A stretch of 64,000 nt of DNA from the NCBI RefSeq assembly GCF_007747445.1, contig NZ_CP036425.1:3704175-3768174 (forward strand), in the 5' to 3' direction. The DNA is from Poriferisphaera corsica. Lineage in GTDB: Bacteria; Planctomycetota; Phycisphaerae; Phycisphaerales; Phycisphaeraceae. Shown here in pieces: positions 1 through 64,000 of the stretch. A model generated the notes under the pieces. It was not told the DNA's origin. It did not search any database and saw only the letters and a program-made list of their open reading frames with translations. Numbering within the stretch: position 1 is the first letter of the stretch; the number at the start of each line of letters is the position of its first letter. The translations under genes were made by a program, and so were the position numbers.

Positions 1-463
1 TAAACCCTTCTTGGTATTCTGAAGGTTCTTCATCTCGCAAACGGGCGATGCTCAAATCTATTTGTTGATCCGTCCATGAAAGATAATGATCCACCAGACA
101 TTGATCTTTAATATCACTTTTTGTTTCTGAAAAAATATATTTAAAATGCAGCAACACGAGTACTGCTTGATATCGATCTTCTTTGATCAGGCTTTCAATG
201 CAATATTTGAGATACTTGATATGTGTACGAACAGGGAGCGAGAGAAATGAATAGGGGCAACCATCATCACTAATGAGAGGCTGATATTTATGTCTATGCC
301 AACCATCGTCATGATGCTTAGTTGCGGTTATCAGTCTTTCCCATAAAGCTTTTGGAAGAATACACGGGCGCTGCCAATGTTGAATCATCTGCGCAGCATG
401 CCTGGCATGGTCAGGCTGAAACACAATACGGATCATGTTATCGGATTGTGGGATTATGATCAT
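1..463 (-). CDS. DUF3891 family protein, 3' end beyond window
   Basis: An open minus-strand frame runs from an ATG at 463 off the left edge, giving about 154 residues with no stop. The N-terminus (MIIIPQSDNMIRIVFQPDHA) followed by HWQR and then ATKHHDDGWHRH matches the layout of the DUF3891 family, whose hallmarks are an early QPDHA-like segment and an H-DDGW motif. The biochemical role of this family is not known. It lies upstream of nothing else visible in the window. The same strand carries the peptidase gene next to it, 157 bp away, so it may or may not be cotranscribed. Family call is by remembered motif, not by a search. Confidence 0.7.
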   Translation of the reverse strand, partial: MIIIPQSDNMIRIVFQPDHARHAAQMIQHWQRPCILPKALWERLITATKHHDDGWHRHKYQPLISDDGCPYSFLSLPVRTHIKYLKYCIESLIKEDRYQAVLVLLHFKYIFSETKSDIKDQCLVDHYLSWTDQQIDLSIARLRDEEPSEYQEGF

Positions 464-566
464 CTCAATAGACCATTCATACAATAGGATGAGATCAATA
501 ATAGTATCGTGAAATTGCGACCTATCGTATAAGGTTTTATCTAGATATCACACATGAAGAATAAAT

Positions 567-595
567 AACGCCCCCCAGGCAAAATGGAAGGCGTT
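567..595 (-). terminator. weak hairpin downstream of the M3 peptidase gene
   Basis: AACGCC (567-572) pairs with GGCGTT (590-595) across a 17-base loop. On the minus strand it is followed by only a mixed A/T stretch, so it is a weak candidate terminator for the peptidase gene ending at 621. Confidence 0.3.
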
Positions 596-620
596 GCTGT
601 TATTGATGATGTTATCGATA

Positions 621-2378
621 CTAGGCGGGCAGCGTTGCGAGTTCCTGTTCAAGTGTATCGATTAAGGGTTGAATGGTTTTCAAAGAGAAATCAAAGCTGA
701 TTCCTGCAGCTGCAAATAATTCAGGGAGTGGCCGCGTACCACCAAGAGTTAAAGCTTTGCGGTAGAGCGACAGTGCTGTTGCTGGGTCTTGTCTGTAGAT
801 GTTATAAAGCTGAAGCGCACCAAGTTGAGCAATGCCATATTCAATGTAGTAGAACGGGACATGAAATAAGTGGAGTTGCGCATGCCAACGAGCATCGCGT
901 GCTTCTTCAAAACCGGTGTAATCGATGAGGCCTGTTGAAAAGCGTGCAAGGATATCACGCCATGCCTGAGTCCGCTGCTCAAGTGAATGGCCTTCGTTCG
1001 TATAAAGCCAATGCTGGAATTGGTCGATTGTGGCGATCCATGGCAGAACAGAAAGAATGCCTTCAAGATGCTTACGACGTGCGCGGTCTGCATCCGCTTG
1101 ATTGGGATAAAATTCACTGAGATACGGAGATGCAAACAATTCCATTGACATTGAAGCGACTTCGCAAAATTCGAGTGGCGCGTGCTGTAAAAAAACAAGC
1201 GGTTCACTTTCAGCCGCCCAAATATAATGGAAAGCATGGCCTGCTTCATGTAGCATTGTTTCGACATCGCGCTGCAAACCCGCTGCATTCATGAAAATAA
1301 ACGGTTGTTTTGATTCAGGCAACGAAGCTTGGAAACCACCTGCTCTTTTTCCAATGCGTGAGTCCAGATCTAGATTACGCCCCATTTTAAGCATGTCATA
1401 ATCAGCGGCCAAAGGGACTTCAATTTTACTAAAGATCGTTTTACAGCCACTAACCAGCCGCTGCACATCTGATTTATCAAAAGGCATAAGAGGTGATCGC
1501 CCTAATGGATCTACAGACGAATCCCATGGACGAAGCACATCAATGTTAAGCTGATTGGCTCGCTCTTGATGTAATTTTTTCATTAAAGGAACAATTGATT
1601 TTTCAACTGCATCCGCAAACTCATGACAATGCTGCGGGGTATAATCAAACCTGCACCATGATTTCCAGAGATATTCACGGTAGTTTTCACAGTCTGCGTT
1701 GGCTGCGATTTTACTACGGTTCTGTAGCATTTTTTCGAAAATATCATCTATCTTACCTCGATCATCTAATCGACGATTAGATGAAAGCGCCCATGTTTCC
1801 TCACGAACGGAACGATCGGTATCCTCAAGAAAACGGCCAATTTGCTGTAACGTGTAAGTTTCCCCGTCGTAATCAACAGTCATAGCACCGATTGTTTGGT
1901 CGTACTCTTTGTTAAGTTTGGCGTCTTCAACTTGCAACGGAATATTTTCATCACGAAAAAGATCAACGCTAGCTTGCCAATCCCGCGTCAGCAGCTCAAA
2001 CTTAGAATCTGTCAGTTGACTACGGTAAGGCGATTCTAAATATTTTCGATGGAACTGATCCTGTAGGGGCTGAAGCTTAGGTGCGATCTTTTCAACGTAA
2101 TGCATATAAGCGGATTCGATCTCTTTGTCATCAGTATGACATGCAAAATCTATATTTCTACGTGATGCGTATTCACTAAGCACAGCTTGCAATTCTGAAT
2201 TATCAGCAAGCCATTGTTCGAAATCCGTGAGTGAATTTAACTCTCGATCCAAAAGTTTTACAACAACTGGCTCGATCTGTTGCCAATCAGCACAATCTAA
2301 ACCTTTTGGTACATATTTTCTCACTGGTGATATTGCCTCAACCATATATTTCTGCTCCGTATCTGTTAATCGTCTCAA
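621..2378 (-). CDS. pepF: M3 family oligoendopeptidase F-like zinc metallopeptidase
   Basis: A 585-residue protein with the M3 zinc signature MLHEAGHAFHYIW (HExxH) at about residue 370. Downstream, the segment LEFCEVASMSMELF supplies the expected third ligand Glu. Length and the all-helical N-terminal part agree with oligoendopeptidase F, a cytoplasmic enzyme that cleaves short peptides. No signal peptide is visible. The start at 2378 gives MRRLTDTEQKYMVEAIS; a second Met twelve codons in is an alternative start. It stands alone on the minus strand between the DUF3891 gene and a PEP-CTERM gene. The family is clear; the exact subfamily and the gene symbol are by analogy. Confidence 0.88.
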   Translation of the reverse strand: MRRLTDTEQKYMVEAISPVRKYVPKGLDCADWQQIEPVVVKLLDRELNSLTDFEQWLADNSELQAVLSEYASRRNIDFACHTDDKEIESAYMHYVEKIAPKLQPLQDQFHRKYLESPYRSQLTDSKFELLTRDWQASVDLFRDENIPLQVEDAKLNKEYDQTIGAMTVDYDGETYTLQQIGRFLEDTDRSVREETWALSSNRRLDDRGKIDDIFEKMLQNRSKIAANADCENYREYLWKSWCRFDYTPQHCHEFADAVEKSIVPLMKKLHQERANQLNIDVLRPWDSSVDPLGRSPLMPFDKSDVQRLVSGCKTIFSKIEVPLAADYDMLKMGRNLDLDSRIGKRAGGFQASLPESKQPFIFMNAAGLQRDVETMLHEAGHAFHYIWAAESEPLVFLQHAPLEFCEVASMSMELFASPYLSEFYPNQADADRARRKHLEGILSVLPWIATIDQFQHWLYTNEGHSLEQRTQAWRDILARFSTGLIDYTGFEEARDARWHAQLHLFHVPFYYIEYGIAQLGALQLYNIYRQDPATALSLYRKALTLGGTRPLPELFAAAGISFDFSLKTIQPLIDTLEQELATLPA

Positions 2379-2440
2379 ATTCCAACATATTGTAGGATAT
2401 ATACAAGCCTAGAGAAGGAAGCAATATAAAAAGCATCGTA

Positions 2441-2471
2441 ACAAAAAAACGCTCATACAAAAATGAGCGTT
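2441..2471 (-). terminator. intrinsic terminator of the PEP-CTERM gene at 2496
   Basis: Stem AACGCTCAT (2448-2456) pairs with ATGAGCGTT (2463-2471) around a 6-base loop. On the minus strand it is followed by a run of seven T (complement of 2443-2449). Confidence 0.8.
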
Positions 2472-2495
2472 TCAGATAGATTAATGAGTAGCTGT

Positions 2496-3263
2496 CTATT
2501 TGCGGTAGCAGAGCACCGTGAGACCGCCTAGAATGAGCAATGAAATTGAGGCGGGCTCGGGCATGTGACTCGAAACCACAATATTGTCAAACATAAACGC
2601 CTCAGATCCGCCATCGGCATATGTTGTAAAAATTAGCTTCAATGAGACTGCGGATGAATCGACTTGTATCTCTTTATTGAATGTTTGAATTTGATTTGAA
2701 ATAACTTTATTGTCAATCTTCAAGGGATCGTTATACGTAATCGTCTTGGCTTCAAGTTGATAGTCATGCACATCTGATTCATCTACAACGACATCGAATA
2801 GCTCTGACTCACTATGATCATCAACCTGATAGGTCCAATCAAAATTATCGTCTTTTTCAAAGTCGCCAACCGCACCCATATCTATGGCAATATTGAGTGA
2901 TTCTGAGAAAGTCAGCTGTGTTAAATCAAATGTAAAAATAACACTAATTTCTTTGTCAATGTCGCCGTTCAAAGTATCACTGACACCGAAGAACACATCG
3001 TTAGCAACCTTTGTACTATCTACGATCCCCAAGTTGTCTGCACTATTAACAGCCGAAGTATCAATCAGCACAGAAGGTGCGCTACCATCGTTACTATATA
3101 TTCCCCATGCATCTTTTGAACTACTGAAACTATTGAAGTCATATGTTGCGGTCACCGTTGCATCAATTTTGGTATCAAAATTGTATACTAAACCTCCAGC
3201 CACTCTCATACTAAGCAACAATCCGATTGAAACACTGAATAATAAGATCTTAAGACGATTCAT
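2496..3263 (-). CDS. PEP-CTERM sorting domain protein, function unknown
   Basis: About 255 residues. The N-terminus MNRLKILLFSVSIGLLLSM is a signal peptide, and the C-terminus reads MPEPASISLLILGGLTVLCYRK, a PEP-CTERM anchor recognised by an exosortase. The body is rich in Asp, Ser and Thr and predicted beta strands (for example FMFDNIVVSSH just before the tail), typical of planctomycete secreted PEP-CTERM proteins. The start is set at 3263 because GGAGG lies 8 bases upstream; a longer frame reaches 3287 but has no such site. It has its own terminator at 2441-2471, so it is probably a single-gene unit. The substrate or partner cannot be inferred. Confidence 0.85.
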   Translation of the reverse strand: MNRLKILLFSVSIGLLLSMRVAGGLVYNFDTKIDATVTATYDFNSFSSSKDAWGIYSNDGSAPSVLIDTSAVNSADNLGIVDSTKVANDVFFGVSDTLNGDIDKEISVIFTFDLTQLTFSESLNIAIDMGAVGDFEKDDNFDWTYQVDDHSESELFDVVVDESDVHDYQLEAKTITYNDPLKIDNKVISNQIQTFNKEIQVDSSAVSLKLIFTTYADGGSEAFMFDNIVVSSHMPEPASISLLILGGLTVLCYRK

Positions 3264-3715
3264 TCGAATATCCTCCATACCCATCAAAGGACAGCATTAA
3301 ATATCTACAAAAACTCTGCAGTGCCTACTAAAGGCACCTGGTGAATACATAGATCGATTACATTTCAATAATTGCATTGACGGGCGTTTAAAATATGCCA
3401 CATCGATTTCAAGTGGCATCAAACTAATCATCAAACGTGTACGACATGGGCGAGGTCGCAAAAATAAGTCACAAAGGCAATTACGTCATTGCTAGTATCT
3501 CAATTTTATCAACTGATTCAAGGCTTCTACTGACGAAATGCTCAAGAAATTAAAACATAATTCAAACAAAACGAATCAGACTTTTCTTAATCGCATACGA
3601 ACTGTTAATTTAGGCGCTTTTGCCAAATCTAATCTTATTGATTTCAGATATCGTTACAAAAAAAGAGACCAACATCACAATGTTGGTCTCTTTCGTAAAA
3701 TATTCTTTATCTGCA
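3264..3715. other. intergenic stretch
   Basis: Holds the terminator of the gene to the right (3656-3693) and, next to 3263, the promoter region of the gene to the left. No convincing coding frame or repeat was seen. Confidence 0.6.
3656..3693 (-). terminator. intrinsic terminator of the PEP-CTERM gene at 3716
   Basis: A perfect 14-bp stem, AAAGAGACCAACAT (3662-3675) with ATGTTGGTCTCTTT (3680-3693), has a CACA loop. On the minus strand it is followed by a T run (complement of 3658-3664). Confidence 0.92.
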
Positions 3716-4342
3716 TTATTTGCGGCGACGCAGCATCATCAAACCACTCAAGCCGAGAAGCGCGAGTGATGCTGGCTCAGGAATTACTGTTGGGATATTA
3801 ATTATAGCATTATCGTTACTTACCGTAATTGATAAATCATCGAAAAACGCACCGTCTCCCGGATTATTGTATGTACGAAATTCTAAGATAAAGTTTTCTT
3901 TTTCAGCTGCCATCGTCCAAGAATAAGTAAGTTCTGTCCAATCTGCATCGGAATATGACCCTAAACCACTGGCAGAACCATCATACACATTGATATCATT
4001 TGCATCGCCACCATAATGCCCCCAGATACGACCGCCATTACCATCGATACCTGGCAAATCCTTGGCATATACTGTGACTTCAATCGTATCACCTTCAGCT
4101 AAGCCGGTAATAAATGCGGCGTAAGCCTGTGGCGTACCTGTCGCCGCATCATCTGTTAGTTTCAAACCTGCAGTTCCACTTCTTGCAGCATCTGCAGTGT
4201 TTTCCGCAATGATGTCACCATAATTACCGAGTATAGTCCCACCATCTTCCCAGCCATACGTTGCTGTAATTGCTGCACCTGCTGTTGCGGAAAGCCCCAT
4301 AGCCAATGCAGCACCAAAAAGCGTCGTCTTTGCGAAGTTCAT
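3716..4342 (-). CDS. PEP-CTERM sorting domain protein with CBM-like body
   Basis: 208 residues. It has a signal peptide (MNFAKTTLFGAALAMGLSA, then TAGA), a compact beta-rich domain ending in GAFFDDLSITVS, and a canonical PEP-CTERM tail (IPEPASLALLGLSGLMMLRRRK). The pattern of acidic and aromatic residues and the xFFDDLxxxV ending resembles jelly-roll carbohydrate-binding modules seen in secreted planctomycete proteins; this is a fold guess only. AGGAGG lies 9 bases before the ATG. An unusually structured leader precedes it (4343-4425) and a strong terminator follows, so it is a single-gene unit with possible leader control. Confidence 0.88.
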   Translation of the reverse strand: MNFAKTTLFGAALAMGLSATAGAAITATYGWEDGGTILGNYGDIIAENTADAARSGTAGLKLTDDAATGTPQAYAAFITGLAEGDTIEVTVYAKDLPGIDGNGGRIWGHYGGDANDINVYDGSASGLGSYSDADWTELTYSWTMAAEKENFILEFRTYNNPGDGAFFDDLSITVSNDNAIINIPTVIPEPASLALLGLSGLMMLRRRK

Positions 4343-4425
4343 TCTAGTCGCCTCCTAACCCATCACGGGTTGGCTGTTTTGCGCCCGGCCGGTGAAAGCA
4401 CTTGCTCTCGATAATCCAGACGGAC
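4343..4425 (-). promoter_or_regulatory. structured 5' leader of the PEP-CTERM gene
   Basis: On the minus strand just before the ATG are, in order: stem GAGAGC/GCTTTC with AAGT loop, the palindrome CCGGCCGG, the segment GGGCGCAAAACAGCC, and stem AACCC/GGGTT with GTGAT loop. The last stem abuts the ribosome binding site AGGAGG. This arrangement is more structured than the leaders of neighbouring genes. The GCGCAAA element faintly recalls the c-di-GMP-I (GEMM) riboswitch, but the expected GNRA loop and receptor are not evident, so no class is assigned. Confidence 0.4.
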
Positions 4426-4924
4426 AGAGTAGAAAGAAAAAAGAAAGTTAAAAGCTGAAAACATAACGTAATGACAACGTGTTATGAAAGTATTAGGAGC
4501 GTCATAACTTCGTCATTATTAAATTGCTTAAAAATCGTTAATACGTCAGAAATATGTAACTAACTTATAAGAGATCACGAAAACTTCAATGTAGGGGATG
4601 TCCCTAAATACAAGTATCACTATTTTGTAAATCTATTCAAGACACTTAGATACAAAAAAAGAATTATGAGTACTGGTTATGAAGTTTTTATTTGCATTGT
4701 TAAAAAACTTTTTCTCTCACCTATGTGAAATAACATTTGTTTAAAGAAATAAATTGATAACGCCCTATTTCAACATTAACAGATAACATCAACGTAAATA
4801 ATGAATAGCCAATCTGACCTTCGCGCATCTAAGAACTTCATGACATAGACTTCTTGCCACTAATAAAAAACGGCCAGCAATCTATGCTGATCGTTACAAA
4901 ATGCCTGATTATTGAACGAACGTC
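4426..4924. other. AT-rich intergenic stretch
   Basis: AT-rich sequence upstream of the structured leader, likely including the promoter of the gene at 4342. Its left-strand end carries the terminator of the decayed PEP-CTERM gene (4869-4895). No coding frame is supported. Confidence 0.5.
4865..4895 (-). terminator. terminator of the decayed PEP-CTERM gene
   Basis: On the minus strand AACGATCAGCA pairs with TGCTGGCCGTT (one mismatch, one G-U), loop TAGAT, followed by a run of T. Placed directly after the pseudogene stop at 4925. Confidence 0.6.
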
Positions 4925-5507
4925 TTACCTGCGACGACAAATCATTACCAAACCACTCAAACCAAACAGAGCAAAGGAAGCTGGTTCGGGAACCGATGGT
5001 ACCATGCAATCAAACGCGAGTGATGGACCGTCATCAAACGTATTCGTCGTGCCAGCAGCAGCGAGAGCTGTTCCATTTGCATTGTCTTCATCGTAAATAC
5101 CATGGAATGCCAAAACCAATTTATTGTCAGCTACTGATGCTGAAAATTTAGCTGCCTCTGCATCTCCCTAGACAACCGTGCAATTGTGCGCCTAATAATC
5201 ACCCGCACACTCGAAACTGAAGTTCTCAACCTTAATCGCTTCAACGGCCACCGCATCCCAAGCAAATGCCCACGGCATCAAAACGATCTGCGAGTAAATA
5301 GACTTCAACACCGCCACTGTTTGACCAGCTAACCTTGGATTCGTTCAGCTTGAAACTGAAACGATTGATTGTGATGTCTTTGCCTGCATCAGCACCCAGA
5401 TCGAAATTCCACTCAACACCTACCCATGAATCATAAAACGAGCCTTGATTCTGAACATTAATATATTGTGGTGTGTATGCGAAAGTAGATTGATGAAGCT
5501 TGCTCAA
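4925..5507 (-). pseudogene. decayed PEP-CTERM protein gene
   Basis: The 3' part encodes KLVLAFHGIYDEDN...SVPEPASFALFGLSGLVMICRRR, a normal PEP-CTERM end. Reading upstream in that frame there are two in-frame TAG codons (after ECAGDY and after NCTVV). Further upstream the beta-rich coding (YDSWVGVEWNFDLGADAGKD, then FKLNESKVSW) continues in a different frame that stops at 5241, so there is also a frameshift near 5260. No signal peptide or ribosome binding site is found at the 5' end, so the N-terminus is missing too. The terminator is still present. This reads as a recently inactivated member of the same family as its neighbours. Confidence 0.75.
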
Positions 5508-5761
5508 AAGAAGCGAAAAACTTCATCATCATGGCAAGATACTAAGCAATACTAAATAACATATGTATTACTTCTGGTTTCGGACGATATTTAGTGTCTA
5601 ATTTACGACAGCCGCCAGATGCAGTGGTGCACAGACATAAATATGACCTAAATCACACATGCCTACTTCAATCTAACGCAAGCAAAATGAAGTCTTTGCA
5701 ACATTTTTCGAATCATGAATCAGCCACCGAAACTCGTTTAATACCAATTAAAAGTTATACA

Positions 5762-5793
5762 CAACAAAAAAACCCAGCTGCGAGAGCTGGGCT
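5762..5793 (-). terminator. intrinsic terminator of argG
   Basis: Stem CCCAGCT (5773-5779) with AGCTGGG (5785-5791), loop GCGAG. On the minus strand it is followed by a seven-T run (complement of 5766-5772). Confidence 0.92.
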
Positions 5794-5819
5794 TTCATCA
5801 TTTAAACTTCTGTCCAAAT

Positions 5820-7055
5820 TTAGATCTTTGGCTTATGCTTCAAACCGCGCACCTGCATTGGCAAGCCGTACAAATCAATAAACCCTCGAGCTGCGGTGAT
5901 GTCGTAGTTATCCATCGCAAATGATGCCAACTGCTCATCGTAAAGTGAGAGTTTGGAATCAGCTTTAATCGCCAAAGCGCGGCCCTTATAGAGTTTGACC
6001 GTCACGGTGCCGGTGACCGTTTCGTTGGCCTTGTCCATAAAGCACTGGATTGCTTCACGCAATGGGTGGAACCATTGGCCGTAATAAGTGAGCTCTGCGT
6101 AACGGTTCGCGAGATTCAGTTTCTCGTGGTATAGCTCACGCTCGATGCAGAGTTGTTCGAGTGCTTTGTGCGCTTCATAAAGGATCGATCCGCCCGGTGT
6201 TTCGTACACACCACGTGACTTCATGCCGACCAGACGGTTTTCCACGAGGACGGTTTGACCGACCGCATGCTTGCCACCAACCTCGTTGAGCAGCTCAATA
6301 ATCTCATGGCCTGCCAACTTCTTACCGTTGACTGAAATAGGATTACCCTTTTTGAACTCGATTTCAACGTTCTCGGCCTTGTTCGGAGCCTTCTCGACAG
6401 GCACACTCATCACGAGGCACTTCTTCCATTCTGGCTCTTGGTCAGGATGCTCAATTTCAGCACCTTCATGCGAAATATGCCACAGGTTACGGTCACGTGA
6501 GTAGATTTTCTTCTTGGTCTGATCGATGGGGATTTTGTGCTTCCTAGCGTAATCGATCGCAGTTTCGCGGTCTGTCAAACCGTCTTCAATAAAGACAGGG
6601 TCTTTCCAAGGACTAATGATCTGAAGCTTGGGCGCCAATGCACGCGCGGTCAGCTCGAAGCGTACCTGGTCGTTACCTTTACCCGTCGCACCGTGGCCGA
6701 CGGCATCCGCTTTGGTCTGTTTGGCAACGAGAACCTGATGTTTCGCGATCAGCGGGCGCGCGATCGAGGTGCCGAGCATATAGTCGGTTTCATAAGTTGC
6801 ATGTGCCCGGATCATCGGGAAGCAATATTGCTCCGCGAATTCTTTACGCAGGTCTTTAACGATCACTTCGTCAGCACCTGATGCGTATGCTTTTTCTTCA
6901 ATCCCCTTGAGTTCATCACCCTGCCCGAGTTCTGCTGCAAAAGCAACAAGCTTCACACCGGGATAGCGTTCCTTGAGCCACGGAAGAATAATCGAGGTAT
7001 CCAACCCGCCTGAATAGGCGAGTACGATTTTCTTGGGGTCGCGCTGCTTAGCCAT
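5820..7055 (-). CDS. argG: argininosuccinate synthase
   Basis: 411 residues from the ATG at 7055. The N-terminus MAKQRDPKKIVLAYSGGLDT carries the SGGLDTS PP-loop of this ATP pyrophosphatase family. GATGKGNDQVRFELT (about residue 115) is the conserved aspartate/citrulline-binding segment, and ESRGVYETPGG-like sequence (MKSRGVYETPGGSIL) lies in the C-terminal half. The enzyme joins citrulline and aspartate with ATP to form argininosuccinate, the penultimate step of arginine synthesis, in the cytoplasm. The frame extends to 7199 without a start signal; AGGAA upstream of 7055 and family alignment support the shorter form. It is a lone gene with a strong terminator; no other arginine genes are nearby. 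Confidence 0.97.
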   Translation of the reverse strand: MAKQRDPKKIVLAYSGGLDTSIILPWLKERYPGVKLVAFAAELGQGDELKGIEEKAYASGADEVIVKDLRKEFAEQYCFPMIRAHATYETDYMLGTSIARPLIAKHQVLVAKQTKADAVGHGATGKGNDQVRFELTARALAPKLQIISPWKDPVFIEDGLTDRETAIDYARKHKIPIDQTKKKIYSRDRNLWHISHEGAEIEHPDQEPEWKKCLVMSVPVEKAPNKAENVEIEFKKGNPISVNGKKLAGHEIIELLNEVGGKHAVGQTVLVENRLVGMKSRGVYETPGGSILYEAHKALEQLCIERELYHEKLNLANRYAELTYYGQWFHPLREAIQCFMDKANETVTGTVTVKLYKGRALAIKADSKLSLYDEQLASFAMDNYDITAARGFIDLYGLPMQVRGLKHKPKI

Positions 7056-7388
7056 GATTTGAAATTCCTGTGTTAGCCGACGACAGGTCGCGTGGCTGTG
7101 TGATTTAAACGAACCAACCTGGAAGAGGGCTGGCAGATCATGAATGATATCACAACACCTCGCCGCGGTGAATTCAATCCCCAGCGAACACCCGACCATT
7201 CAACATTTTCGCTTGAATTAACCCTCAAATTTCCCCAAATACCCCACAACGCTCTTCGTAACAGTCACAAACCGTCCAAAGAAAAGCTCGGAGCGGCATA
7301 TCCGCTCCGAGCTTCAGGGTCCGGATATCAAATCCGGTGAGATGTCTTGGGTGTAACAGAGCAAATCAGCCTGTCACAATCGTCACAT
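7056..7388. other. intergenic stretch between argG and a dockerin protein gene
   Basis: Contains the argG upstream region and a strong terminator (7277-7314). A second small hairpin (CCGGATATCAAATCCGG, 7320-7336) lies between that terminator and the stop of the dockerin gene. No gene seen. Confidence 0.6.
7277..7314 (-). terminator. intrinsic terminator of the dockerin/PEP-CTERM gene
   Basis: A perfect 13-bp stem, AAGCTCGGAGCGG (7284-7296) with CCGCTCCGAGCTT (7302-7314), loop CATAT. On the minus strand it runs into TTTTCTTT. Confidence 0.88.
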
Positions 7389-9260
7389 TTACGCACGACG
7401 ACGGCGGCCAAGCATCGCAAGACCGCTCAAGCCAACCAAAGCCAATGATGCTGGCTCAGGCACAGCGCTCACAACTGCTTCCAGTGAAGCACCTGCATTA
7501 AACCCAAAGTTTACTGCAACAGCATTTAGATCAAGAGCATCAACAACACCATCACCATTAAAGTCACCATTTGCCCAGCCTGTATTCGAGTTGAAGTTCA
7601 CCGCGATTACATTTAAGTCCAATGCGTCAATGATGCCATCAAAATTCGCATCACCAAATTCAGTGCTCTTCAGAACCTGTACCCAGAAGGCAGCATCATC
7701 CCCGTCAATGTCATTATCAGCATCTACGTCATACTGCATATCTGTTGAGCTACCAGTTATCGCGGCATAAAGCATATCGATATCAGCAGCCTCTAGCTGA
7801 CCATTTCCATCGAAGTCACCAGCAATCGCTGCTGCCAAACTGAAGAACTCAACCTGGTCACCGTTACCAAACAGACCGTTAGATACATCTACGTCTAGTT
7901 CAGCAATTGTCACCTGGCCAGTATTCAAATCAAGTGCATACCAGTCATGGGCGTATGAACCACCATTGCCAGCACCTGGATTATCCATGTCATAGAAGTA
8001 AACGACATTGTTTGCAGCATCATAAGCGCTATAGCGGCCATCGACGATCGCCGTGTCATCATCAGACACACCTGAGGTATCAATTGTCACAGGTGCATCC
8101 CAAGCACCAAAGTCAATCAAACCTTCTGCATCATCATAACTGTCTACATTACGTACGATGACCTTTGGCTCATGCTGTGGATCATCAAAATAACCCGATT
8201 CAACAATCACAAGCTTGCCAGTCGAAGGATCAACAAAAAGTTTATCACCGCTACCATCGTTCGTTGTTGGATCGACTGAAGGATCGTTATCCAAACCAAA
8301 ACCCGTCGGGTAATCTGGCCCAGTACCAACATTGAAACCCTTCATTTTGTTCAATGAATTATCAGCACCTGTGATATCACCGATTTCGAAAAATGAAACA
8401 TCATCCCCATCACCATCATCTTCAAGTATCCAAAGACCCTGCACGCCGTCTTTGTTAATGTAAGCAGAGCTGACAATATCACTGCCACCGGTTACCTGTC
8501 CAGCATCCGTATCGTACTCCATGTTCACGAGTCCTAGCTGCTTGGACTGCCATGATTCTGAAGTACCATTGTTGTAACCACCTTCTTGGCCGTCAACAGT
8601 AGCTTGACCGCTAGAGGCATTCACACGATTCAAGACGCGAATCTGATGATCACCTTCTGCGGTCGTATTATCATTGCGTCCATCAATAAGAAGAAGATTA
8701 TTCTGATCAACAAACTCAAGATGCAAATCTGTATATGATGTATTACCTTGTGAATTGACGCCAGTAACATTGTCCGTACGCGCAACCTCACCAATCTTAT
8801 CGACTACGCCGCCAAGAACAGTTTGGTTAGGATGTGTACCATCAAAGAAATTAGCGGAATGATACGTACGGTATGTCATACCGTTATTTGCCCAGTGATT
8901 GTATGCAGAGCTAAAATCGATTTTGAACAAATCGATGTCACCCGTGGTATCAACATCACCATCGATTTCAATTTCGGTACCGCCCGCTGCACCCGAATCA
9001 AATGCAGCAAGGTAAACATCACCAGTTGCTTTATCAATCGTTATCGCGCCTGGATCTTCAAACCCACCATTCTCAAAGCCAACAAAAACTGAGAACATAG
9101 GGTTAGACATGTTTGCGGTATCATAGAAAACAACCGAACGCTTTGAATCACCATGGTTCTGCTGCTTGTCTAAAAGTGCAATATAATTGCCCGTCGGCGC
9201 CGCCATCACAGGCGTTGCAACAATCACTGCAAGAAGTGCAGCTGTAGAATACTTTCTCAT
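7389..9260 (-). CDS. secreted dockerin-repeat PEP-CTERM protein
   Basis: About 623 residues. It has a signal peptide (MRKYSTAALLAVIVATPVMA), a large beta-propeller-like body of unknown type, then calcium-loop repeats of dockerin type I style (AGDFDGNGQLEAADID, DADNDIDGDDAAF, GDANFDGIIDALDLN, NGDFNGDGVVDALDLN), and finally VPEPASLALVGLSGLAMLGR plus RRRA. The last two loops are almost identical to those of the 11032-13650 protein. The ATG at 9260 is preferred over 9266 because AGGAG lies 7 bases before it. Only 52 bp separate it from the prepilin gene upstream with no terminator between, so the two may be cotranscribed. Likely anchored in the outer envelope by an exosortase; substrate unknown. 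Confidence 0.88.
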   Translation of the reverse strand: MRKYSTAALLAVIVATPVMAAPTGNYIALLDKQQNHGDSKRSVVFYDTANMSNPMFSVFVGFENGGFEDPGAITIDKATGDVYLAAFDSGAAGGTEIEIDGDVDTTGDIDLFKIDFSSAYNHWANNGMTYRTYHSANFFDGTHPNQTVLGGVVDKIGEVARTDNVTGVNSQGNTSYTDLHLEFVDQNNLLLIDGRNDNTTAEGDHQIRVLNRVNASSGQATVDGQEGGYNNGTSESWQSKQLGLVNMEYDTDAGQVTGGSDIVSSAYINKDGVQGLWILEDDGDGDDVSFFEIGDITGADNSLNKMKGFNVGTGPDYPTGFGLDNDPSVDPTTNDGSGDKLFVDPSTGKLVIVESGYFDDPQHEPKVIVRNVDSYDDAEGLIDFGAWDAPVTIDTSGVSDDDTAIVDGRYSAYDAANNVVYFYDMDNPGAGNGGSYAHDWYALDLNTGQVTIAELDVDVSNGLFGNGDQVEFFSLAAAIAGDFDGNGQLEAADIDMLYAAITGSSTDMQYDVDADNDIDGDDAAFWVQVLKSTEFGDANFDGIIDALDLNVIAVNFNSNTGWANGDFNGDGVVDALDLNAVAVNFGFNAGASLEAVVSAVPEPASLALVGLSGLAMLGRRRRA

Positions 9261-9312
9261 TTTCATCTCCTGTTCTATTGAACAAATAGTATTGTTATTG
9301 ATTTACGCTTTA

Positions 9313-10284
9313 TTACTGAATTACGTTACCTTCAAAATCTTTATCATTCGTGAACACTGCATTACTCACAATCGTGTTCGTCGGAAAATACATATTTAAA
9401 TCAACCGTATCTGCAGCACGCATCCCCTCAGCATGCCCATCAAAGAAGACCTGATTCATGGTGTTTGAAGCATGACGATATGCATGCCATTTCGCGATCT
9501 CTGTAGGCGTAAAGTCACCCGTACTCGGATTTACAAACCCCCAAGGATCGCCTGTCAGCGTAACGGCCGGCCCATATGCCATGTAATTACCACCACGCAA
9601 CTGGCGCCCATAATTATTGAATGTGCGATCGTTCATACTTGTGACGAAACGAACACCTTCCATTGCAAACACTTTATTTGACGCCGCCCCAACTTGTGAG
9701 ATACGTGGCCCATAACCATCAGGTAGTTTCAATGCACTGCTTGCAAGGTCATAAAGACCAATTTCCGAGCCCTGTGGATTTCCCATCGCATGAAACCCCA
9801 ACGCTGCGGAATAGCTGCCATATCTCAGATCATCCGGCGTAGGAAAACCTACCGCTCCTGAATAAACCAAATCATTCTCAGGACAATTCAAATCATGATT
9901 AAATTGTTGAATCGTTTTTTCATAACGATCACCTGGCAACCCCAACTCATTACCCATCGTCGGTGAGACCCAGTCCATATTCTGCGTCGGTTCAGTCGCG
10001 CCGCCCTTAAAAACATAACCATTATTCAAACGCGTCAACTCAGACCCACTCGTATTTGGCCCAGCCAACCATTCACGATTATTCGTCGTGTAAATGACAG
10101 TCGCCTGCATATAACTACGCAGGTTCGCAAGGCAAATCGCACTTCTCGCAGTACGTCTTGCTGCACCTAATGCCGGCAATAAAATTCCAATCAACAACGC
10201 TATGATTGAAATGACTACGAGCAATTCAATGAGCGTGAACGCCTTTTGGCGCACAAAAAATGGTTTAATCATGTCTCTTTTCAT
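9313..10284 (-). CDS. prepilin-type N-terminal domain protein (H-X9-DG/DUF1559-like)
   Basis: 323 residues. [18 protein letters not shown] is a class III prepilin signal: cleavage is expected before F, with Glu at +5. The hydrophobic helix [23 protein letters not shown] follows. Near the C-terminus [20 protein letters not shown] resembles the H-X9-DG tail of the pseudopilin-like DUF1559 families that are hugely expanded in planctomycetes. These are processed by a prepilin peptidase and are thought to sit in the envelope. No pilus or secretion machinery is nearby. The gene lies between two PEP-CTERM genes, with a terminator upstream at 10338-10365. The exact start (10284 or the Met four codons later) is uncertain. 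Confidence 0.9.
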
Positions 10285-10337
10285 CTCACCAGTTCTCCAG
10301 TTATAGTTTTATACTGATTTATGCTTTTGTTTTAAGA

Positions 10338-10365
10338 GGTTAGCCCCGTTTTCACGAGGCTAACC
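10338..10365 (-). terminator. terminator of the PEP-CTERM gene at 10381
   Basis: Stem GGTTAGCC (10338-10345) with GGCTAACC (10358-10365). On the minus strand it is followed by TCTTAAAAC, a modest T tract. Confidence 0.65.
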
Positions 10366-10380
10366 CAATATTTACTCACA

Positions 10381-10965
10381 TTACGCACGACGACGGCGAG
10401 CCATCGCAGCCAAACCACCAAGACCAAGCAAGGCCATTGATGCAGGCTCTGGAACAGCAATGCTATACAACACGTTGTTTTGATCTATACCCAGACCAGC
10501 AACAAACTCAGGTGTTTCACCACCGGTAGCTACACTGAAAAGAGCGATTGTTTCAGTCGCACCATCAACAATCCATGCACTAGCCGGTGAAGTCACGTTA
10601 GCAACACCGTCAGCATAGAGACGGGTACCATCATCAACAATAACTCCGCTGATCGTAGGATTAACATTAGGAGCGGTAAAAAGCGTATCGGCAACAATAA
10701 GACCTGGAACTGGTTCTGGCAGAGTAGCACCTTGCTTGCCACTGTTTGTACCATTCACAAATGTACCGACAAAATCGATTTCCTTGAATGTATAGATGTC
10801 AAAACCGGTATTATTCGTAATACGGAACTCGTAAACATCCACTGGGCCAGTGAATGTATTTTGGTTACCCGCGAATACGAACTCGCCGATCAAACCTGCG
10901 TGAGCAGCCGAACCTACCGTCAACAGAACGGCACCTGCAACAAATGATTTCATTAAATTCTTCAT
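10381..10965 (-). CDS. small PEP-CTERM sorting domain protein
   Basis: 194 residues with a signal peptide (MKNLMKSFVAGAVLLTVGSA, then AHA) and a PEP-CTERM tail (VPEPASMALLGLGGLAAMAR then RRRA). The mature part is a single beta-rich domain with the motif VYEFRITNNTGFDIYTFKEI, reminiscent of secreted sandwich domains of unknown role in PEP-CTERM proteins. AGGAG precedes the ATG at 10965; a TTG one codon earlier is not preferred. Flanked by hairpins on both sides, so probably monocistronic. Confidence 0.86.
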   Translation of the reverse strand: MKNLMKSFVAGAVLLTVGSAAHAGLIGEFVFAGNQNTFTGPVDVYEFRITNNTGFDIYTFKEIDFVGTFVNGTNSGKQGATLPEPVPGLIVADTLFTAPNVNPTISGVIVDDGTRLYADGVANVTSPASAWIVDGATETIALFSVATGGETPEFVAGLGIDQNNVLYSIAVPEPASMALLGLGGLAAMARRRRA

Positions 10966-11031
10966 CAATATCTCTCCTGGTTATTAACCAAATTATTTCT
11001 CCCCTACGTTGGGGGCTTACAGTTTTCTCAC

Positions 11032-13650
11032 TCATGCTCGCTTACGGCGAACCAACAAGATTCCGCCCAAGCTCATCAGCATAAATGCCCCTGGCTCCGG
11101 AACAGCATTGACCATCGCCATGGCATCAGCAAAACTCAATGCGTTTGCATTTGCCAGACCAAAACCGAAATTCACTGCTACGGTGTTTAAATCCAGAGCA
11201 TCTACCAATCCATCACCATTAAAATCACCTTTATCCCAGCCAATATTGGTGCCGTTAAAGTTCACCGCAATTACATTCAAATCAAGTGCATCAATAACCC
11301 CGTCCAGATTCGCGTCACCATATTCCGTACCGAGTATATTCTGAACAAGATCATCAACATCTAATTGATTGATGTTCATATCGCCATTCATATCTGCTGA
11401 TAGATCTGACATCACAGCTTCATCAAGATTGGACCATTCAACACCACCTGTGCTGTCCTCATCTTTACCAACAAACTGTGAGAACACATAATCAATGTCC
11501 GCCGCACCAATAGCTCCATCAGCTCCACTTGGTGCCGCACCTTTAGTGATCGCATTACCAGCTACATCGCCTCGTGAATCGCCAGCAACATAGGTCTTGC
11601 TAGTTTCGAGTGTAGTACCAAATAGATTCCCGCCAAACGCGTTGTCAGCATCAATAAAATTCTGCTTACGATCAAGTTTGTTGCCAATACGACCTGCAGC
11701 AAACAAGCCATCAACACCGTAGTGAACATCAGCGAGATCAAAATTACCATCGCCATTAAAATCGCCCAGCAATTCAAGCACTGCATTCGAATCATTAATC
11801 GCCAGAAATGCGCGATCATTCGCATTTTCATAGGCGTTCACCATTGCACTGATATCTGTCGCTGTACGTGCACCATCGTTATTAAAATCGCCAGCAATTG
11901 CATTACGCTCATGGATTGCATTTCCCGCAACCATCTTCACGTTGTATGCAACAGCCGTACCATCATTAGTCACATAATGTGCACCATTCGCAACACCATC
12001 CGAATATGCTGCACCCGTCAAACGCTCTGACACCCAGCCAAAACCGACATCACCATACTGGCCTGGCAATGTTTCTTCGGTTGGCAAAAACTGCGTATTA
12101 CGCAGGTTCGTATTAACATCAGCGGGATCCTGTAATTCAAAATTGCCCGGATCAGTCACTGTTGGCAGAGCTTCCATAGCAGCAAGCAATGCATATTGTG
12201 TCGCTAAAAACTGTCCCGGCGTGCCTTCATTCGCAGGATCACCTGGTGCCGCAGAAAAAGCTTTGATCGATTCAAGAATATTTCTCAAATACGCAGCTGC
12301 CTGCACATTACGCATGGCTGGATCACTGCTCTCAGAACCATTCGATGCATTAATATCATTTGCGTATGGGTTACCAATAGTCGCGAACGTTTCAGCCCCA
12401 CCGATTTGCCAACCAGTATTCGCATCACCGTTCCAAATGATATTATTGAATGCAGCACCCTGACCGTCATTGGTCATCACAGGCCGCACATAAACCGTGC
12501 CGCCATCTGTATCATTCATAATATTCAGAACTTCGTACTGATTATCTGCAGATTCGCGAGCCGCCTTCGAACTACCGGCCAATCCTGTATAACCAACAGC
12601 CAAACGATGATTTCTCACCGTCTGTTCCATTCGGCTTGATGAGTTCTTATTCGTTGAAACAAACGAATCACCTAACTTATCGTTAGACTTGTCCGCATGT
12701 TTTTGACCAACATTATCACCGACACCCCATGAAGGATCGACGCCCAGCGAGTTCATTGCACCGTTCCGTGTACCCGATCCAGAATCACGCGACACCGCAA
12801 CAAGGTTCTCACCATTCTTCATGCGGCCCGTAACATAAAGATGCTGCAACTCAGTCTTCTTAACATTACCATCTGCCGCACCATTGAAATCTGCATCAAT
12901 CCCAGTGCCATGATTCGCAATAAATGCAATCGGCACCCATGCAATCGAATTGTCAAAAACCGTATTGCTATCAGGAGCACTCGTATTGGTATTCAAACCG
13001 CCAAGCGACTTGAGTAAATTAGCCTGGCCGCCCTCCTGATTACCAACACCACCGCCTGTTGCATTCGAAGTCGTCTGGTTTAAACCATAACCAGCCGTCG
13101 TAGGGGCCGCATTCCAACGCGCCTGAGACGCATTTCCCTGCGTAACAAACCACTTCGTCGGTACGTCCATCACCGCAACATCAATATAGACGCCGCTCGG
13201 ATCGCTCAGGTATGGCATCCCACCAGGATTTGCCGCATTACCTTGGCCAACAGCACCACCGTCATAAAACTTCGTACGGTTAATCAAACCCGGATCAGGC
13301 CACTTCAATTCTCCATCGCCAGCAGCCGTTGCAGGCACCTGACCATAATTCACCAAATCCTTCAAACCATTACCAGAACCTACCGCGCGATATTGCACCG
13401 CCCAATAAGAACTCGCCGGATTCGTCCCCGCTAACTGTACAAATTGCAGCTGAGAAAAATCTGTAATTTGACCATCGCCGTCAGCATCAATGTAATCTGA
13501 CGTGCTTGCCGGTGCCAGGAAAAACGGCTCAAACAACGTCGCACCACTGATATTAATCACATGCTGCGGCTGAGCCATCACAGGCCCTGATAACACTGCT
13601 CCCAACAGTGCTATCGTTGAGAATGAAATTGCTTTTTTCATGCTATCCAT
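11032..13650 (-). CDS. PstS-like substrate-binding domain fused to dockerin repeats and a PEP-CTERM anchor
   Basis: 872 residues. After a signal peptide (MKKAISFSTIALLGAVLSGP, then VMA) comes INISGATLFEPFF, then YRAVGSGNGLKDLVNYG, VAVMDVPTKWF and VAVSRDSGSGTRNGAMNSLG. These are the order and type of motifs of PstS-family phosphate-binding proteins (GST-L..P, YQGVGSGAGI, SD.P, SDGSGT). About residues 595-830 hold several EF-hand/dockerin-like loops (AGDFNNDGARTATDI, LLGDFNGDGNFDLADV, GDANLDGVIDALDLN, KGDFNGDGLVDALDLN). The end is VPEPGAFMLMSLGGILLVRR. A periplasmic-type binding fold that is tethered rather than coupled to an ABC transporter suggests surface ligand capture, possibly phosphate-like anions (inference). 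No pst transport genes are nearby. GGAG lies 6 bases before the ATG at 13650. Confidence 0.85.
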   Translation of the reverse strand: MDSMKKAISFSTIALLGAVLSGPVMAQPQHVINISGATLFEPFFLAPASTSDYIDADGDGQITDFSQLQFVQLAGTNPASSYWAVQYRAVGSGNGLKDLVNYGQVPATAAGDGELKWPDPGLINRTKFYDGGAVGQGNAANPGGMPYLSDPSGVYIDVAVMDVPTKWFVTQGNASQARWNAAPTTAGYGLNQTTSNATGGGVGNQEGGQANLLKSLGGLNTNTSAPDSNTVFDNSIAWVPIAFIANHGTGIDADFNGAADGNVKKTELQHLYVTGRMKNGENLVAVSRDSGSGTRNGAMNSLGVDPSWGVGDNVGQKHADKSNDKLGDSFVSTNKNSSSRMEQTVRNHRLAVGYTGLAGSSKAARESADNQYEVLNIMNDTDGGTVYVRPVMTNDGQGAAFNNIIWNGDANTGWQIGGAETFATIGNPYANDINASNGSESSDPAMRNVQAAAYLRNILESIKAFSAAPGDPANEGTPGQFLATQYALLAAMEALPTVTDPGNFELQDPADVNTNLRNTQFLPTEETLPGQYGDVGFGWVSERLTGAAYSDGVANGAHYVTNDGTAVAYNVKMVAGNAIHERNAIAGDFNNDGARTATDISAMVNAYENANDRAFLAINDSNAVLELLGDFNGDGNFDLADVHYGVDGLFAAGRIGNKLDRKQNFIDADNAFGGNLFGTTLETSKTYVAGDSRGDVAGNAITKGAAPSGADGAIGAADIDYVFSQFVGKDEDSTGGVEWSNLDEAVMSDLSADMNGDMNINQLDVDDLVQNILGTEYGDANLDGVIDALDLNVIAVNFNGTNIGWDKGDFNGDGLVDALDLNTVAVNFGFGLANANALSFADAMAMVNAVPEPGAFMLMSLGGILLVRRKRA

Positions 13651-13760
13651 CTCTATCTCCGTGTTAGTGTGTTAGGTTTCCCATTCACACTCACCAGTGG
13701 CACGCAAGGTATCCGCCCGACGTACCTTCTTTCTCCTCCCCGCCTCGTTTTGTATATAAA

Positions 13761-13784
13761 CCGGGCTTAAACGACGAAGCCCGG
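13761..13784 (-). terminator. hairpin downstream of the second prepilin-like gene
   Basis: Stem CCGGGCTT (13761-13768) with AAGCCCGG (13777-13784). The T tract on the minus strand is short, so strength is moderate. Confidence 0.5.
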
Positions 13785-13838
13785 ACTAATTTTCACACGA
13801 CGTGCCATATCATCACGACATAACACGCCGCTGGTGAG

Positions 13839-14855
13839 TCAATCGAAATTCCACCCCTTTGTGAGAATCTTGTTTTCACCAGTCAGTGAGTAGAAGTACT
13901 CACCCCATTCTTTATTTTCAACGGTCTCCATCACGTGCTTATTTTCAACGTGACCATCCGCATAAGTAAAGTTCGCTGTACCACCATACTCACCCGTTCC
14001 TCCCGGATGATGCCGACCAATCCCATTGAGCGGAGTGGATGAGCCAATCAGAAACGACTGCCCGTCAAGCTGCTGCATCGTCATGAACGTATTCTTCTTT
14101 GGATACGTCCACCATTTTGATGATGCAGACACAGCAACCGCACCCCCTGAACTTAAATTCGGATTCCAAAACGGATTGATCGGCCTATGTGATTTTGATA
14201 AACCACCACTGCCACCACTACTACCTGTTGCAACCGCACTGTATTCATCTGAAAACTCAGCCATTAATATGGTCTGAGATGCGCTGCGAACCATACCCGC
14301 CCTGACAAACTGATAATTACGTGGTGTTGCACCCGCAAACTTGTTCCTCGGTATTAAAGCCTCGTTGGCTGTGAACGCCATCCACCTTGCCTGCCTATCA
14401 ATCGTTCCTGACCCCGTGCCATTGCCCGGCACTTGATCAGCCACCATCGCATCAGGATGTGGATTCGTCGCCGGATGGCCACCCTCTGACATCTGCGGAC
14501 ATGTAAACGAATCTTCCGATGCACCCCCACCATTGAACAATGAATACGACCAGTGAACATAGCCATTAGCCGGATCTGTTCCGAACTGCTCACCCCAGTT
14601 CCAGCTACCACCCGTTGGGCTGTTCGCGTACACATATGACGCCGGATAAAACTCTTGATTGCTTACTAAATAAGCCTCGACTGCAATCGCAACCTGACGC
14701 TGATTTGAGCCGCACTGAATCTTTCTTGCCGACGCCTTTGCACTACCCAATGCAGGCAACAAAATCCCAATCAATAACGCAATAATTGAAATCACTACTA
14801 GCAATTCAATGAGGGTGAAACCCCTGCCGAAATTGTATTCTGATCTTCTTCGCAT
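13839..14855 (-). CDS. prepilin-type N-terminal domain protein (H-X9-DG/DUF1559-like)
   Basis: About 338 residues. [20 protein letters not shown] gives the prepilin cleavage and helix, followed by [21 protein letters not shown]. The C-terminal [20 protein letters not shown] ending in HVENK fits the DUF1559-type H..DG ending. The first 25 residues or so of its helix are nearly identical to the 9313-10284 protein, but the bodies differ. The start is placed at 14855 because GGAG lies 9 bases upstream; the frame continues to a GTG at 14897. It precedes the PstS-like gene on the same strand, with an 189-bp gap that includes a hairpin. Confidence 0.88.
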
Positions 14856-14975
14856 CGATCTAAGCTCCATCATGTGAGAGTTATATTTCAACGCCACACA
14901 GTATGAAGCCTCACTGTCCTTCTTTTGTCATGTCCCAAAGAGTTTTCAATGCAACTTACGTCAATAAATCATCAG

Positions 14976-15809
14976 CTATACGGGCATTTCCTCGGCCGCA
15001 TACTCCTCACGAATTCGGTACCCAACACCTCGCACCGTCTCGATCTGTTTAGCAGCCTTCACTCCTAACTTCCGACGAAGCATATAAACATGATTCTTAA
15101 CAACCGAATCACGCGCCTCACCCGACTCTAAATTCAACGTTTGTCGAATCACCTCAGGCGTCAGTATCCAGCCCGGCCGCTTCAACAACATCTCCAGCAA
15201 CCGAAACTGAGTCAGCGTCAACGTCACACGCTTTCCACTCACTCTCACCTCAAATTTTTCTGGCCACATCGTGATCTCGCCCACTCGGAACGACTCACAA
15301 ACATCCTCACCCGCATGCGGCTGCCCCGCCGGCTCCAAATCCCAACGCACATGTACCCCTCGCGGCCTCAACCTAGCCTGCAACCTCGCCAAAAACAAAC
15401 GACGATTCGAAACGTTCTCTCCCCCCAATATGTCATCAACCCAACCCAACCAGGAAATCGTTTCATCCGATGTCATCTCTCGACACACCGCCACCACACT
15501 CCCCGTCTCCGTATCTTTACCCCGCAGCAAATTCAGCCGCGATGCAATCTCTAAACGATCATCCGACGACATCTCAACAACCATCACAACCAACGTCGGC
15601 CTAAGCGCCTCATAGTTCTCAAGAAGATCGTCCCAGCTGCAATGCTTAACCCGCACACCGACACCATCCAGATGATGCATAGCCAGCTGTTGCAGATACC
15701 CCTCACCTGAAACCAAGACCGTTATCATGCCCATCTCAGCTCGCCCCGTAACTTCACCTTTAACAGGTAAGCCTTGATTGATTGAAGATACTTCAGTAGA
15801 TCGTTCCAC
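14976..15809 (-). CDS. OmpR-type winged-helix regulator with degenerate receiver
   Basis: 277 residues. The C-terminal part (LTLTQFRLLEMLLKRPGWIL, then RDSVVKNHVYMLRRKLG and IETVRGVGYRI) is a clear Trans_reg_C DNA-binding domain. The N-terminal part (MITVLVSGEGYLQQLAMHHL..., RPTLVVMVVEMSSDDRLEIA) has the size and strand pattern of a receiver, but the position of the phosphorylated Asp reads VVMVVEM, and the acidic pair near the start is absent. So it is probably not controlled by a conventional histidine kinase; none is nearby. GTG start at 15809 with GGAG 7 bases upstream. It sits upstream of, and in the same direction as, the surface-protein block, which makes it a candidate regulator of that block (inference). 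Confidence 0.85.
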   Translation of the reverse strand: MERSTEVSSINQGLPVKGEVTGRAEMGMITVLVSGEGYLQQLAMHHLDGVGVRVKHCSWDDLLENYEALRPTLVVMVVEMSSDDRLEIASRLNLLRGKDTETGSVVAVCREMTSDETISWLGWVDDILGGENVSNRRLFLARLQARLRPRGVHVRWDLEPAGQPHAGEDVCESFRVGEITMWPEKFEVRVSGKRVTLTLTQFRLLEMLLKRPGWILTPEVIRQTLNLESGEARDSVVKNHVYMLRRKLGVKAAKQIETVRGVGYRIREEYAAEEMPV

Positions 15810-16149
15810 GCAGCAACTCCATCAATGGTTATTTCTTAACCCAATACCGAAAATTCACACCGTCCTTGTCCCATCCCAAACAACATCCACTCCCCAAACC
15901 GCTTGACCTCGTTGTGTTCTCTCCAATTCGAACACGACAATTTATACCCCCACAACGTCTGTGTTATGTAAGATTAATGTGAATCGCGTAATAACTTTCG
16001 CTTCAATGTCATCGTTAGGTCATCATAAAATCGATTTTCATACGCAGCTAACAATGGCCCCGTTTGGGCCTACTCGCTTTACCTAATCTAAATAAAAAAG
16101 ACCACACCATATCGGCATAGCCTTCATTAACAATTCAGTAACACAAGTA
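15810..16149. other. intergenic stretch
   Basis: Contains a short GGCCC/GGGCC hairpin at 16056-16070 without a T tract on either side. It holds the upstream region of the OmpR-like gene and the downstream region of the zinc-ribbon gene. No coding frame supported. Confidence 0.5.
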
Positions 16150-17409
16150 TCAAAAACTGAATTCAATCTGGCGAACGCTGCTCCCCTCGCCTACCCCTAC
16201 ACGATCACCGACCGCCCGTGACACATCATCACCAAACGCTAACCATAACCCAAGCAGTACAATCAATACCGCCATCACTGCCAGCATAATCTTGACCCAA
16301 CTCCAAGGACGCTCTCCCTGCACTTCTCCCGTCCGCGCATTCACGACAATCCGGTACACCCGATCCTGATACCGATACGTGTTCGACCACACCGGCAACA
16401 AGATGTGCTTAAACGTAATCTCATCATACTGCGAGTTCACTGTAAAAATCCGTTGCTCATCCCCACCAATATCCCGCTTAATTTTTGTCCGAATATCGGG
16501 CTCCATCAACCCCTTCGCAACATCAAAACCTTCTTTCACATCAACCTGATAACTCTCCGCAATAAACCCCGACAAATACTCATCCTGATACGCTACCAGC
16601 TCTCCCAAATCCCAAGGCTCAAGCGCCCTCACATATTTCGTTGGCAACGACCTCGAACCCACCACTAACACATCATCAAAATCAACATACACCGTCCCCC
16701 ACGCTGAATACCAACGCGTCTTCCTCACACGCTTCGACTTCCTCACCGATTTACCGTTCGAATCCGTCGTCGTATAATGCTCTGTCACCCAGTAATGCTC
16801 ACCTCTTTGCCCTGTATAGCTCGTTGTCGTATCCGTGTCATACGTCCAGTGCGGCAAATACACCCCCTTAAATGCATGATCCGCCCGCGCAAATTCCTTC
16901 ACCTTATTCGGCGCAAACCACAACCCCTTAACCCACTTCTCAAAACCAGCCCGCGCCTCGTCCTTCCCCACACGAAACGGCAACACACCCTTCGGCTTAA
17001 TCAGCCGCTTCGACTCACCCACCTTCACAAGATGCAACCCACAAAACGCGCAATCAAACGCATCCATCCCCGTTGGCTTCTCAACTTCTGCTCCACACCC
17101 CTCACACTTCACCATTAACAACTCAACCGTATCTTCTCCCGCCGCCAGCTCACTTAATATTGCTTCGAAGTCCTGTTCCTTTACGACCTCATCCGACAAC
17201 GCAATCTGATTCTCATACTCGCAATACGGGCACACCAACATCGCCTTCCCCGGCTCAAACGCCAGATCAGCACCACACTTCTCACAACCAAATTGCCTAT
17301 CCCCCCCATCCGAGTCTTCAGCACTTTTTACAACAACGTCATTCTCAATCCCACCCGACCCCTCTGCTTTCATTTCACTCGGTATCGGCGGCGGCATTTG
17401 CTCACTCAT
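16150..17409 (-). CDS. double zinc-ribbon protein with C-terminal membrane segment
   Basis: 419 residues. Two rubredoxin/TFIIB-like zinc ribbons lie near the N-terminus: CEKCGADLAF...CPYCEYEN (about 43-66) and CEGCGAEVEK...CAFCGLHLV (about 104-127). A conserved middle domain follows (KGVLPFRVGKDEARAGFEKW, LPHWTYDTDTTTSYTGQRGE). One transmembrane helix (KIMLAVMAVLIVLLGLWLAF) lies near residue 385. Proteins of this architecture are commonly found next to SPFH/GYF_2 proteins, as here (gap of 105 bp to 17515). The role is unknown; PriA-like annotations in databases rest only on the zinc fingers. Probably cotranscribed downstream of the SPFH gene. Confidence 0.8.
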   Translation of the reverse strand: MSEQMPPPIPSEMKAEGSGGIENDVVVKSAEDSDGGDRQFGCEKCGADLAFEPGKAMLVCPYCEYENQIALSDEVVKEQDFEAILSELAAGEDTVELLMVKCEGCGAEVEKPTGMDAFDCAFCGLHLVKVGESKRLIKPKGVLPFRVGKDEARAGFEKWVKGLWFAPNKVKEFARADHAFKGVYLPHWTYDTDTTTSYTGQRGEHYWVTEHYTTTDSNGKSVRKSKRVRKTRWYSAWGTVYVDFDDVLVVGSRSLPTKYVRALEPWDLGELVAYQDEYLSGFIAESYQVDVKEGFDVAKGLMEPDIRTKIKRDIGGDEQRIFTVNSQYDEITFKHILLPVWSNTYRYQDRVYRIVVNARTGEVQGERPWSWVKIMLAVMAVLIVLLGLWLAFGDDVSRAVGDRVGVGEGSSVRQIEFSF

Positions 17410-17514
17410 ATCTCAACACCTATCTCTCGATTAGATTTTCAAACCGGCAGGCAGCACAAACTAGACATCTAATACTTGGTTAGTCGATCAGACTCTTATC
17501 TTCACCTCCCCAAA

Positions 17515-18681
17515 TCAGGACATTGGCGGCAACGGCGGCGGAGCCTGACCAAACAATTTCGCCACCTCACCCACCTCGCCCGCCTTCTGCCATCCACTCA
17601 TCCCCCCCATCCAAACCAAAGTTTCAGCCGCCAGCGTTCCCTGCGAAATCATCCCCTTCAGCGCCGCCTCATCAAACGGCCCTGCCTGCTGTCCATTCAC
17701 CGCAACATGCACCGCCAACGCACTTACGCCCGGCAACGGCGGTGGCCCACCCACTTGATTCCCCCCCTGCCCCCCTTGGACATTCTGACCACCACCCGAA
17801 GGCTGTTGCATCGAACCCATCATCTGCTGCGCCATCCCAAACCCCATCCCTAAGCCCATCCCCTCTGCTGCCCCGCCACCGTTCGGATTATTTGCCGCAG
17901 CCTCCATTGCCTCTGCCGTCTGGAATTTCGTATACGCATCCAAATTCCCAATCACACCCATACTCGTCCGTTTGTCCAGCGCCTCTTCCACCGCACTTGG
18001 CAATGAAATATTCTCAATCAACAACTTCGTCAATTCCAACCCATACGTATCAAACTCGCTCTGAATCCGATCCGTCAAAAACTGACCAAACTCATCGTAG
18101 TTCGCCGCCATGTCCAACACCGGAATCTTCGCCTCACCCACAACATCCGCAAACCTTGATGCAACAATACTTCTGAGCTGCCCATCAATCTCATCCTTCG
18201 TAAACTCACCATCCGTCCCCACAATCTCCTTCAAAAACACATCCGGCTTATCAACCCGCATCACATACGTCCCATACGCCCGAATACGTATCGGCCCAAA
18301 CTCCGCGTCACGCATCATGATCGGATTCTTCGTCCCCCACTTCAGATCTGTAAACCGTCTCGAACTGACAAAATAAACCTCAGCCTTAAACGGCGACTCA
18401 AACCCATACTTCCAACCCATCAGCGTCGACAACACCGGCAAGTTCTTCGTCTCAAGCCGATACTGCCCCGGACTAAACACGTCCGCAATCTTCCCCTGAT
18501 TCACAAACACCGCATACTGCCCCTCCCTTACCACCAACTGCGCACCATACTTAATCTCATTCCCATACCGCTCAAACCGATACACCATCGTATCATTCGA
18601 GTCATCCAGCCATTCAATAATGTCAATCAATTCGCCGCGCAGCTTTTTCCAAATCATCCGACTACTCCCAAAAATGTCCAT
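17515..18681 (-). CDS. SPFH/band-7 domain protein with C-terminal GYF_2 domain
   Basis: 388 residues. The first ~240 residues form an SPFH domain (VREGQYAVFVNQGKIADVFS, then PGQYRLETKNLP and YVMRVDKPDVFLKEIVG). A Gly/Gln/Met-rich linker (GLGMGFGMAQQMMGSMQQPS) follows, then a GYF_2 (DUF4339) domain (VNGQQAGPFDEAALKGMISQ, ETLVWMGGMSGWQKAGEV) and a Pro-rich end. There is no obvious N-terminal transmembrane anchor, matching the cytoplasmic 'virion core protein'-type SPFH family. It forms a gene pair with the zinc-ribbon membrane protein just downstream; together they may build a membrane-associated scaffold (inference). Confidence 0.87.
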   Translation of the reverse strand: MDIFGSSRMIWKKLRGELIDIIEWLDDSNDTMVYRFERYGNEIKYGAQLVVREGQYAVFVNQGKIADVFSPGQYRLETKNLPVLSTLMGWKYGFESPFKAEVYFVSSRRFTDLKWGTKNPIMMRDAEFGPIRIRAYGTYVMRVDKPDVFLKEIVGTDGEFTKDEIDGQLRSIVASRFADVVGEAKIPVLDMAANYDEFGQFLTDRIQSEFDTYGLELTKLLIENISLPSAVEEALDKRTSMGVIGNLDAYTKFQTAEAMEAAANNPNGGGAAEGMGLGMGFGMAQQMMGSMQQPSGGGQNVQGGQGGNQVGGPPPLPGVSALAVHVAVNGQQAGPFDEAALKGMISQGTLAAETLVWMGGMSGWQKAGEVGEVAKLFGQAPPPLPPMS

Positions 18682-19131
18682 CTATATATTGACTCACAAA
18701 ACGAATTTGAGCGAATCCTTTGTAACCGCAACACACACAATCCACCACCCCCAGCCCCCACAATTTACCAGAAATGCAATCCCCCCCCTCCCCTACCCCC
18801 ACATCTGCAACCCCTTCATTCACCAACCCGCATGACTTTCTACATCGCCTGCAACCATCCCCTCCCTCGCATGCGTCTTATATCCGCAATCCGAAATCTA
18901 AATTTCCTCACCCCTTCCTCGCTTGCGTCTTCTCTAGCACTAGCACTACACAAAAAAAGGCGACAAAGCTGATGCTTCGTCGCCCGGAGGGAAAAGAGAG
19001 ACGCCAAATTTAATTTCACCCTTCTTTACTCACTTCGTCATTCCGAGGAGAACTCAAAGGGGAGCTACTTTTGACCGTCGTAGCAAACGTGCTGTTCAAT
19101 TTGCCTTTTAGAAGTTGTACACTTCCGGGGC
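18682..19131. other. intergenic stretch
   Basis: C-rich on the plus strand. It holds the terminator at 18952-18984 and the upstream region of the SPFH gene. No supported gene. Confidence 0.55.
18952..18984 (-). terminator. intrinsic terminator, probably of the HDOD gene
   Basis: Stem GGCGACAAAG (18959-18968) with CTTCGTCGCC (18975-18984), one mismatch. On the minus strand it is followed by seven T (complement of 18952-18958). It lies about 150 bp beyond the HDOD stop codon. Confidence 0.75.
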
Positions 19132-20025
19132 TTAACCGAGACTGAAGATCGTTGATGCTTCTTCCATTGCCTCAGGTACTTTCGTACTTATTTCTTCGAC
19201 CTGTTCCATCGAGAGCTTCAACTCTTCTAGCAAACTAGGCATTATTTCTTTGTGTTCCACGCCACGTGTAAAGCCAATGCCGAGATTAGCGACAATGATG
19301 TCTGCAACGTGTACAAGGCTCGCAAGGGTTCTATGCTTTTCTGGCAGATCCCAAGGATGGTGATGGAACCCCGTCACATACGCAAAACTCTGCGGGAATT
19401 TCCATGTTCGGCATAACGCCGCACCAAATTGCTCGTGATCAGCACCTATAACCGCTTCTTCGTACTCGCGAAGCTTCCCATCAGGATTCTCTTCAAGCTT
19501 CTGCATCACCTCAACAAACTTCGGACGCTTCGCCTGAATCTCAACCATCATCCCAATATCGTGAATCAGCCCCGCCAAAAACGCTTCGTCTGGCAAACCC
19601 AGACCTATCTTCTCACCCAACAACCGCGTCGCCGTAGCACTCGCAATCGCCTGGTTCCAAAGGTCATGAGCGTCAAAACTGTTACAGATCTTCCCACCCC
19701 TAAAAAGCTTCGCCAATGAAGCCGCAATCGCGATATTCTTCACCGCGTTCAACCCCAAAAGCACAATCGCTCGATTAATCGAGCCAATCTGCCCCGGCAA
19801 ACCATAAAACGCTGAATTAACCACCTTCAGAATCCGCGCACCCAGTGCCGGATCGTTCGAGATGACCTTATTCAGATCCTGAGCTGTCGAGTCCGGATCC
19901 TCAACCAACTGAATAATCTTCATCGTTACCTCAGGTAACGTTGCAATATGACTGATCTCCGCGATCGCCGCTTCAATCAACTCATTCTGTGCTTCATTGT
20001 CGGTGACTAAACCCGTTTCTGACAT
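19132..20025 (-). CDS. HDOD domain signalling protein
   Basis: 297 residues from the ATG at 20025, which has GGAGG 9 bases upstream (the frame runs on to 20088 without support). The HDOD core covers about residues 15-215: ISHIATLPEVTMKIIQLVED, DLNKVISNDPALGARILKVV, NSAFYGLPGQIGSINRAIVL, and AGLIHDIGMMVEIQAKRP in the HD-like position. HDOD proteins are cytoplasmic, HD-GYP-related and usually non-catalytic; they act in signalling networks often linked to c-di-GMP. It stands alone with its own terminator. The upstream region contains two copies of a dispersed repeat. Confidence 0.92.
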   Translation of the reverse strand: MSETGLVTDNEAQNELIEAAIAEISHIATLPEVTMKIIQLVEDPDSTAQDLNKVISNDPALGARILKVVNSAFYGLPGQIGSINRAIVLLGLNAVKNIAIAASLAKLFRGGKICNSFDAHDLWNQAIASATATRLLGEKIGLGLPDEAFLAGLIHDIGMMVEIQAKRPKFVEVMQKLEENPDGKLREYEEAVIGADHEQFGAALCRTWKFPQSFAYVTGFHHHPWDLPEKHRTLASLVHVADIIVANLGIGFTRGVEHKEIMPSLLEELKLSMEQVEEISTKVPEAMEEASTIFSLG

Positions 20026-20140
20026 GATCGGAACCTCCGCTCCTATACGGTTTGGGACAGCAATTTGCGTCAACACTTCTCTTGGCAAAGAGCTGAATCA
20101 TTGGCAATAACTCGCCTTTAATTCCTGCAACACCAATATC

Positions 20141-20205
20141 GACCGGCTGGTCAACGAGGAAGTCATCTCACAAATCGCTCTAGAACAAGTTGCATCATTA
20201 CACGC
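20141..20205 (+). repeat. dispersed repeat, copy 1
   Basis: GACCGGCTGGTCAACGAGGA followed by CGCTCTAGAACAAGTTGCAT. It matches copy 2 (20265) over both ends (GACC-YTGGTCAACGA and CGCTCTARAAC--TTGCATCA) with a more variable middle. The copies are in the same orientation, start points 124 bp apart, both upstream of the HDOD gene. Confidence 0.55.
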
Positions 20206-20264
20206 CACATGTCCTGCGAAACAATCAGAAGCAGGCTCATGTGAGAAGCGTTTTTTTACGTAAC

Positions 20265-20330
20265 GACCTATTGGTCAACGAAGCAAGTAATTTCGCAAGA
20301 CGCTCTAAAACATCTTGCATCAAGACGTTC
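20265..20330 (+). repeat. dispersed repeat, copy 2
   Basis: GACCTATTGGTCAACGAAGC then CGCTCTAAAACATCTTGCAT. See copy 1. A third, more diverged copy lies at about 56805-56870. Confidence 0.55.
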
Positions 20331-20755
20331 TACTTCGCATATCGGCCAATAACATGACCCACTTAATGTTTCCCCTAGTTCCGCTAACCATTTTTATCCC
20401 ATCATCCCCCCCCACCCCAACGCACACCACAAACACCGCCTTCTCTTGTCGCCGCCCAATCCCCTGCATTCTGCCCTCCCTTTTCCCACTGCAACACTTC
20501 CAAAATCTCGCAATCCTGCATAATTGCCCCCACCGAATCCCCCAACCTGGGACAATCGGCCAAAACCCGTTTGTCCCAGCCTCCAAACCCCGCTAGCATC
20601 AAACTTGAACGCATCTATATATAGATTCGTATAACCCTTGATAACATCTCAAACCCGCATGCACCTCAAGCCGCAACAACCCATTAATCAATAAACACTT
20701 AGACATAATTGCTGCTCTCGTCGATGCGATCGAGCAGCCGATAGAAAGCAATACC

Positions 20756-21154
20756 ATGGTTTGGAAAGCCTACGTGAAAAATCACCCTAAATTTGGCTCT
20801 TATTACGCCACCATCCAACGACAACCCTCTTGGGTCACCAAGATCGCGATCTTCGCTTTCGTCTTTGCTGTCGTGATCCCCATCGCCGTCCTCGTCCTCG
20901 CCGCCATCCTCGTCGCGACCATCGTCTTCACCATCCTCGCTCTCATCGCCCGCGCCTTCAACGGCCTCGCCAACATCCTCACCCCACCATCCCCATCACC
21001 TCCACATACAAACGACGATAACCAACCCCACACAAGCCAATCCCCTCACGCCTCCACCGACTATTCATCAAATAGGCCATCATCTTCACCGCCTCCTCCA
21101 CCTCCCCATGATGCCGACGGCCGCCGCAATGTCCGCGTCATCCGTCGTGACTAA
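20756..21154 (+). CDS. small membrane protein with Pro/Ser-rich tail, unknown
   Basis: 132 residues. One long hydrophobic region (about 28-68: KIAIFAFVFAVVIPIAVLVL then AAILVATIVFTILALIA) probably forms two tight membrane helices. It is followed by a tail rich in Pro, Ser and His (SSSPPPPPPHDADGRRN) ending in VRVIRRD. No domain is recognised. Third codon positions are strongly C, which fits both the local plus-strand C bias and real coding. No strong ribosome binding site is seen before the ATG. A probable gene of unknown role. Confidence 0.6.
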   Translation: MVWKAYVKNHPKFGSYYATIQRQPSWVTKIAIFAFVFAVVIPIAVLVLAAILVATIVFTILALIARAFNGLANILTPPSPSPPHTNDDNQPHTSQSPHASTDYSSNRPSSSPPPPPPHDADGRRNVRVIRRD

Positions 21155-21189
21155 TCCGCGATTAGTCATCAATTTCTTGAATTTTGAAT

Positions 21190-21520
21190 TTGCGAATCAC
21201 GCACAACAGCGCGACGGTTTTATGCGCACAAAATTTTTTACAGACGCGCATCTGTGCGCAAAATCGCCTGTGTATAAGTTCCCATTCTCAAGCATCTCTA
21301 ACCAAAGCGTGAGATTCTTCAATCGTTTCTCACCGAAGTTGGCGATTTTCAAGCTATTTTTAACTGTTTCTGTTTTTCGATGTAAACGGCGGGCATGCCA
21401 ATACATACGAACAAAAAACACGAATGATTGCGTGTTTGTGCGCGATTGCATTTTTGTACAATGTGGAATCTTTTTGCGCGAACTCTAATCATCAATTAGT
21501 ACTGACACGCGCACAACAAC
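21190..21520. other. intergenic element with clustered GTGCGCA-type boxes
   Basis: Boxes: TGCGCACA (21223-21230), an inverted pair in CGCGCATCTGTGCGCA (21245-21260), GTGCGCG (21438-21444), TTGCGCG (21474-21480) and ACGCGCACA (21507-21515). Between the two groups lies TTTCTCACCGAAGTTG (21326-21341), which recurs with one change in the element at 58.1 kb. A TGTGTATAA at 21269-21277 matches the DnaA box consensus TTATNCACA on the minus strand. No gene is supported here. Confidence 0.5.
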
Positions 21521-21555
21521 ATTCGGCCTCACACTCAAATACTTCAATCAACAGA

Positions 21556-22410
21556 TTATTTTCGCAGTGCGAGCCAACCGCGTATGCGGCTGAAGAATTC
21601 AGTACGCGCATAACGCTCAACCCAAGGACTGTGCCCACAGCGTTCCAACTCGTGATAGTCCATCTGCGGCATGTACTGTTTGAGCAATTCATAGGTTTCG
21701 ATACCGGGATGTGGATCATGCGAGCCGTGGATCATAAGTACAGGCGATGTAATCGCTTTAAAGGCATCAGGATACATACCTTCTTTTTGCAGACGAATCA
21801 TATCGCACCAGGTATGTTTATGAGCAACCGCATCAAGTTTGATGGGATGCTCTGCATAGCCATCGATCTCAGCTTCGGGAAGCTTGGCGTAGTTGTAGAC
21901 CTTCTCGATGAGCTTGATGTGCTGCTGCATTCGGGTATGGGGGTCCTCGATATCTGATTCGAGGCTATCGAATCGATCTTTCAACCCAGGGGCCTGATCG
22001 ATGCGATCAGTGATTGTCTTCCTAAGCACAGATCGAGTGTCTTCGCTAAACGTCCCACAGCCCACAAGTATCAATGGGCCAACGATTTGCGGATATCTCG
22101 CAGCATAAGCCAAGGCGAGCATGGCTCCCCAGGATTCACCGAGAATGATCGGTTTCACACTGCATTTAGCGATGATGAGCTCGTGTAAATCACGGACATG
22201 CTGATCAACGGTGAAGATTTTGCTGGGATCTTCACTCGGGTGTAATAGATCGGTATCGCGCTGCAAGGGCTCAATGACGGTAAACCCGTCTTGAGAAAGC
22301 TTTTGCGCTATCGGCGCAGCACTACCCGCGGCTGCCGGCCCGCCGTGCAGGACAATAATTTCCCGCTTTTTGTGATGCCCACCCTGATTGTGAATACGAA
22401 ACGTGATCAT
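21556..22410 (-). CDS. proline iminopeptidase-like alpha/beta hydrolase
   Basis: 284 residues. IIVLHGGPAAAGSAAPIAQK has the HGGP oxyanion motif of proline iminopeptidases (family S33). ILGESWGAMLALAYAARYP carries the nucleophile Ser in GxSxG. MIHGSHDPHPGIETYELL gives the acidic residue and RCGHSPWVERYARTEF the His. It is likely cytoplasmic and removes N-terminal proline or hydrolyses a related amide or ester; substrate preference cannot be read from sequence. No signal peptide. The upstream intergenic region separates it from the divergently read MscS gene. Confidence 0.87.
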   Translation of the reverse strand: MITFRIHNQGGHHKKREIIVLHGGPAAAGSAAPIAQKLSQDGFTVIEPLQRDTDLLHPSEDPSKIFTVDQHVRDLHELIIAKCSVKPIILGESWGAMLALAYAARYPQIVGPLILVGCGTFSEDTRSVLRKTITDRIDQAPGLKDRFDSLESDIEDPHTRMQQHIKLIEKVYNYAKLPEAEIDGYAEHPIKLDAVAHKHTWCDMIRLQKEGMYPDAFKAITSPVLMIHGSHDPHPGIETYELLKQYMPQMDYHELERCGHSPWVERYARTEFFSRIRGWLALRK

Positions 22411-22861
22411 CTATAGCTCATGCCTCTTTGTACAACATTAGGCAACGGTTTTCCGCAAGTCATTACAGAATAAACAGATACACAAACACGACAAGCAACG
22501 TTCATGATTTCTCTGCCGGATGCGATATGAGCATACGGACTGAAGAAGCCGTTGAACCTTGCTGCGCGATGAATTATGACTTCAGTGGGGTCTCCTATAG
22601 ATGCAGGGCTATTGTACTGTACGTGGCACGCGAGACCAACCATTTCCACATGTCACCGGCGCTTAAATACGGCTTGATGAGTCAAAATTTAGTTTCGGCA
22701 AGGATCGGCCTAGCCGGCCATACGGACTTATAGATAACCGCCTGCTTTGGGAAGGACTTACGAATATTGTATGAACCGGATAACAGGAGAAAGTTGATAA
22801 GCGTTTATGGATATAGGCTGAGGCTTCATGAAATGCTGTGGATGCGTTACATTGTTGAGTT
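22411..22861. other. divergent intergenic region
   Basis: Between the diverging hydrolase and MscS genes; must hold both promoters. No reliable promoter hexamers, repeats or coding frame were identified. Confidence 0.5.
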
Positions 22862-24961
22862 ATGAGCATGTATATGAATAAATCAAAAAGACAAAACGGG
22901 CAAGGTTTCGGTATCGCTGGCCACGGGGTGTGGCTTGGATGGCTGGCGGCGCTAGCGATGTGCTTGAGCATGATGGGCGGGCAAGTGCATGCACAATCAC
23001 AGGCTGAGAAGGTTACGGACAAGGCGCCCAGTGGTTCGTCGAAGGTCGCGGATGCGATCAAAGATAAGGTTGTAGATGCCAAAGAGCAGATGGAGAAGGA
23101 GAAAGAGGCGGAAGCGCTGAAGGTGGATCTGACAACGCCAGGGCAGACAGTGAAAACGTTTATCGAGGCGATGGACAAGATCACGGGTTTGTGGGATGAG
23201 GCAACGATCAACGATGAAGACAAGAAGAAGCAGCAAAATATTGCGATTGCTTGCATGTGGGTCAAGGGGACCGACTATGAGACGGATAGAGCGAAGGCAG
23301 TTCTAGCTGCGAATGATTTGTACTCCGTTCTCAATAGGATCCAGGATTATTTATCGATGGGGATGCTCGATGATAAGACGTACTTGGGGAATGCGGATTA
23401 TATCGATGAGGGGGCAGGCAAGAAAGAAATTACGCTGTTTCCCATTAATGATGGGCAGCAAGATGAATTTGAGAAATTGCTAAACACAACTTCTGTGCCA
23501 CGAATTGTGTTGGAGCGGAATGACGCGGATGAGTGGAAGTTTGATAAAGGCACGGTTGAGCGTGCGGGGTCAATGCTTAAATTGTTTACGGAGCATGATA
23601 TCAACCCAAAGCGTGGGCCGATGGTGACTTCGATTGCGCCGATGATTGAATCAGCGTTACCAAAATATCTGGTTCAGGGGGAGTTCTTGCAGATCAAGTA
23701 TTGGCAATGGCTGCTTGTGCTGATTCTGATCTTCATTGGGATGGTGATTGATTTGTTCTTCCGGATCTTGGTAAAGAGCAGTTCACGTCGATTGATTAAG
23801 CGGCGTGGGATGACGGAGGATATGCATGAAACGATTAAGTACTCGGCAAGGCCGTTTGGGTTGTTGGCCGCGGCGGTGTTTTGGATCACGGCACTGAAGC
23901 TGACGTTTACAATTGGAAAGGATGAGAATCTTGCGGTTTACGTGCTATTCTCATCATTACGGATTTATATTGCGGTGATCGGGACACTAACGGCGTGGCG
24001 GTTTGTGGATTTGATCGCGATGTTTTTAGAGGCCAAGGCGAAACGCACGTCGACGAAGTTTGATGATGTGCTGATCCCGTTGATGCGAAAGACGTTTAAG
24101 GTTTTCGTGGTAGCGATCGGGATTGTGTATGCAGCGGGCGCGTTGGGGGTTTCGATCGCGCCGCTACTGGCTTCGATTGGTATTGCTTCGGTTGGTATTT
24201 CGTTTGCGATGAAGGATACTGTTGAGAACTTTTTTGGTTCGGTGGCGGTGCTGCTGGATCGGCCGTTTGATGTGGGGGACTGGGTGCTGATTGATTCGGC
24301 GGAAGGGATTGTGGAACAGGTTGGTTTTCGGTCGACACGGATCAGGACGTTTTATAATTCGCAGATTACGATTCCTAACTCGAATCTTGTGCGTGCGAAG
24401 GTTGATAACTATGGGCGGCGAAGGTATCGCCGATGGAAAACGAATCTGAGTGTGCAGTATGATACGACGCCGGATCAATTGATTGCGTTCACCGAAGGGG
24501 TGCGTGAACTGGTGCGAACGCATCCGTATACGCGGAAGGATTATTACGAGGTTTATTGCAATGAGTTTGGCGATTCGTCGTTGGATATTTTGTTGTATGT
24601 CTTTTTTGAGGTGCCGGACTGGAATACGGAGTTGCGAGAGAGGGAACGTTTGTTCTTAGATATTGTGCGACTGGCGGATGCGCTGGGTGTGAGCTTTGCG
24701 TTCCCAACACGGACGTTGCATTTATATAATGAGGAAAAGGATGCGATCCATAAGCCGAGCGAGGCGCCGCTGAGTTCTACGGAGCGGCGGGCTGAGGTTT
24801 TAGGTGTGCATGCGGCTCAACGATTGATGAAGCAGCAAACTTGGCAGAAGAAGAAGCCAGGGGCGGTGGTGATTACGGGTGCGCCGACGGATATTAAGCT
24901 GGATGACGGGGGGAATCCGGTGGTAGAGGATGAGAAGGAAGATGAAGGGAAGAAAGAATGA
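22862..24961 (+). CDS. MscS-family mechanosensitive ion channel with large periplasmic N-terminal domain
   Basis: 699 residues. A signal peptide (WLGWLAALAMCLSMMGGQVH, then AQ) is followed by a charged helical stretch and a soluble domain to about residue 275. Then come membrane helices (WQWLLVLILIFIGMVIDLFF; LAVYVLFSSLRIYIAVIGTL) and the pore helix region FKVFVVAIGIVYAAGALGVS with APLLASIGIASVGISFAMKD. The beta domain is LLDRPFDVGDWVLIDSAEGI, VEQVGFRSTRIRTFYNSQIT, IPNSNLVRAKVDNY. The C-terminal tail is rich in Glu and Lys. Members release solutes on hypo-osmotic shock from the inner membrane. The exported N-terminal domain resembles the extended MscS/MscK-like subfamilies, though its fold is not recognised. 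G-rich third positions. Confidence 0.93.
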   Translation: MSMYMNKSKRQNGQGFGIAGHGVWLGWLAALAMCLSMMGGQVHAQSQAEKVTDKAPSGSSKVADAIKDKVVDAKEQMEKEKEAEALKVDLTTPGQTVKTFIEAMDKITGLWDEATINDEDKKKQQNIAIACMWVKGTDYETDRAKAVLAANDLYSVLNRIQDYLSMGMLDDKTYLGNADYIDEGAGKKEITLFPINDGQQDEFEKLLNTTSVPRIVLERNDADEWKFDKGTVERAGSMLKLFTEHDINPKRGPMVTSIAPMIESALPKYLVQGEFLQIKYWQWLLVLILIFIGMVIDLFFRILVKSSSRRLIKRRGMTEDMHETIKYSARPFGLLAAAVFWITALKLTFTIGKDENLAVYVLFSSLRIYIAVIGTLTAWRFVDLIAMFLEAKAKRTSTKFDDVLIPLMRKTFKVFVVAIGIVYAAGALGVSIAPLLASIGIASVGISFAMKDTVENFFGSVAVLLDRPFDVGDWVLIDSAEGIVEQVGFRSTRIRTFYNSQITIPNSNLVRAKVDNYGRRRYRRWKTNLSVQYDTTPDQLIAFTEGVRELVRTHPYTRKDYYEVYCNEFGDSSLDILLYVFFEVPDWNTELRERERLFLDIVRLADALGVSFAFPTRTLHLYNEEKDAIHKPSEAPLSSTERRAEVLGVHAAQRLMKQQTWQKKKPGAVVITGAPTDIKLDDGGNPVVEDEKEDEGKKE

Positions 24962-25053
24962 TGAGGTGTATTGTCGTGCTATGAAGTGTCACGACGGCTA
25001 TTGCATGTAACGAATAATGAATTGAAGCTTGGACGATTGTTCGAGCTTTTTTT

Positions 25054-25479
25054 ATGATTGGATTCTTTATGTTGCAATTTGGGTTGGTGTATGATGAAAA
25101 AATGACAGATGAGTCAACTGAAATGATGGGGCCGATGGCGGATTACTTTTGGAGAAAGTGGTTGCTTGGAGGCGTTTTTACTGCGTTTCTGTTTTTCGTT
25201 GGGGCATACGCGATTGTATTTGCTGAAACAGCGCTCTATTTTCCAACGCGATACAGGTTTTATTACCGTGTTCCGCTAGAAGGAGTTGAAGCTGTACTGG
25301 TGGATGTTTGCGAGGTCATGCTGGGATTAATGTTTCACTTTGGCATGTTTTGGAAGTATCAAAAGAAATTGGAGCAGTATTATCAACCGCTGCTGTATTT
25401 AACGAGTGTTGCTTTTGGTGGATGCGTATTACTGACGGCGGGGTATTCGTTATGGACGCGATTTGTTGTGTTTATGTGA
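25054..25479 (+). CDS. small polytopic membrane protein, unknown
   Basis: About 141 residues with three to four hydrophobic segments (WLLGGVFTAFLFFVGAYAIV, VDVCEVMLGLMFHFGMFW, LLYLTSVAFGGCVLLTAGYS). No domain is recognised. Several in-frame ATG codons exist at the 5' end; the one at 25102 (MTDESTEMMGPMADYFWRKW) gives a more usual membrane protein start. Between MscS and a convergent zinc-ribbon gene. Confidence 0.6.
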   Translation: MIGFFMLQFGLVYDEKMTDESTEMMGPMADYFWRKWLLGGVFTAFLFFVGAYAIVFAETALYFPTRYRFYYRVPLEGVEAVLVDVCEVMLGLMFHFGMFWKYQKKLEQYYQPLLYLTSVAFGGCVLLTAGYSLWTRFVVFM

Positions 25480-25506
25480 TCTACAAAAGACTAACTCACG
25501 AATAGG

Positions 25507-26886
25507 TTATTTCAAATCCTTGAGGTTAGCAGTGACTTCGATGTTGGCGTTGAAGAGGCGGTGAAGGCCGAAGTCTTGCTCGGCTTCGTCGAGCATGGGG
25601 ATAAGGCGGAATGTGATGGTTTGAGGTGGGGTTGGTGAGGTACGAGCGATGCCGATGGTCATTTCCCAAGGGCCGCGGCCTTGTACGGTGGCCACGGTTT
25701 TGGCGGGTTGATTATCGATTTGAACATTGAACTGATGAAGCATATCGATGGGGAGACGAGGACAATTGAAGTAGGTGTAGATCATATCGTCCTGGATCTT
25801 GAGAGAAAGCGGCGTATTCTTTTTGCGTAACGGAGCGGCGATGGCGCGGCGGAGTGTGATGAATTGATTGGAATCGTAATCGTGAGCGACGCGTCGAGAA
25901 CGGATTTTAAAGGGTTTTTCAAGGGTTTTGGTCCAACGATGAACCACGACGGATTTGTTGCGATCGAATAGTTCGGCTGAAAAGATGACTGAGAGGGTAT
26001 GTTCTTGATTGGGTTTGAGGTTATCACGTTCAATGTGCCGCATTGAGATGTCGAGTTGTTGATCGATGCTGAGGGTTTGATGGGCGGTGTGTTGTTTGCG
26101 ATAACGGGCGAAGGATTGGTTTTGGTTGAATGCGTAGGTCAGGGTGTACCTGAGTGTGAGTGGGGAGACGGGGCGATCGATGCCGAGCAGAGGGCCAGAA
26201 GCGGTGAAGGTGATGGGGAGATTATTGCCTTCAAAGATTTCGGGTTTGATCTCAAATTCAAAATGAGGAAGGATGCGGTCTTGCAGTAAGGTGAGATGAT
26301 TTCTGCTGAGTCTATTCTGTTGATAGGCTGCGAGCAAAAGCTGTGAGAAGGTGGGCTCATAGGTGATGAGCTCCGTGCGAGGAAAGGTTAGGAGCTCGGT
26401 GAGAAGTTCGGAGACTGTTTGCGGCTTGAGGTCGGAGTAGGCGGCGCGTTTGATGAGTTGATCCATTGCTTCAAGGTGTGAAGGTGAATCGGTTTGCGTG
26501 TATTCGAGTTGGTAATGAAGGATGTTGGAGGGGGTGAAAGCGGCGAGGGGCTGGCCGGTGGCGTCGGCGTAGAAGTCGATGGCGAGGTAGGTGAAGGCTG
26601 GGAGGATGAGGATGAGGCCAAGGATTTGGAGTTGGGGGCGTTTACGACGATTGCCGTGTGTGATGTAACGGATATCGTGGATGGGCCGACCACAATCGGG
26701 GCATTCGAGGAATGGGCGTGGGGAGCCGTAGAGATCGTATTTGCAGTATTTGCAGACGGGGTGGTTGTCGAGTTTTTTGCCAAGATGGGCGAGATAGATG
26801 AGGAGGAGGCCTGAGAAGATGGCGGCGCAGAGGATGAGGTAGAACAGCGCGTAGAGGATATCGTAGATGGTGTTACTCAATAACAT
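25507..26886 (-). CDS. membrane protein with zinc ribbon, unknown
   Basis: 459 residues. An N-terminal membrane helix (YDILYALFYLILCAAIFSGL) is followed by a zinc ribbon CKYCKYDLYGSPRPFLECPD ending in CGRPI (about 44-67). A second helix (LQILGLILILPAFTYLAIDF) follows, then a ~330-residue soluble, beta-rich domain. The ribbon is the CxxCxYxLxG...CPxCG type seen in the four YcxB-like proteins at 29.9-32.6 kb, although here it is N-terminal and the rest is unrelated. Function unknown; the large domain is probably extracytoplasmic. Confidence 0.75.
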   Translation of the reverse strand: MLLSNTIYDILYALFYLILCAAIFSGLLLIYLAHLGKKLDNHPVCKYCKYDLYGSPRPFLECPDCGRPIHDIRYITHGNRRKRPQLQILGLILILPAFTYLAIDFYADATGQPLAAFTPSNILHYQLEYTQTDSPSHLEAMDQLIKRAAYSDLKPQTVSELLTELLTFPRTELITYEPTFSQLLLAAYQQNRLSRNHLTLLQDRILPHFEFEIKPEIFEGNNLPITFTASGPLLGIDRPVSPLTLRYTLTYAFNQNQSFARYRKQHTAHQTLSIDQQLDISMRHIERDNLKPNQEHTLSVIFSAELFDRNKSVVVHRWTKTLEKPFKIRSRRVAHDYDSNQFITLRRAIAAPLRKKNTPLSLKIQDDMIYTYFNCPRLPIDMLHQFNVQIDNQPAKTVATVQGRGPWEMTIGIARTSPTPPQTITFRLIPMLDEAEQDFGLHRLFNANIEVTANLKDLK

Positions 26887-27016
26887 GAGATGTTCCGGAA
26901 GGTATCTCAGGGCGGGGTCTGTATGTCTATGATAACACGGGTTTGGGATGATCGTAAGATAAAATCATGGGGACGACCAGCTTGTCAAGATAGGGAAGCG
27001 AAAGCCTATCTAATGA

Positions 27017-27994
27017 TTAGGTGAGAGCGGGTTGGCGGGCGACTTTGTTGGTAGCGGTGATGGTGGTGGTGATAGCGTTGGGGTCGACATCGGTTTTTTT
27101 GATGCGTTGACGGGCTTTTTTGGCGTAATCTTTGGAGAGCTCTGTGCCAAGGTAGTCGCGGCCGAGTTGTTTTGCGGCAGCCAGTGTGGTGCCTGAGCCG
27201 GTGAAGGGGTCGAAGACGAGGTCGCCGGGATTTGAGGAGACTTTGATGATGCGATGAAGGAGCGCTTCGGGGAGTTGACAGGGGTGCCAGGTGGTGCGTT
27301 CGTGGAACGTGCCGCAGAGGCGGGACTGGTTCCATGTGTCGGAGTCGGGAGCGAAGTATTCGTCGGTGTTTTCGGTGGCGTCTTGAGGGCGAGTGTGCCA
27401 AAGGGCGGCATCGGGGAAATGGCGGAGGTACCAGGTGTCGTCGGGGAGTTTACCGGCGGGGTTAGCGCGTTTGTCGCCATAGGTTGTCATGCGGGCGGAT
27501 GGGAGTGCGATGGCGTCACGGTTGAAAGCAAAAGGCGGCTTTTTGGTGAGATTCTTGGCGTTGAGTGCAGCGGTACCGACGCAATAGAAGAGGTGTGCGT
27601 GCGAACGATTGAACTTGATTTTGCAGCGCTGGCCGAAGGTGTAGTGCCAAATGATCCAGTTGCGGAACATGAGTTTGCCTTCATTTTCGAGTTTGCGAAG
27701 GTGGAGCCGGGTTTCGGCGGCGTACTCATCGCCGATGAGGATGTACATGGAGCCTGTGGGTTTGAGCAGGCGAGTGCATGCATCGATCCATGATTCTGTC
27801 CATGCGACGTAGTCGTCGTGCTCACGGTTGTCGTCGTAATGATCGTAGTTGTAGCCGATGTTGTAGGGTGGGTCTGCGAAGATGAGGTCGAGTGAGTTGG
27901 GCTGCCAACGGGACATGATTTTGTGGCAATCACCTTGGAAGAGGCGGTTGCGGGGGGCTTTACCGACGGAGGGTTGTTGGGAGTCAGTGGACAT
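27017..27994 (-). CDS. orphan DNA (adenine or cytosine-N4) methyltransferase
   Basis: 325 residues. DLIFADPPYNIGYNYDHYDD holds catalytic motif IV (DPPY) near residue 41. The AdoMet motif I, DLVFDPFTGSGTTLAAAKQL, is near residue 255, giving the motif IV-then-I order of beta-class methylases such as CcrM and MboIIA. A target-recognition region lies between. No restriction endonuclease is encoded nearby, so it is likely a solitary methyltransferase that modifies the host chromosome; the target sequence cannot be predicted. The ATG at 27994 is chosen over 28030 by family N-terminus (MSTDSQQ... then NRLFQGDCHKIM); neither has a clear ribosome binding site. Confidence 0.88.
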   Translation of the reverse strand: MSTDSQQPSVGKAPRNRLFQGDCHKIMSRWQPNSLDLIFADPPYNIGYNYDHYDDNREHDDYVAWTESWIDACTRLLKPTGSMYILIGDEYAAETRLHLRKLENEGKLMFRNWIIWHYTFGQRCKIKFNRSHAHLFYCVGTAALNAKNLTKKPPFAFNRDAIALPSARMTTYGDKRANPAGKLPDDTWYLRHFPDAALWHTRPQDATENTDEYFAPDSDTWNQSRLCGTFHERTTWHPCQLPEALLHRIIKVSSNPGDLVFDPFTGSGTTLAAAKQLGRDYLGTELSKDYAKKARQRIKKTDVDPNAITTTITATNKVARQPALT

Positions 27995-28304
27995 AAGTAT
28001 GATTTTAATATGGATAAGATGAATGCGCAAGCTGGCGAGGTATGAGCATGAGGTTTCCCCAGAGAAGGGGGTGATCAGCGGCAGAGACGCTGGTTATCCC
28101 CTATTCGTGATGATGAGATGCTGTATACAAACGGTCATTTTGGGCTTAAAACGACAGTTTTGCATGATGTTGAGATTCAATATCATTAGAAAATTAATGG
28201 GTTGGCTGGAGTGGATAGAGGTTCTATACTAAGCCGGATTCGCCCGATCTGTGGGGTCACAGATAAAGTAGCGGGCAGTAGAAATGTCATGAAGGAGCGA
28301 AGTC

Positions 28305-28562
28305 ATGCCACACGTGATTGCTGAACCGTGCGTCGGCACCAAAGACACTGCTTGTGTTGCAGTCTGTCCCGTGGACTGTATTCACCCAACGGCGGATGAA
28401 CCTGAATTCGAAGATGCAGACATGCTTTACATCGACCCGGACACCTGCATTGATTGTGGGCTGTGTGTTGATGAGTGCCCTGTGAAGGCGATCTTCCCAG
28501 AAGAAGACTTGCCGGATGAATGGCAGTCATTTGTCGAGAAGAATGCAGAATTCTACGGCTAA
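28305..28562 (+). CDS. fdxA: 7Fe-8S ferredoxin
   Basis: 85 residues. CVGTKDTACVAVCPVDCI supplies a C-x7-C-x3-CP-x2-C (3Fe-4S plus one ligand) pattern, and CIDCGLCVDECPVKAI the C-x2-C-x2-C-x3-CP 4Fe-4S pattern, the arrangement of Azotobacter-type seven-iron ferredoxins. Acidic overall, no signal peptide, cytoplasmic electron carrier. GAAGGAG lies upstream of the ATG. Its redox partner is not evident from neighbours. Confidence 0.93.
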   Translation: MPHVIAEPCVGTKDTACVAVCPVDCIHPTADEPEFEDADMLYIDPDTCIDCGLCVDECPVKAIFPEEDLPDEWQSFVEKNAEFYG

Positions 28563-28923
28563 ATTCCCCCCATCCCCCCGTCTCCCCCCGGAAGGTTTAG
28601 GACTTGCAGGCGTCTGGTGATTGCAGGCTTGCGAGTAAACCATCCAAACAATACAGCAAGTAAATGAGCGGCTGAGCGAAATGCTTGGCCGTTTGTTTTT
28701 GCGCGGGCAAGGTGGGCTATGAGGTATGGGCAAGTTTTAGAGCATTTTTTAGTATTACTTACATGTTGACCAGTGGATTGTTTCGTAATAATTATGAATA
28801 GCATCGCCCTACTATCGATTATTTGGATCAAGAATATGGCATGTAATTACGCAAGTTGCTGTAGGTATAAAGAAGGATGAGAAGAAAGTAGACCAAACAG
28901 AGAGCGGAAGGTAGGCTTTGGGG
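28563..28923. other. intergenic stretch with C-tracts
   Basis: Starts with three C6 tracts (28565-28588 region) against a G-rich local background. Otherwise no gene, repeat or clear terminator seen. Confidence 0.5.
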
Positions 28924-29895
28924 ATGAATGAGACAGTAAAGAAGCCGATGGTGATTGTGACTGAAACGTTGTCGGATGGGCCAGCAGCATGGTTGGCAGA
29001 ACGCGCGGAAGTCGTGTGGTGTCCACATACGGATACTGAGAAGTTGAATGAGTTGCTGCCAAAGGCTGATGGGTTGGTGGTGAGGACTTATACATTGGTG
29101 AATGAGGCGTTGCTAGCGAAGGCGGGAAATGTGAAGGTGATTGGTCGGGCTGGGGTTGGGCTGGATAATTTTGATTTGGATGCATGTAAGGATGCGGGGG
29201 TGAGAGTGGTGTATACGCCGGACGCAAATTCGCAGGCTGTCGTTGAGTATGTGATTGCGTTGATGCTGGATGAACTTCGGCCGCGGACAGATGTGCCGAC
29301 GGGGTGTGATGCGGAGATGTTTCATCAGTTGAGGAAGACGGAGATTGGGTTGCAGCTGGATCAATTAACACTGGGAATTGTGGGGTTTGGCCGCGTTGGG
29401 AAACGGTTGGGACGAGTGGCGCATGCCATCGGAATGAAGGTGATGGTGGCGGAGGTTTTGCCTGAGTCAAAATTAAGGGGAGCGGTGGAATATCCGTTTG
29501 AATATGTGACGCATGATGCGTTGTATCAGGGGAGCGATATTGTGTCGGTGCATGTGGATGGTCGGGCGGAGAATCGGCACATGCTGAATGCGGATGTGTT
29601 TGAGATGTTGAAGCCGGAGGTTTTGCTAATTAATGCGGCGAGGGGGTTCTTGCAAGATAACGATGCGATGCGTGCGTATGCATTACTGAATCCGGATGCG
29701 CGGATTGTTTTGGATGTGCATGATCCGGAGCCGATCCCTCCCGGAAGCGAATATCCGCTCCACGGGTTGGAGAATGTTAGGCTGTTGCCACATATTGCGT
29801 CACGGACTAATCAAGCATTAGAGAATATGTCGTGGGTCGTGCGGGATGTTGATGCGGTACTACGGGGCGTTGAGCCGATGTTTGCAAAGGTGTGA
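28924..29895 (+). CDS. D-isomer-specific 2-hydroxyacid dehydrogenase
   Basis: 323 residues from the ATG at 28924 (a TTG two codons earlier is unlikely; AAGG lies upstream). Substrate-binding part KVIGRAGVGLDNFDLDACKD; Rossmann motif LGIVGFGRVGKRLGRVAHAI; catalytic Arg in LLINAARGFLQDNDAM; Glu in VLDVHDPEPIPPG; His in RLLPHIASRTNQ. All three catalytic residues are present. Such enzymes reduce 2-keto acids with NAD(P)H; the length and lack of an ACT domain resemble short phosphoglycerate-dehydrogenase-like or hydroxypyruvate-reductase-like members, and the substrate is open. Strongly G-biased codons. Confidence 0.9.
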   Translation: MNETVKKPMVIVTETLSDGPAAWLAERAEVVWCPHTDTEKLNELLPKADGLVVRTYTLVNEALLAKAGNVKVIGRAGVGLDNFDLDACKDAGVRVVYTPDANSQAVVEYVIALMLDELRPRTDVPTGCDAEMFHQLRKTEIGLQLDQLTLGIVGFGRVGKRLGRVAHAIGMKVMVAEVLPESKLRGAVEYPFEYVTHDALYQGSDIVSVHVDGRAENRHMLNADVFEMLKPEVLLINAARGFLQDNDAMRAYALLNPDARIVLDVHDPEPIPPGSEYPLHGLENVRLLPHIASRTNQALENMSWVVRDVDAVLRGVEPMFAKV

Positions 29896-29906
29896 ATCGG
29901 TGGGGA

Positions 29907-30533
29907 TTAGTAGTTGGAATAGTGGATGCCATACTGTGAGTTTTGGATGTCATTGATGGCGATGCGCCCGCATTCAGGGCAGGTATCGTGGAAGCTGTTG
30001 CGCAATTTATAGTTGCAGGACAGGCAGCGGCCAATGGTTTGGATGATGATGCGGAGGGTTTCGTGATAGTCTTCATCGCATGTAAAAAAACGGCGATGCA
30101 GAATTAAAGTTTGACCTTCGGAGTAATTGAGCACTATTTTTTGGCTGGTACACATCGCTTTCGAGAGCGAATCTCGGATAAATTCACGACGTTCACCTGT
30201 TGCGAGGACTTGCGTAATTTGCTCGTGATCAAGCTCGAATTCAAATGCTTGAGTCCACCACACATCTGATTGAAATGCAGAACGAATCAAATATTTCTTT
30301 AATAAGATGACGACTAATACCTCAAAAGGTATGAGCATTATCGCGAGCAAAAGTCCGATTACGCCGGTCATTATGGCAAGAGATATCATGAAAAAAGCAT
30401 CAACTATGATTAGGGCAAAAACCATAAAGGTTAGGCTATTGAGTACGGTATTCGATTCTTTGCCAAGCTCATAATTAATGTAATCGACAAGGTCGTATTG
30501 ACCTGAAGCGTGTATTGTTCGGTCTGTTTGCAC
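29907..30533 (-). CDS. YcxB-like membrane protein with C-terminal zinc ribbon (paralogue 4)
   Basis: About 208 residues. Start set at a GTG (30533) with AAAAGG upstream, 17 bp after the stop of the preceding gene; the longer frame to 30698 overlaps that gene and its extra residues are only a shadow. Layout: short beta segment (TIHASGQYDLVDYINYELGK), two membrane helices (FMVFALIIVDAFFMISLAIM; GLLLAIMLIPFEVLVVILL), a YcxB-like domain ending TLILHRRFFTCDEDYHETLR, and the ribbon CLSCNYKLRN...CPECG. It is last in a tandem set of four. Function unknown. Confidence 0.72.
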   Translation of the reverse strand: MQTDRTIHASGQYDLVDYINYELGKESNTVLNSLTFMVFALIIVDAFFMISLAIMTGVIGLLLAIMLIPFEVLVVILLKKYLIRSAFQSDVWWTQAFEFELDHEQITQVLATGERREFIRDSLSKAMCTSQKIVLNYSEGQTLILHRRFFTCDEDYHETLRIIIQTIGRCLSCNYKLRNSFHDTCPECGRIAINDIQNSQYGIHYSNY

Positions 30534-30550
30534 TGTTTTACCTTTTGGAA

Positions 30551-31291
30551 TTATTGCTGCGTGCTTTGTTTTTCTATTTGATCGAGAAGATGGTCGCCGC
30601 ATTCGGGGCATGTGAGTGATTCGCTGCCAGTGAGGTCGTATTCGCATTTGGCGCAGTCGCGGATTTCGCGGTAAAGCTTGAGACGGAAATTGAGCCAATC
30701 GTCATTTGATGCGAAGAAACGTCTGGGGAGGACGATGAAGTCGTCTGCAGAGCGGAAGTAGATGATGTCTTTGCGGAAGTAGATGTTTGAGAAGGCTGAC
30801 CAAATGAGCCGAATGTAGATACGGTCGTCATACCAAGCGATGGCGTCTTCGTCGATGATGACGGCACTGGGGATGTGGACTAATCGTGAGTTAGTGAGTT
30901 GAGATTTACGCTTTGACCATGTTTTGGAGAGAACACGGTTGTAAAGCAGGAAGACGAGGAAGAGCGGAGTAAAGATGATGCCGATGGATGCGAGGATCTC
31001 GGCCATATTAGTTTGCTGATCGATGAGTTCGCGGATGCACCAAAGCATTGGGTAGAGTGATACGAGGAGAAGGACGATAACGGCGAAAATGTTTGACCAG
31101 AAACTGCTTTCTTGATCGGTTATGATTTTGTGGAGTTGTTTGTAGTCGTCGACCTTGTATTGGCCATGGGTTTGGACAGGAGCGGATTCCCAATCCCAAG
31201 TGTGGGTTTCGGGATCGGGCTGCGCGAACTCTGAGTCGCCTGTTTCCAGCATATTTTTGGCTTGCGAGGTGTTGGAATCGGTATCTGACAT
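30551..31291 (-). CDS. YcxB-like membrane protein with C-terminal zinc ribbon (paralogue 3)
   Basis: 246 residues. An N-terminal extension is rich in Ser, Asp and Glu, then VQTHGQYKVDDYKQLHKIIT, two helices (FAVIVLLLVSLYPMLWCI; EILASIGIIFTPLFLVFLLY), and a YcxB-like core with IYIRLIWSAFSNIYFRKDII and DFIVLPRRFFASNDDWLNFR. The ribbon CAKCEYDLTGSESLTCPECG follows. The PKR/PRR-x-F before the last helix is typical of the YcxB-like family. Second-to-last gene of the tandem array. Confidence 0.75.
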   Translation of the reverse strand: MSDTDSNTSQAKNMLETGDSEFAQPDPETHTWDWESAPVQTHGQYKVDDYKQLHKIITDQESSFWSNIFAVIVLLLVSLYPMLWCIRELIDQQTNMAEILASIGIIFTPLFLVFLLYNRVLSKTWSKRKSQLTNSRLVHIPSAVIIDEDAIAWYDDRIYIRLIWSAFSNIYFRKDIIYFRSADDFIVLPRRFFASNDDWLNFRLKLYREIRDCAKCEYDLTGSESLTCPECGDHLLDQIEKQSTQQ

Positions 31292-31314
31292 AGGGAGTTT
31301 GTAATAATGTTTGG

Positions 31315-31941
31315 TTATTGTGTGGAGAGTTTATTGATTTGCTTGAGTAGATCGCTGCCACATTCGGGGCAGGTGTCGGTGGTTGAGCCGAGAAAACAGT
31401 AGTCGCAGGCGGTGCAGTTGCCGAAGCGGCGGTAAAGGGTGAGTTGGAATTGTTGCCAGGTTTGTTGGTCGGGGAAGAAGCGTTTGGGAAATGCGTAATA
31501 AAGGGTTTGATTCACTTCGATGTAAATGTGCTGTGAGGAGAAGAAAACCATGGTGACGTCATCGGTTGCGTTTGAGATGCCATGACTGTCACTGAGGCAG
31601 GAAATGATTTGATGCGAGAAGGTTAGTGTTGAGGGGGACTGAAGGTTATCTGGCGAGTAACGGATCTTCATGCTTTTGAAGTAGCGATGGATGTAGATGA
31701 GTGTCGCGGGGATGGAGCAGATGATGAACAGGTTGAGTGTGGAGAGATGATCGAGATAGAGCCAAACGAATATCGCACCGACCCATGAGAATGTGAATGT
31801 GGCGAGCATGAACCAGAGGATAAAACGGTATGGCAGGCGGATGATATTGCGCATGCGGATGCAATTGAGTTCGCGGAGGTCGTCCTGCGTGAGCGAGCCT
31901 TCAACGGAGAAAGAGATTTCGGGGAGTTGAGGTTTGGTCAT
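31315..31941 (-). CDS. YcxB-like membrane protein with C-terminal zinc ribbon (paralogue 2)
   Basis: 208 residues. ISFSVEGSLTQDDLRELNCI, two helices (FILWFMLATFTFSWVGAIFV; TLNLFIICSIPATLIYIH), then YCB-like TLYYAFPKRFFPDQQTWQQF, LYRRFGN, and the ribbon CTACDYCFLGSTTDTCPECG with tail SDLLKQINKLSTQ. Gap of 23 bp to the next gene, so one operon is likely. It shows the clearest FPKRFF motif of the set. Confidence 0.78.
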   Translation of the reverse strand: MTKPQLPEISFSVEGSLTQDDLRELNCIRMRNIIRLPYRFILWFMLATFTFSWVGAIFVWLYLDHLSTLNLFIICSIPATLIYIHRYFKSMKIRYSPDNLQSPSTLTFSHQIISCLSDSHGISNATDDVTMVFFSSQHIYIEVNQTLYYAFPKRFFPDQQTWQQFQLTLYRRFGNCTACDYCFLGSTTDTCPECGSDLLKQINKLSTQ

Positions 31942-31962
31942 GCCCGTATTGTATTTGATGTT

Positions 31963-32640
31963 CTACTCGAAGGAATGGTGAAGGATTTGTCGCGCCAGAT
32001 CGTCGCCGCATTCGGGACAAGTTGGGGAGGTTGAGCCGGTGAGATTGTAATCGCATTTCATACATTGGCCGAATTTTCGATAGACAATCATGGCAAAGGC
32101 TCGCCAATGGTCGGGGGATTCGAAATGTTCTTTTAACAAAAGCACTATGGTCTGTTCATTGGCAGCAAGACAAACGCCGGCTCGTACCCATTTAACATGC
32201 TTGACCGCGTACCAAGGCAGATAAGTGTGTGTGTATTGATCGGCCAAGCGGACATCAATGCCTTCCGGGTCGACGGTGAGGGTGTATTTGATTTTGTTTT
32301 TATAGCGTTTTCTTGCAGGTCGATTATCAATATAGCTGCTATTAACGTAACAGCTTTGCAACAATCTAAAGGTAAGAATGGAGAAGAGACCCATCAGGAT
32401 TAGCATGATTTGGTATTGTTCTTGATCTATTACTTCTTCAGTAAAAAGGGCATGAAACATGAAACCAAAAAAGATAAGGGGCAGTATGGGGAAACTGGAT
32501 TTATAACCACTACGAAGGCTGAAGGAACCTGGCTTTTCTTCGTACATGCTCTTTTTTGCACGAAGCAATCGTTTCCAATGAGTCAGATCATATTCACCCT
32601 GAACCCGGTAGCTGAACTCCGTCATGATTGGCTGTGTCAT
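31963..32640 (-). CDS. YcxB-like membrane protein with C-terminal zinc ribbon (paralogue 1)
   Basis: 225 residues from the ATG at 32640, chosen because MTQPIMTEFSYRVQGEYDLT aligns with MTKPQLPEISFSVEGSLTQD of paralogue 2. Helices FPILPLIFFGFMFHALFTEE and YQIMLILMGLFSILTFRLLQ; YcxB-like core YLPWYAVKHVKWVRAGVCLA and TIVLLLKEHFESPDHWRAF; ribbon CMKCDYNLTGSTSPTCPECG. First gene of the tandem set and divergent from dnaE (236 bp apart). Confidence 0.76.
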   Translation of the reverse strand: MTQPIMTEFSYRVQGEYDLTHWKRLLRAKKSMYEEKPGSFSLRSGYKSSFPILPLIFFGFMFHALFTEEVIDQEQYQIMLILMGLFSILTFRLLQSCYVNSSYIDNRPARKRYKNKIKYTLTVDPEGIDVRLADQYTHTYLPWYAVKHVKWVRAGVCLAANEQTIVLLLKEHFESPDHWRAFAMIVYRKFGQCMKCDYNLTGSTSPTCPECGDDLARQILHHSFE

Positions 32641-32876
32641 GTGAGATATGATCATGGAAAACGGGGCCGGCCGCAATATTGTTTTAGCGAGTTATTCAAT
32701 TTATAGAAGGGGTTATCCACGGTGTGAAATGTGGGTTGGCAGTGACTTATAACGATGGCGGAAAAATCCACACAAGGGGGAGCTGGTGAACTAAAATGTG
32801 AGCACGATGTTGCGAGGCTGTGATGACTGGGAAATCATGGTTTTTTGCCAACAGCTAACCAGAGATTGCTGAAGAT

Positions 32877-35800
32877 ATGACAGATACTGCTAAGAAGACG
32901 ATGCCTTTTGTTCACCTGCATTTGCACACGATGTATTCGCTGCTGGATGGTGGTAACAAGCCTGCGAAGTTGATGGAGAAGGTAAAGGAACTGGGGATGG
33001 ATGCGGTGGCGATCACCGATCACGGCAATCTGTTTGGGGCGGCGGACTGTTATAAGAAAGCGAAAGCAGCGGGGATCAAACCAATTCTGGGGATTGAGGC
33101 TTATGTCGCACCGGATGTGACGGGGAAGAGTGACCGGACGAAGCGCGAGTTTACGGGCGTATCGGATGGTGGATTTCACTTGGTGCTGCTTGCGGAGAAT
33201 CAAAAGGGGTGGAGCCATCTGCTAAAGCTGAGTTCGGATGCGTATATCAATGGGTTTTATTTTAAGCCACGTATGGATAAGGGGATTTTGGAGGAACATC
33301 AGGACGGGCTGATTGCGATCAATGGGCACTTGGGATCGTCGATTGCGTTTTATATGGTGAAGTATGAGCAGACCAAAGACGAGTCGATGTATGAACGGGC
33401 GAAGCAGGAAGCGATATGGCATAAAGAGACTTTTGGGGTGAACGAGAATGGGGAGCCATGCTTTTATATTGAGCTGCAGAGCCATGAGGAGAAGCTGCAG
33501 GATCAGATTAATCCGCATCTGGTGAGACTGGCAAGGGAGTTGGACATCCCGATTGTATGTGACAATGATGCTCACTTTTTGACGGCTGACGACTGGGATG
33601 CGCACGATTCGTTGTGTTGTATTTCGATGGGCAAGATTAAGCATGATGAGAATCGGCTGCATTATCCGAAAGATTTGTATGTTAAGTCGCCGGAGGAGAT
33701 GCATAAGCGGTTTGTTGATGAGTTGAAGTTGCCGGATGCGATTGAGAACACGAAGAAGATTGCGGACCGCTGTCATGTTGAGTTGGATTTTAATGCGAAC
33801 CATGCACCGGTTGTGAAAGTGAAGTCGCCGTATGCTGAGTTGCCGACGGATGCGGATGGGGCGTTGAAGCTGATTGATGATTTTGAATGTGATCATGAGG
33901 TGGGAACGAGCGAGTGGTACAAGGCATTTTGTGGTCAGTTCGAGGTCGAGCCATATAACACAGAAGTCGATACTGAATCAGAAGATGAATTGAAGCTACA
34001 GTGCGATGGGGCGCTGCGTATGCTTTCAGAGGCGGGGGCAATTTGGCGGTATGGTCGTGACGGGGTGGATGAAGCGAAGCGGGCTAGGATGGAGCGTGAG
34101 CTTCAGGTTCTGGCGGACAAGCTGATTAGTGCGTACTTCATTATTGTGTGGGACTTTGTGAATGAAGCACGGTCACGTGGGATGCCGTCGAATGCGCGTG
34201 GTTCGGGTGTGGGTACGATGGTGGGTTATGCGTTGGGTATCGCGAACGCTTGCCCGGTGAAGTATGGCCTGCTATTTGAGCGTTTTACTGACCCAGACCG
34301 AACAGAATATCCCGATATCGATATCGACATCTGCCAGAATGGGCGGCAGGAAATTATTCAGTATGTGCGTGACAAGTATGGTTATGTTGCGCAGATTATT
34401 ACGTACGGAACGTTGAAAGCGCGTGCGGTAATTCGCGATGTTGGTCGTGTGCATGACATGCCGCTGAATGAGGTGGACAATCTTTGCAAGCTGATTGGGG
34501 ATGGATTAAAGACAACGCTTGATTCGGCCCTTGAGCAAGAGCCGGACTTGAAGGCACTGTACGATGAAAATCAGTTGGTGCGTGAAGTGTATGACACGGG
34601 TCGGCGGCTTGAGGGGATGGCTCGGCATGTTGGGGTACATGCGGCGGGCGTGATTGTTGCAACACAACCGCTGGATAATATTGTGCCGCTATATAAGCCA
34701 TCAGGTACTGAGCAGATTGTGACTCAGTGGGATGGGCCGACGTGCGAAGCGATTGGTTTGTTGAAGATGGACTTCTTGGGGCTTCGTACGCTGACCATTA
34801 TTGAGCGTGCAAGGCAGTTGGCTTTGAAGTCGTTACCACCAAATACGATTCGTCGCACGATTGATCCAGATTCGGAAAGGCCGAAGTCTTGGGATCCCCT
34901 GGACCTTGAGCGTTTACATTTTGATGACACTAAGGTTCTTGACCTGTTTCGTCGCGGCGAAACCGCAGGTGTATTTCAGTTTGAATCGGGCGGGATGCGC
35001 AACTTGTTGATGGCGATGGCGCCGGACCGGTTGGAAGATTTGATTGCAGCGAATGCGTTGTATCGCCCTGGGCCGATGGAGCTGATCCCAAACTATAATA
35101 ACCGTAAGCATGATCGCGAAGAGGTGCCGAAAGTCCATGAGATTGTCGACAATCTCACGGCTGAGACTTATGGCATTATGGTGTATCAGGAACAGGTCAT
35201 GCAGGTGGTCAACCAACTTGGTTCGATTCCATTGCGTCAGGCTTATACACTCATTAAAGCTATCTCGAAAAAGAAGATGGATGTTATTAATGAGAATCGT
35301 GCGCAGTTTATTGTCGGTTCGGGTGAAAAGGGTGTTAGTGAAAAACAAGCTGGTGATTTGTTTGATTTGATCCTGAAGTTTGCAGGGTATGGTTTCAACA
35401 AATCGCACTCAACGGGTTACGCGATTGTGGCGTATCAGACGGCTTATTTGAAGTCGTACTTCCCGATTCATTACATGGCTGCACTGCTGACGTTTGAGTG
35501 CGTGAGCACTGAGAAAGTCGTTGAGTATATTGACGAATGCAAGCGTGTGCTATTGCCGAACGGGAAACGTGGTGTGGATGTCAAGCCACCGGATATCAAT
35601 CTTTCAGATATTGCGTTCTCTGTTGTTTATACCAATGATGAAGAGCGGACAGCAAGTGCGGGTCACATCCGCTTCGGGCTAAGTGCTGTTAAAGGTGTTG
35701 GCGAAAAAGCGATCATTGTCATTATTCAAGAACGTGAAAAATCTGGGCCGTTTATGTCGTTGTCAGATTTTTGCGAACGCGTGCCATCATCAGCTGCGAA

Positions 35801-36842
35801 TAAATCCACAATCGAAGCGTTAATTAAGTGCGGTGCATTTGATTCAGTACACTCGCAAGATGAACGGGCAGCGATGGTTGCTGGTGTCGAAGCGGCCATG
35901 CGTGCGGGCTCACAGGCATCGACGTTACGTGCTTCTGACGATTTCTTGTTTGGTGAGGTCGATAAGAAAGATCGCGAAGAAGGAAAGAAAGAAGATAACT
36001 TTAAGTTGCCGGAAGTGAAAGCTTGGGAGAAAAAAGAGACTCTGGAGTTTGAGAAGGAAGTGCTTGGGCTGTACGCATCCAGTCATCCGCTTGATGAGGT
36101 TGGCGATACAATCGAACGATATTCTAATATTGCGATAGAGAATATTACTGAATTGGCAACCGATACGAAAATCATCATCGGCGGCATGCTTACCCGCGTT
36201 CGCCCGACCTTCACGAAAAAGAAGGGCGAAAAAATGGCGATGATCACGATCGAATCAAAGACAAACAAGATCGACGGTGTAGCGTTTCCGAGAACATTTG
36301 AAACCTGTTCAGCGTTTTTAGTGAAAGATGAGATTGTATTTATTGAGGGTAAAGTCGATCGCCGCCGCGAGGAACCCAATATCATTATTGAGCGTGTGAT
36401 CCCAGTCAGTGAGGCGGCTGTCGAACTGACGCGCGGTGTGAAAATCATCATTAACGATAAAGCTGATCCCAAGGTTGGCACCTCGTTTAATGGTGAATTG
36501 GCTCAATTAAAAGAGCTTTTACGCCAAGCTTCCCAACGAGGAACCAAACAATCAGCAGACGTGAGCTTTGAACTACATCAAGGTGGCAAGGTTGTTACGA
36601 TTCAAAATCGTGCAATCCGTGTGTGTGTCGATGAGCATTTAACACATGGCATCACAGGTGTACTATCGCGTGTTGATAATGGATCTGCTCAATGTGAATT
36701 GCTGGGTCCAACGAAAATTCATGTAAACACAGAGAATGCTTTTGATGACTCACAACGAGATGACGAGAACATGATTGCGATGTCGTCTTCTGTACAGGGC
36801 GAGGACGCATCTTGTGGTTCGATTGATCGTTATAACAATTAA
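32877..36842 (+). CDS. dnaE: DNA polymerase III alpha subunit
   Basis: 1321 residues. PHP domain at the N-terminus (FVHLHLHTMYSLLDGGNKPA; VAITDHGNLFGAADCYKKAK). Catalytic palm Asp residues in YPDIDIDICQNGRQEIIQYV (about residue 480) and LKMDFLGLRTLTIIERAR (about 630). Fingers segment ETAGVFQFESGGMRN. The HhH region and an OB fold (IIIGGMLTRVRPTFTKKKGE) lie at the C-terminal end. It is the chromosomal replicase catalytic subunit. Relative to the usual ~1160 residues it is long: there is an acidic insertion at about 340-395 (GTSEWYKAFCGQFEVEPYNT) between PHP and palm, and an extended C-terminus. Terminator follows at 36867. Confidence 0.97.
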   Translation: MTDTAKKTMPFVHLHLHTMYSLLDGGNKPAKLMEKVKELGMDAVAITDHGNLFGAADCYKKAKAAGIKPILGIEAYVAPDVTGKSDRTKREFTGVSDGGFHLVLLAENQKGWSHLLKLSSDAYINGFYFKPRMDKGILEEHQDGLIAINGHLGSSIAFYMVKYEQTKDESMYERAKQEAIWHKETFGVNENGEPCFYIELQSHEEKLQDQINPHLVRLARELDIPIVCDNDAHFLTADDWDAHDSLCCISMGKIKHDENRLHYPKDLYVKSPEEMHKRFVDELKLPDAIENTKKIADRCHVELDFNANHAPVVKVKSPYAELPTDADGALKLIDDFECDHEVGTSEWYKAFCGQFEVEPYNTEVDTESEDELKLQCDGALRMLSEAGAIWRYGRDGVDEAKRARMERELQVLADKLISAYFIIVWDFVNEARSRGMPSNARGSGVGTMVGYALGIANACPVKYGLLFERFTDPDRTEYPDIDIDICQNGRQEIIQYVRDKYGYVAQIITYGTLKARAVIRDVGRVHDMPLNEVDNLCKLIGDGLKTTLDSALEQEPDLKALYDENQLVREVYDTGRRLEGMARHVGVHAAGVIVATQPLDNIVPLYKPSGTEQIVTQWDGPTCEAIGLLKMDFLGLRTLTIIERARQLALKSLPPNTIRRTIDPDSERPKSWDPLDLERLHFDDTKVLDLFRRGETAGVFQFESGGMRNLLMAMAPDRLEDLIAANALYRPGPMELIPNYNNRKHDREEVPKVHEIVDNLTAETYGIMVYQEQVMQVVNQLGSIPLRQAYTLIKAISKKKMDVINENRAQFIVGSGEKGVSEKQAGDLFDLILKFAGYGFNKSHSTGYAIVAYQTAYLKSYFPIHYMAALLTFECVSTEKVVEYIDECKRVLLPNGKRGVDVKPPDINLSDIAFSVVYTNDEERTASAGHIRFGLSAVKGVGEKAIIVIIQEREKSGPFMSLSDFCERVPSSAANKSTIEALIKCGAFDSVHSQDERAAMVAGVEAAMRAGSQASTLRASDDFLFGEVDKKDREEGKKEDNFKLPEVKAWEKKETLEFEKEVLGLYASSHPLDEVGDTIERYSNIAIENITELATDTKIIIGGMLTRVRPTFTKKKGEKMAMITIESKTNKIDGVAFPRTFETCSAFLVKDEIVFIEGKVDRRREEPNIIIERVIPVSEAAVELTRGVKIIINDKADPKVGTSFNGELAQLKELLRQASQRGTKQSADVSFELHQGGKVVTIQNRAIRVCVDEHLTHGITGVLSRVDNGSAQCELLGPTKIHVNTENAFDDSQRDDENMIAMSSSVQGEDASCGSIDRYNN

Positions 36843-36866
36843 ACTATCTATAACATCAATATAAAC

Positions 36867-36897
36867 AAAGGAATCTGCTCCTGTAGGTTCCTTTTTA
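36867..36897 (+). terminator. intrinsic terminator of dnaE
   Basis: Stem AAAGGAA (36867-36873) with TTCCTTT (36888-36894) followed by T residues. Confidence 0.75.
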
Positions 36898-36992
36898 TAT
36901 TTTGGATGTTTTCCCCACCTATTCAAATGATAATCATATCGTTTAATCTGATGGTATTCGCCTGATATAGTTCAATATCCAAGGAGACTACC

Positions 36993-37544
36993 ATGGCGAA
37001 AGTAATCATTATTGGTGATGGCCCAGCGGGCCTAAGCGCTGCATTGTATTTAGCGAAGGCAAAATATACGACTGTGGTCTATGGCCAAGACAAGACACCA
37101 ATGCATTACGCGATGGTTCACAACTATCTCGGCATTCGTGAGATTTCTGGCCCGGACTTTCAAAAGAATGCTCGCACACAAGTCATTGATATGGGTGCTG
37201 AAATAGTTGACGAGCAAGTGACGAAAATTGCAATTGCAGACGACGGGTTCACCATTAAAACTGCCGTTGGCAAAATCGATGAGGCTAAATATGTCATCAT
37301 CGCTGCTGGCAGAAACCCTGAATTAGTTACAGGTGTGGGATTAAGTTTAAATGATCAGAAAACTGTTGAGGCAGATCGCAATGGCCGCACGATGGTTCCC
37401 AATTTATACGTAACGGGTTGGTCGACAAGGCCGGACAAAATTCAAGCGATTATCTCGGCAGGAGACGGCGCCGCGGCGGCACTCGATATACTCTCAAAAG
37501 AAGCGGGTAAAGATATCCACGACTTCGATAATCTCGAAAAATAG
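36993..37544 (+). CDS. minimal FAD-binding oxidoreductase (thioredoxin-reductase-like)
   Basis: 183 residues. AKVIIIGDGPAGLSAALYLA is the FAD GxGxxG motif and VPNLYVTGWSTRPDKIQAII corresponds to the second FAD-binding motif of the thioredoxin reductase fold. The NADPH domain and the redox CxxC that would lie between are absent, so the protein consists of only the FAD module. Such short homologues exist in other bacteria and archaea; the electron donor and acceptor are unknown. AAGGAG stands 8 bases before the ATG. Confidence 0.82.
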   Translation: MAKVIIIGDGPAGLSAALYLAKAKYTTVVYGQDKTPMHYAMVHNYLGIREISGPDFQKNARTQVIDMGAEIVDEQVTKIAIADDGFTIKTAVGKIDEAKYVIIAAGRNPELVTGVGLSLNDQKTVEADRNGRTMVPNLYVTGWSTRPDKIQAIISAGDGAAAALDILSKEAGKDIHDFDNLEK

Positions 37545-37638
37545 TACATACTCAATTCGGTTATTAAACCTCCAATAACGGATCGCCAACCATGGCGTGA
37601 CGTATGACTTCAGCCTTGACTGTGTTGTCAATGCTTAG

Positions 37639-37668
37639 GCCGTGATACGCAATATCACGGCTTTTTTC
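37639..37668 (+). terminator. intrinsic terminator of the FAD protein gene
   Basis: Stem GCCGTGAT (37639-37646) with ATCACGGC (37654-37661) and six T after it. Confidence 0.9.
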
Positions 37669-37814
37669 GTGCTTTTTTGGCGATTACGGGCGTTTACTTG
37701 AATACCAAACGCATCTGCGCTATGCAGTATTGCAATAATGCAATGGCAATACGATCCTGCTGATCTACGATTACTAACATATCTGTGATTTATATTTTTA
37801 AGTGAGGTAAAGAG

Positions 37815-38828
37815 ATGACCAACATGGCTACCCAGACACCGTTTACTAGTATTTTGAAGACAACGTTAGGGGCAGCGATGATGCTCGCGGCCTGCACAAT
37901 AACGACCACGCCAACTCATGCTCTCAGTAAATACGCAAACGATCGGATTAAAGAAGTTGCGAGCCATACTAGCTACTACGCTGCGAATGCAGACAAACGC
38001 TACACCTATGCCACACGACCTGAACGTGATCTTGAGGTATTTGTTTGGACACCGAGGACAGCACCTCGTGAGGACGCTCCAGTTATCGTGATGTATCACG
38101 GCGGCGGTTGGAATGGCGGGACGCCCAGTGCCTTTGCTAGAAGCGCACTCTATTTTGCGCTTAGCGGATACTACGTCGTCACACCAAATTATCGGGTCAA
38201 AAATACAGACGGCACAACACCCATTGATGCGGTACATGATGCCGAGGCTGCTTTGCAGTGGGTCATTGACAATCAGGGCGTTGACGGCATGGACTGGGAC
38301 AATCAGCGGATCGCATTATATGGTAGTTCGGCGGGGTCACACTTAGCGATGACGACTGGTTTAGGCGGACGTGTTGCAGGGCTTAATAATGGCGATGCTA
38401 ATGTTTTTGCCTATGCGGCTTTCAACTCGGTTTATGATGGCAGCCCCAATGGATACGGCAAGGGCAGGCTTGGTAACACGATTGAAGAATACGGGCCATA
38501 CTCACCACTACATTTAGCCCATAAGGACATGGATCCAATCATTTTCACACATGGTGAAAAAGATACGACCGTACCATATTCAAAAGCACTTGAGTTTGAT
38601 CAGAGACTTGAAGATCTAGGTGTCGAAAAAGAATTTCTATCCTATGCCAACTACGGGCATAATACCGGGCCATACTACAGCAGTAGTGAAGGAGGCCAAA
38701 CTGCATGGATGCAGGGCGTTTACAATGTTGAGGATTTCCTAGGAAAGCAACTTACGGCGATACCCGAACCTTCCAGCTTAGCATTACTTTCTATGACCAT
38801 GCTTACATTAATTCGACGCAAGAAATAA
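37815..38828 (+). CDS. secreted alpha/beta-hydrolase esterase with PEP-CTERM anchor (paralogue 1)
   Basis: 337 residues. Signal peptide (TTLGAAMMLAACTITTTPTH, then A), mature start ALSKYANDRIKEV. The carboxylesterase features of the BD-FAE/hormone-sensitive-lipase-like group are present: VIVMYHGGGWNGG (oxyanion HGGGW), IALYGSSAGSHLAM (nucleophile Ser near 171), IFTHGEKDTTVPYSK (acid), YANYGHNTGPYY (His). The end IPEPSSLALLSMTMLTLIRR is PEP-CTERM. Likely a surface-anchored esterase acting on acetylated or feruloylated polysaccharide (inference). GAGG lies before the ATG. First of three tandem paralogues. Confidence 0.87.
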   Translation: MTNMATQTPFTSILKTTLGAAMMLAACTITTTPTHALSKYANDRIKEVASHTSYYAANADKRYTYATRPERDLEVFVWTPRTAPREDAPVIVMYHGGGWNGGTPSAFARSALYFALSGYYVVTPNYRVKNTDGTTPIDAVHDAEAALQWVIDNQGVDGMDWDNQRIALYGSSAGSHLAMTTGLGGRVAGLNNGDANVFAYAAFNSVYDGSPNGYGKGRLGNTIEEYGPYSPLHLAHKDMDPIIFTHGEKDTTVPYSKALEFDQRLEDLGVEKEFLSYANYGHNTGPYYSSSEGGQTAWMQGVYNVEDFLGKQLTAIPEPSSLALLSMTMLTLIRRKK

Positions 38829-39011
38829 CCGCTTCACTATTTAGTATTAAAGAAATACTCACCCGTATTGCGATTTACTGCATCAATACTCCCCTATTTT
38901 AGTTCATAACCTTGATGTGCAAGCTGATAAAAAGATGCCATATGACAGCGCACACTCAAGTTTATGATTAAACATTTAGTATTCATTCATTTGTATTATG
39001 AGGATAGGAAA

Positions 39012-40007
39012 ATGACTCAGGCATTTGTCTCACGCTACGTAGCAACCAACATCATTGGACTTTTCGTATTAATCGCGTGCTTTACTTTGAATTCAACGCT
39101 ACATGCCTTGGACAATGCGAATGACAGAATTCTAGAAGTTATTAGCCACAATGGCTATAACACATCAAACGCAGACAAGACATATCGCTACGCATCTAGG
39201 CCGGAACGTGATCTTAATTTGCACGTGTGGAAACCTAGAACTGTAACAAGCGGCACCGCACCAGTAATTGTCATGTATCACGGTGGCGGCTGGAATACGG
39301 GCTCTCCTAGTGCATTTGCAAGAAGCGCACTTTATTTTGCACTCAGTGGCTACTACGTGGTTACGCCTGAGTACCGACTGAGAGATACTGATGGTACGAC
39401 GCCTATCGATGCTGCACATGATTCCGAAGCTGCCTTGCAGTGGGTCATCGACAACCAAGGAATTGATGGGATGAACTGGGACAACCAGCGCATCGCGTTG
39501 ATGGGTAGCTCAGCTGGTTCGCACCTAGCAATGGTTACTGGGCTGGGTGGACGTGTTGAAGGATTAGAGAATGGCGATGCAAATATTCTCGCCTACACAC
39601 TTTTCAACTCGGTTTACGATGTAAGTCCTGAGGGGTATGGTAATGGTAGATTGGGCACGAAACCTGAAGAATACGAGCCTTACTCACCGCATCACTTGAT
39701 TCATGAAGACATGGCGCCGATCTTTTTTACGCACGGCGAAAAAGACACATCTGTGCCGCACACTCAAGCACTTGCGTTTGACCAAAAACTTGAAGACCTA
39801 GGTGTCGAAAAACTGTTTAGATCATATGCCCACTTCGGCCACTCAACTGGGTCATCTTATAGCACTGATCCGCTTTATCAGAAACGTTGGATGTATGGCA
39901 TTTACAATGTCGAAAATTTCTTAGAGAAACAGCTTGCAGCAATACCTGAACCTTCCAGCCTAGCTTTGCTTTCCTTATCGATGATTGCTCTGATTCGTCG
40001 TAAGTAA
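39012..40007 (+). CDS. secreted alpha/beta-hydrolase esterase with PEP-CTERM anchor (paralogue 2)
   Basis: 331 residues from the ATG at 39012, preceded by AGGATAGGAAA; the frame opens earlier at 38964 without support. Very close to paralogue 1: VIVMYHGGGWNTGSPSAFAR, IALMGSSAGSHLAMVTGLGG, FFTHGEKDTSVPHTQ, SYAHFGHSTGSSYS. The PEP-CTERM end is IPEPSSLALLSLSMIALIRR. Changes near the active site are conservative; the His-region neighbours differ (FGHSTGSS versus YGHNTGPY), so substrate range may have diverged. Confidence 0.87.
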   Translation: MTQAFVSRYVATNIIGLFVLIACFTLNSTLHALDNANDRILEVISHNGYNTSNADKTYRYASRPERDLNLHVWKPRTVTSGTAPVIVMYHGGGWNTGSPSAFARSALYFALSGYYVVTPEYRLRDTDGTTPIDAAHDSEAALQWVIDNQGIDGMNWDNQRIALMGSSAGSHLAMVTGLGGRVEGLENGDANILAYTLFNSVYDVSPEGYGNGRLGTKPEEYEPYSPHHLIHEDMAPIFFTHGEKDTSVPHTQALAFDQKLEDLGVEKLFRSYAHFGHSTGSSYSTDPLYQKRWMYGIYNVENFLEKQLAAIPEPSSLALLSLSMIALIRRK

Positions 40008-40063
40008 AACAGGTTATCGTTTATTCGCTCTTAGTTCACACACACATGGTTTAAGTTACTTTT

Positions 40064-40987
40064 ATGCTCAATGTACGATATAACCCGAAGCTATTGATCT
40101 GCATATTGACCTTGTTAGCAATATGTGGCGTAAATGATGCAGCCATCGCAAACGATCGACTAGAATCTGTCGTTCAGCATGAAAAATACTCATGCAAAAA
40201 TGCGGATGCCTCGTATACCTATATCAAACGCCCTGAACGCGCTTTAAGAGTTTTTGTCTGGGCACCACCAAAGCCCGTCACCAAGCCTGCACCTGCCGTG
40301 GTTTTGTATCATGGGGGTGGATGGAACGGTGGCTCAACGAATAGCCTATCACGTAGCGCTAAGTATCTTTCGACGGCTGGCTATTACACAATCGTGCCAG
40401 AATATCGCATCAAGAATAAAGATAAAACGACACCATTCGAGGCGGTTGCTGATGCTGAAGCTGCGATGCAATGGATCATCGATCATACCGGCGAACCTGG
40501 CATGGAGTGGGACAAAAAGCGTATCGCGTTGATGGGCAGTTCTGCTGGATCGCATCTTGCAATGGTCACGGGATTGAGCAACCGAGTAGAAAGCTTAAAA
40601 AACGGTGATGCTAAAATTTTCGCATTTGCTCTTTTTAACTCTGTCTATGACGGTAGCCCGAACGGCTATGGCAAAGGCAGACTAGGCACCACACCCAATG
40701 AATACGAACCTTACTCACCACTACACTTGATTCGCTCTGACATGCCGCCGATTCAGTTCACGCACGGCAAGAAGGATGAGATCATCCCGTATGCCAAAGC
40801 GATTGAATTTAAGAAGCGGTTAGATGAGCTTGGTGTTGAACATAATTTTCTATCCTACGATAAGTACACTCACAATACTGGCCCATACTTCAGTAAATCA
40901 AGCTGGGGGCTACGACGATGGAAAGAAGGCATCCAAAACGTTGAGAAATACCTCAATGAGAAACTGCCCAAGCCATCCGAGCAATAA
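40064..40987 (+). CDS. secreted alpha/beta-hydrolase esterase without PEP-CTERM (paralogue 3)
   Basis: 307 residues. Signal peptide (LLICILTLLAICGVNDAAIA). Same core as its two neighbours: AVVLYHGGGWNGGSTNSLSR, IALMGSSAGSHLAMVTGLSN, QFTHGKKDEIIPYAK, YDKYTHNTGPYFS. It ends VEKYLNEKLPKPSEQ with no sorting tail, so it should be released rather than anchored. It lies 56 bp after paralogue 2 and ends at a bidirectional terminator. Confidence 0.87.
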   Translation: MLNVRYNPKLLICILTLLAICGVNDAAIANDRLESVVQHEKYSCKNADASYTYIKRPERALRVFVWAPPKPVTKPAPAVVLYHGGGWNGGSTNSLSRSAKYLSTAGYYTIVPEYRIKNKDKTTPFEAVADAEAAMQWIIDHTGEPGMEWDKKRIALMGSSAGSHLAMVTGLSNRVESLKNGDAKIFAFALFNSVYDGSPNGYGKGRLGTTPNEYEPYSPLHLIRSDMPPIQFTHGKKDEIIPYAKAIEFKKRLDELGVEHNFLSYDKYTHNTGPYFSKSSWGLRRWKEGIQNVEKYLNEKLPKPSEQ

Positions 40988-41008
40988 TATTCTTTATCAT
41001 TAGATTTT

Positions 41009-41036
41009 AAAAGCCCAGCATATGCTGGGCTTTGTT
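41009..41036. terminator. bidirectional terminator
   Basis: AAAAGCCCAGCAT (41009-41021) with ATGCTGGGCTTT (41022-41033) forms a long stem (the loop must be taken from its centre). A tract on one side and T tract on the other serve the convergent esterase and symporter genes. Confidence 0.8.
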
Positions 41037-41066
41037 AGTACCTATTTGATCATCAAATGGCCTTGT

Positions 41067-42575
41067 TTAATCTTCTTCGAAAGCATCGTGACCTTGCAGG
41101 AGTTCTGGTCTGAGGAGCCCCTCCTCACCTTCGGTTTTCGCAATGATCGTTGCTCCGATCGAGTCACTGAAGATATTGACTGCAGTACGGCACATATCTA
41201 ACGGACGGTCAAAGATCAGCAAGATTGGGAAGCCAGCCACAAGCGGAAGGTTGATACCCTGTGAAGCTAACTGCGATTCGATCGCTTGCAAAATCACGAT
41301 AATGGCAACCAAGGAAGCGCTCGGCACGCCGGCAACACCAATACTAGTTAAGAGCGCAACAATGACGATGAAGAATTGCTGTGCGAGATCGAGTTGCCAA
41401 CCAAAGGCTTGAATCACAAAAATCGCAGCAACACATTCATATAATGCCGAGCCGTCCATGTTCACTGTTGCACCCAACGGCAATACAAACGATGAGGTCT
41501 TGCGGCTTACCCCCGCTCGCTGCTCAACACATTCCATCGTCACAGGCAAAGTTGCCGAACTACTGGCAGTTGAGAACGCTGTTAGCAAAGCTGGCGCCAT
41601 CGCGCGGTGATGTCGATATGGATTCACACGTGTAAAAATCCATAAGAATATAGGTAAAACGATAAACATATGCACCGCGAGTGCGGCGATAACCGTGAAC
41701 GCAAACAACACCAACGATGAGCCAAACTCCCACAAACGTTCTTCCTGTGACAGTTTCGCGTAGTTCTGCATCATCGTCGCAGCAATCAAAAACAGGATCC
41801 CAATTGGCGCAAATCGCAAAATGATATTCGTCAATCGAATACTCACACGGTACATGCCATCAAAAAATAATGTCAGTACTTCGCCCGGTTCGGGTTTAAT
41901 TCTAACAACCAGATAGCCCACAAAAAGCGAAACGACAATCAACCCTAGAAGATTATTCGTCGTCGCAGCAGTAATGAGATTGTCCGGCACAAGTTTGCGG
42001 AAGACATCTAAAAAGTCAGATGCTGTCGATCCACCAAGCTTTGAATTCATCTCACCAGCCACATCACCAAATTGCTTAATATTTTCACTGGTCAACAAAG
42101 CTCCGCTTTCAACCACACCCGGCTTGAGTGTGTTTACGAGCGTCAGGCCGATCAAAATCGAGACCAATGATGTTGCTGCATAATACGACAAGGTCTTCAA
42201 ACCGATCCTGCGAAAACCTGCCCCTTTACCGATGCCGATAATGGAAACGATGATAGAGCTGGTCACAAGTGGGATCACAACTAGCTTCAGCGCATTCAAA
42301 AATATATCGCCAATCAGATCGCAGATCATGTACACCAAACCTTGATCGACAAGCGTTACAACGCCAGGGATGCCTGCCTCTTGGTAAGCCTGCCCCGCTG
42401 CTGCTGCCGCGGCCAGTTCGCTGGCGTACTGTGTTTTCCACTCACCGATATAGTAAAGCGAAATTCCGAGCCCCAACGCCGCCCCCAAAATCAAACCAAT
42501 CAGAATCTGCCAGTGAAGTGCCCAATGCCAAATTGCCCAGACCGGTTTCTTTTCTGCGAGCTTATTATCCGACAT
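41067..42575 (-). CDS. DAACS-family dicarboxylate/amino acid:cation symporter
   Basis: 502 residues from the ATG at 42575 (AGGAG upstream; the frame runs to 42602). Diagnostic transport motifs are AFSTASSSATLPVTMECVEQ (serine-rich hairpin) and LPLGATVNMDGSALYECVAA (the NMDGT-type loop, here NMDGS), with PTATMECVEQRAGVSRKTSS-like spacing between. Eight or so membrane helices are evident. Members import glutamate, aspartate, serine or C4-dicarboxylates with Na+ or H+; the specificity here is not determined. Faces the esterase genes across a shared terminator. Confidence 0.92.
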   Translation of the reverse strand: MSDNKLAEKKPVWAIWHWALHWQILIGLILGAALGLGISLYYIGEWKTQYASELAAAAAAGQAYQEAGIPGVVTLVDQGLVYMICDLIGDIFLNALKLVVIPLVTSSIIVSIIGIGKGAGFRRIGLKTLSYYAATSLVSILIGLTLVNTLKPGVVESGALLTSENIKQFGDVAGEMNSKLGGSTASDFLDVFRKLVPDNLITAATTNNLLGLIVVSLFVGYLVVRIKPEPGEVLTLFFDGMYRVSIRLTNIILRFAPIGILFLIAATMMQNYAKLSQEERLWEFGSSLVLFAFTVIAALAVHMFIVLPIFLWIFTRVNPYRHHRAMAPALLTAFSTASSSATLPVTMECVEQRAGVSRKTSSFVLPLGATVNMDGSALYECVAAIFVIQAFGWQLDLAQQFFIVIVALLTSIGVAGVPSASLVAIIVILQAIESQLASQGINLPLVAGFPILLIFDRPLDMCRTAVNIFSDSIGATIIAKTEGEEGLLRPELLQGHDAFEED

Positions 42576-42731
42576 ATCATCTCCTGTATGCTGGCAAACC
42601 AAACATGCCAGTCTGAACCAATAATCCCAAATCGTACTCAGCCTGACCTAAATTCGATCAAAAATCAAGCTGGTATCTTTATCGGTATGGCCATCCCAGG
42701 CATCTGCGACATCACCCCGCCGCAATGTCAT

Positions 42732-43886
42732 TTAAGTCATCGTCGGGCCATACTTTTTCACAACTTCCTCAAAACCACTTCTTTTTATCCCAAGATCACG
42801 ATCCAGCCGTTCTAACTCAGCATCATTCGCCACATTATCTTCCTCCGCCATCAACACCTGATCCTTACCAAACGGCAAACTCGTCACACCAACTCTCTCT
42901 GCGATACCTGCCACCTTTTTGGCAAACCAGCTCGGCACACCAACCGCCGGTCGATGTTTCGCTCCTGCAATATATTTCTGGCATATCTCATACATCTGTG
43001 GCCAACTCATACGATCTGCCCCAGCTACATCGTAAATCTGCCCAATCGTCTGCTTATTCTCAACAGCCTCCACAAACATTGCGGCCACATCCTCCACCCA
43101 CACCGGCTGTACGAGCCCTGCCCCTCCGCCAAAGCCGCCACCTAAAATCCCTTTGCCAAAGTAGGGCACGAAAGGCATGCCTCCCTTCGCCAAACCCTTG
43201 GTAAAAAAGTCTTTCACCATCAGCATGAACTCACCATCTGGCCCATGAATCAGGCTTGGCCGAAAAATCGTCCAATCCAACCCGCTCTTCATCACCGCCA
43301 ACTCTGCCAATCGTTTAGTTCGATGATATTTTGATGACGCGTGATCTTTTGTCCCCAAAGCTGACATCTGTATCCAACGTTTCACGCCTGCCTTCTTAGC
43401 CGCACGCAACAAATTTTCCGTCCCCTCAACATGCACACGCTCAAATGTGACGCCCTTACTTGGCACTTCCCGAATAATCCCTACAAGATGAATAACAACG
43501 CTTGCTCCATCAACAAGTTTTTCAAGGCTCGCATTGTTGAAAAGATCACCCTCGATAACTTTGGTATCATGACCCTCAGTCTGCAAAGGGTTGGGCCTCT
43601 CTTGCTCAGAGTCGGGGATAGAACGTGTGGAATCGTTATCACAAGACGCTTCCAACCGACTCTTAGGGGTTCTTTCGCAGCTTGATTGCCTCGCTCCATC
43701 GTGATCCACCACTGTGTCACACGCCGTTGCGGAGTGATCATCGGGTCGATGGGTCGTTTTCGTGCGGGACGTAGACCGCACGAGGGTTTTGACGGTGTAT
43801 TTCTTTTCCAACAAATCACGCAGGATATGAGTGCCAACAAATCCACTCGCGCCCGTCAGGGCGATCGTCTGGGTTTTTTCATTCAT
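42732..43886 (-). CDS. NAD(P)-binding SDR of the NDUFA9/epimerase-like group with internal insertion
   Basis: About 384 residues. TIALTGASGFVGTHILRDLL is the Rossmann TGxxGxxG. SVVIHLVGIIREVPSKGVTF is typical of NDUFA9-like 'atypical SDR 11' proteins (HLVGII.E). KYHRTKRLAELAVMKSGLDW holds the YxxxK-like helix and TIFRPSLIHGPDG the post-catalytic strand. About 60 residues (43-106: TTHRPDDHSATACDTVVDHD through RPNPLQTEGHD) interrupt the usual short loop after strand 2 and look non-conserved and low complexity. Role probably quinone or membrane redox related by family; uncertain. Start 43886 with AGG upstream; divergent from hemC. Confidence 0.84.
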   Translation of the reverse strand: MNEKTQTIALTGASGFVGTHILRDLLEKKYTVKTLVRSTSRTKTTHRPDDHSATACDTVVDHDGARQSSCERTPKSRLEASCDNDSTRSIPDSEQERPNPLQTEGHDTKVIEGDLFNNASLEKLVDGASVVIHLVGIIREVPSKGVTFERVHVEGTENLLRAAKKAGVKRWIQMSALGTKDHASSKYHRTKRLAELAVMKSGLDWTIFRPSLIHGPDGEFMLMVKDFFTKGLAKGGMPFVPYFGKGILGGGFGGGAGLVQPVWVEDVAAMFVEAVENKQTIGQIYDVAGADRMSWPQMYEICQKYIAGAKHRPAVGVPSWFAKKVAGIAERVGVTSLPFGKDQVLMAEEDNVANDAELERLDRDLGIKRSGFEEVVKKYGPTMT

Positions 43887-43977
43887 AAGCATACCTGTCG
43901 GAATACACTTAGCCCTTGCGCCAACATAATTGCGCACAGTCAGTTATATTATTGCTTCTACTACGGAGCTTAGAATA

Positions 43978-44967
43978 TTGCGTCGAAGTCGTAAACCAAT
44001 CGTTATCGCATCCCGCCGTTCACTGCTTGCTCGTACGCAAGCCGAAATGGTTGGCCGCGCACTCGGGAAACTCCATCCTAACGTTGAAATCCAATACCGT
44101 TGGATCGAATCCGAGGGTGATATCAAACTCAATCAATCCCTTGCTGATATCGGCGGCAAAGGCCTTTTCACTCGCACAATCGAGTCGGTCCTTCTCAAAG
44201 GCGAAGCCGATATCGCCGTCCATTCACTCAAAGACCTCCCCGCCCGTGATACGCCGGGTCTGATGATTGCCGCAGTCCCCAAACGCACCGTTGTCAACGA
44301 TTGCCTGATCGCCAAGGATGGTTCCACCTCCCTCGATCAGCTTGCAACCGGCGCTATTATCGGCACCTCCTCGCCGCGACGCGCATCACAACTCCTGCGT
44401 GCACGCCCCGATCTTAAGATCGACCTCATCCGTGGCAACGTCGAAACACGCATTAATAAAGTCATTGCCCCTCAACCCAATACCATCCACTACGATGCGA
44501 CCCTCCTCGCAGCCGCAGGACTCCGTCGTCTTAAGAAACTTGACCTCGCAGCCCGAACCATCCCGACGGACATCATGCTCCCCGCAGCATGCCAGGCCGC
44601 ACTCGCCATCCAATGCCGCTCCGATGATCACGTCACTCTCACACGCTGCCTCCCATTAAACAATCCCTCCTCATCAACCGCTGTGCATGCTGAACGCGAA
44701 ATCCTCGCCGCACTCGAAGCCGATTGCCATTCAGCAATCGCTGTTCTCGCCGAACCCGTCGAGACAGGTGATGAACTCACCAAACGTACCGGCGATCAAA
44801 CCTATCGCCTACAAATCCGCATCCTCTCGCCCGATGGCTCGCATTGCCTCGAATTCGACCAACAAACCAAAACCAAAGAACTCCGCCGCCTCATCAAGAC
44901 AGCCGTTTCACAACTTAAAGAGCAAGGCGCAGACGACCTACTCCACTCACAAACCATTGGCGCTTAA
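43978..44967 (+). CDS. hemC: porphobilinogen deaminase (hydroxymethylbilane synthase)
   Basis: 329 residues from a TTG at 43978, which has GGAG 9 bases upstream; an ATG at 43930 would add 16 non-family residues. Family motifs: PIVIASRRSLLARTQAEMVG; ADIGGKGLFTRTIESVLLKG; ADIAVHSLKDLPARDTPGL; GTSSPRRASQLLRARPDLKI; DLIRGNVETRINKV. The Cys in ALEADCHSAIAVLAEP (about residue 250) anchors the dipyrromethane cofactor. Cytoplasmic enzyme of tetrapyrrole synthesis that polymerises four porphobilinogens. A strong terminator follows. Confidence 0.96.
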   Translation: MRRSRKPIVIASRRSLLARTQAEMVGRALGKLHPNVEIQYRWIESEGDIKLNQSLADIGGKGLFTRTIESVLLKGEADIAVHSLKDLPARDTPGLMIAAVPKRTVVNDCLIAKDGSTSLDQLATGAIIGTSSPRRASQLLRARPDLKIDLIRGNVETRINKVIAPQPNTIHYDATLLAAAGLRRLKKLDLAARTIPTDIMLPAACQAALAIQCRSDDHVTLTRCLPLNNPSSSTAVHAEREILAALEADCHSAIAVLAEPVETGDELTKRTGDQTYRLQIRILSPDGSHCLEFDQQTKTKELRRLIKTAVSQLKEQGADDLLHSQTIGA

Positions 44968-45002
44968 TATTTGGCGTTTGGGTACCAATCAATCGAACAA
45001 AC

Positions 45003-45039
45003 AAACAAAAGCGATGCGTTTTTAACGCATCGCTTTTTT
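45003..45039 (+). terminator. intrinsic terminator of hemC
   Basis: Perfect stem AAAAGCGATGCGTT (45007-45020) with AACGCATCGCTTTT (45024-45037), TTT loop, T run after it. Confidence 0.93.
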
Positions 45040-45212
45040 CCTGCCTTTCTAACATCTCATTCACACAATACAGACAATTCTCCCACACAAGAACACTCAA
45101 AAACCGAGAAGCCAACAAAGCAAACGACTTCCAGAGAATCCGCTTGTATCGTTCAATCTGAATCTGTTACTATCAGGTACTCGCCGGATATCGATCACCA
45201 CAGAGCAAAACC

Positions 45213-47219
45213 ATGAAACGACACACGACCCTGCCATACTTGGCCGCTGCCCTTTTCTTCTCACTTAGTCTCATCTCCCCAACCCTCGCTCAATCCCTCA
45301 AGCTCCCCGCTATTATCTCAGACCATATGCTTCTGCAGCAAAACACTACCTGCCCGATCTGGGGACAAGCCGAACCCAATCAGCCCATCACGGTCAGTAT
45401 CAACAATCAAACCCACACCACCACCGCAGACGCCGACGGTAACTGGCGTATCGACCTCAGCCCCATCACCACCAAAGGCCCATTCACACTCACCATCACC
45501 TCATCTGACCAATCCATCACCATCAACGACGTCATCACCGGCGAAGTCTGGATCGGCTCCGGCCAATCCAACATGGAATGGCCCACCGACCTCTCCATCA
45601 ACGCTGAACAAGAATTACAAAACGCCAACTACCCCGATATCCGCATCTTTACCGTCACCAAACAGGTCAAGCATGAAAAAACCTTCGACTTCGAAGGTAC
45701 ATGGTCATCCGTCAATCCCAAATCAATCGCTGACTTCTCCGCAGTCGCCTACTACTTTGGCCGCGAACTTCACCAAAAGCTCAACACACCCGTCGGCCTC
45801 ATCGACTCCTCATGGGGCGGCACACCCGCTCAATCATGGACACCCTACGACAAACTCAAATCCAACCCCGTCACCAAAGCATACGTCGACGACTACGAAG
45901 CCAAGCTCCCTGAAATGACCCGAAAGGCCGAAACCTACAAAGCAGATCGCGCCGCCTTCGAAAAAGAATTCCACGACGCACGCATCAACCTCACCAATAG
46001 CGCTGGCGTAGCTCTTGGCTACCACACCATCAACTTCAACGATGCTGACTGGAAAACCGCAACACTCCCAGCCAACTACGTCGATCTTCACCAGCATCCA
46101 ACCATTGACGGCGTCCTTTGGCTTCGCTCAACCATCAACCTCCCCACAAATTTTCAACATAAAAAACTCACCATCAATCTCGGCGCCATCGATGACTACG
46201 AAATGACCTACGTCAACGGCAAGCTCATCGGCCAAGTCGATCACAACACCCCCAATGCACACTTGATTAATCGCAACTACACCATCTCTGCCGAACTTAA
46301 CAATAAGCCCACTCTCACCATTGCTGTCCGCATCGTCGACAACATCTACGCAGGCGGCTTCAAGTCTGCTCCCGAAACCCTCTATCTTTCCAATAGTTCA
46401 GACCGCATCTCACTCGCCAATGACAACTGGAAATATAAGTTCGGCCAAACCTACACCTCACAGCCCGTCATGCCCCGCGGCGTTCCCGGCAACTCCCACG
46501 CACTCTCCGGCCTCTACAACGGCATGATCGAACCACTCATCCCCTACGCCATCCAAGGCGTCATCTGGTACCAAGGTGAAGCCAACGCATGGGACGCCGC
46601 TCGCTACCAACCCCTCCTCACACTCATGATCAACTCATGGCGTGAAGCATGGGATCAACCCAACAACAAGGATTTCCCATTCCTCATCGTTCAGATTGCC
46701 AACTTCTATGATCCATCGGATCAATACCAGGACCACGGCTGGGCGCACCTCCGTGAAGCACAACGTCTCACCCATCTCTCCACCCCCAACACTGGCCTCG
46801 CAACAACGATCGACATCGGTGAAGCCGCCGACATCCACCCACGCAATAAACAAGACGTCGGCCGCCGTCTTGCCGCATGGGCATTCGCCAATACCTACAA
46901 CCAACCCGCCACACCAGCCGGCCCAATCTTTACTCACCAATCAATCAACTTCGACCACACCATCACACTGCACTTCGACCACAACCAAAACCTCCGCCCC
47001 TACTCCGGCGATACCCTCACCGGTTTCTTCATCTCATCCAACGGCAAAAACTTCCTCCCAGCCAACGCGATCATCAACACCGACAACACAATCACCATTT
47101 CAAACCCACAAGTCCGCTTCCCCAAGATCGTCGCCTACGGCTTCGCCGCCAACCCTCAAAACCTTAACCTCACCAACAACACCAACCTCCCCGCGACACC
47201 ATTCCGATCCGATTACTAA
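45213..47219 (+). CDS. sialate O-acetylesterase family protein (paralogue 1)
   Basis: 668 residues. Signal peptide ending SLISPTLAQ, then the family N-terminus LKLPAIISDHMLLQQNTTCP IWG and a beta-sandwich. The SGNH-type nucleophile Ser is near 119 (VWIGSGQSNMEWPTDL). SSWGGTPAQSWTPYD and AIQGVIWYQGEANAWD are further conserved blocks. The catalytic Asp/His region is IGEAADIHPRNKQDVGRRLA near 540. A galactose-binding-like domain (DGVLWLRSTINLP...AVRIVDNIYAGGF) is inserted in the middle. These secreted enzymes remove O-acetyl groups from sialic acid or, in environmental bacteria, from other acetylated glycans. First of four tandem copies, each with its own terminator. Confidence 0.9.
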   Translation: MKRHTTLPYLAAALFFSLSLISPTLAQSLKLPAIISDHMLLQQNTTCPIWGQAEPNQPITVSINNQTHTTTADADGNWRIDLSPITTKGPFTLTITSSDQSITINDVITGEVWIGSGQSNMEWPTDLSINAEQELQNANYPDIRIFTVTKQVKHEKTFDFEGTWSSVNPKSIADFSAVAYYFGRELHQKLNTPVGLIDSSWGGTPAQSWTPYDKLKSNPVTKAYVDDYEAKLPEMTRKAETYKADRAAFEKEFHDARINLTNSAGVALGYHTINFNDADWKTATLPANYVDLHQHPTIDGVLWLRSTINLPTNFQHKKLTINLGAIDDYEMTYVNGKLIGQVDHNTPNAHLINRNYTISAELNNKPTLTIAVRIVDNIYAGGFKSAPETLYLSNSSDRISLANDNWKYKFGQTYTSQPVMPRGVPGNSHALSGLYNGMIEPLIPYAIQGVIWYQGEANAWDAARYQPLLTLMINSWREAWDQPNNKDFPFLIVQIANFYDPSDQYQDHGWAHLREAQRLTHLSTPNTGLATTIDIGEAADIHPRNKQDVGRRLAAWAFANTYNQPATPAGPIFTHQSINFDHTITLHFDHNQNLRPYSGDTLTGFFISSNGKNFLPANAIINTDNTITISNPQVRFPKIVAYGFAANPQNLNLTNNTNLPATPFRSDY

Positions 47220-47527
47220 TATCAAAACACGATAAATCAGTTCATTCAAAGACCCAAGCATCACTGCTTTGGGTCTTTTTTATTTCTACTTATACTCAGA
47301 AACCATACTGCATTGCGCCAAAGCTACAACATACAGACAACCACCTTTTCTTCATTAGAATAAATGAATCAGCCAATTGCATACTCATTTATATGACTGC
47401 TCCGCTCATCGCATGCCTCAATAGACGCGAGATTTTGCGCAACGATCTAACGATCGATTAGCTGGCAATCGTATCGCATGACATCCCTCACCCTCATTCA
47501 AACCAAATTTTATTTATAGGCGTTATC
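47220..47527. other. intergenic stretch
   Basis: Holds the terminator of paralogue 1 and the promoter region of paralogue 2; nothing else recognised. Confidence 0.6.
47248..47283 (+). terminator. intrinsic terminator of esterase paralogue 1
   Basis: AAAGACCCAAGC (47248-47259) pairs with GCTTTGGGTCTTT (one bulge), T run to about 47282. Confidence 0.88.
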
Positions 47528-49534
47528 ATGATAAACATGAATGATCGGATTAAACCTGTTCTCGTTCTCTTACTTTTACTCACGCTCTCAGCCACATCCT
47601 TTGCGCAATCACTCCAACTCCCCGCGATTATTTCAGACCACATGGTTTTACAACGAAATACCGTATGCCCGATTTGGGGAAAAGCAAAACCCAACGATAA
47701 CATTACCGTGAGCATCAACAAGCAAACACACAAAACAAAAGTCGATACTAAAGGCAATTGGATCATTAAACTTAGCCCAATCAAATCCAAAGGCCCATTC
47801 ACACTCACCGTTAAATCCTCGAATACCAATATCAGCATCAAAGACGTCATCACCGGCGAAGTCTGGCTCGGCTCTGGCCAATCAAACATGGAATGGCCAA
47901 TCGAACGAACTGACACCAACAATGCAATCTTAAAAAAATCCAACTACCCCGACTATCGCATCTTTCTTGTTCCAAGAAAGTACACTTCAGGCTCGCACTT
48001 CCTAAAACCCAAATCCGCACGTTGGCAAAAAGTAACACCAAAATCGATCACCAAATTTTCCGCCGTCGCTTACTACTTCGGGCATGATCTTCACAAAAAC
48101 CTCAAAACCCCTGTAGGCATGATCGCTTCATCCTGGGGCGGAACCCCGGCTCAGTCATGGACACCCTACAACGCCATGGCCTCAAACACTGAACTCAAAC
48201 AATACACAGACGAATTCGAGCAGCGTGTTAAAAACGCTCCTCAATTAAAGGCCGAGTACGACAAAAATCTCAAACAATGGCAAAAAGACAATAAAAAAAT
48301 TCTGCGCACCCAACCTCAAAACCCCGGCTCAAAACTAAACTACCACCAAATCGATTTCGACGATTCTTCTTGGAAATCATGCACCGTCCCAGCCAAATTT
48401 TTACATACATACAACCGAATGTTTGATGGAATTGTTTGGTACAGAACAACTATTAACCTTCCGAAAAACCTTCAAAAGACCAACCTCACCCTCTCCCTCG
48501 GCGCGCTCGATGATTACGATGTCACCTACGTCAACGGCAAGCACATCGGTTCTCACGGCAGCGAAACGAAAAGCAGCTATAAAGTCCCTCGAAAATACAA
48601 AATCCCAGCATCAATCAATAACCGCAAGCAACTCACCATCGCCGTACGCATCACCGACAAACACCGATACGGCGGGTTCAAAAGCGACGCAAAAGAAATC
48701 TACCTTTCAAGCGGCAAACAAAAGCTTTCTATCGCCGGCAACAACTGGAAAACACACATCGAATCAACCTTCCAGGGCGAGCCTTACAAACCTGCAAGCA
48801 CCAAAGGCCCACGCAACGTCTCCGTTCTCTACAACGGCATGATCAAACCCATCATCCCATACGCCATCAAAGGCGTCATCTGGTATCAAGGCGAAGCAAA
48901 CACCAGCACCTCAAACTATCCTTACTACCAAACCCTCCTCTCGACCATGATCAGCGCATGGCGAGATGAATGGGATCAACCACAACACGACTTCCCCTTC
49001 CTCATCGTACAACTCACAAACTATCAATCACCTTCATTCAGTGTCACCAATCATTCCTGGGCATACCTCCGCGAACAGCAACTCAATACGCATCAAAACG
49101 TGCCCAACACCGGACTCGCCGTCATTATCGACATTGGCGATGCAACCAACGTCCACCCTAAAAACAAAGCCGATGTAGGCAAACGCCTCTCACGCTGGGC
49201 ACTCAATCAAACCTACAACAAAAATATCATTCCCTCCGGCCCGATGTATCAATCCCACACAATCTCGGGCAACACCGTTAATCTAACCTTTGATTATACC
49301 GACGGTATCAAACCGCTTACCGGCAATAAACTCACCGGCTTCTTCATCACCGATGACCATCAAAAGTACCTCCCCGCCATCGCCAAAATCAACAGCAATA
49401 ACACTATCTCCGTCACACATCCCCAAATCCAGCAACCCTTAGCAGTTCGATACGGCTGGGCCGCAAACCCCCAAAAACTCAACCTCACCAACAGTACCAA
49501 TATCCCCGCTTCTCCTTTCCGAACCGATCAATAA
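47528..49534 (+). CDS. sialate O-acetylesterase family protein (paralogue 2)
   Basis: 668 residues. Same architecture as its neighbours: signal peptide (VLVLLLLLTLSATSFAQ), SLQLPAIISDHMVLQRNTVC, VWLGSGQSNMEWPIERTDTN, SSWGGTPAQSWTPYNAMASN, GVIWYQGEANTSTS, DIGDATNVHPKNKADVGKRL. It is the most diverged of the four, with a Lys-rich middle (KAEYDKNLKQWQKDNKKILR) and less C bias at third positions. ATG at 47528 or 47537 are both possible starts. Confidence 0.9.
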   Translation: MINMNDRIKPVLVLLLLLTLSATSFAQSLQLPAIISDHMVLQRNTVCPIWGKAKPNDNITVSINKQTHKTKVDTKGNWIIKLSPIKSKGPFTLTVKSSNTNISIKDVITGEVWLGSGQSNMEWPIERTDTNNAILKKSNYPDYRIFLVPRKYTSGSHFLKPKSARWQKVTPKSITKFSAVAYYFGHDLHKNLKTPVGMIASSWGGTPAQSWTPYNAMASNTELKQYTDEFEQRVKNAPQLKAEYDKNLKQWQKDNKKILRTQPQNPGSKLNYHQIDFDDSSWKSCTVPAKFLHTYNRMFDGIVWYRTTINLPKNLQKTNLTLSLGALDDYDVTYVNGKHIGSHGSETKSSYKVPRKYKIPASINNRKQLTIAVRITDKHRYGGFKSDAKEIYLSSGKQKLSIAGNNWKTHIESTFQGEPYKPASTKGPRNVSVLYNGMIKPIIPYAIKGVIWYQGEANTSTSNYPYYQTLLSTMISAWRDEWDQPQHDFPFLIVQLTNYQSPSFSVTNHSWAYLREQQLNTHQNVPNTGLAVIIDIGDATNVHPKNKADVGKRLSRWALNQTYNKNIIPSGPMYQSHTISGNTVNLTFDYTDGIKPLTGNKLTGFFITDDHQKYLPAIAKINSNNTISVTHPQIQQPLAVRYGWAANPQKLNLTNSTNIPASPFRTDQ

Positions 49535-49563
49535 ATAAGCTTTCATAATCAACAAAAACCTGC

Positions 49564-49594
49564 AAGAACCCGAACAACATCGGGTTCTTTTTAA
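49564..49594 (+). terminator. intrinsic terminator of esterase paralogue 2
   Basis: AAGAACCCGA (49564-49573) with TCGGGTTCTT (49580-49589), 6-base loop, T run. Confidence 0.92.
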
Positions 49595-49743
49595 TAACAC
49601 ATACTCAAATCCAACATCTAATAGCGCATCTACTATTTAGTCTTTTTTTCTCAACTTTTGTATTACAATGAACCCCCACCCAAAACCCACTAATCGCACG
49701 ATTTGTACGCATTAAACGTAGATCTTTAACAAAACAAAAAGTG

Positions 49744-51753
49744 ATGACAATGAAGCATGTAACCCGCCAGCTCTTTTCTATCGTGTTCCTTTTTATACTG
49801 CTGACGCTCTCGACCAACGTCCTCGCCCAATCACTCAAGCTCCCCGCCATCATCTCCGACCACATGCTTCTCCAGCGCAACTTCCCCTGCCCTATCTGGG
49901 GCATCGCCTCACCCAACCAACAAGTCACCGCCACCATCGCAGGCCAAACCCATACCACAAAAGCCAACAGCGAAGGCCAATGGCGCATTAACCTCAACCC
50001 CATCACCGATAAAGGCCCATTCAAACTCACCATCAAAACCGGCGACAAGTCAATCACCATCAATGACGTCATCACCGGCGAAAACTGGCTCGCCTCCGGC
50101 CAATCAAACATGGAATGGAGTGTCAAACGCTCCAACAACGCCGAACAAGAATTAAAAAACGCACAATACCCCGACATCCGCATCTTCACCGTCACCAAAC
50201 AAATCAGACACAACAAAACCTTCGACTTCAAAGGCCAGTGGCACAGCGTCACCCCAGATTCCATACCAAACTTCTCCGCCGTCGCCTATTTCTTCGGCCG
50301 CAAACTTCACAAAGACCTCAACACACCCGTTGGCCTCATCCACGCATCATGGGGCGGCACACCTGCGCAGGCATGGATCTCCTACCATGCTATGAAGAAA
50401 AATCCCCGCCTCAATAAATTCATCAAAAACTACCCCACCGAATCTAAAAAATGGGCCGACGTCGTCGCAACCTACGAAGCAAACAAACCTCAATACGACA
50501 TCATCAACGCTCGCGTCAAAAACCAAGAAAACACCGAAGGCGTCACCAAGGGCTATCACAAACCCGACTTCGATGACTCCGACTGGAAGACCACCAGACT
50601 CCCCGTCAAGTTTTCTCAACTTCACGAAAACCCCGACATCAACGGCATCCTCTGGCTTCGCACCACCATCAAAATCCCCACCAACTTCCGCAACAAAAAA
50701 ATCAAACTCAGACTCGGCATCATCGACGACTACGACATGGCCTACGCTAACGGCAAACTCATCGGACAATCTGGCACCGAAACCATCGGCGTATCCAGAA
50801 AAAGACGCGTCTACATGATCCCAGCCTCCATCAACAACAAACCCAACCTCACCATCGCCGTCCGTGTGCTCGACAACCAAAGAACCGGCGGCTTCATCTC
50901 AAAAAGCAACGACATCAACATCCAATACGCCGACACCAAAATCGACATCGCCAAACGCCCCTGGAAATACAAATTCGGCCACACCTTCACCAAAGAAATC
51001 TACGGCCGCTTCCCACGTTTCCTTCGCAACTCAACCTCCGGCGCATACAACGGCATGATCGACCCCATCTCACCTTACGCCATCAAAGGCGCACTCTGGT
51101 ACCAAGGCGAATCAAACTCCGGCGACGCAAAATACTACCAGGCACTACTCACCTCACTCATCACCTCTTGGCGTGAAAAATGGGACCAGCCACAAAACGC
51201 TAAAAATTTCCCATTCCTCATCGTCCAGCTCACCAATTTCCGAAGCCCTTCCGACAAATATCAAAAACATAGTTGGTGCGAACTCCGTGAAGCGCAGCGG
51301 CTCACAAGCCTCGCCGTCCCCAACACCAACCTCGCCGTCATCATCGACATCGGCAACGCCAAAGACATCCACCCACACAACAAACAAGACGTCGGCCTCC
51401 GCCTCGCCTACCTCGCCCTCGCCGACACCTACAACAAACCCATCACCCCCGCAGGCCCGCTCTTCACACACCAAACCATCAACAGAAACAACTCAATCAC
51501 TCTACACTTCAAATACGCAGATACCATCAAACCCCTCTCCGGCGACAAACTCTCCGGCTTCTTCATCTCATCCGATGGCAAAAAATTCGTCTCCGCCAAC
51601 GCAACCATCAACCCCGACAACACCGTCACCGTCTCTCACCCCAACGTCAAAAAACCCAGAGTCGTCGCCTACGGCTACGCCTCAAACCCACAAAAAATCA
51701 ACCTCACCAACGACACCAACATCCCAGCCTCGCCTTTTCTCTCAAGCAACTAA
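49744..51753 (+). CDS. sialate O-acetylesterase family protein (paralogue 3)
   Basis: 669 residues from the ATG at 49744 (a GTG precedes it and another ATG is two codons later). Motifs: LKLPAIISDHMLLQRNFPCP, NWLASGQSNMEWSVKRSNNA, ASWGGTPAQAWISYHAMKKN, GALWYQGESNSGD, DIGNAKDIHPHNKQDVGLRL. Notable changes are GEVWLGSGQ to GENWLASGQ just before the nucleophile and SWTP to AWIS after the GGTPAQ block, compared with the other three copies. So fine specificity may differ while the catalytic Ser and His remain. Confidence 0.9.
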   Translation: MTMKHVTRQLFSIVFLFILLTLSTNVLAQSLKLPAIISDHMLLQRNFPCPIWGIASPNQQVTATIAGQTHTTKANSEGQWRINLNPITDKGPFKLTIKTGDKSITINDVITGENWLASGQSNMEWSVKRSNNAEQELKNAQYPDIRIFTVTKQIRHNKTFDFKGQWHSVTPDSIPNFSAVAYFFGRKLHKDLNTPVGLIHASWGGTPAQAWISYHAMKKNPRLNKFIKNYPTESKKWADVVATYEANKPQYDIINARVKNQENTEGVTKGYHKPDFDDSDWKTTRLPVKFSQLHENPDINGILWLRTTIKIPTNFRNKKIKLRLGIIDDYDMAYANGKLIGQSGTETIGVSRKRRVYMIPASINNKPNLTIAVRVLDNQRTGGFISKSNDINIQYADTKIDIAKRPWKYKFGHTFTKEIYGRFPRFLRNSTSGAYNGMIDPISPYAIKGALWYQGESNSGDAKYYQALLTSLITSWREKWDQPQNAKNFPFLIVQLTNFRSPSDKYQKHSWCELREAQRLTSLAVPNTNLAVIIDIGNAKDIHPHNKQDVGLRLAYLALADTYNKPITPAGPLFTHQTINRNNSITLHFKYADTIKPLSGDKLSGFFISSDGKKFVSANATINPDNTVTVSHPNVKKPRVVAYGYASNPQKINLTNDTNIPASPFLSSN

Positions 51754-51785
51754 CGATTAAAAACACAACATACTCAAATGATCTG

Positions 51786-51818
51786 CGAAGCCCGATTGAT
51801 AAAAAAATCGGGCTTTTC
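51786..51818 (+). terminator. intrinsic terminator of esterase paralogue 3
   Basis: AAGCCCGATT (51788-51797) with AATCGGGCTT (51806-51815), A-rich loop, short T tract. Confidence 0.88.
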
Positions 51819-51957
51819 ATTTGTATTCACACATTGAATTCATCTATTCCATAGCGCATATCACACTATGCTTTTATTTAACAATTTTCTTACTACATTA
51901 GTTTATTAACGAAGTCCTAAATCTCGCCAATTAATTCCAATTGAATTGAGCTTAAAA

Positions 51958-53967
51958 ATGAACACGCCCTTTAAGACGCTCAGATTTTTACCTGCATTAT
52001 TATTACTACTAACCATCTCACTCCCCGCGTTTGCCCAATCACTCTCAGTCGCATCCATCATCTCCGATCACATGATGCTCCAACGCAACACCACCTGCCC
52101 GATCTGGGGCAAAGCCAAACCCTATCAAAACATCACTGTCACCATCGACGATCAAACCCATACCACCACAACCAATATCAACGGCAAATGGCGTATCAAC
52201 CTCAAGCCCATCAGCACAAAAGGCCCCTTCACACTCACCATCACATCCCCCGACCAAACCCTCACCATCACCGACGTCATCACCGGCGAAGTCTGGCTCG
52301 GATCAGGCCAATCAAACATGGAATGGAGCGTCCGCAGTTCCAACAACGCTGAACAAGAACAAGCAAACGCGCAATACCCCGACATCCGCATCTTCACCGT
52401 CAAGCATCAAGCGAATCACAGTGACGAAATCCTCGACCCGAACGGTCAATGGGAAAGCGTCACACCCAAATCCATCGAGCACTTCTCCGCCGTTGCCTAC
52501 TTCTTCGGCCGAAAAATCCATCAAGAACTCAACACTCCTGTCGGCCTCATCGATTCCTCATGGGGCGGCACCCCCGCTCAATCATGGACACCCATCCACG
52601 CATTAAGGCAAAACTCAAAACTCAATCGTTATGTCAAGACCTACGATCAAAAGCGCACCGACTGGGCCGCCCGCATCAAAGACTTCAACGCCAATCAAGA
52701 ACGCTATCAACAAATCCAAAAAACACTCTCCAACGCACCCGACAACCAAGGCGCCGCCAAAGGCTACCACACCTCCGACTTCAACGACTCTGATTGGGAA
52801 ACAACCAACCTCCCCGTGAAGTACGCCGAAATCAACAGCACCCCCGACATCAACGGCGTCCTCTGGGTACGTACCTCTGTCGAACTCCCCAGCCAACTCC
52901 AAAACAAACAACTTACACTCAACCTCGGCGTCATTGACGACTACGACTTGACCTACGTCAACGGCCAAATCGTCGGACAAATCGGCAAAGAAAATTCCAG
53001 AGCCTCCGGCACCAACCGCAAATACACCATCCCCGCCTCAGTCAACAACAAACCAACCCTCACCATCGCTGTCCGCGTCGTCGACACACTCCGCACCGGC
53101 GGTTTCAAATCAGGCGGCCACAACTTCTACCTCACCAACGACAGCGACAAAATCCGGATCGATAAAAACGATTGGAAATACAAATTCGCCTTCATCTACA
53201 CCAAAGAAACACCCGGCCGTCTTGACCGCGACATCCGCCTCTCCATCTCAGGCCTCTACAACGGCATGATCCAACCTCTCATTCCATACGCCATCAAAGG
53301 CGTCCTCTGGTACCAAGGCGAATCAAACAACAACGGCCACACCACATACGAACCTCTCCTCACCTCACTCATCACATCATGGCGTGAAGCATGGGATCAA
53401 CCCATCAACAAAGACTTCCCATTCCTCATCGTGCAGCTACCCAACTACCGCGAACCTTCTAAAAAAGTCGAACAACACAGCTGGGCTCATCTCCGCGAAG
53501 CTCAACGCCTCACACACGCCAAGCTCCCCAACACTGGCCTTGCCACCATCATCGACATCGGCGACACAAAGAACATCCACCCGCGCAACAAACAAGACGT
53601 CGGCCTACGCCTCGCCTACTGGGCACTTGCCGAAACCTACAACAAACCCATCACCCCCGCAGGCCCGCTCTTCACACACCAAACCATCAACAAAGACAAC
53701 TCAATCACCCTTCACTTCAAGTACGCCGACGGCATCAAACCTCTCTCCGGCGACAAACTCTCCGGCTTCTTCATCTCATCCAACGGACGCAGCTTCGCAC
53801 CCGCCACCGCAATCATTAACCCCGACAACACCATCACCGTCTCTCACCCCAGCATCCTCAACCCCAAAGTCGTCGCCTACGGCTTCGCCTCCAACCCCGA
53901 AAAAATGAACCTCAATCTCACAAACGATTCCAACATCCCAGCCTCGCCTTTCCTCTCAAGCAACTAA
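51958..53967 (+). CDS. sialate O-acetylesterase family protein (paralogue 4)
   Basis: 669 residues from the ATG at 51958. Signal peptide (LRFLPALLLLLTISLPAFAQ), SLSVASIISDHMMLQRNTTC, VWLGSGQSNMEWSVRSSNNA, SSWGGTPAQSWTPIHALRQN, GVLWYQGESNNNGH, DIGDTKNIHPRNKQDVGLRL. Its last ~180 residues are very close to paralogue 3, down to the shared ending TNDxNIPASPFLSSN, which suggests a recent duplication or gene conversion between copies 3 and 4. Terminator follows. Confidence 0.9.
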   Translation: MNTPFKTLRFLPALLLLLTISLPAFAQSLSVASIISDHMMLQRNTTCPIWGKAKPYQNITVTIDDQTHTTTTNINGKWRINLKPISTKGPFTLTITSPDQTLTITDVITGEVWLGSGQSNMEWSVRSSNNAEQEQANAQYPDIRIFTVKHQANHSDEILDPNGQWESVTPKSIEHFSAVAYFFGRKIHQELNTPVGLIDSSWGGTPAQSWTPIHALRQNSKLNRYVKTYDQKRTDWAARIKDFNANQERYQQIQKTLSNAPDNQGAAKGYHTSDFNDSDWETTNLPVKYAEINSTPDINGVLWVRTSVELPSQLQNKQLTLNLGVIDDYDLTYVNGQIVGQIGKENSRASGTNRKYTIPASVNNKPTLTIAVRVVDTLRTGGFKSGGHNFYLTNDSDKIRIDKNDWKYKFAFIYTKETPGRLDRDIRLSISGLYNGMIQPLIPYAIKGVLWYQGESNNNGHTTYEPLLTSLITSWREAWDQPINKDFPFLIVQLPNYREPSKKVEQHSWAHLREAQRLTHAKLPNTGLATIIDIGDTKNIHPRNKQDVGLRLAYWALAETYNKPITPAGPLFTHQTINKDNSITLHFKYADGIKPLSGDKLSGFFISSNGRSFAPATAIINPDNTITVSHPSILNPKVVAYGFASNPEKMNLNLTNDSNIPASPFLSSN

Positions 53968-54019
53968 CCCTCCCACATAAGCAACACACTGCAAATACTC
54001 ACAACAACCTCATACGACA

Positions 54020-54060
54020 GCAAGCAGGCATTGAATTTCATGCCTGCTTGCTTCTTTTTT
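54020..54060 (+). terminator. intrinsic terminator of esterase paralogue 4
   Basis: Perfect 12-bp stem GCAAGCAGGCAT (54020-54031) with ATGCCTGCTTGC (54040-54051), then TTCTTTTTT. Confidence 0.93.
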
Positions 54061-54163
54061 ATGCGCGCGTCACTCCCCCTCATATTGACGATTCACATCT
54101 CACCGCCAACCCCCTATATTATCTCAAGCCCCCTTATGTACCCTTCCCTACCCAGGATCAGCC

Positions 54164-55309
54164 ATGCGAACCGATTCATCCCCCCAATCCCCCCCACACC
54201 GCCTCCTCTCCATCGACATCCTTCGCGGCTTCGACATGCTCTGGATCACAGGCCTCAAATACTTCATCATCTACACCCTCGTCGCAACGCAATACATCCC
54301 CAACCGTGAAGCCGCTCGCTCACACACCTATCTCTCACAACTCGACCACGTCTCCTGGCAAGGCTTCCACTTCTACGACCTCATCTTCCCACTCTTCCTC
54401 TTCCTCACCGGCATCACCATCCCCCTCTCCATCACCTCCAAACTCCAATCAGGCTCCGCAACCAAAACACAACTAACCATCCGCTGCATCCGACGCCTCC
54501 TCCTCCTCATCATCCTCGGCATGATCCACCAAATCCACGGCCTACCCGAACGCTGGCCTTCCGTCCTCGGATTCATCGGCCTCTCCTACTTCATCGCCGC
54601 CATGCTCGCCATCTACACACCCCGCATCATCCAACTCGCATACATCCCCATCGCACTCATCACCTACTACCTCGCCATCCGCTTCATCCCCTTTAACGGC
54701 CACCCCGCCGGCACTCTCACCATCGACGCCAACCTACCCTCATACATCGACTCACTCATCATCCCCGCCAAGCACATGCTCATCCCCAAAACACCCTTCG
54801 ACCCCGAAGGCCCATTCATGGCCATCGCCGGCGCCGCTCTCGCCATGCTCGGCGTCTACGCCGGTTACATCCTCACCAACCAAAACACCAAACCCATCAA
54901 GCGTGTCGGCCAACTCCTCATCCTTGGCCTCGCCGCCATCTTCATCGCATACCTCTGGTCGTTCGACCTCCCCATCATCAAACAAATCTGGTCCTCCTCC
55001 TTCATCCTCGCCGCCGCAGGCTGCTGCTTCCTACTCACAGCCATCTTTTACCTCGTCATCGATGTCATCAACTTCAAACCTTTCAACACCCTCCTCTTCC
55101 CACTCCAGCTCTACGGCCAGAACGCCCTCGCCGTCTACATGATCGGCCCCGCCATCGGCATCACCGCACTACTCACCTCCATCACCGCACCCATCCTCCA
55201 TAACTTCTCCACCGCCACCCAACTCGCCACCATCCAAGCCCTCATCCTCATCACCCAAACCATCTACCTCTACATCTTCCACAAAAAACGCATCTTCCTT
55301 CGTGTCTAA
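54164..55309 (+). CDS. polytopic acyltransferase of the HGSNAT/DUF5009-like group
   Basis: 381 residues, about ten membrane helices. The N-terminus RLLSIDILRGFDMLWITGLK is the DxxRG signature shared by heparan-alpha-glucosaminide N-acetyltransferase-like (DUF5009/DUF1624) proteins. HFYDLIFPLFLFLTGITIPL is the second signature (DLI.P.F.F..G). These move acetyl groups across the inner membrane onto sugar amines or hydroxyls. Directly downstream of four acetylesterases, so the locus may both remove and relocate acetyl groups during glycan use (inference). AGGA lies just before the ATG. Confidence 0.85.
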   Translation: MRTDSSPQSPPHRLLSIDILRGFDMLWITGLKYFIIYTLVATQYIPNREAARSHTYLSQLDHVSWQGFHFYDLIFPLFLFLTGITIPLSITSKLQSGSATKTQLTIRCIRRLLLLIILGMIHQIHGLPERWPSVLGFIGLSYFIAAMLAIYTPRIIQLAYIPIALITYYLAIRFIPFNGHPAGTLTIDANLPSYIDSLIIPAKHMLIPKTPFDPEGPFMAIAGAALAMLGVYAGYILTNQNTKPIKRVGQLLILGLAAIFIAYLWSFDLPIIKQIWSSSFILAAAGCCFLLTAIFYLVIDVINFKPFNTLLFPLQLYGQNALAVYMIGPAIGITALLTSITAPILHNFSTATQLATIQALILITQTIYLYIFHKKRIFLRV

Positions 55310-55356
55310 TCATCCGCTACACACATATCACACAACGCCGCCCCTTAACATTCAAA

Positions 55357-55788
55357 CTACATCTTTTCACGTAACCGCTGCACCAGCGATCCATCATTTA
55401 GCCCCGCAACAGCCTCACGTGTAAAAGGCGTCTCGATCTTTGTACGCGCATTCAGCACCATCTGCTCCCCACCCGTCAATTCGATCAAATCTCTCACCTT
55501 AACCTGCAAACACCGCTCCTCTTTCGTCACATGCATCTGCATAAACATAGGCGAACTGAATATCGCAACCGACTGCCCACCCGATCCTTCAACCATATAA
55601 ACGCCGATCTCATCCCCCGACGCAAACCCCCCGCCAGCAGCATCATTCCCCTCCATCTGAAGGATATAAACCTCTGAATCGTAAAAGGCCTCATAAAAAT
55701 CAGCCCGTCTATTCGGATATTTAATCGCTGCCAACAATAGCTTCTCAAGCTCATTCGGCGCCCAATTGATTTCTTTTTGATTCATCAT
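55357..55788 (-). CDS. SseB-like N-terminal domain protein
   Basis: 143 residues. NELEKLLLAAIKYPNRRADF, YEAFYDSEVYIL, IAIFSSP-like VAIFSSPMFMQMHV and GGEQMVLNARTKIETPFTRE follow the order of the SseB N-terminal domain (LxxAxxxPxxxxxFxxxLLxSxVyv, FTSxxxL, LNPGS). No C-terminal SseB domain is present. Cytoplasmic, function poorly understood; E. coli SseB relates to serine sensitivity. ATG at 55788 with AAAGGG upstream. Confidence 0.7.
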   Translation of the reverse strand: MMNQKEINWAPNELEKLLLAAIKYPNRRADFYEAFYDSEVYILQMEGNDAAGGGFASGDEIGVYMVEGSGGQSVAIFSSPMFMQMHVTKEERCLQVKVRDLIELTGGEQMVLNARTKIETPFTREAVAGLNDGSLVQRLREKM

Positions 55789-55833
55789 TTTGCCCTTTGA
55801 TTTAGATTGTTACCACGGTACTGTCTCGCGACA

Positions 55834-56877
55834 TCAATCACTATCCTCAAACACAGCGACCACCGGAAAATGATCCGATGGTAACCGATCCTTGCCACTC
55901 CGCTTATCCTTTACCACCGTCTGATCAATCTCCGCGTTCACCGCTTTCAACCCCTGATCATAAAACACAAAATCGATCCGCCGACCATCCTTCTTATTCT
56001 TAAACCCGTTAAACGTCCCCTCATCCGCCGACTTCTCATTCAACTCACGATATGAATCCACAAACTTCTCATTCATCACATCAATCGGCCCCTCTCCTTC
56101 CACACAATTCAAATCCCCCATCACCACAACCTTCTTCTCACCCCACTGCCCATCAACATGTTCATCCACCCATGCCGTGATCAACTTCGCACTTTCTAAC
56201 CGCGCCTTCTTTCCACGATGATCCCAATGCGTGTTAATCACCCACAAAACCCCTTCCCCCTCCTTCTCAATCCGTTTCCCTTTCGCATTCCTCAAATCCT
56301 TCAACTTCACCCACGTAAACATCCGTGGCAAAGATGAATCCCAACTCTTGCTCCCCACCTTCTTCGGCGACTCACTCAACCAAACATGCCCTTTATCCAA
56401 TAACTTAAATCGTTTCCGCGCATAAAAAATCCCGCAAGCCTCCCCCTTTCGCTTCCCATCATCTCGCCCTGCACCCACATACCCATACCCCCTAAGCGCT
56501 CGCTGCAAATACGACCATTGCTCCTGCTTCGCCTCTTGTACCCCAAGCACATCCACCTCTTGCTTCTTAATCCGATCAACAACCAACCCCTTACGATTCC
56601 CCCAATAATTCTCCCCATCCTTTTTTGTCGCGTAACGAATATTAAAACTCATCACCCGGATCGTTTCTCTATTTGGCAGCACCACATCCTGACTCCATAC
56701 AAATCCATTGGCCGTCATACACACAATTAGAACAGTTAACGTGAATACCCATTGATCTTGCCAATGCTTCACAGCAATACGGGATCGGTTAAGTACCTTC
56801 GTTTCATGTAACCGACCCACTGGCCAACACATGAACAACCACTCAAAACGCTCTAAAACCATCAACCATGTTCGCAT
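55834..56877 (-). CDS. secreted endonuclease/exonuclease/phosphatase family protein
   Basis: 347 residues from the ATG at 56877 with GGAG 6 bases upstream. Core motifs of the DNase I-like fold: IRVMSFNIRYA (Asn), VDVLGVQEAKQEQWSYLQ (Glu), VLWVINTHWDHRGKKARLES (His/Asp), VVVMGDLNCVEGEGPID (Asp/Asn), LPSDHFPVVAVFEDSD (Asp-His). All catalytic positions are present. A hydrophobic segment (WVFTLTVLIVCMTANGFVWS) about 45 residues in looks like the true export signal, so the N-terminal ~40 residues may be untranslated or a cytoplasmic extension; that part overlaps the third copy of a dispersed repeat. Substrate could be a phosphoester lipid, sugar phosphate or nucleic acid. Confidence 0.87.
   Translation of the reverse strand: MRTWLMVLERFEWLFMCWPVGRLHETKVLNRSRIAVKHWQDQWVFTLTVLIVCMTANGFVWSQDVVLPNRETIRVMSFNIRYATKKDGENYWGNRKGLVVDRIKKQEVDVLGVQEAKQEQWSYLQRALRGYGYVGAGRDDGKRKGEACGIFYARKRFKLLDKGHVWLSESPKKVGSKSWDSSLPRMFTWVKLKDLRNAKGKRIEKEGEGVLWVINTHWDHRGKKARLESAKLITAWVDEHVDGQWGEKKVVVMGDLNCVEGEGPIDVMNEKFVDSYRELNEKSADEGTFNGFKNKKDGRRIDFVFYDQGLKAVNAEIDQTVVKDKRSGKDRLPSDHFPVVAVFEDSD
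56805..56870 (+). repeat. dispersed repeat, copy 3 (diverged)
   Basis: TAACCGACCCACTGGCCAAC, then ACGCTCTAAAACCATCAACC. Shares the two conserved ends with copies at 20141 and 20265. Lies inside the 5' end of the 55834-56877 frame. Confidence 0.4.
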
Positions 56878-56943
56878 CTTCATCTCCAATCAAGTATTAA
56901 ACGATCCGTTACACCTCACGAAACAATCACCCCAGACGCATCG

Positions 56944-57987
56944 CTATTCTTCCTGAATCCACTTCTCATAGGCAGCCTTCCCCCATAGCTGCCCAGATCG
57001 CCCCTCCAAATCCGTTCCAAATGTCATCCCATGAATCAATCCGTTCCGCTCAACAAGCACAGTATGCAAAATCTTCCTCTTCGAATTTTCAATCAGATTG
57101 ATATCCACCTGCCCCTTCAAACCACGATACCGCAATACCGCATCTACCTTTTTCGGTTGCAGATAAATGTCTTTCTCAATTCGCCCAATCATCCGATGTG
57201 TCGCGCGATAAGTTCCCCCCGTCGGCCCAACAATCTTTTTCCCATTGATCTCAACATCTCGATCATCATACGCCACCACCCCCAAGTAATGCTCCCGCGA
57301 TCTTTCCAACCAGCCCAACAACTTCTCGCCATGTCCTAACGCATCGCTGTAACCATAATTTGCATCCAACCACACCATCCGCCCCACCCAATCCGGGATC
57401 GCTTCATAAGCGTTGATAAACCCAAACATAAAACTTCCACCACCACTATGCGCCGCCAGATCCACCCTCACCTTTTCGCCAAACAACGCGCGTATCTCCT
57501 CGATCAATACTTTGATCCGCTGATCCGCATCCTTCTGAGTCCGCCGCCAGTGAGGCCAACTTTTCCCACCCGCCTCAACATACGCCACCACAATCGTTTC
57601 CTTCAGATTCACCTCTCGCAACCGCCGAACCTGCGCACCGATGTGCTGAATAAAGAAATGCCAATCCACACCCTCAGCCCTTTGCCGTCCAATCGTCTGC
57701 GCCGTCGTATTCCCATTTGGCAGCGCATAAATCACCACACGCACAGGCTTCCCGCCGCCAAACGACTTCGCGGAAGGCGCATTAATATGCACCTTCACAT
57801 TCGGATCAAACACATACTCACGAATCCGCTCATCAAAATATCGGCTTTCCTTAAACCCACTCAATTCCCCCACATCAGACACAACACCCTTCCCCCACGT
57901 CATACCACTCACCATCACACACAACACAAAAAACAAGATCGCATACGCACCTCTTCGCGATCCTTTATAAAAAACTTGATCAGCCAT
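56944..57987 (-). CDS. exported alpha/beta-hydrolase-like protein
   Basis: 347 residues. An N-terminal hydrophobic segment (AYAILFFVLCVMVSGMTWGK) suggests export. VRVVIYALPNGNTTAQTIGR replaces the oxyanion loop, and VRVDLAAHSGGGSFMFGFIN holds a Ser in AHSGGG that suits the nucleophile elbow. IPDWVGRMVWLDANYGYSDA continues the usual strand order, and VLVERNGLIHGMTFGTDLEG may hold the His. No close family is recognised; the call is by fold pattern. Read toward the nuclease gene, 66 bp apart, so the two could be cotranscribed. Confidence 0.68.
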   Translation of the reverse strand: MADQVFYKGSRRGAYAILFFVLCVMVSGMTWGKGVVSDVGELSGFKESRYFDERIREYVFDPNVKVHINAPSAKSFGGGKPVRVVIYALPNGNTTAQTIGRQRAEGVDWHFFIQHIGAQVRRLREVNLKETIVVAYVEAGGKSWPHWRRTQKDADQRIKVLIEEIRALFGEKVRVDLAAHSGGGSFMFGFINAYEAIPDWVGRMVWLDANYGYSDALGHGEKLLGWLERSREHYLGVVAYDDRDVEINGKKIVGPTGGTYRATHRMIGRIEKDIYLQPKKVDAVLRYRGLKGQVDINLIENSKRKILHTVLVERNGLIHGMTFGTDLEGRSGQLWGKAAYEKWIQEE

Positions 57988-58612
57988 CTCTCAAACTTAA
58001 TCTTCCATCCACTCAACAACAAGATAAATCTATCCCCCCATCAGACACCGCAGCCAGCATCTAAATCTCAATCAGTCATGCGCACACAAATCAACCATCT
58101 ACTCTGCGCGCACACCAATCCCACCTCGCCAAAACTGACCATAACACAACATTCTTTCACTTTTTCTCGCCATTTCTCACCAAAGTTGTGCCAAAACGCC
58201 CGAAAACGCCCCGCGTACAAAAATCACTGTGCGCGCAAACCGCTTCGCCCAACTCACGCTCACCAAACAACCTATAAATTCAGCGTGTGCGCCGCACACA
58301 AAACGTGCGCACAAGACCTTCCTTTTCTCAGCTTTATGCGCGCCGTATTCAACCAATATGCCAACCTTTTCCGCTCCCCAACAGCCTACCCAATCCCGCC
58401 CACTACCTGCTTCAGATTTCTAACACCCCTTGAATATGCCAAAGGACTCATTTATCCCTACAATATGGGCCTGAAGCCCCCGGAAGTTGTTTCCGATCGC
58501 TTCCCGGCCATGCCTCCCCGCATGCGCCAAACACACAATGCCACCCACACCCTTGGGATCGGCAACATGTAAACCATTAAATAACCTTTATTTACACAAG
58601 GGAGAGCTAGCC
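57988..58612. other. intergenic region upstream of tpiA
   Basis: Holds the GTGCGCA-box element at 58079-58345 and the tpiA upstream region. Long apparent frames on the plus strand here have no signal, motif or coding pattern. Confidence 0.6.
58079..58345. other. intergenic element with clustered GTGCGCA-type boxes (second copy)
   Basis: Boxes TGCGCACA (58079-58086), TGCGCGCACA (58105-58114), TGTGCGCGCA (58229-58238), GTGTGCGC (near 58285), GTGCGCAC (58305-58312) and ATGCGCGC (near 58336) flank a core with TTTCTCACCAAAGTTG (58173-58188). This repeats the plan of the 21.2-21.5 kb element: boxes, shared 16-mer, boxes, same orientation. Confidence 0.5.
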
Positions 58613-59383
58613 GTGGCCAGCCGTAAAAAATATGTAGGTGGTAACTGGAAGATGAACCTCAACAAGGCAGAAGCCGTCGCACTTGCCAAAGACTTGGCAA
58701 CCAAGGTCGACGACGCCGCTCCTTGTGAAGTCGCAATCTGCCCACCATTTGTCTACCTCGACGCCATCAGCCAAGCACTCTGCGAAGCCGGCAACAAAAC
58801 CATCAAGCTCGGCGCCCAGGATTTCTGGACCGCTGGCAACGGTGCATACACCGGTGAAATCAGCCTCGATATGCTCAAGGACGTTGGCGTAAGTGTCGTA
58901 TTGACAGGACATAGCGAACGTCGTCACGTCATCGGCGAAACCGATGTGCTCATCAATGAAAAGAACCTCAAGGCTCTCGAAGCCGGCATGGAAGTTATCT
59001 TCTGCATCGGTGAAAAACTTGAACAGCGCGAAGCCGGCCAGACTGACGCAATCAACGCCGCTCAAATGAGCTACGGCCTCGCAGGCGTCACAGCCGAGCA
59101 AATGAAAAACGTCGTCGTCGCATACGAACCTGTCTGGGCCATCGGCACCGGCAAAACTGCAACCCCAGAAGACGCTCAGAAGGCTCACAAAGCCATCCGC
59201 GAGCACCTCACATCCATGTTCAGCAAAGAAGTTGCTGACGGCGTCCGCATCCAATACGGCGGCTCCATGAAGCCTTCCAACGCTGGCGAACTCATGGGTC
59301 AAGCAGACATCGACGGCGGCCTCATCGGCGGCGCTGCTCTCAAAGCTGACGACTTCATGGGCATCATCAACGCTGCGAAGTAA
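58613..59383 (+). CDS. tpiA: triosephosphate isomerase
   Basis: 256 residues from a GTG at 58613 (GGAG 9 bases upstream), giving MASRKKYVGGNWKMNLN. Active-site Asn/Lys in GGNWKMN, His in VLTGHSERRHVIGE, Glu in VVAYEPVWAIGTGKTATPED, phosphate loop IQYGGSMKPSNAGEL and GGLIGGAALK. Interconverts dihydroxyacetone phosphate and glyceraldehyde 3-phosphate in glycolysis. Followed by a strong terminator and then secG, a common bacterial gene order. Confidence 0.98.
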   Translation: MASRKKYVGGNWKMNLNKAEAVALAKDLATKVDDAAPCEVAICPPFVYLDAISQALCEAGNKTIKLGAQDFWTAGNGAYTGEISLDMLKDVGVSVVLTGHSERRHVIGETDVLINEKNLKALEAGMEVIFCIGEKLEQREAGQTDAINAAQMSYGLAGVTAEQMKNVVVAYEPVWAIGTGKTATPEDAQKAHKAIREHLTSMFSKEVADGVRIQYGGSMKPSNAGELMGQADIDGGLIGGAALKADDFMGIINAAK

Positions 59384-59727
59384 TCAGCGTTAATCCTTTC
59401 AAACTCAAGATTTAGATGTTTGGAAGCAGATAAGCAATCAAAACAGCTGCGTGCTCACACGCAGCTGTTTTTTTATTTTCATATCCGACTTACACGAGCT
59501 GATGCGACCACACCCGACTTTCGCTACGATGTGGAAGGTGCGTGGAGGCACGGAAAGTTGGTTGTATCAAGCGTTGCGCGGTATCATGCTGAACACGCTA
59601 TGCAGATGTATGGCGGTTATGCGCGTTTTAATGTGACTTTGTCGGATACGGACGCGTAAAATCAGTATTGATTTCGGGGACGACTTGGGGCTGAAACCGA
59701 AGCTAAATCCATTATTATTTGGAATTT
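59384..59727. other. intergenic stretch between tpiA and secG
   Basis: Contains the tpiA terminator (59440-59474) and about 250 bp upstream of secG that probably carries its promoter. No supported gene. Confidence 0.6.
59440..59474 (+). terminator. intrinsic terminator of tpiA
   Basis: Perfect 14-bp stem AAAACAGCTGCGTG (59440-59453) with CACGCAGCTGTTTT (59458-59471), CTCA loop, T run. Confidence 0.95.
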
Positions 59728-60219
59728 ATGAGCATGATGATACTCGGTGTTAACTACGGTCTGATTTACACTTTGATGACATTGTTCGTCTTGGTGGCTG
59801 CTTTCATGATGCTAGTCATCCTGATCCAAAAACCTAAGGGCGGCGGCCTGAGCGGCGCTTTTGGCGGCGGCGGCGGTTCAGAAGGTGCTGCTTTCGGCGC
59901 GAAAACCGGCGATGTGCTGACCAAAATCACGATCGCTGCGTTTATTATTTTCCTCGGCCTTGCGATCGGCTTGAACCTCTTGGTCAACGACACGCATGAT
60001 GCTTTGGAGCAAGAACTTACGGTCAATCAAGTCGACTCTGAAGAGATTGACGACCTGGCAACCGAAGCGGTGGATCCGCAGCAGCCAGCTGACGTCACCG
60101 ACGTCCCCGGCCCAGCTGAAGAAGGCGCGGCACCTGAGGGCGCGAAGGTTGATTCAGAAGTTGAAGCTCCGATCGTGCCAGACACGACGGCCCCGCAGGA
60201 CAACACGAATAATCAGTAA
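59728..60219 (+). CDS. secG: preprotein translocase subunit SecG with acidic C-terminal extension
   Basis: 163 residues from the ATG at 59728. Two membrane helices (LIYTLMTLFVLVAAFMMLVI; ITIAAFIIFLGLAIGLNLLV) flank the SecG loop QKPKGGGLSGAFGGGGGSEG, then AAFGAKTGDVLTKIT. This is the standard SecG layout within the first ~90 residues. The remaining ~75 residues are rich in Glu, Asp, Pro and Ala (DVTDVPGPAEEGAAPEGAKV) and are absent from most SecG proteins. SecG assists SecYE-mediated export at the inner membrane. Confidence 0.93.
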   Translation: MSMMILGVNYGLIYTLMTLFVLVAAFMMLVILIQKPKGGGLSGAFGGGGGSEGAAFGAKTGDVLTKITIAAFIIFLGLAIGLNLLVNDTHDALEQELTVNQVDSEEIDDLATEAVDPQQPADVTDVPGPAEEGAAPEGAKVDSEVEAPIVPDTTAPQDNTNNQ

Positions 60220-60561
60220 TTGATTGTTGTCAGGTGTTTAGAACAAATATTCAAGGCCGCTGGTGTGAAGCCAGCGGTTTTTATTTGGCTTTGGGCAAGG
60301 TGTAGAATGTGGGCTGAGGGATGTTTGGAGGGGTTATAGGGACGGGATGAATTGCGTTGCGGCAGTTGTATGTGACGGATGGGGTGAATTGTTATATCGT
60401 TACGGGGCAGTGACGATAAACTACTGTATGTCAGACAATTATTTTGCGCGGGCGAAGTGTTTGTCGTGTAAAAATGAATAGATTAAGTATTGAATTGAAC
60501 CTCAACAGGCACGCATACTCAGACGGTTGCCGATGATGGTCACAGAAACAGGCGGAATAGA
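60220..60561. other. intergenic stretch between secG and yicC
   Basis: Contains the secG terminator (60257-60284); the rest is G-rich on the plus strand and precedes yicC. No gene seen. Confidence 0.6.
60257..60284 (+). terminator. intrinsic terminator of secG
   Basis: CCGCTGG (60257-60263) with CCAGCGG (60271-60277), 7-base loop, then TTTTT. Confidence 0.9.
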
Positions 60562-61458
60562 ATGATTCGATCGATGACAGGCTTTGGCGACGCGGCAGGA
60601 GAGATTGATGGCGTGCATTACGCGCTTGAGCTGCGGAGCTTGAACAATAAGTATTTCAAAGCGACGATCCGGATGCCGGAACAGATTGCGGGTCTGGAAG
60701 CAGAACTCGAATCAGCGCTTAGAAAATCGGTACATCGCGGATCATTTACGATGACGATCAAGATGCGGTTGTCGGATGCGAAGGCTGCGAGCCGCGTGAA
60801 TGACGAGGCGATTCTGGCTTATGTCGATCATCTTGAAACGATTAAAACGAAGATTGATGATAGCAATTCAGTGCATATCGACTTGACGCAGTTGCTGGCG
60901 CTTCCGGGCGTGTTGCAACCTGCGGAAGACGATGAAACGATCATGAATAAGGCGCGTGAGATTCTGAAGGGATTGCTGAAAGAAGCGATCGTGAAGATGA
61001 ACCAAATGCGTGTGATTGAGGGTGAATCGCTAGCGGCTGATTTGATGAAGCATCGCGGCGCGATTCTTGAGCGTACGCAGCAGGTCAAGGCGCGTGCGTC
61101 AGTGGTGATTGAAGAATATCACGACAAGTTGAAGTCGCGCGTCAACCAATTGATGGCGCGTGCGGAGTTGGCGGTAGGTGAAGCTGATCTGATGAAGGAA
61201 GTGGCTGTGTATGCGGATCGTTCGGATATCTCGGAGGAGATTACGCGGACGATTGGACATCTGGAGCAACTGGAACAGATTATATATCGCGATGACGCTG
61301 AACCTGTGGGAAGAACGTTGGACTTCTTGGCACAGGAATTGTTGCGTGAGGCAAATACAATTGCGTCGAAGTCGAATGACGCGGAGATTAGCCGCGCGAT
61401 TGTCGAGGTCAAGAGCTTGATCGATCGGATCAAGGAACAAGTGCAGAATGTTGAATAG
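60562..61458 (+). CDS. yicC: YicC/YloC family endoribonuclease-like protein
   Basis: 298 residues. MIRSMTGFGDAAGEIDG and YALELRSLNNKYFKATIRMP are the signature N-terminal motifs (SMTGFG, EIRSVNHRYLD-like). The C-terminal DUF1732 part, EVAVYADRSDISEEITRTIG, HLEQLEQII, GRTLDFLAQELLREANTIAS and KSNDAEIS, matches closely. YicC proteins have been linked to RNA cleavage and small RNA turnover in enteric bacteria. Full length, no signal peptide, cytoplasmic. Confidence 0.95.
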   Translation: MIRSMTGFGDAAGEIDGVHYALELRSLNNKYFKATIRMPEQIAGLEAELESALRKSVHRGSFTMTIKMRLSDAKAASRVNDEAILAYVDHLETIKTKIDDSNSVHIDLTQLLALPGVLQPAEDDETIMNKAREILKGLLKEAIVKMNQMRVIEGESLAADLMKHRGAILERTQQVKARASVVIEEYHDKLKSRVNQLMARAELAVGEADLMKEVAVYADRSDISEEITRTIGHLEQLEQIIYRDDAEPVGRTLDFLAQELLREANTIASKSNDAEISRAIVEVKSLIDRIKEQVQNVE

Positions 61459-61566
61459 CCCTTGGAAGTGCTAGATCCATGCGATATTCGCGAACTGTAC
61501 TGCGTTGCGATCAAGGGCTAATTGATGATTAGTCTGGTAAGCGCATTGTCAATTGGGAGGGGGGGG

Positions 61567-62826
61567 ATGGGTGAGAACGATATGAGTGATTTGTCGGACA
61601 GCTTGTTCGGGGAAGCGGCCGATGGGGGGGAGGCAAAGAAGAAACGTGAGGGCGAATGGCCTCACATGCAGTTATCGAGTGCGCAGGATTTCATCGGTAG
61701 TGATAGTGGCGGGGATCGGGTTGGGCTATCTGGCGGTAGTAGTGGTGGTGGATTTGAAGGACTTGGAGAAGGGCGAAAAGGACGGCTACGGTTCGGCGCG
61801 GATGAATTGGCGGTGGTAATGTCGCATTACGATGTCGGGATTATCCGTGCGATCCAGGAGTTCCCGAGAGGGTCACGGAAAGCTCCCAAAGCGCTGATTA
61901 GAACGGATAGTGGGCTGTATTTATTAAAGCGAAGAGCACATGGGAAGGACGATCCGTTTAAGGTTGCGTTTTGCCATGCGTTGCAATTGCATTTAACGGA
62001 AAAGCAGTTCCCATTGCCTCATCTGATTGGGACGAGGGATGAAAACAATTCGATGCTTCAACTTGGTGGGCGTGTATACGAATTGTTTGAGTACATTAAG
62101 GGGTCGAGTTACGACGGGGAGTTGGAGACAACGAGTGAAGGCGGAAAGATTCTGGGGTTGTATCACCGGCTAACGAAAGATTTTAAGTCAGAGTATGAGC
62201 CGGCTAAAGGGACGTACCATGATTCTGTGATGGTCAAGAAAACATTTGAATTGATTCCGCAGGCGATCAATAAGGTGAAGGGGGATCATGGGATCGGTCG
62301 GATGAAGGAGTTGGAAGAACTGAGCGATGGGTTGGAAGAGGACTATCTAAGCGCGGGATTGAAGGGGAAATTGCTGGGTATGGACGATTGGCCAACACAG
62401 GTGGTACATTCGGATTGGCATCCGGGTAATTTGTTATATCGGCGTGGGCGGGTTGTTGCGGTGATCGATTATGATGCGGCGCGCATACAGCAACGTGTGA
62501 TGGATGTCGCGAATGGTGCGTTACAGTTTTCGATTTTGGGTGGCGGCGATCATCCGGAGAGATGGCCAGCGTATCTAGATGAATCACGGCTTAAACGGTT
62601 TGTGAGAGGGTATGAAGGGGTGAGAGATTGCGTGTTATCGAAGGCAGAGGTGGAAGTAATGCCGTGGCTGATGATTGAAGCGTTGATTGCTGAGAGCGCG
62701 ATCCCTGTGGCGGCGACTGGACAGTTTGCGAATATGGATGGTGCTGCGTTTTTAGAGATGGTTGGGCGAAAAGTAGATTGGCTAAAAGAGAATGCGGAAC
62801 GGTTAGTTGGCCTACTCGTTGAATAG
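61567..62826 (+). CDS. APH/CotS-fold kinase-like phosphotransferase
   Basis: 419 residues from the ATG at 61567, which follows a very G-rich GGGAGG site. The N-terminal ~80 residues are Gly/Ser-rich and poorly ordered. The kinase fold follows: KALIRTDSGLYLLKRRAHGK (Lys), VYELFEYIKGSSYDGELE (hinge), VVHSDWHPGNLLYRRGRVVA (catalytic HxDxxxxN) and VIDYDAARIQQRVMDVANGA (DxD). Related enzymes phosphorylate small hydroxylated molecules such as homoserine, choline or aminoglycosides; the substrate is not known here. Confidence 0.85.
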   Translation: MGENDMSDLSDSLFGEAADGGEAKKKREGEWPHMQLSSAQDFIGSDSGGDRVGLSGGSSGGGFEGLGEGRKGRLRFGADELAVVMSHYDVGIIRAIQEFPRGSRKAPKALIRTDSGLYLLKRRAHGKDDPFKVAFCHALQLHLTEKQFPLPHLIGTRDENNSMLQLGGRVYELFEYIKGSSYDGELETTSEGGKILGLYHRLTKDFKSEYEPAKGTYHDSVMVKKTFELIPQAINKVKGDHGIGRMKELEELSDGLEEDYLSAGLKGKLLGMDDWPTQVVHSDWHPGNLLYRRGRVVAVIDYDAARIQQRVMDVANGALQFSILGGGDHPERWPAYLDESRLKRFVRGYEGVRDCVLSKAEVEVMPWLMIEALIAESAIPVAATGQFANMDGAAFLEMVGRKVDWLKENAERLVGLLVE

Positions 62827-63110
62827 ACGAAGTGTCATTGCATTGAAAGAATCTGAAGCAGCTCGTGCGATCATTGCTATTCATCACAAAGAATATCATA
62901 TTGAATAAACAACATTGAGACTATCGCGATTTAATCGTTATAGCCGTTATGGTTTAACATACGTAATTCTGTTTGGATCGTGCAGTATGGGGAAGTGGGA
63001 TTAAATAATAAAAATAGCTAAAAAGATTTGCCTTTAAGGGTGTTATATTTTCTATTGATTACAGATCCAATTTGTTTTAACGAATCTAATTGAGCAGCTA
63101 TGGAGGCAGT

Positions 63111-63320
63111 ATGAATCCGATGATCAGGCTAATCACGGCAACTATTACGATTGTGTTTGTGCTTTACGTGAGTTTAGGGCATGAAGGCGGATTGATGATG
63201 AGTCACGTGCTGGCGATCGTTGGTCTATTAATGATCGGATTCGGTTTAACAAAGCATGCTCAGGAACAACATCGCGTGGTTGAAGTTAGGGCGAGCACGA
63301 ACGAACGTCCAAATAAATAA
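63111..63320 (+). CDS. small two-helix membrane protein, unknown
   Basis: 69 residues from the ATG at 63111 with GGAGG 5 bases upstream; a TTG at 63090 would add seven residues that include the ribosome binding site. Two hydrophobic segments (LITATITIVFVLYVSLGHEG; VLAIVGLLMIGFGLTKHAQE) and a basic tail. No family recognised. Confidence 0.65.
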   Translation: MNPMIRLITATITIVFVLYVSLGHEGGLMMSHVLAIVGLLMIGFGLTKHAQEQHRVVEVRASTNERPNK

Positions 63321-63387
63321 ACTGATAGATGGGAGTGTTGGTCTGAAATCTTGGTAAATAAACGAATCTATCTACCATCCAACGCTG

Positions 63388-63427
63388 GGACGGCTGATGT
63401 GCAAAGCACCAGCCGTCCGTTTTTTTA
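63388..63427 (+). terminator. intrinsic terminator of the small membrane protein gene
   Basis: GGACGGCTG (63388-63396) with CAGCCGTCC (63410-63418), followed by G and seven T. Confidence 0.93.
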
Positions 63428-63460
63428 TGCGCTTTGTGGTGTGGTTCCGAATATTAAGAT

Positions 63461-64000
63461 ATGAGCACAAAACAAAGAGCAAGTTGGTTGGTTGTGGCAT
63501 TGATGGTTGCGAATTTGGGCGGATGCGTGCTTGGCCCGTTATTGGACTCGTCAGATAAACGACGATCTGAGGCAGCTCGAAGCATCAATGATCAGAATGT
63601 TAAAAGGGCGACTACGCTAAAAAATGCGTTTTTGCAATACCATCATGACATGGGGTTCTATGCACAGAGTTACATGGATTTCGAACGATATCTGCAAGAT
63701 TCGCGTGTCTATGAAGAAGTAACGATCAAGCGCAATAAGGATGACAGCTTTAAGATCACGTTTAAAGTAACGCGGAAGGATCGGACATACTCGGTGGTTC
63801 AATTTTTAGTTGAGACGCAGGAATCAAAGGCGGGCAAGGATATAACGTATGAACGTCCGATGCGAGATCTGGTACAGCAAAGAGTCTATGCATTAGATGG
63901 ACATCGCGCAGGCAGACTGAACGGTAAAAAAATCGAACGAAAAACGGATAAACATGGCGATGATGTGATCAAAGAGCGGAACCATGATGGATATGTCGAA
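63461..64000 (+). CDS. lipoprotein of unknown function, 3' end beyond window
   Basis: Open plus-strand frame from an ATG at 63461 to the window edge, 180 residues with no stop. MSTKQRASWLVVALMVANLG GCVLG is a signal peptide ending in the lipobox LGGC, so the mature protein should carry a lipid on that Cys. The body is charged (TLKNAFLQYHHDMGFYAQSY, VTIKRNKDDSFKITFKVTRK), with alternating beta-strand-like segments, and the visible end is DVIKERNHDGYVE. No family recognised. Confidence 0.7.
   Translation, partial: MSTKQRASWLVVALMVANLGGCVLGPLLDSSDKRRSEAARSINDQNVKRATTLKNAFLQYHHDMGFYAQSYMDFERYLQDSRVYEEVTIKRNKDDSFKITFKVTRKDRTYSVVQFLVETQESKAGKDITYERPMRDLVQQRVYALDGHRAGRLNGKKIERKTDKHGDDVIKERNHDGYVE

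Follow-up and report, generated by a model that had tools for sequence, protein, structure and literature searches.

The window analysed here, a 64,000-nucleotide stretch of the genome of the marine bacterium Poriferisphaera corsica (one contig of 4,291,168 bases; class Phycisphaerae), holds at positions 29907-32640 an array of four head-to-tail genes on the minus strand, transcribed in the order W4, W3, W2, W1, with intergenic gaps of 21 bp (W4/W3), 23 bp (W3/W2) and 17 bp (W2/W1). The open reading frames, all on the minus strand, are W4 (31963..32640, 225 aa), W3 (31315..31941, 208 aa), W2 (30551..31291, 246 aa) and W1 (29907..30533, 208 aa), the last of which has a GTG start and was analysed with one extra codon ahead of that GTG. 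An AAAAGG lies upstream of the W1 start, and a possible upstream TTG start at 32676 would give a W4 of 237 aa. From the spacing we infer that W1-W4 form one transcription unit, with its promoter presumably within the 236-bp intergenic stretch (32641..32876) that separates W4 from the divergent dnaE gene, which starts at 32877. A consensus scan found no sigma-70-like site in that stretch, a promoter and terminator scan returned two promoter-like sites against 4.6 expected and no terminators against 2.6 expected, and an Rfam scan of 25000-37000 gave nothing informative.

Each of the four proteins carries a C-terminal putative zinc ribbon with CxxC-x11-CxxC spacing, recognized by sequence and encoded on the minus strand (W4, CMKCDYNLTGSTSPTCPECG, 32005..32064; W3, CTACDYCFLGSTTDTCPECG, 31357..31416; W2, CAKCEYDLTGSESLTCPECG, 30596..30655; W1, CLSCNYKLRNSFHDTCPECG, 29967..30026). 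The frames, strand and gaps bear out a preliminary description of this DNA, which reported four tandem, ribbon-tailed membrane genes; W2 and W4 match exactly the motif that it gave for all four, CxxCxYxLxGSxxxTCPECG, whereas W1 has NS in place of GS and W3 has F in place of L. Among the curated ribbon families of Pfam and NCBIfam, the array ribbons returned only sub-threshold rows, and we therefore claim no named ribbon family for them. With the ribbon removed, the strong divergence noted at the outset is plain, pairwise identities being only 13-25%; all six ribbon-free pairs still score 3.0-7.6 standard deviations over shuffled sequences and, by that measure, the likeness among W1-W4 exceeds chance.

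Family membership and predicted fold

The YcxB-like (F/L)xx(P)KRxF module that had been ascribed to all four proteins is clear in W1 (HRRFF), W2 (PRRFF) and W3 (PKRFF), but degraded in W4 (LKEHF). A search with the YcxB-like model PF14317 (curated cut-off 23.3 bits), as the preliminary description had proposed, gave a divided answer: W2 scored 23.4 bits in a genome profile search and 21.0 bits in hmmscan, thus reaching the cut-off in one of two scans, W3 fell under it in both (17.8 and 16.0 bits, respectively), and neither scan matched W1 or W4. In ZRK32 (G001, CP066225.1), a strain of the same genus proposed as P. heterotrophicis (PMC10945688), array members b (31.6 bits) and a (26.3 bits) both pass the cut-off, and c and d have no match. 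With a ribbon-free profile built from 12 YcxB proteins that lack the ribbon (HMM Z set to 4000), all four proteins were matched (W4, E 5.8e-8; W2, 9.1e-8; W3, 1.3e-7; W1, 4.9e-5), which upholds the YcxB-like assignment. Ribbon-free profile-profile comparisons against 12 ribbon-less YcxB proteins gave probabilities of 97.8% for W1 with its orthologue, 96.5% for W3 with a protein from genome G035, and 95.2% for the W4 group, and a negative control of tandem ribbon-tailed proteins from another family reached 0.4% against YcxB and was not significant by HMM. By these comparisons, W1-W4 are homologous to independent, ribbon-less YcxB proteins. For bPH_2, a Pfam scan to E 1 returned no row for W1-W4; a relative at another locus (L090) matched bPH_6 with an E-value of 0.0057 and 17.1 bits, below the cut-off of 22.

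Several other genes were set aside as members. The fifth gene of the preliminary description, at 25507-26886, does carry the same ribbon at its other end (near the N-terminus, from residue 45) and has a ZRK32 orthologue of 43% identity, but it shares only the ribbon with the array and is absent from the ribbon-free YcxB HMM matches; since the ribbon is found on many unrelated membrane proteins (see below), it signals no special link. A single-copy gene elsewhere in the genome (L148, G000:C1 ~3656583-3657209) was likewise rejected as a fifth family member, its YcxB HMM E-values of 0.55 and 0.31 not being significant, and a gene of genome G023 gave an E-value of 10. The layout and ribbon of the L148 gene resemble those of array members, and it is 62% identical in ZRK32.

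Structurally, AlphaFold2 models of W4 (pLDDT 86.2, pTM 0.76) and W2 (85.4 and 0.70), made with 29 alignment rows, share one order of elements: a strand, a helix, two transmembrane (TM) segments, a helix, six strands, a helix, the ribbon and a short helix. The expected mutual likeness of the structures therefore held for these two of the four proteins, and for W3 and W1 the layout (strand, two TM segments, beta-rich domain, ribbon) comes from alignment only. In the W4 model, the predicted first barrel strand (residues 11-17, 32590..32610) precedes a TM hairpin (residues 52-100, 32341..32487), which is followed by the other six strands and the C-terminal helix of a PH-like domain (residues 117-190, 32071..32292, by model and PDB comparison), all encoded on the minus strand; flank and loop charges around the hairpin, read by the positive-inside rule, indicate a cytosolic location for the two termini of W4 and of W2. 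Structural comparison with the PDB returned PH, FERM-F3, PTB or related folds in 50 of 50 rows for W4 (best Z 7.8, SSRP1 N-terminal domain) and PH-like folds in 49 of 50 for W2 (best Z 6.9, Rtt106 and SSRP1), rows being classed as PH-like by title. These alignments extend from the strand ahead of the TM hairpin as far as the C-terminal helix (in W4, from residue 5-11 in most rows), and since they begin at that strand the TM hairpin seems to be inserted after strand 1 of the barrel. Foldseek alone gave no row at E <= 0.001 and, the Z-scores being under 8, it is the consistency of the rows that carries the PH assignment; by sequence, solved structures yielded only chance-like rows (24 weak ones, best E 0.021). 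We thus predict for W4 and W2 a seven-stranded PH-like barrel or sandwich capped by its C-terminal helix, with one strand before the hairpin and six after it. Neither a failure of every YcxB profile nor dissimilar structures, the outcomes named beforehand as speaking against the proposal, was seen, and we hold the anatomy of the array and its family assignment with high confidence.

Occurrence, divergence and the ribbon

A YcxB protein with a C-terminal ribbon was found in 12 genomes (G000, the source, G001, G026, G028, G035, G041, G045, G079, G292, G376, G488 and G498). In each of the 10 from beyond the genus, this gene is the only YcxB frame in the 7.4-15 kb inspected around it, so the architecture does not require a mixed oligomer. 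Tandem YcxB genes also occur without the ribbon: genome G216 (L153), also of the Planctomycetota, has four consecutive genes, like the array, but with two YcxB modules each and no ribbon, and multi-module matches in a phylum search with profile A7 revealed a second cluster in G216 and one in G752. Because that search scored eight candidates per genome and missed the source array itself at E <= 1e-5, its counts are lower bounds. A second YcxB gene lies beside the first in six of 18 profile-confirmed class genomes, both genus members included; seven of these 18 contributed to A7, and six of the 24 matching class genomes (G031, G040, G407, G419, G468 and G571) were left out because a profile did not confirm their YcxB frame. 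The preliminary description could match the architecture to no described system; given that at least 10 genomes from beyond the genus carry a lone YcxB-ribbon gene, and that tandem clusters exist without ribbons, what stands is that the ribbon fusion in a four-gene array is unusual.

Whether tandem copies always neighbour dnaE, as the preliminary description asked, was examined in a survey in which 51 genomes were searched, 50 matched and 30 dnaE loci were inspected (flanks of at most 1.5 kb, some loci ending at a contig edge). A YcxB gene adjoins dnaE in two of the 30, both from genus members, and we reject a functional dnaE link, as none of the 28 loci outside the genus has a YcxB frame nearby. 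An open reading frame with an N-terminal ribbon and no YcxB match adjoins dnaE in genome G011 (L132). A listing of frames upstream of dnaE, sound only for loci where dnaE lies on the plus strand, was left out of account. Inspected by eye, nine YcxB loci showed no gene neighbour in common.

Evolutionarily, ZRK32 offers the closest comparison, with a syntenic four-gene array flanked, as in the source genome, by dnaE and a hydroxyacid dehydrogenase gene. W4/c (66% identity) and W2/b (45%) are clear orthologues and W1/a (24%) a probable one; W3 is without a clear orthologue, its best matches being 30-32% and none higher, and ZRK32 d is related to the W4/c lineage. For comparison, DnaE is 91%, the dehydrogenase 79% and a methyltransferase 88% identical and, since the array identities lie below these and W3 and d are unmatched, the array genes diverge faster and one slot has turned over. 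For W4/c, a dN of 0.23 against a dS of 1.32 indicates constraint (dS was saturated for the other pairs), and monophyly of the array was neither supported nor rejected (AU p 0.209). The rapid divergence of the arrays of the two species, and their turnover of copies, fit a module that faces a changing partner.

The same pattern would suit four independent paralogues, arisen by recent tandem duplications of a homo-oligomeric YcxB-ribbon protein and retained because they raise dosage or widen the choice of partners, with each protein acting alone. The single-copy genes in 10 genomes, the uneven rates (66, 45 and 24% between orthologues, with one gene unmatched) and the one lineage-specific copy in each species all fit such a history, which has to be reconciled with a same-strand array with gaps of 17-23 bp, with three positions that are probably common to both species despite strong divergence, and with tandem YcxB clusters that recur independently; we regard it as a serious but somewhat doubtful account. 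Genes that diverge strongly and turn over copies next to a DnaE of 91% identity could also form a fast-evolving defence or immunity array that protects from phage, toxins or membrane-active peptides; bacterial PH proteins of bacteriocin operons (PMC8657885) provide an analogy. However, DrmB, matched by the ribbon end of W3 at E 0.013, was all that PADLOC returned, PHROG gave nothing beyond E 0.03, the array occupies the same chromosomal place in both species, and P. corsica KS4 has no bacteriocin cluster listed in the table of PMC7783415, leaving a defence role very unlikely.

The ribbon has a wider distribution than the array. An alignment searched against the source genome at E <= 1 hit, besides the array, 31 further places, 30 of them by the ribbon only, and inspection of 11 of these 30 identified 12 ribbon-bearing open reading frames, all with predicted TM segments, in which the ribbon is N-terminal (6), C-terminal (5) or internal (1). 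Of 101 relatives, 71 have a match at E <= 0.001, mostly by the ribbon only. Judged from sequence, the ribbon is a general tag, borne by many membrane proteins of the lineage that are otherwise unrelated. It is also, on the identities between orthologues, the best-kept part of the subunit, at 86% versus 51% for the PH part in W4/c, and 81% versus 39% in W2/b. Such preservation, together with the attachment to so many other membrane proteins, is what one would expect if the ribbon did the work, binding zinc, nucleic acid or a ribosomal or chaperone partner, with the YcxB part as a mere membrane anchor. Yet constraint acts on the YcxB part as well, and most YcxB proteins do without the ribbon, which is missing at all 30 phylum-level loci and in 12 of the 18 profile-confirmed class genomes (present in the other six); to our minds the chance that the ribbon drives the system is slim.

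A possible assembly and its closest known counterparts

The reading that we prefer is that W1-W4, encoded in one transcription unit, are the diverged subunits of an assembly of PH-like, YcxB-type proteins anchored in the membrane. We hold the mixed oligomer of W1-W4 only tentatively, and the same caution applies to the anatomy and the hetero-oligomer taken jointly; the idea derives from the tandem organisation, the independent clustering of YcxB genes elsewhere and the ring structures known for bacterial PH proteins, solved examples of which form C5 and C12 rings via their sheet edges (PMC2817789). Membrane-bound bacterial PH proteins have moreover been suggested to mediate oligomerisation as transporters or pores (PMC2817789). 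Mechanistically, each subunit is predicted, with good support, to have both ends in the cytosol, with the TM hairpin placed after the first barrel strand, an insertion that sets the barrel directly against the cytosolic side of the membrane, and with the zinc ribbon following the C-terminal helix of the barrel. The barrels may associate edge to edge, like the solved bacterial PH rings, while the TM hairpins bundle, and the ribbon could serve as a cytosolic docking tag, which numerous other membrane proteins in this lineage also bear. Least certain is what the assembly might do: by analogy with YdbS/YdbT and DdE/DdF, it could serve envelope upkeep or the handling of membrane-active peptides or lipids, a role that we consider unlikely on balance. 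More ambitious still, and rather improbable in our estimation, would be a hetero-oligomeric PH-like membrane ring, pore or peptide-lipid complex whose subunits are quickly swapped and whose ribbon acts as a code that recruits a common partner to dozens of membrane proteins.

Keyword searches found no literature under the names PF14317 and YcxB-like, or on zinc ribbons of Planctomycetes membrane proteins; YcxB under its own name did return papers. YcxB is a widespread family. The array and its counterpart in the second species supply a diverged subunit set with which to ask about YcxB assembly and partners, and the occurrence of one ribbon across so many unrelated membrane proteins within a single bacterial class raises the question of what recognizes it in the cytosol.

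Among known systems, the YcxB family itself, whose Bacillus subtilis member YcxB (PF14317) is described as uncharacterised in PMC8112048, shares with W1-W4 a strand at the N-terminus, a pair of TM helices, a PH-like beta domain and the (P)KRxF segment; the array proteins differ in their C-terminal ribbon, in being encoded by four tandem single-module genes and in escaping PF14317 (W1 and W4) or scoring under its cut-off (W3). Ribbon-tailed arrays in genomes of family f5 (G054, G058 and G070, L053-L060) resemble the array in being tandem and in having a membrane segment beside the C-terminal ribbon, but their proteins have no YcxB module and consist of an N-terminal TM segment, a long middle domain, a second TM segment and the ribbon. 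YdbS/YdbT and DdE/DdF, according to PMC8657885, likewise combine two TM segments with a cytosolic PH-like domain, lie in adjacent genes and include a multi-module partner; export of EntDD14 needs both DdE and DdF (PMC8657885), and ydbST is sigmaW-dependent and salt-induced (PMC3498285). Unlike the array proteins, they belong to the bPH_2/PHb2 Pfam family and lack the ribbon, and a TM insertion after the first strand, predicted for W4 and W2, is not described for them in the sections of PMC8657885 drawn on here. On present evidence, then, the array represents no new kind of system but an unusual form of a known, uncharacterised family, distinguished by its ribbon fusion, the insertion of a hairpin in the barrel and a fast-changing set of four genes.

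Translation start of the array's first gene

Compared with gene c, its orthologue in the same-genus strain ZRK32, the first gene of the four-gene array (W4, 31963-32640, minus strand) is preceded by 36 bp 5' of its ATG (32641-32676) in which the frame is conserved as far as a TTG. Because this in-frame conservation is accompanied by three synonymous and three replacing changes, the TTG at 32676 may be where translation begins.

Genes near the array and a single-copy ribbon-tailed protein

At 25507-26886, a membrane protein (43% identity to its ZRK32 orthologue) carries the zinc ribbon toward its N-terminal side, plus a large domain for which a Pfam scan returned zero matches above the cut-off. 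The DNA methyltransferase at 27017-28030, 88% identical to that of ZRK32, has both type II (best E 2.4e-56) and orphan-type PADLOC matches. Elsewhere in this genome, L148:3584-4210 (G000:C1 about 3656583-3657209) encodes a single-copy, two-TM, ribbon-tailed protein resembling the array members in layout, with a syntenic ZRK32 counterpart (62% identity); its match to the YcxB profile was below significance.

Tandem arrays in other genomes

Genome G216 holds four consecutive genes with two YcxB modules each, all ribbon-less (L153:3753-8292), and another multi-module YcxB cluster near C10:510934-515409. Tandem membrane-protein genes, with up to nine consecutive ribbon ORFs, occur at L057:5942-12934 (G070), and arrays of the same kind at L053-L055 and L060 (G054, G058). 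The ribbon-tailed proteins of these arrays are not YcxB, and combine near-identical C-terminal ribbons (YDLRATTTGxCPEC) with strongly differing middle domains.
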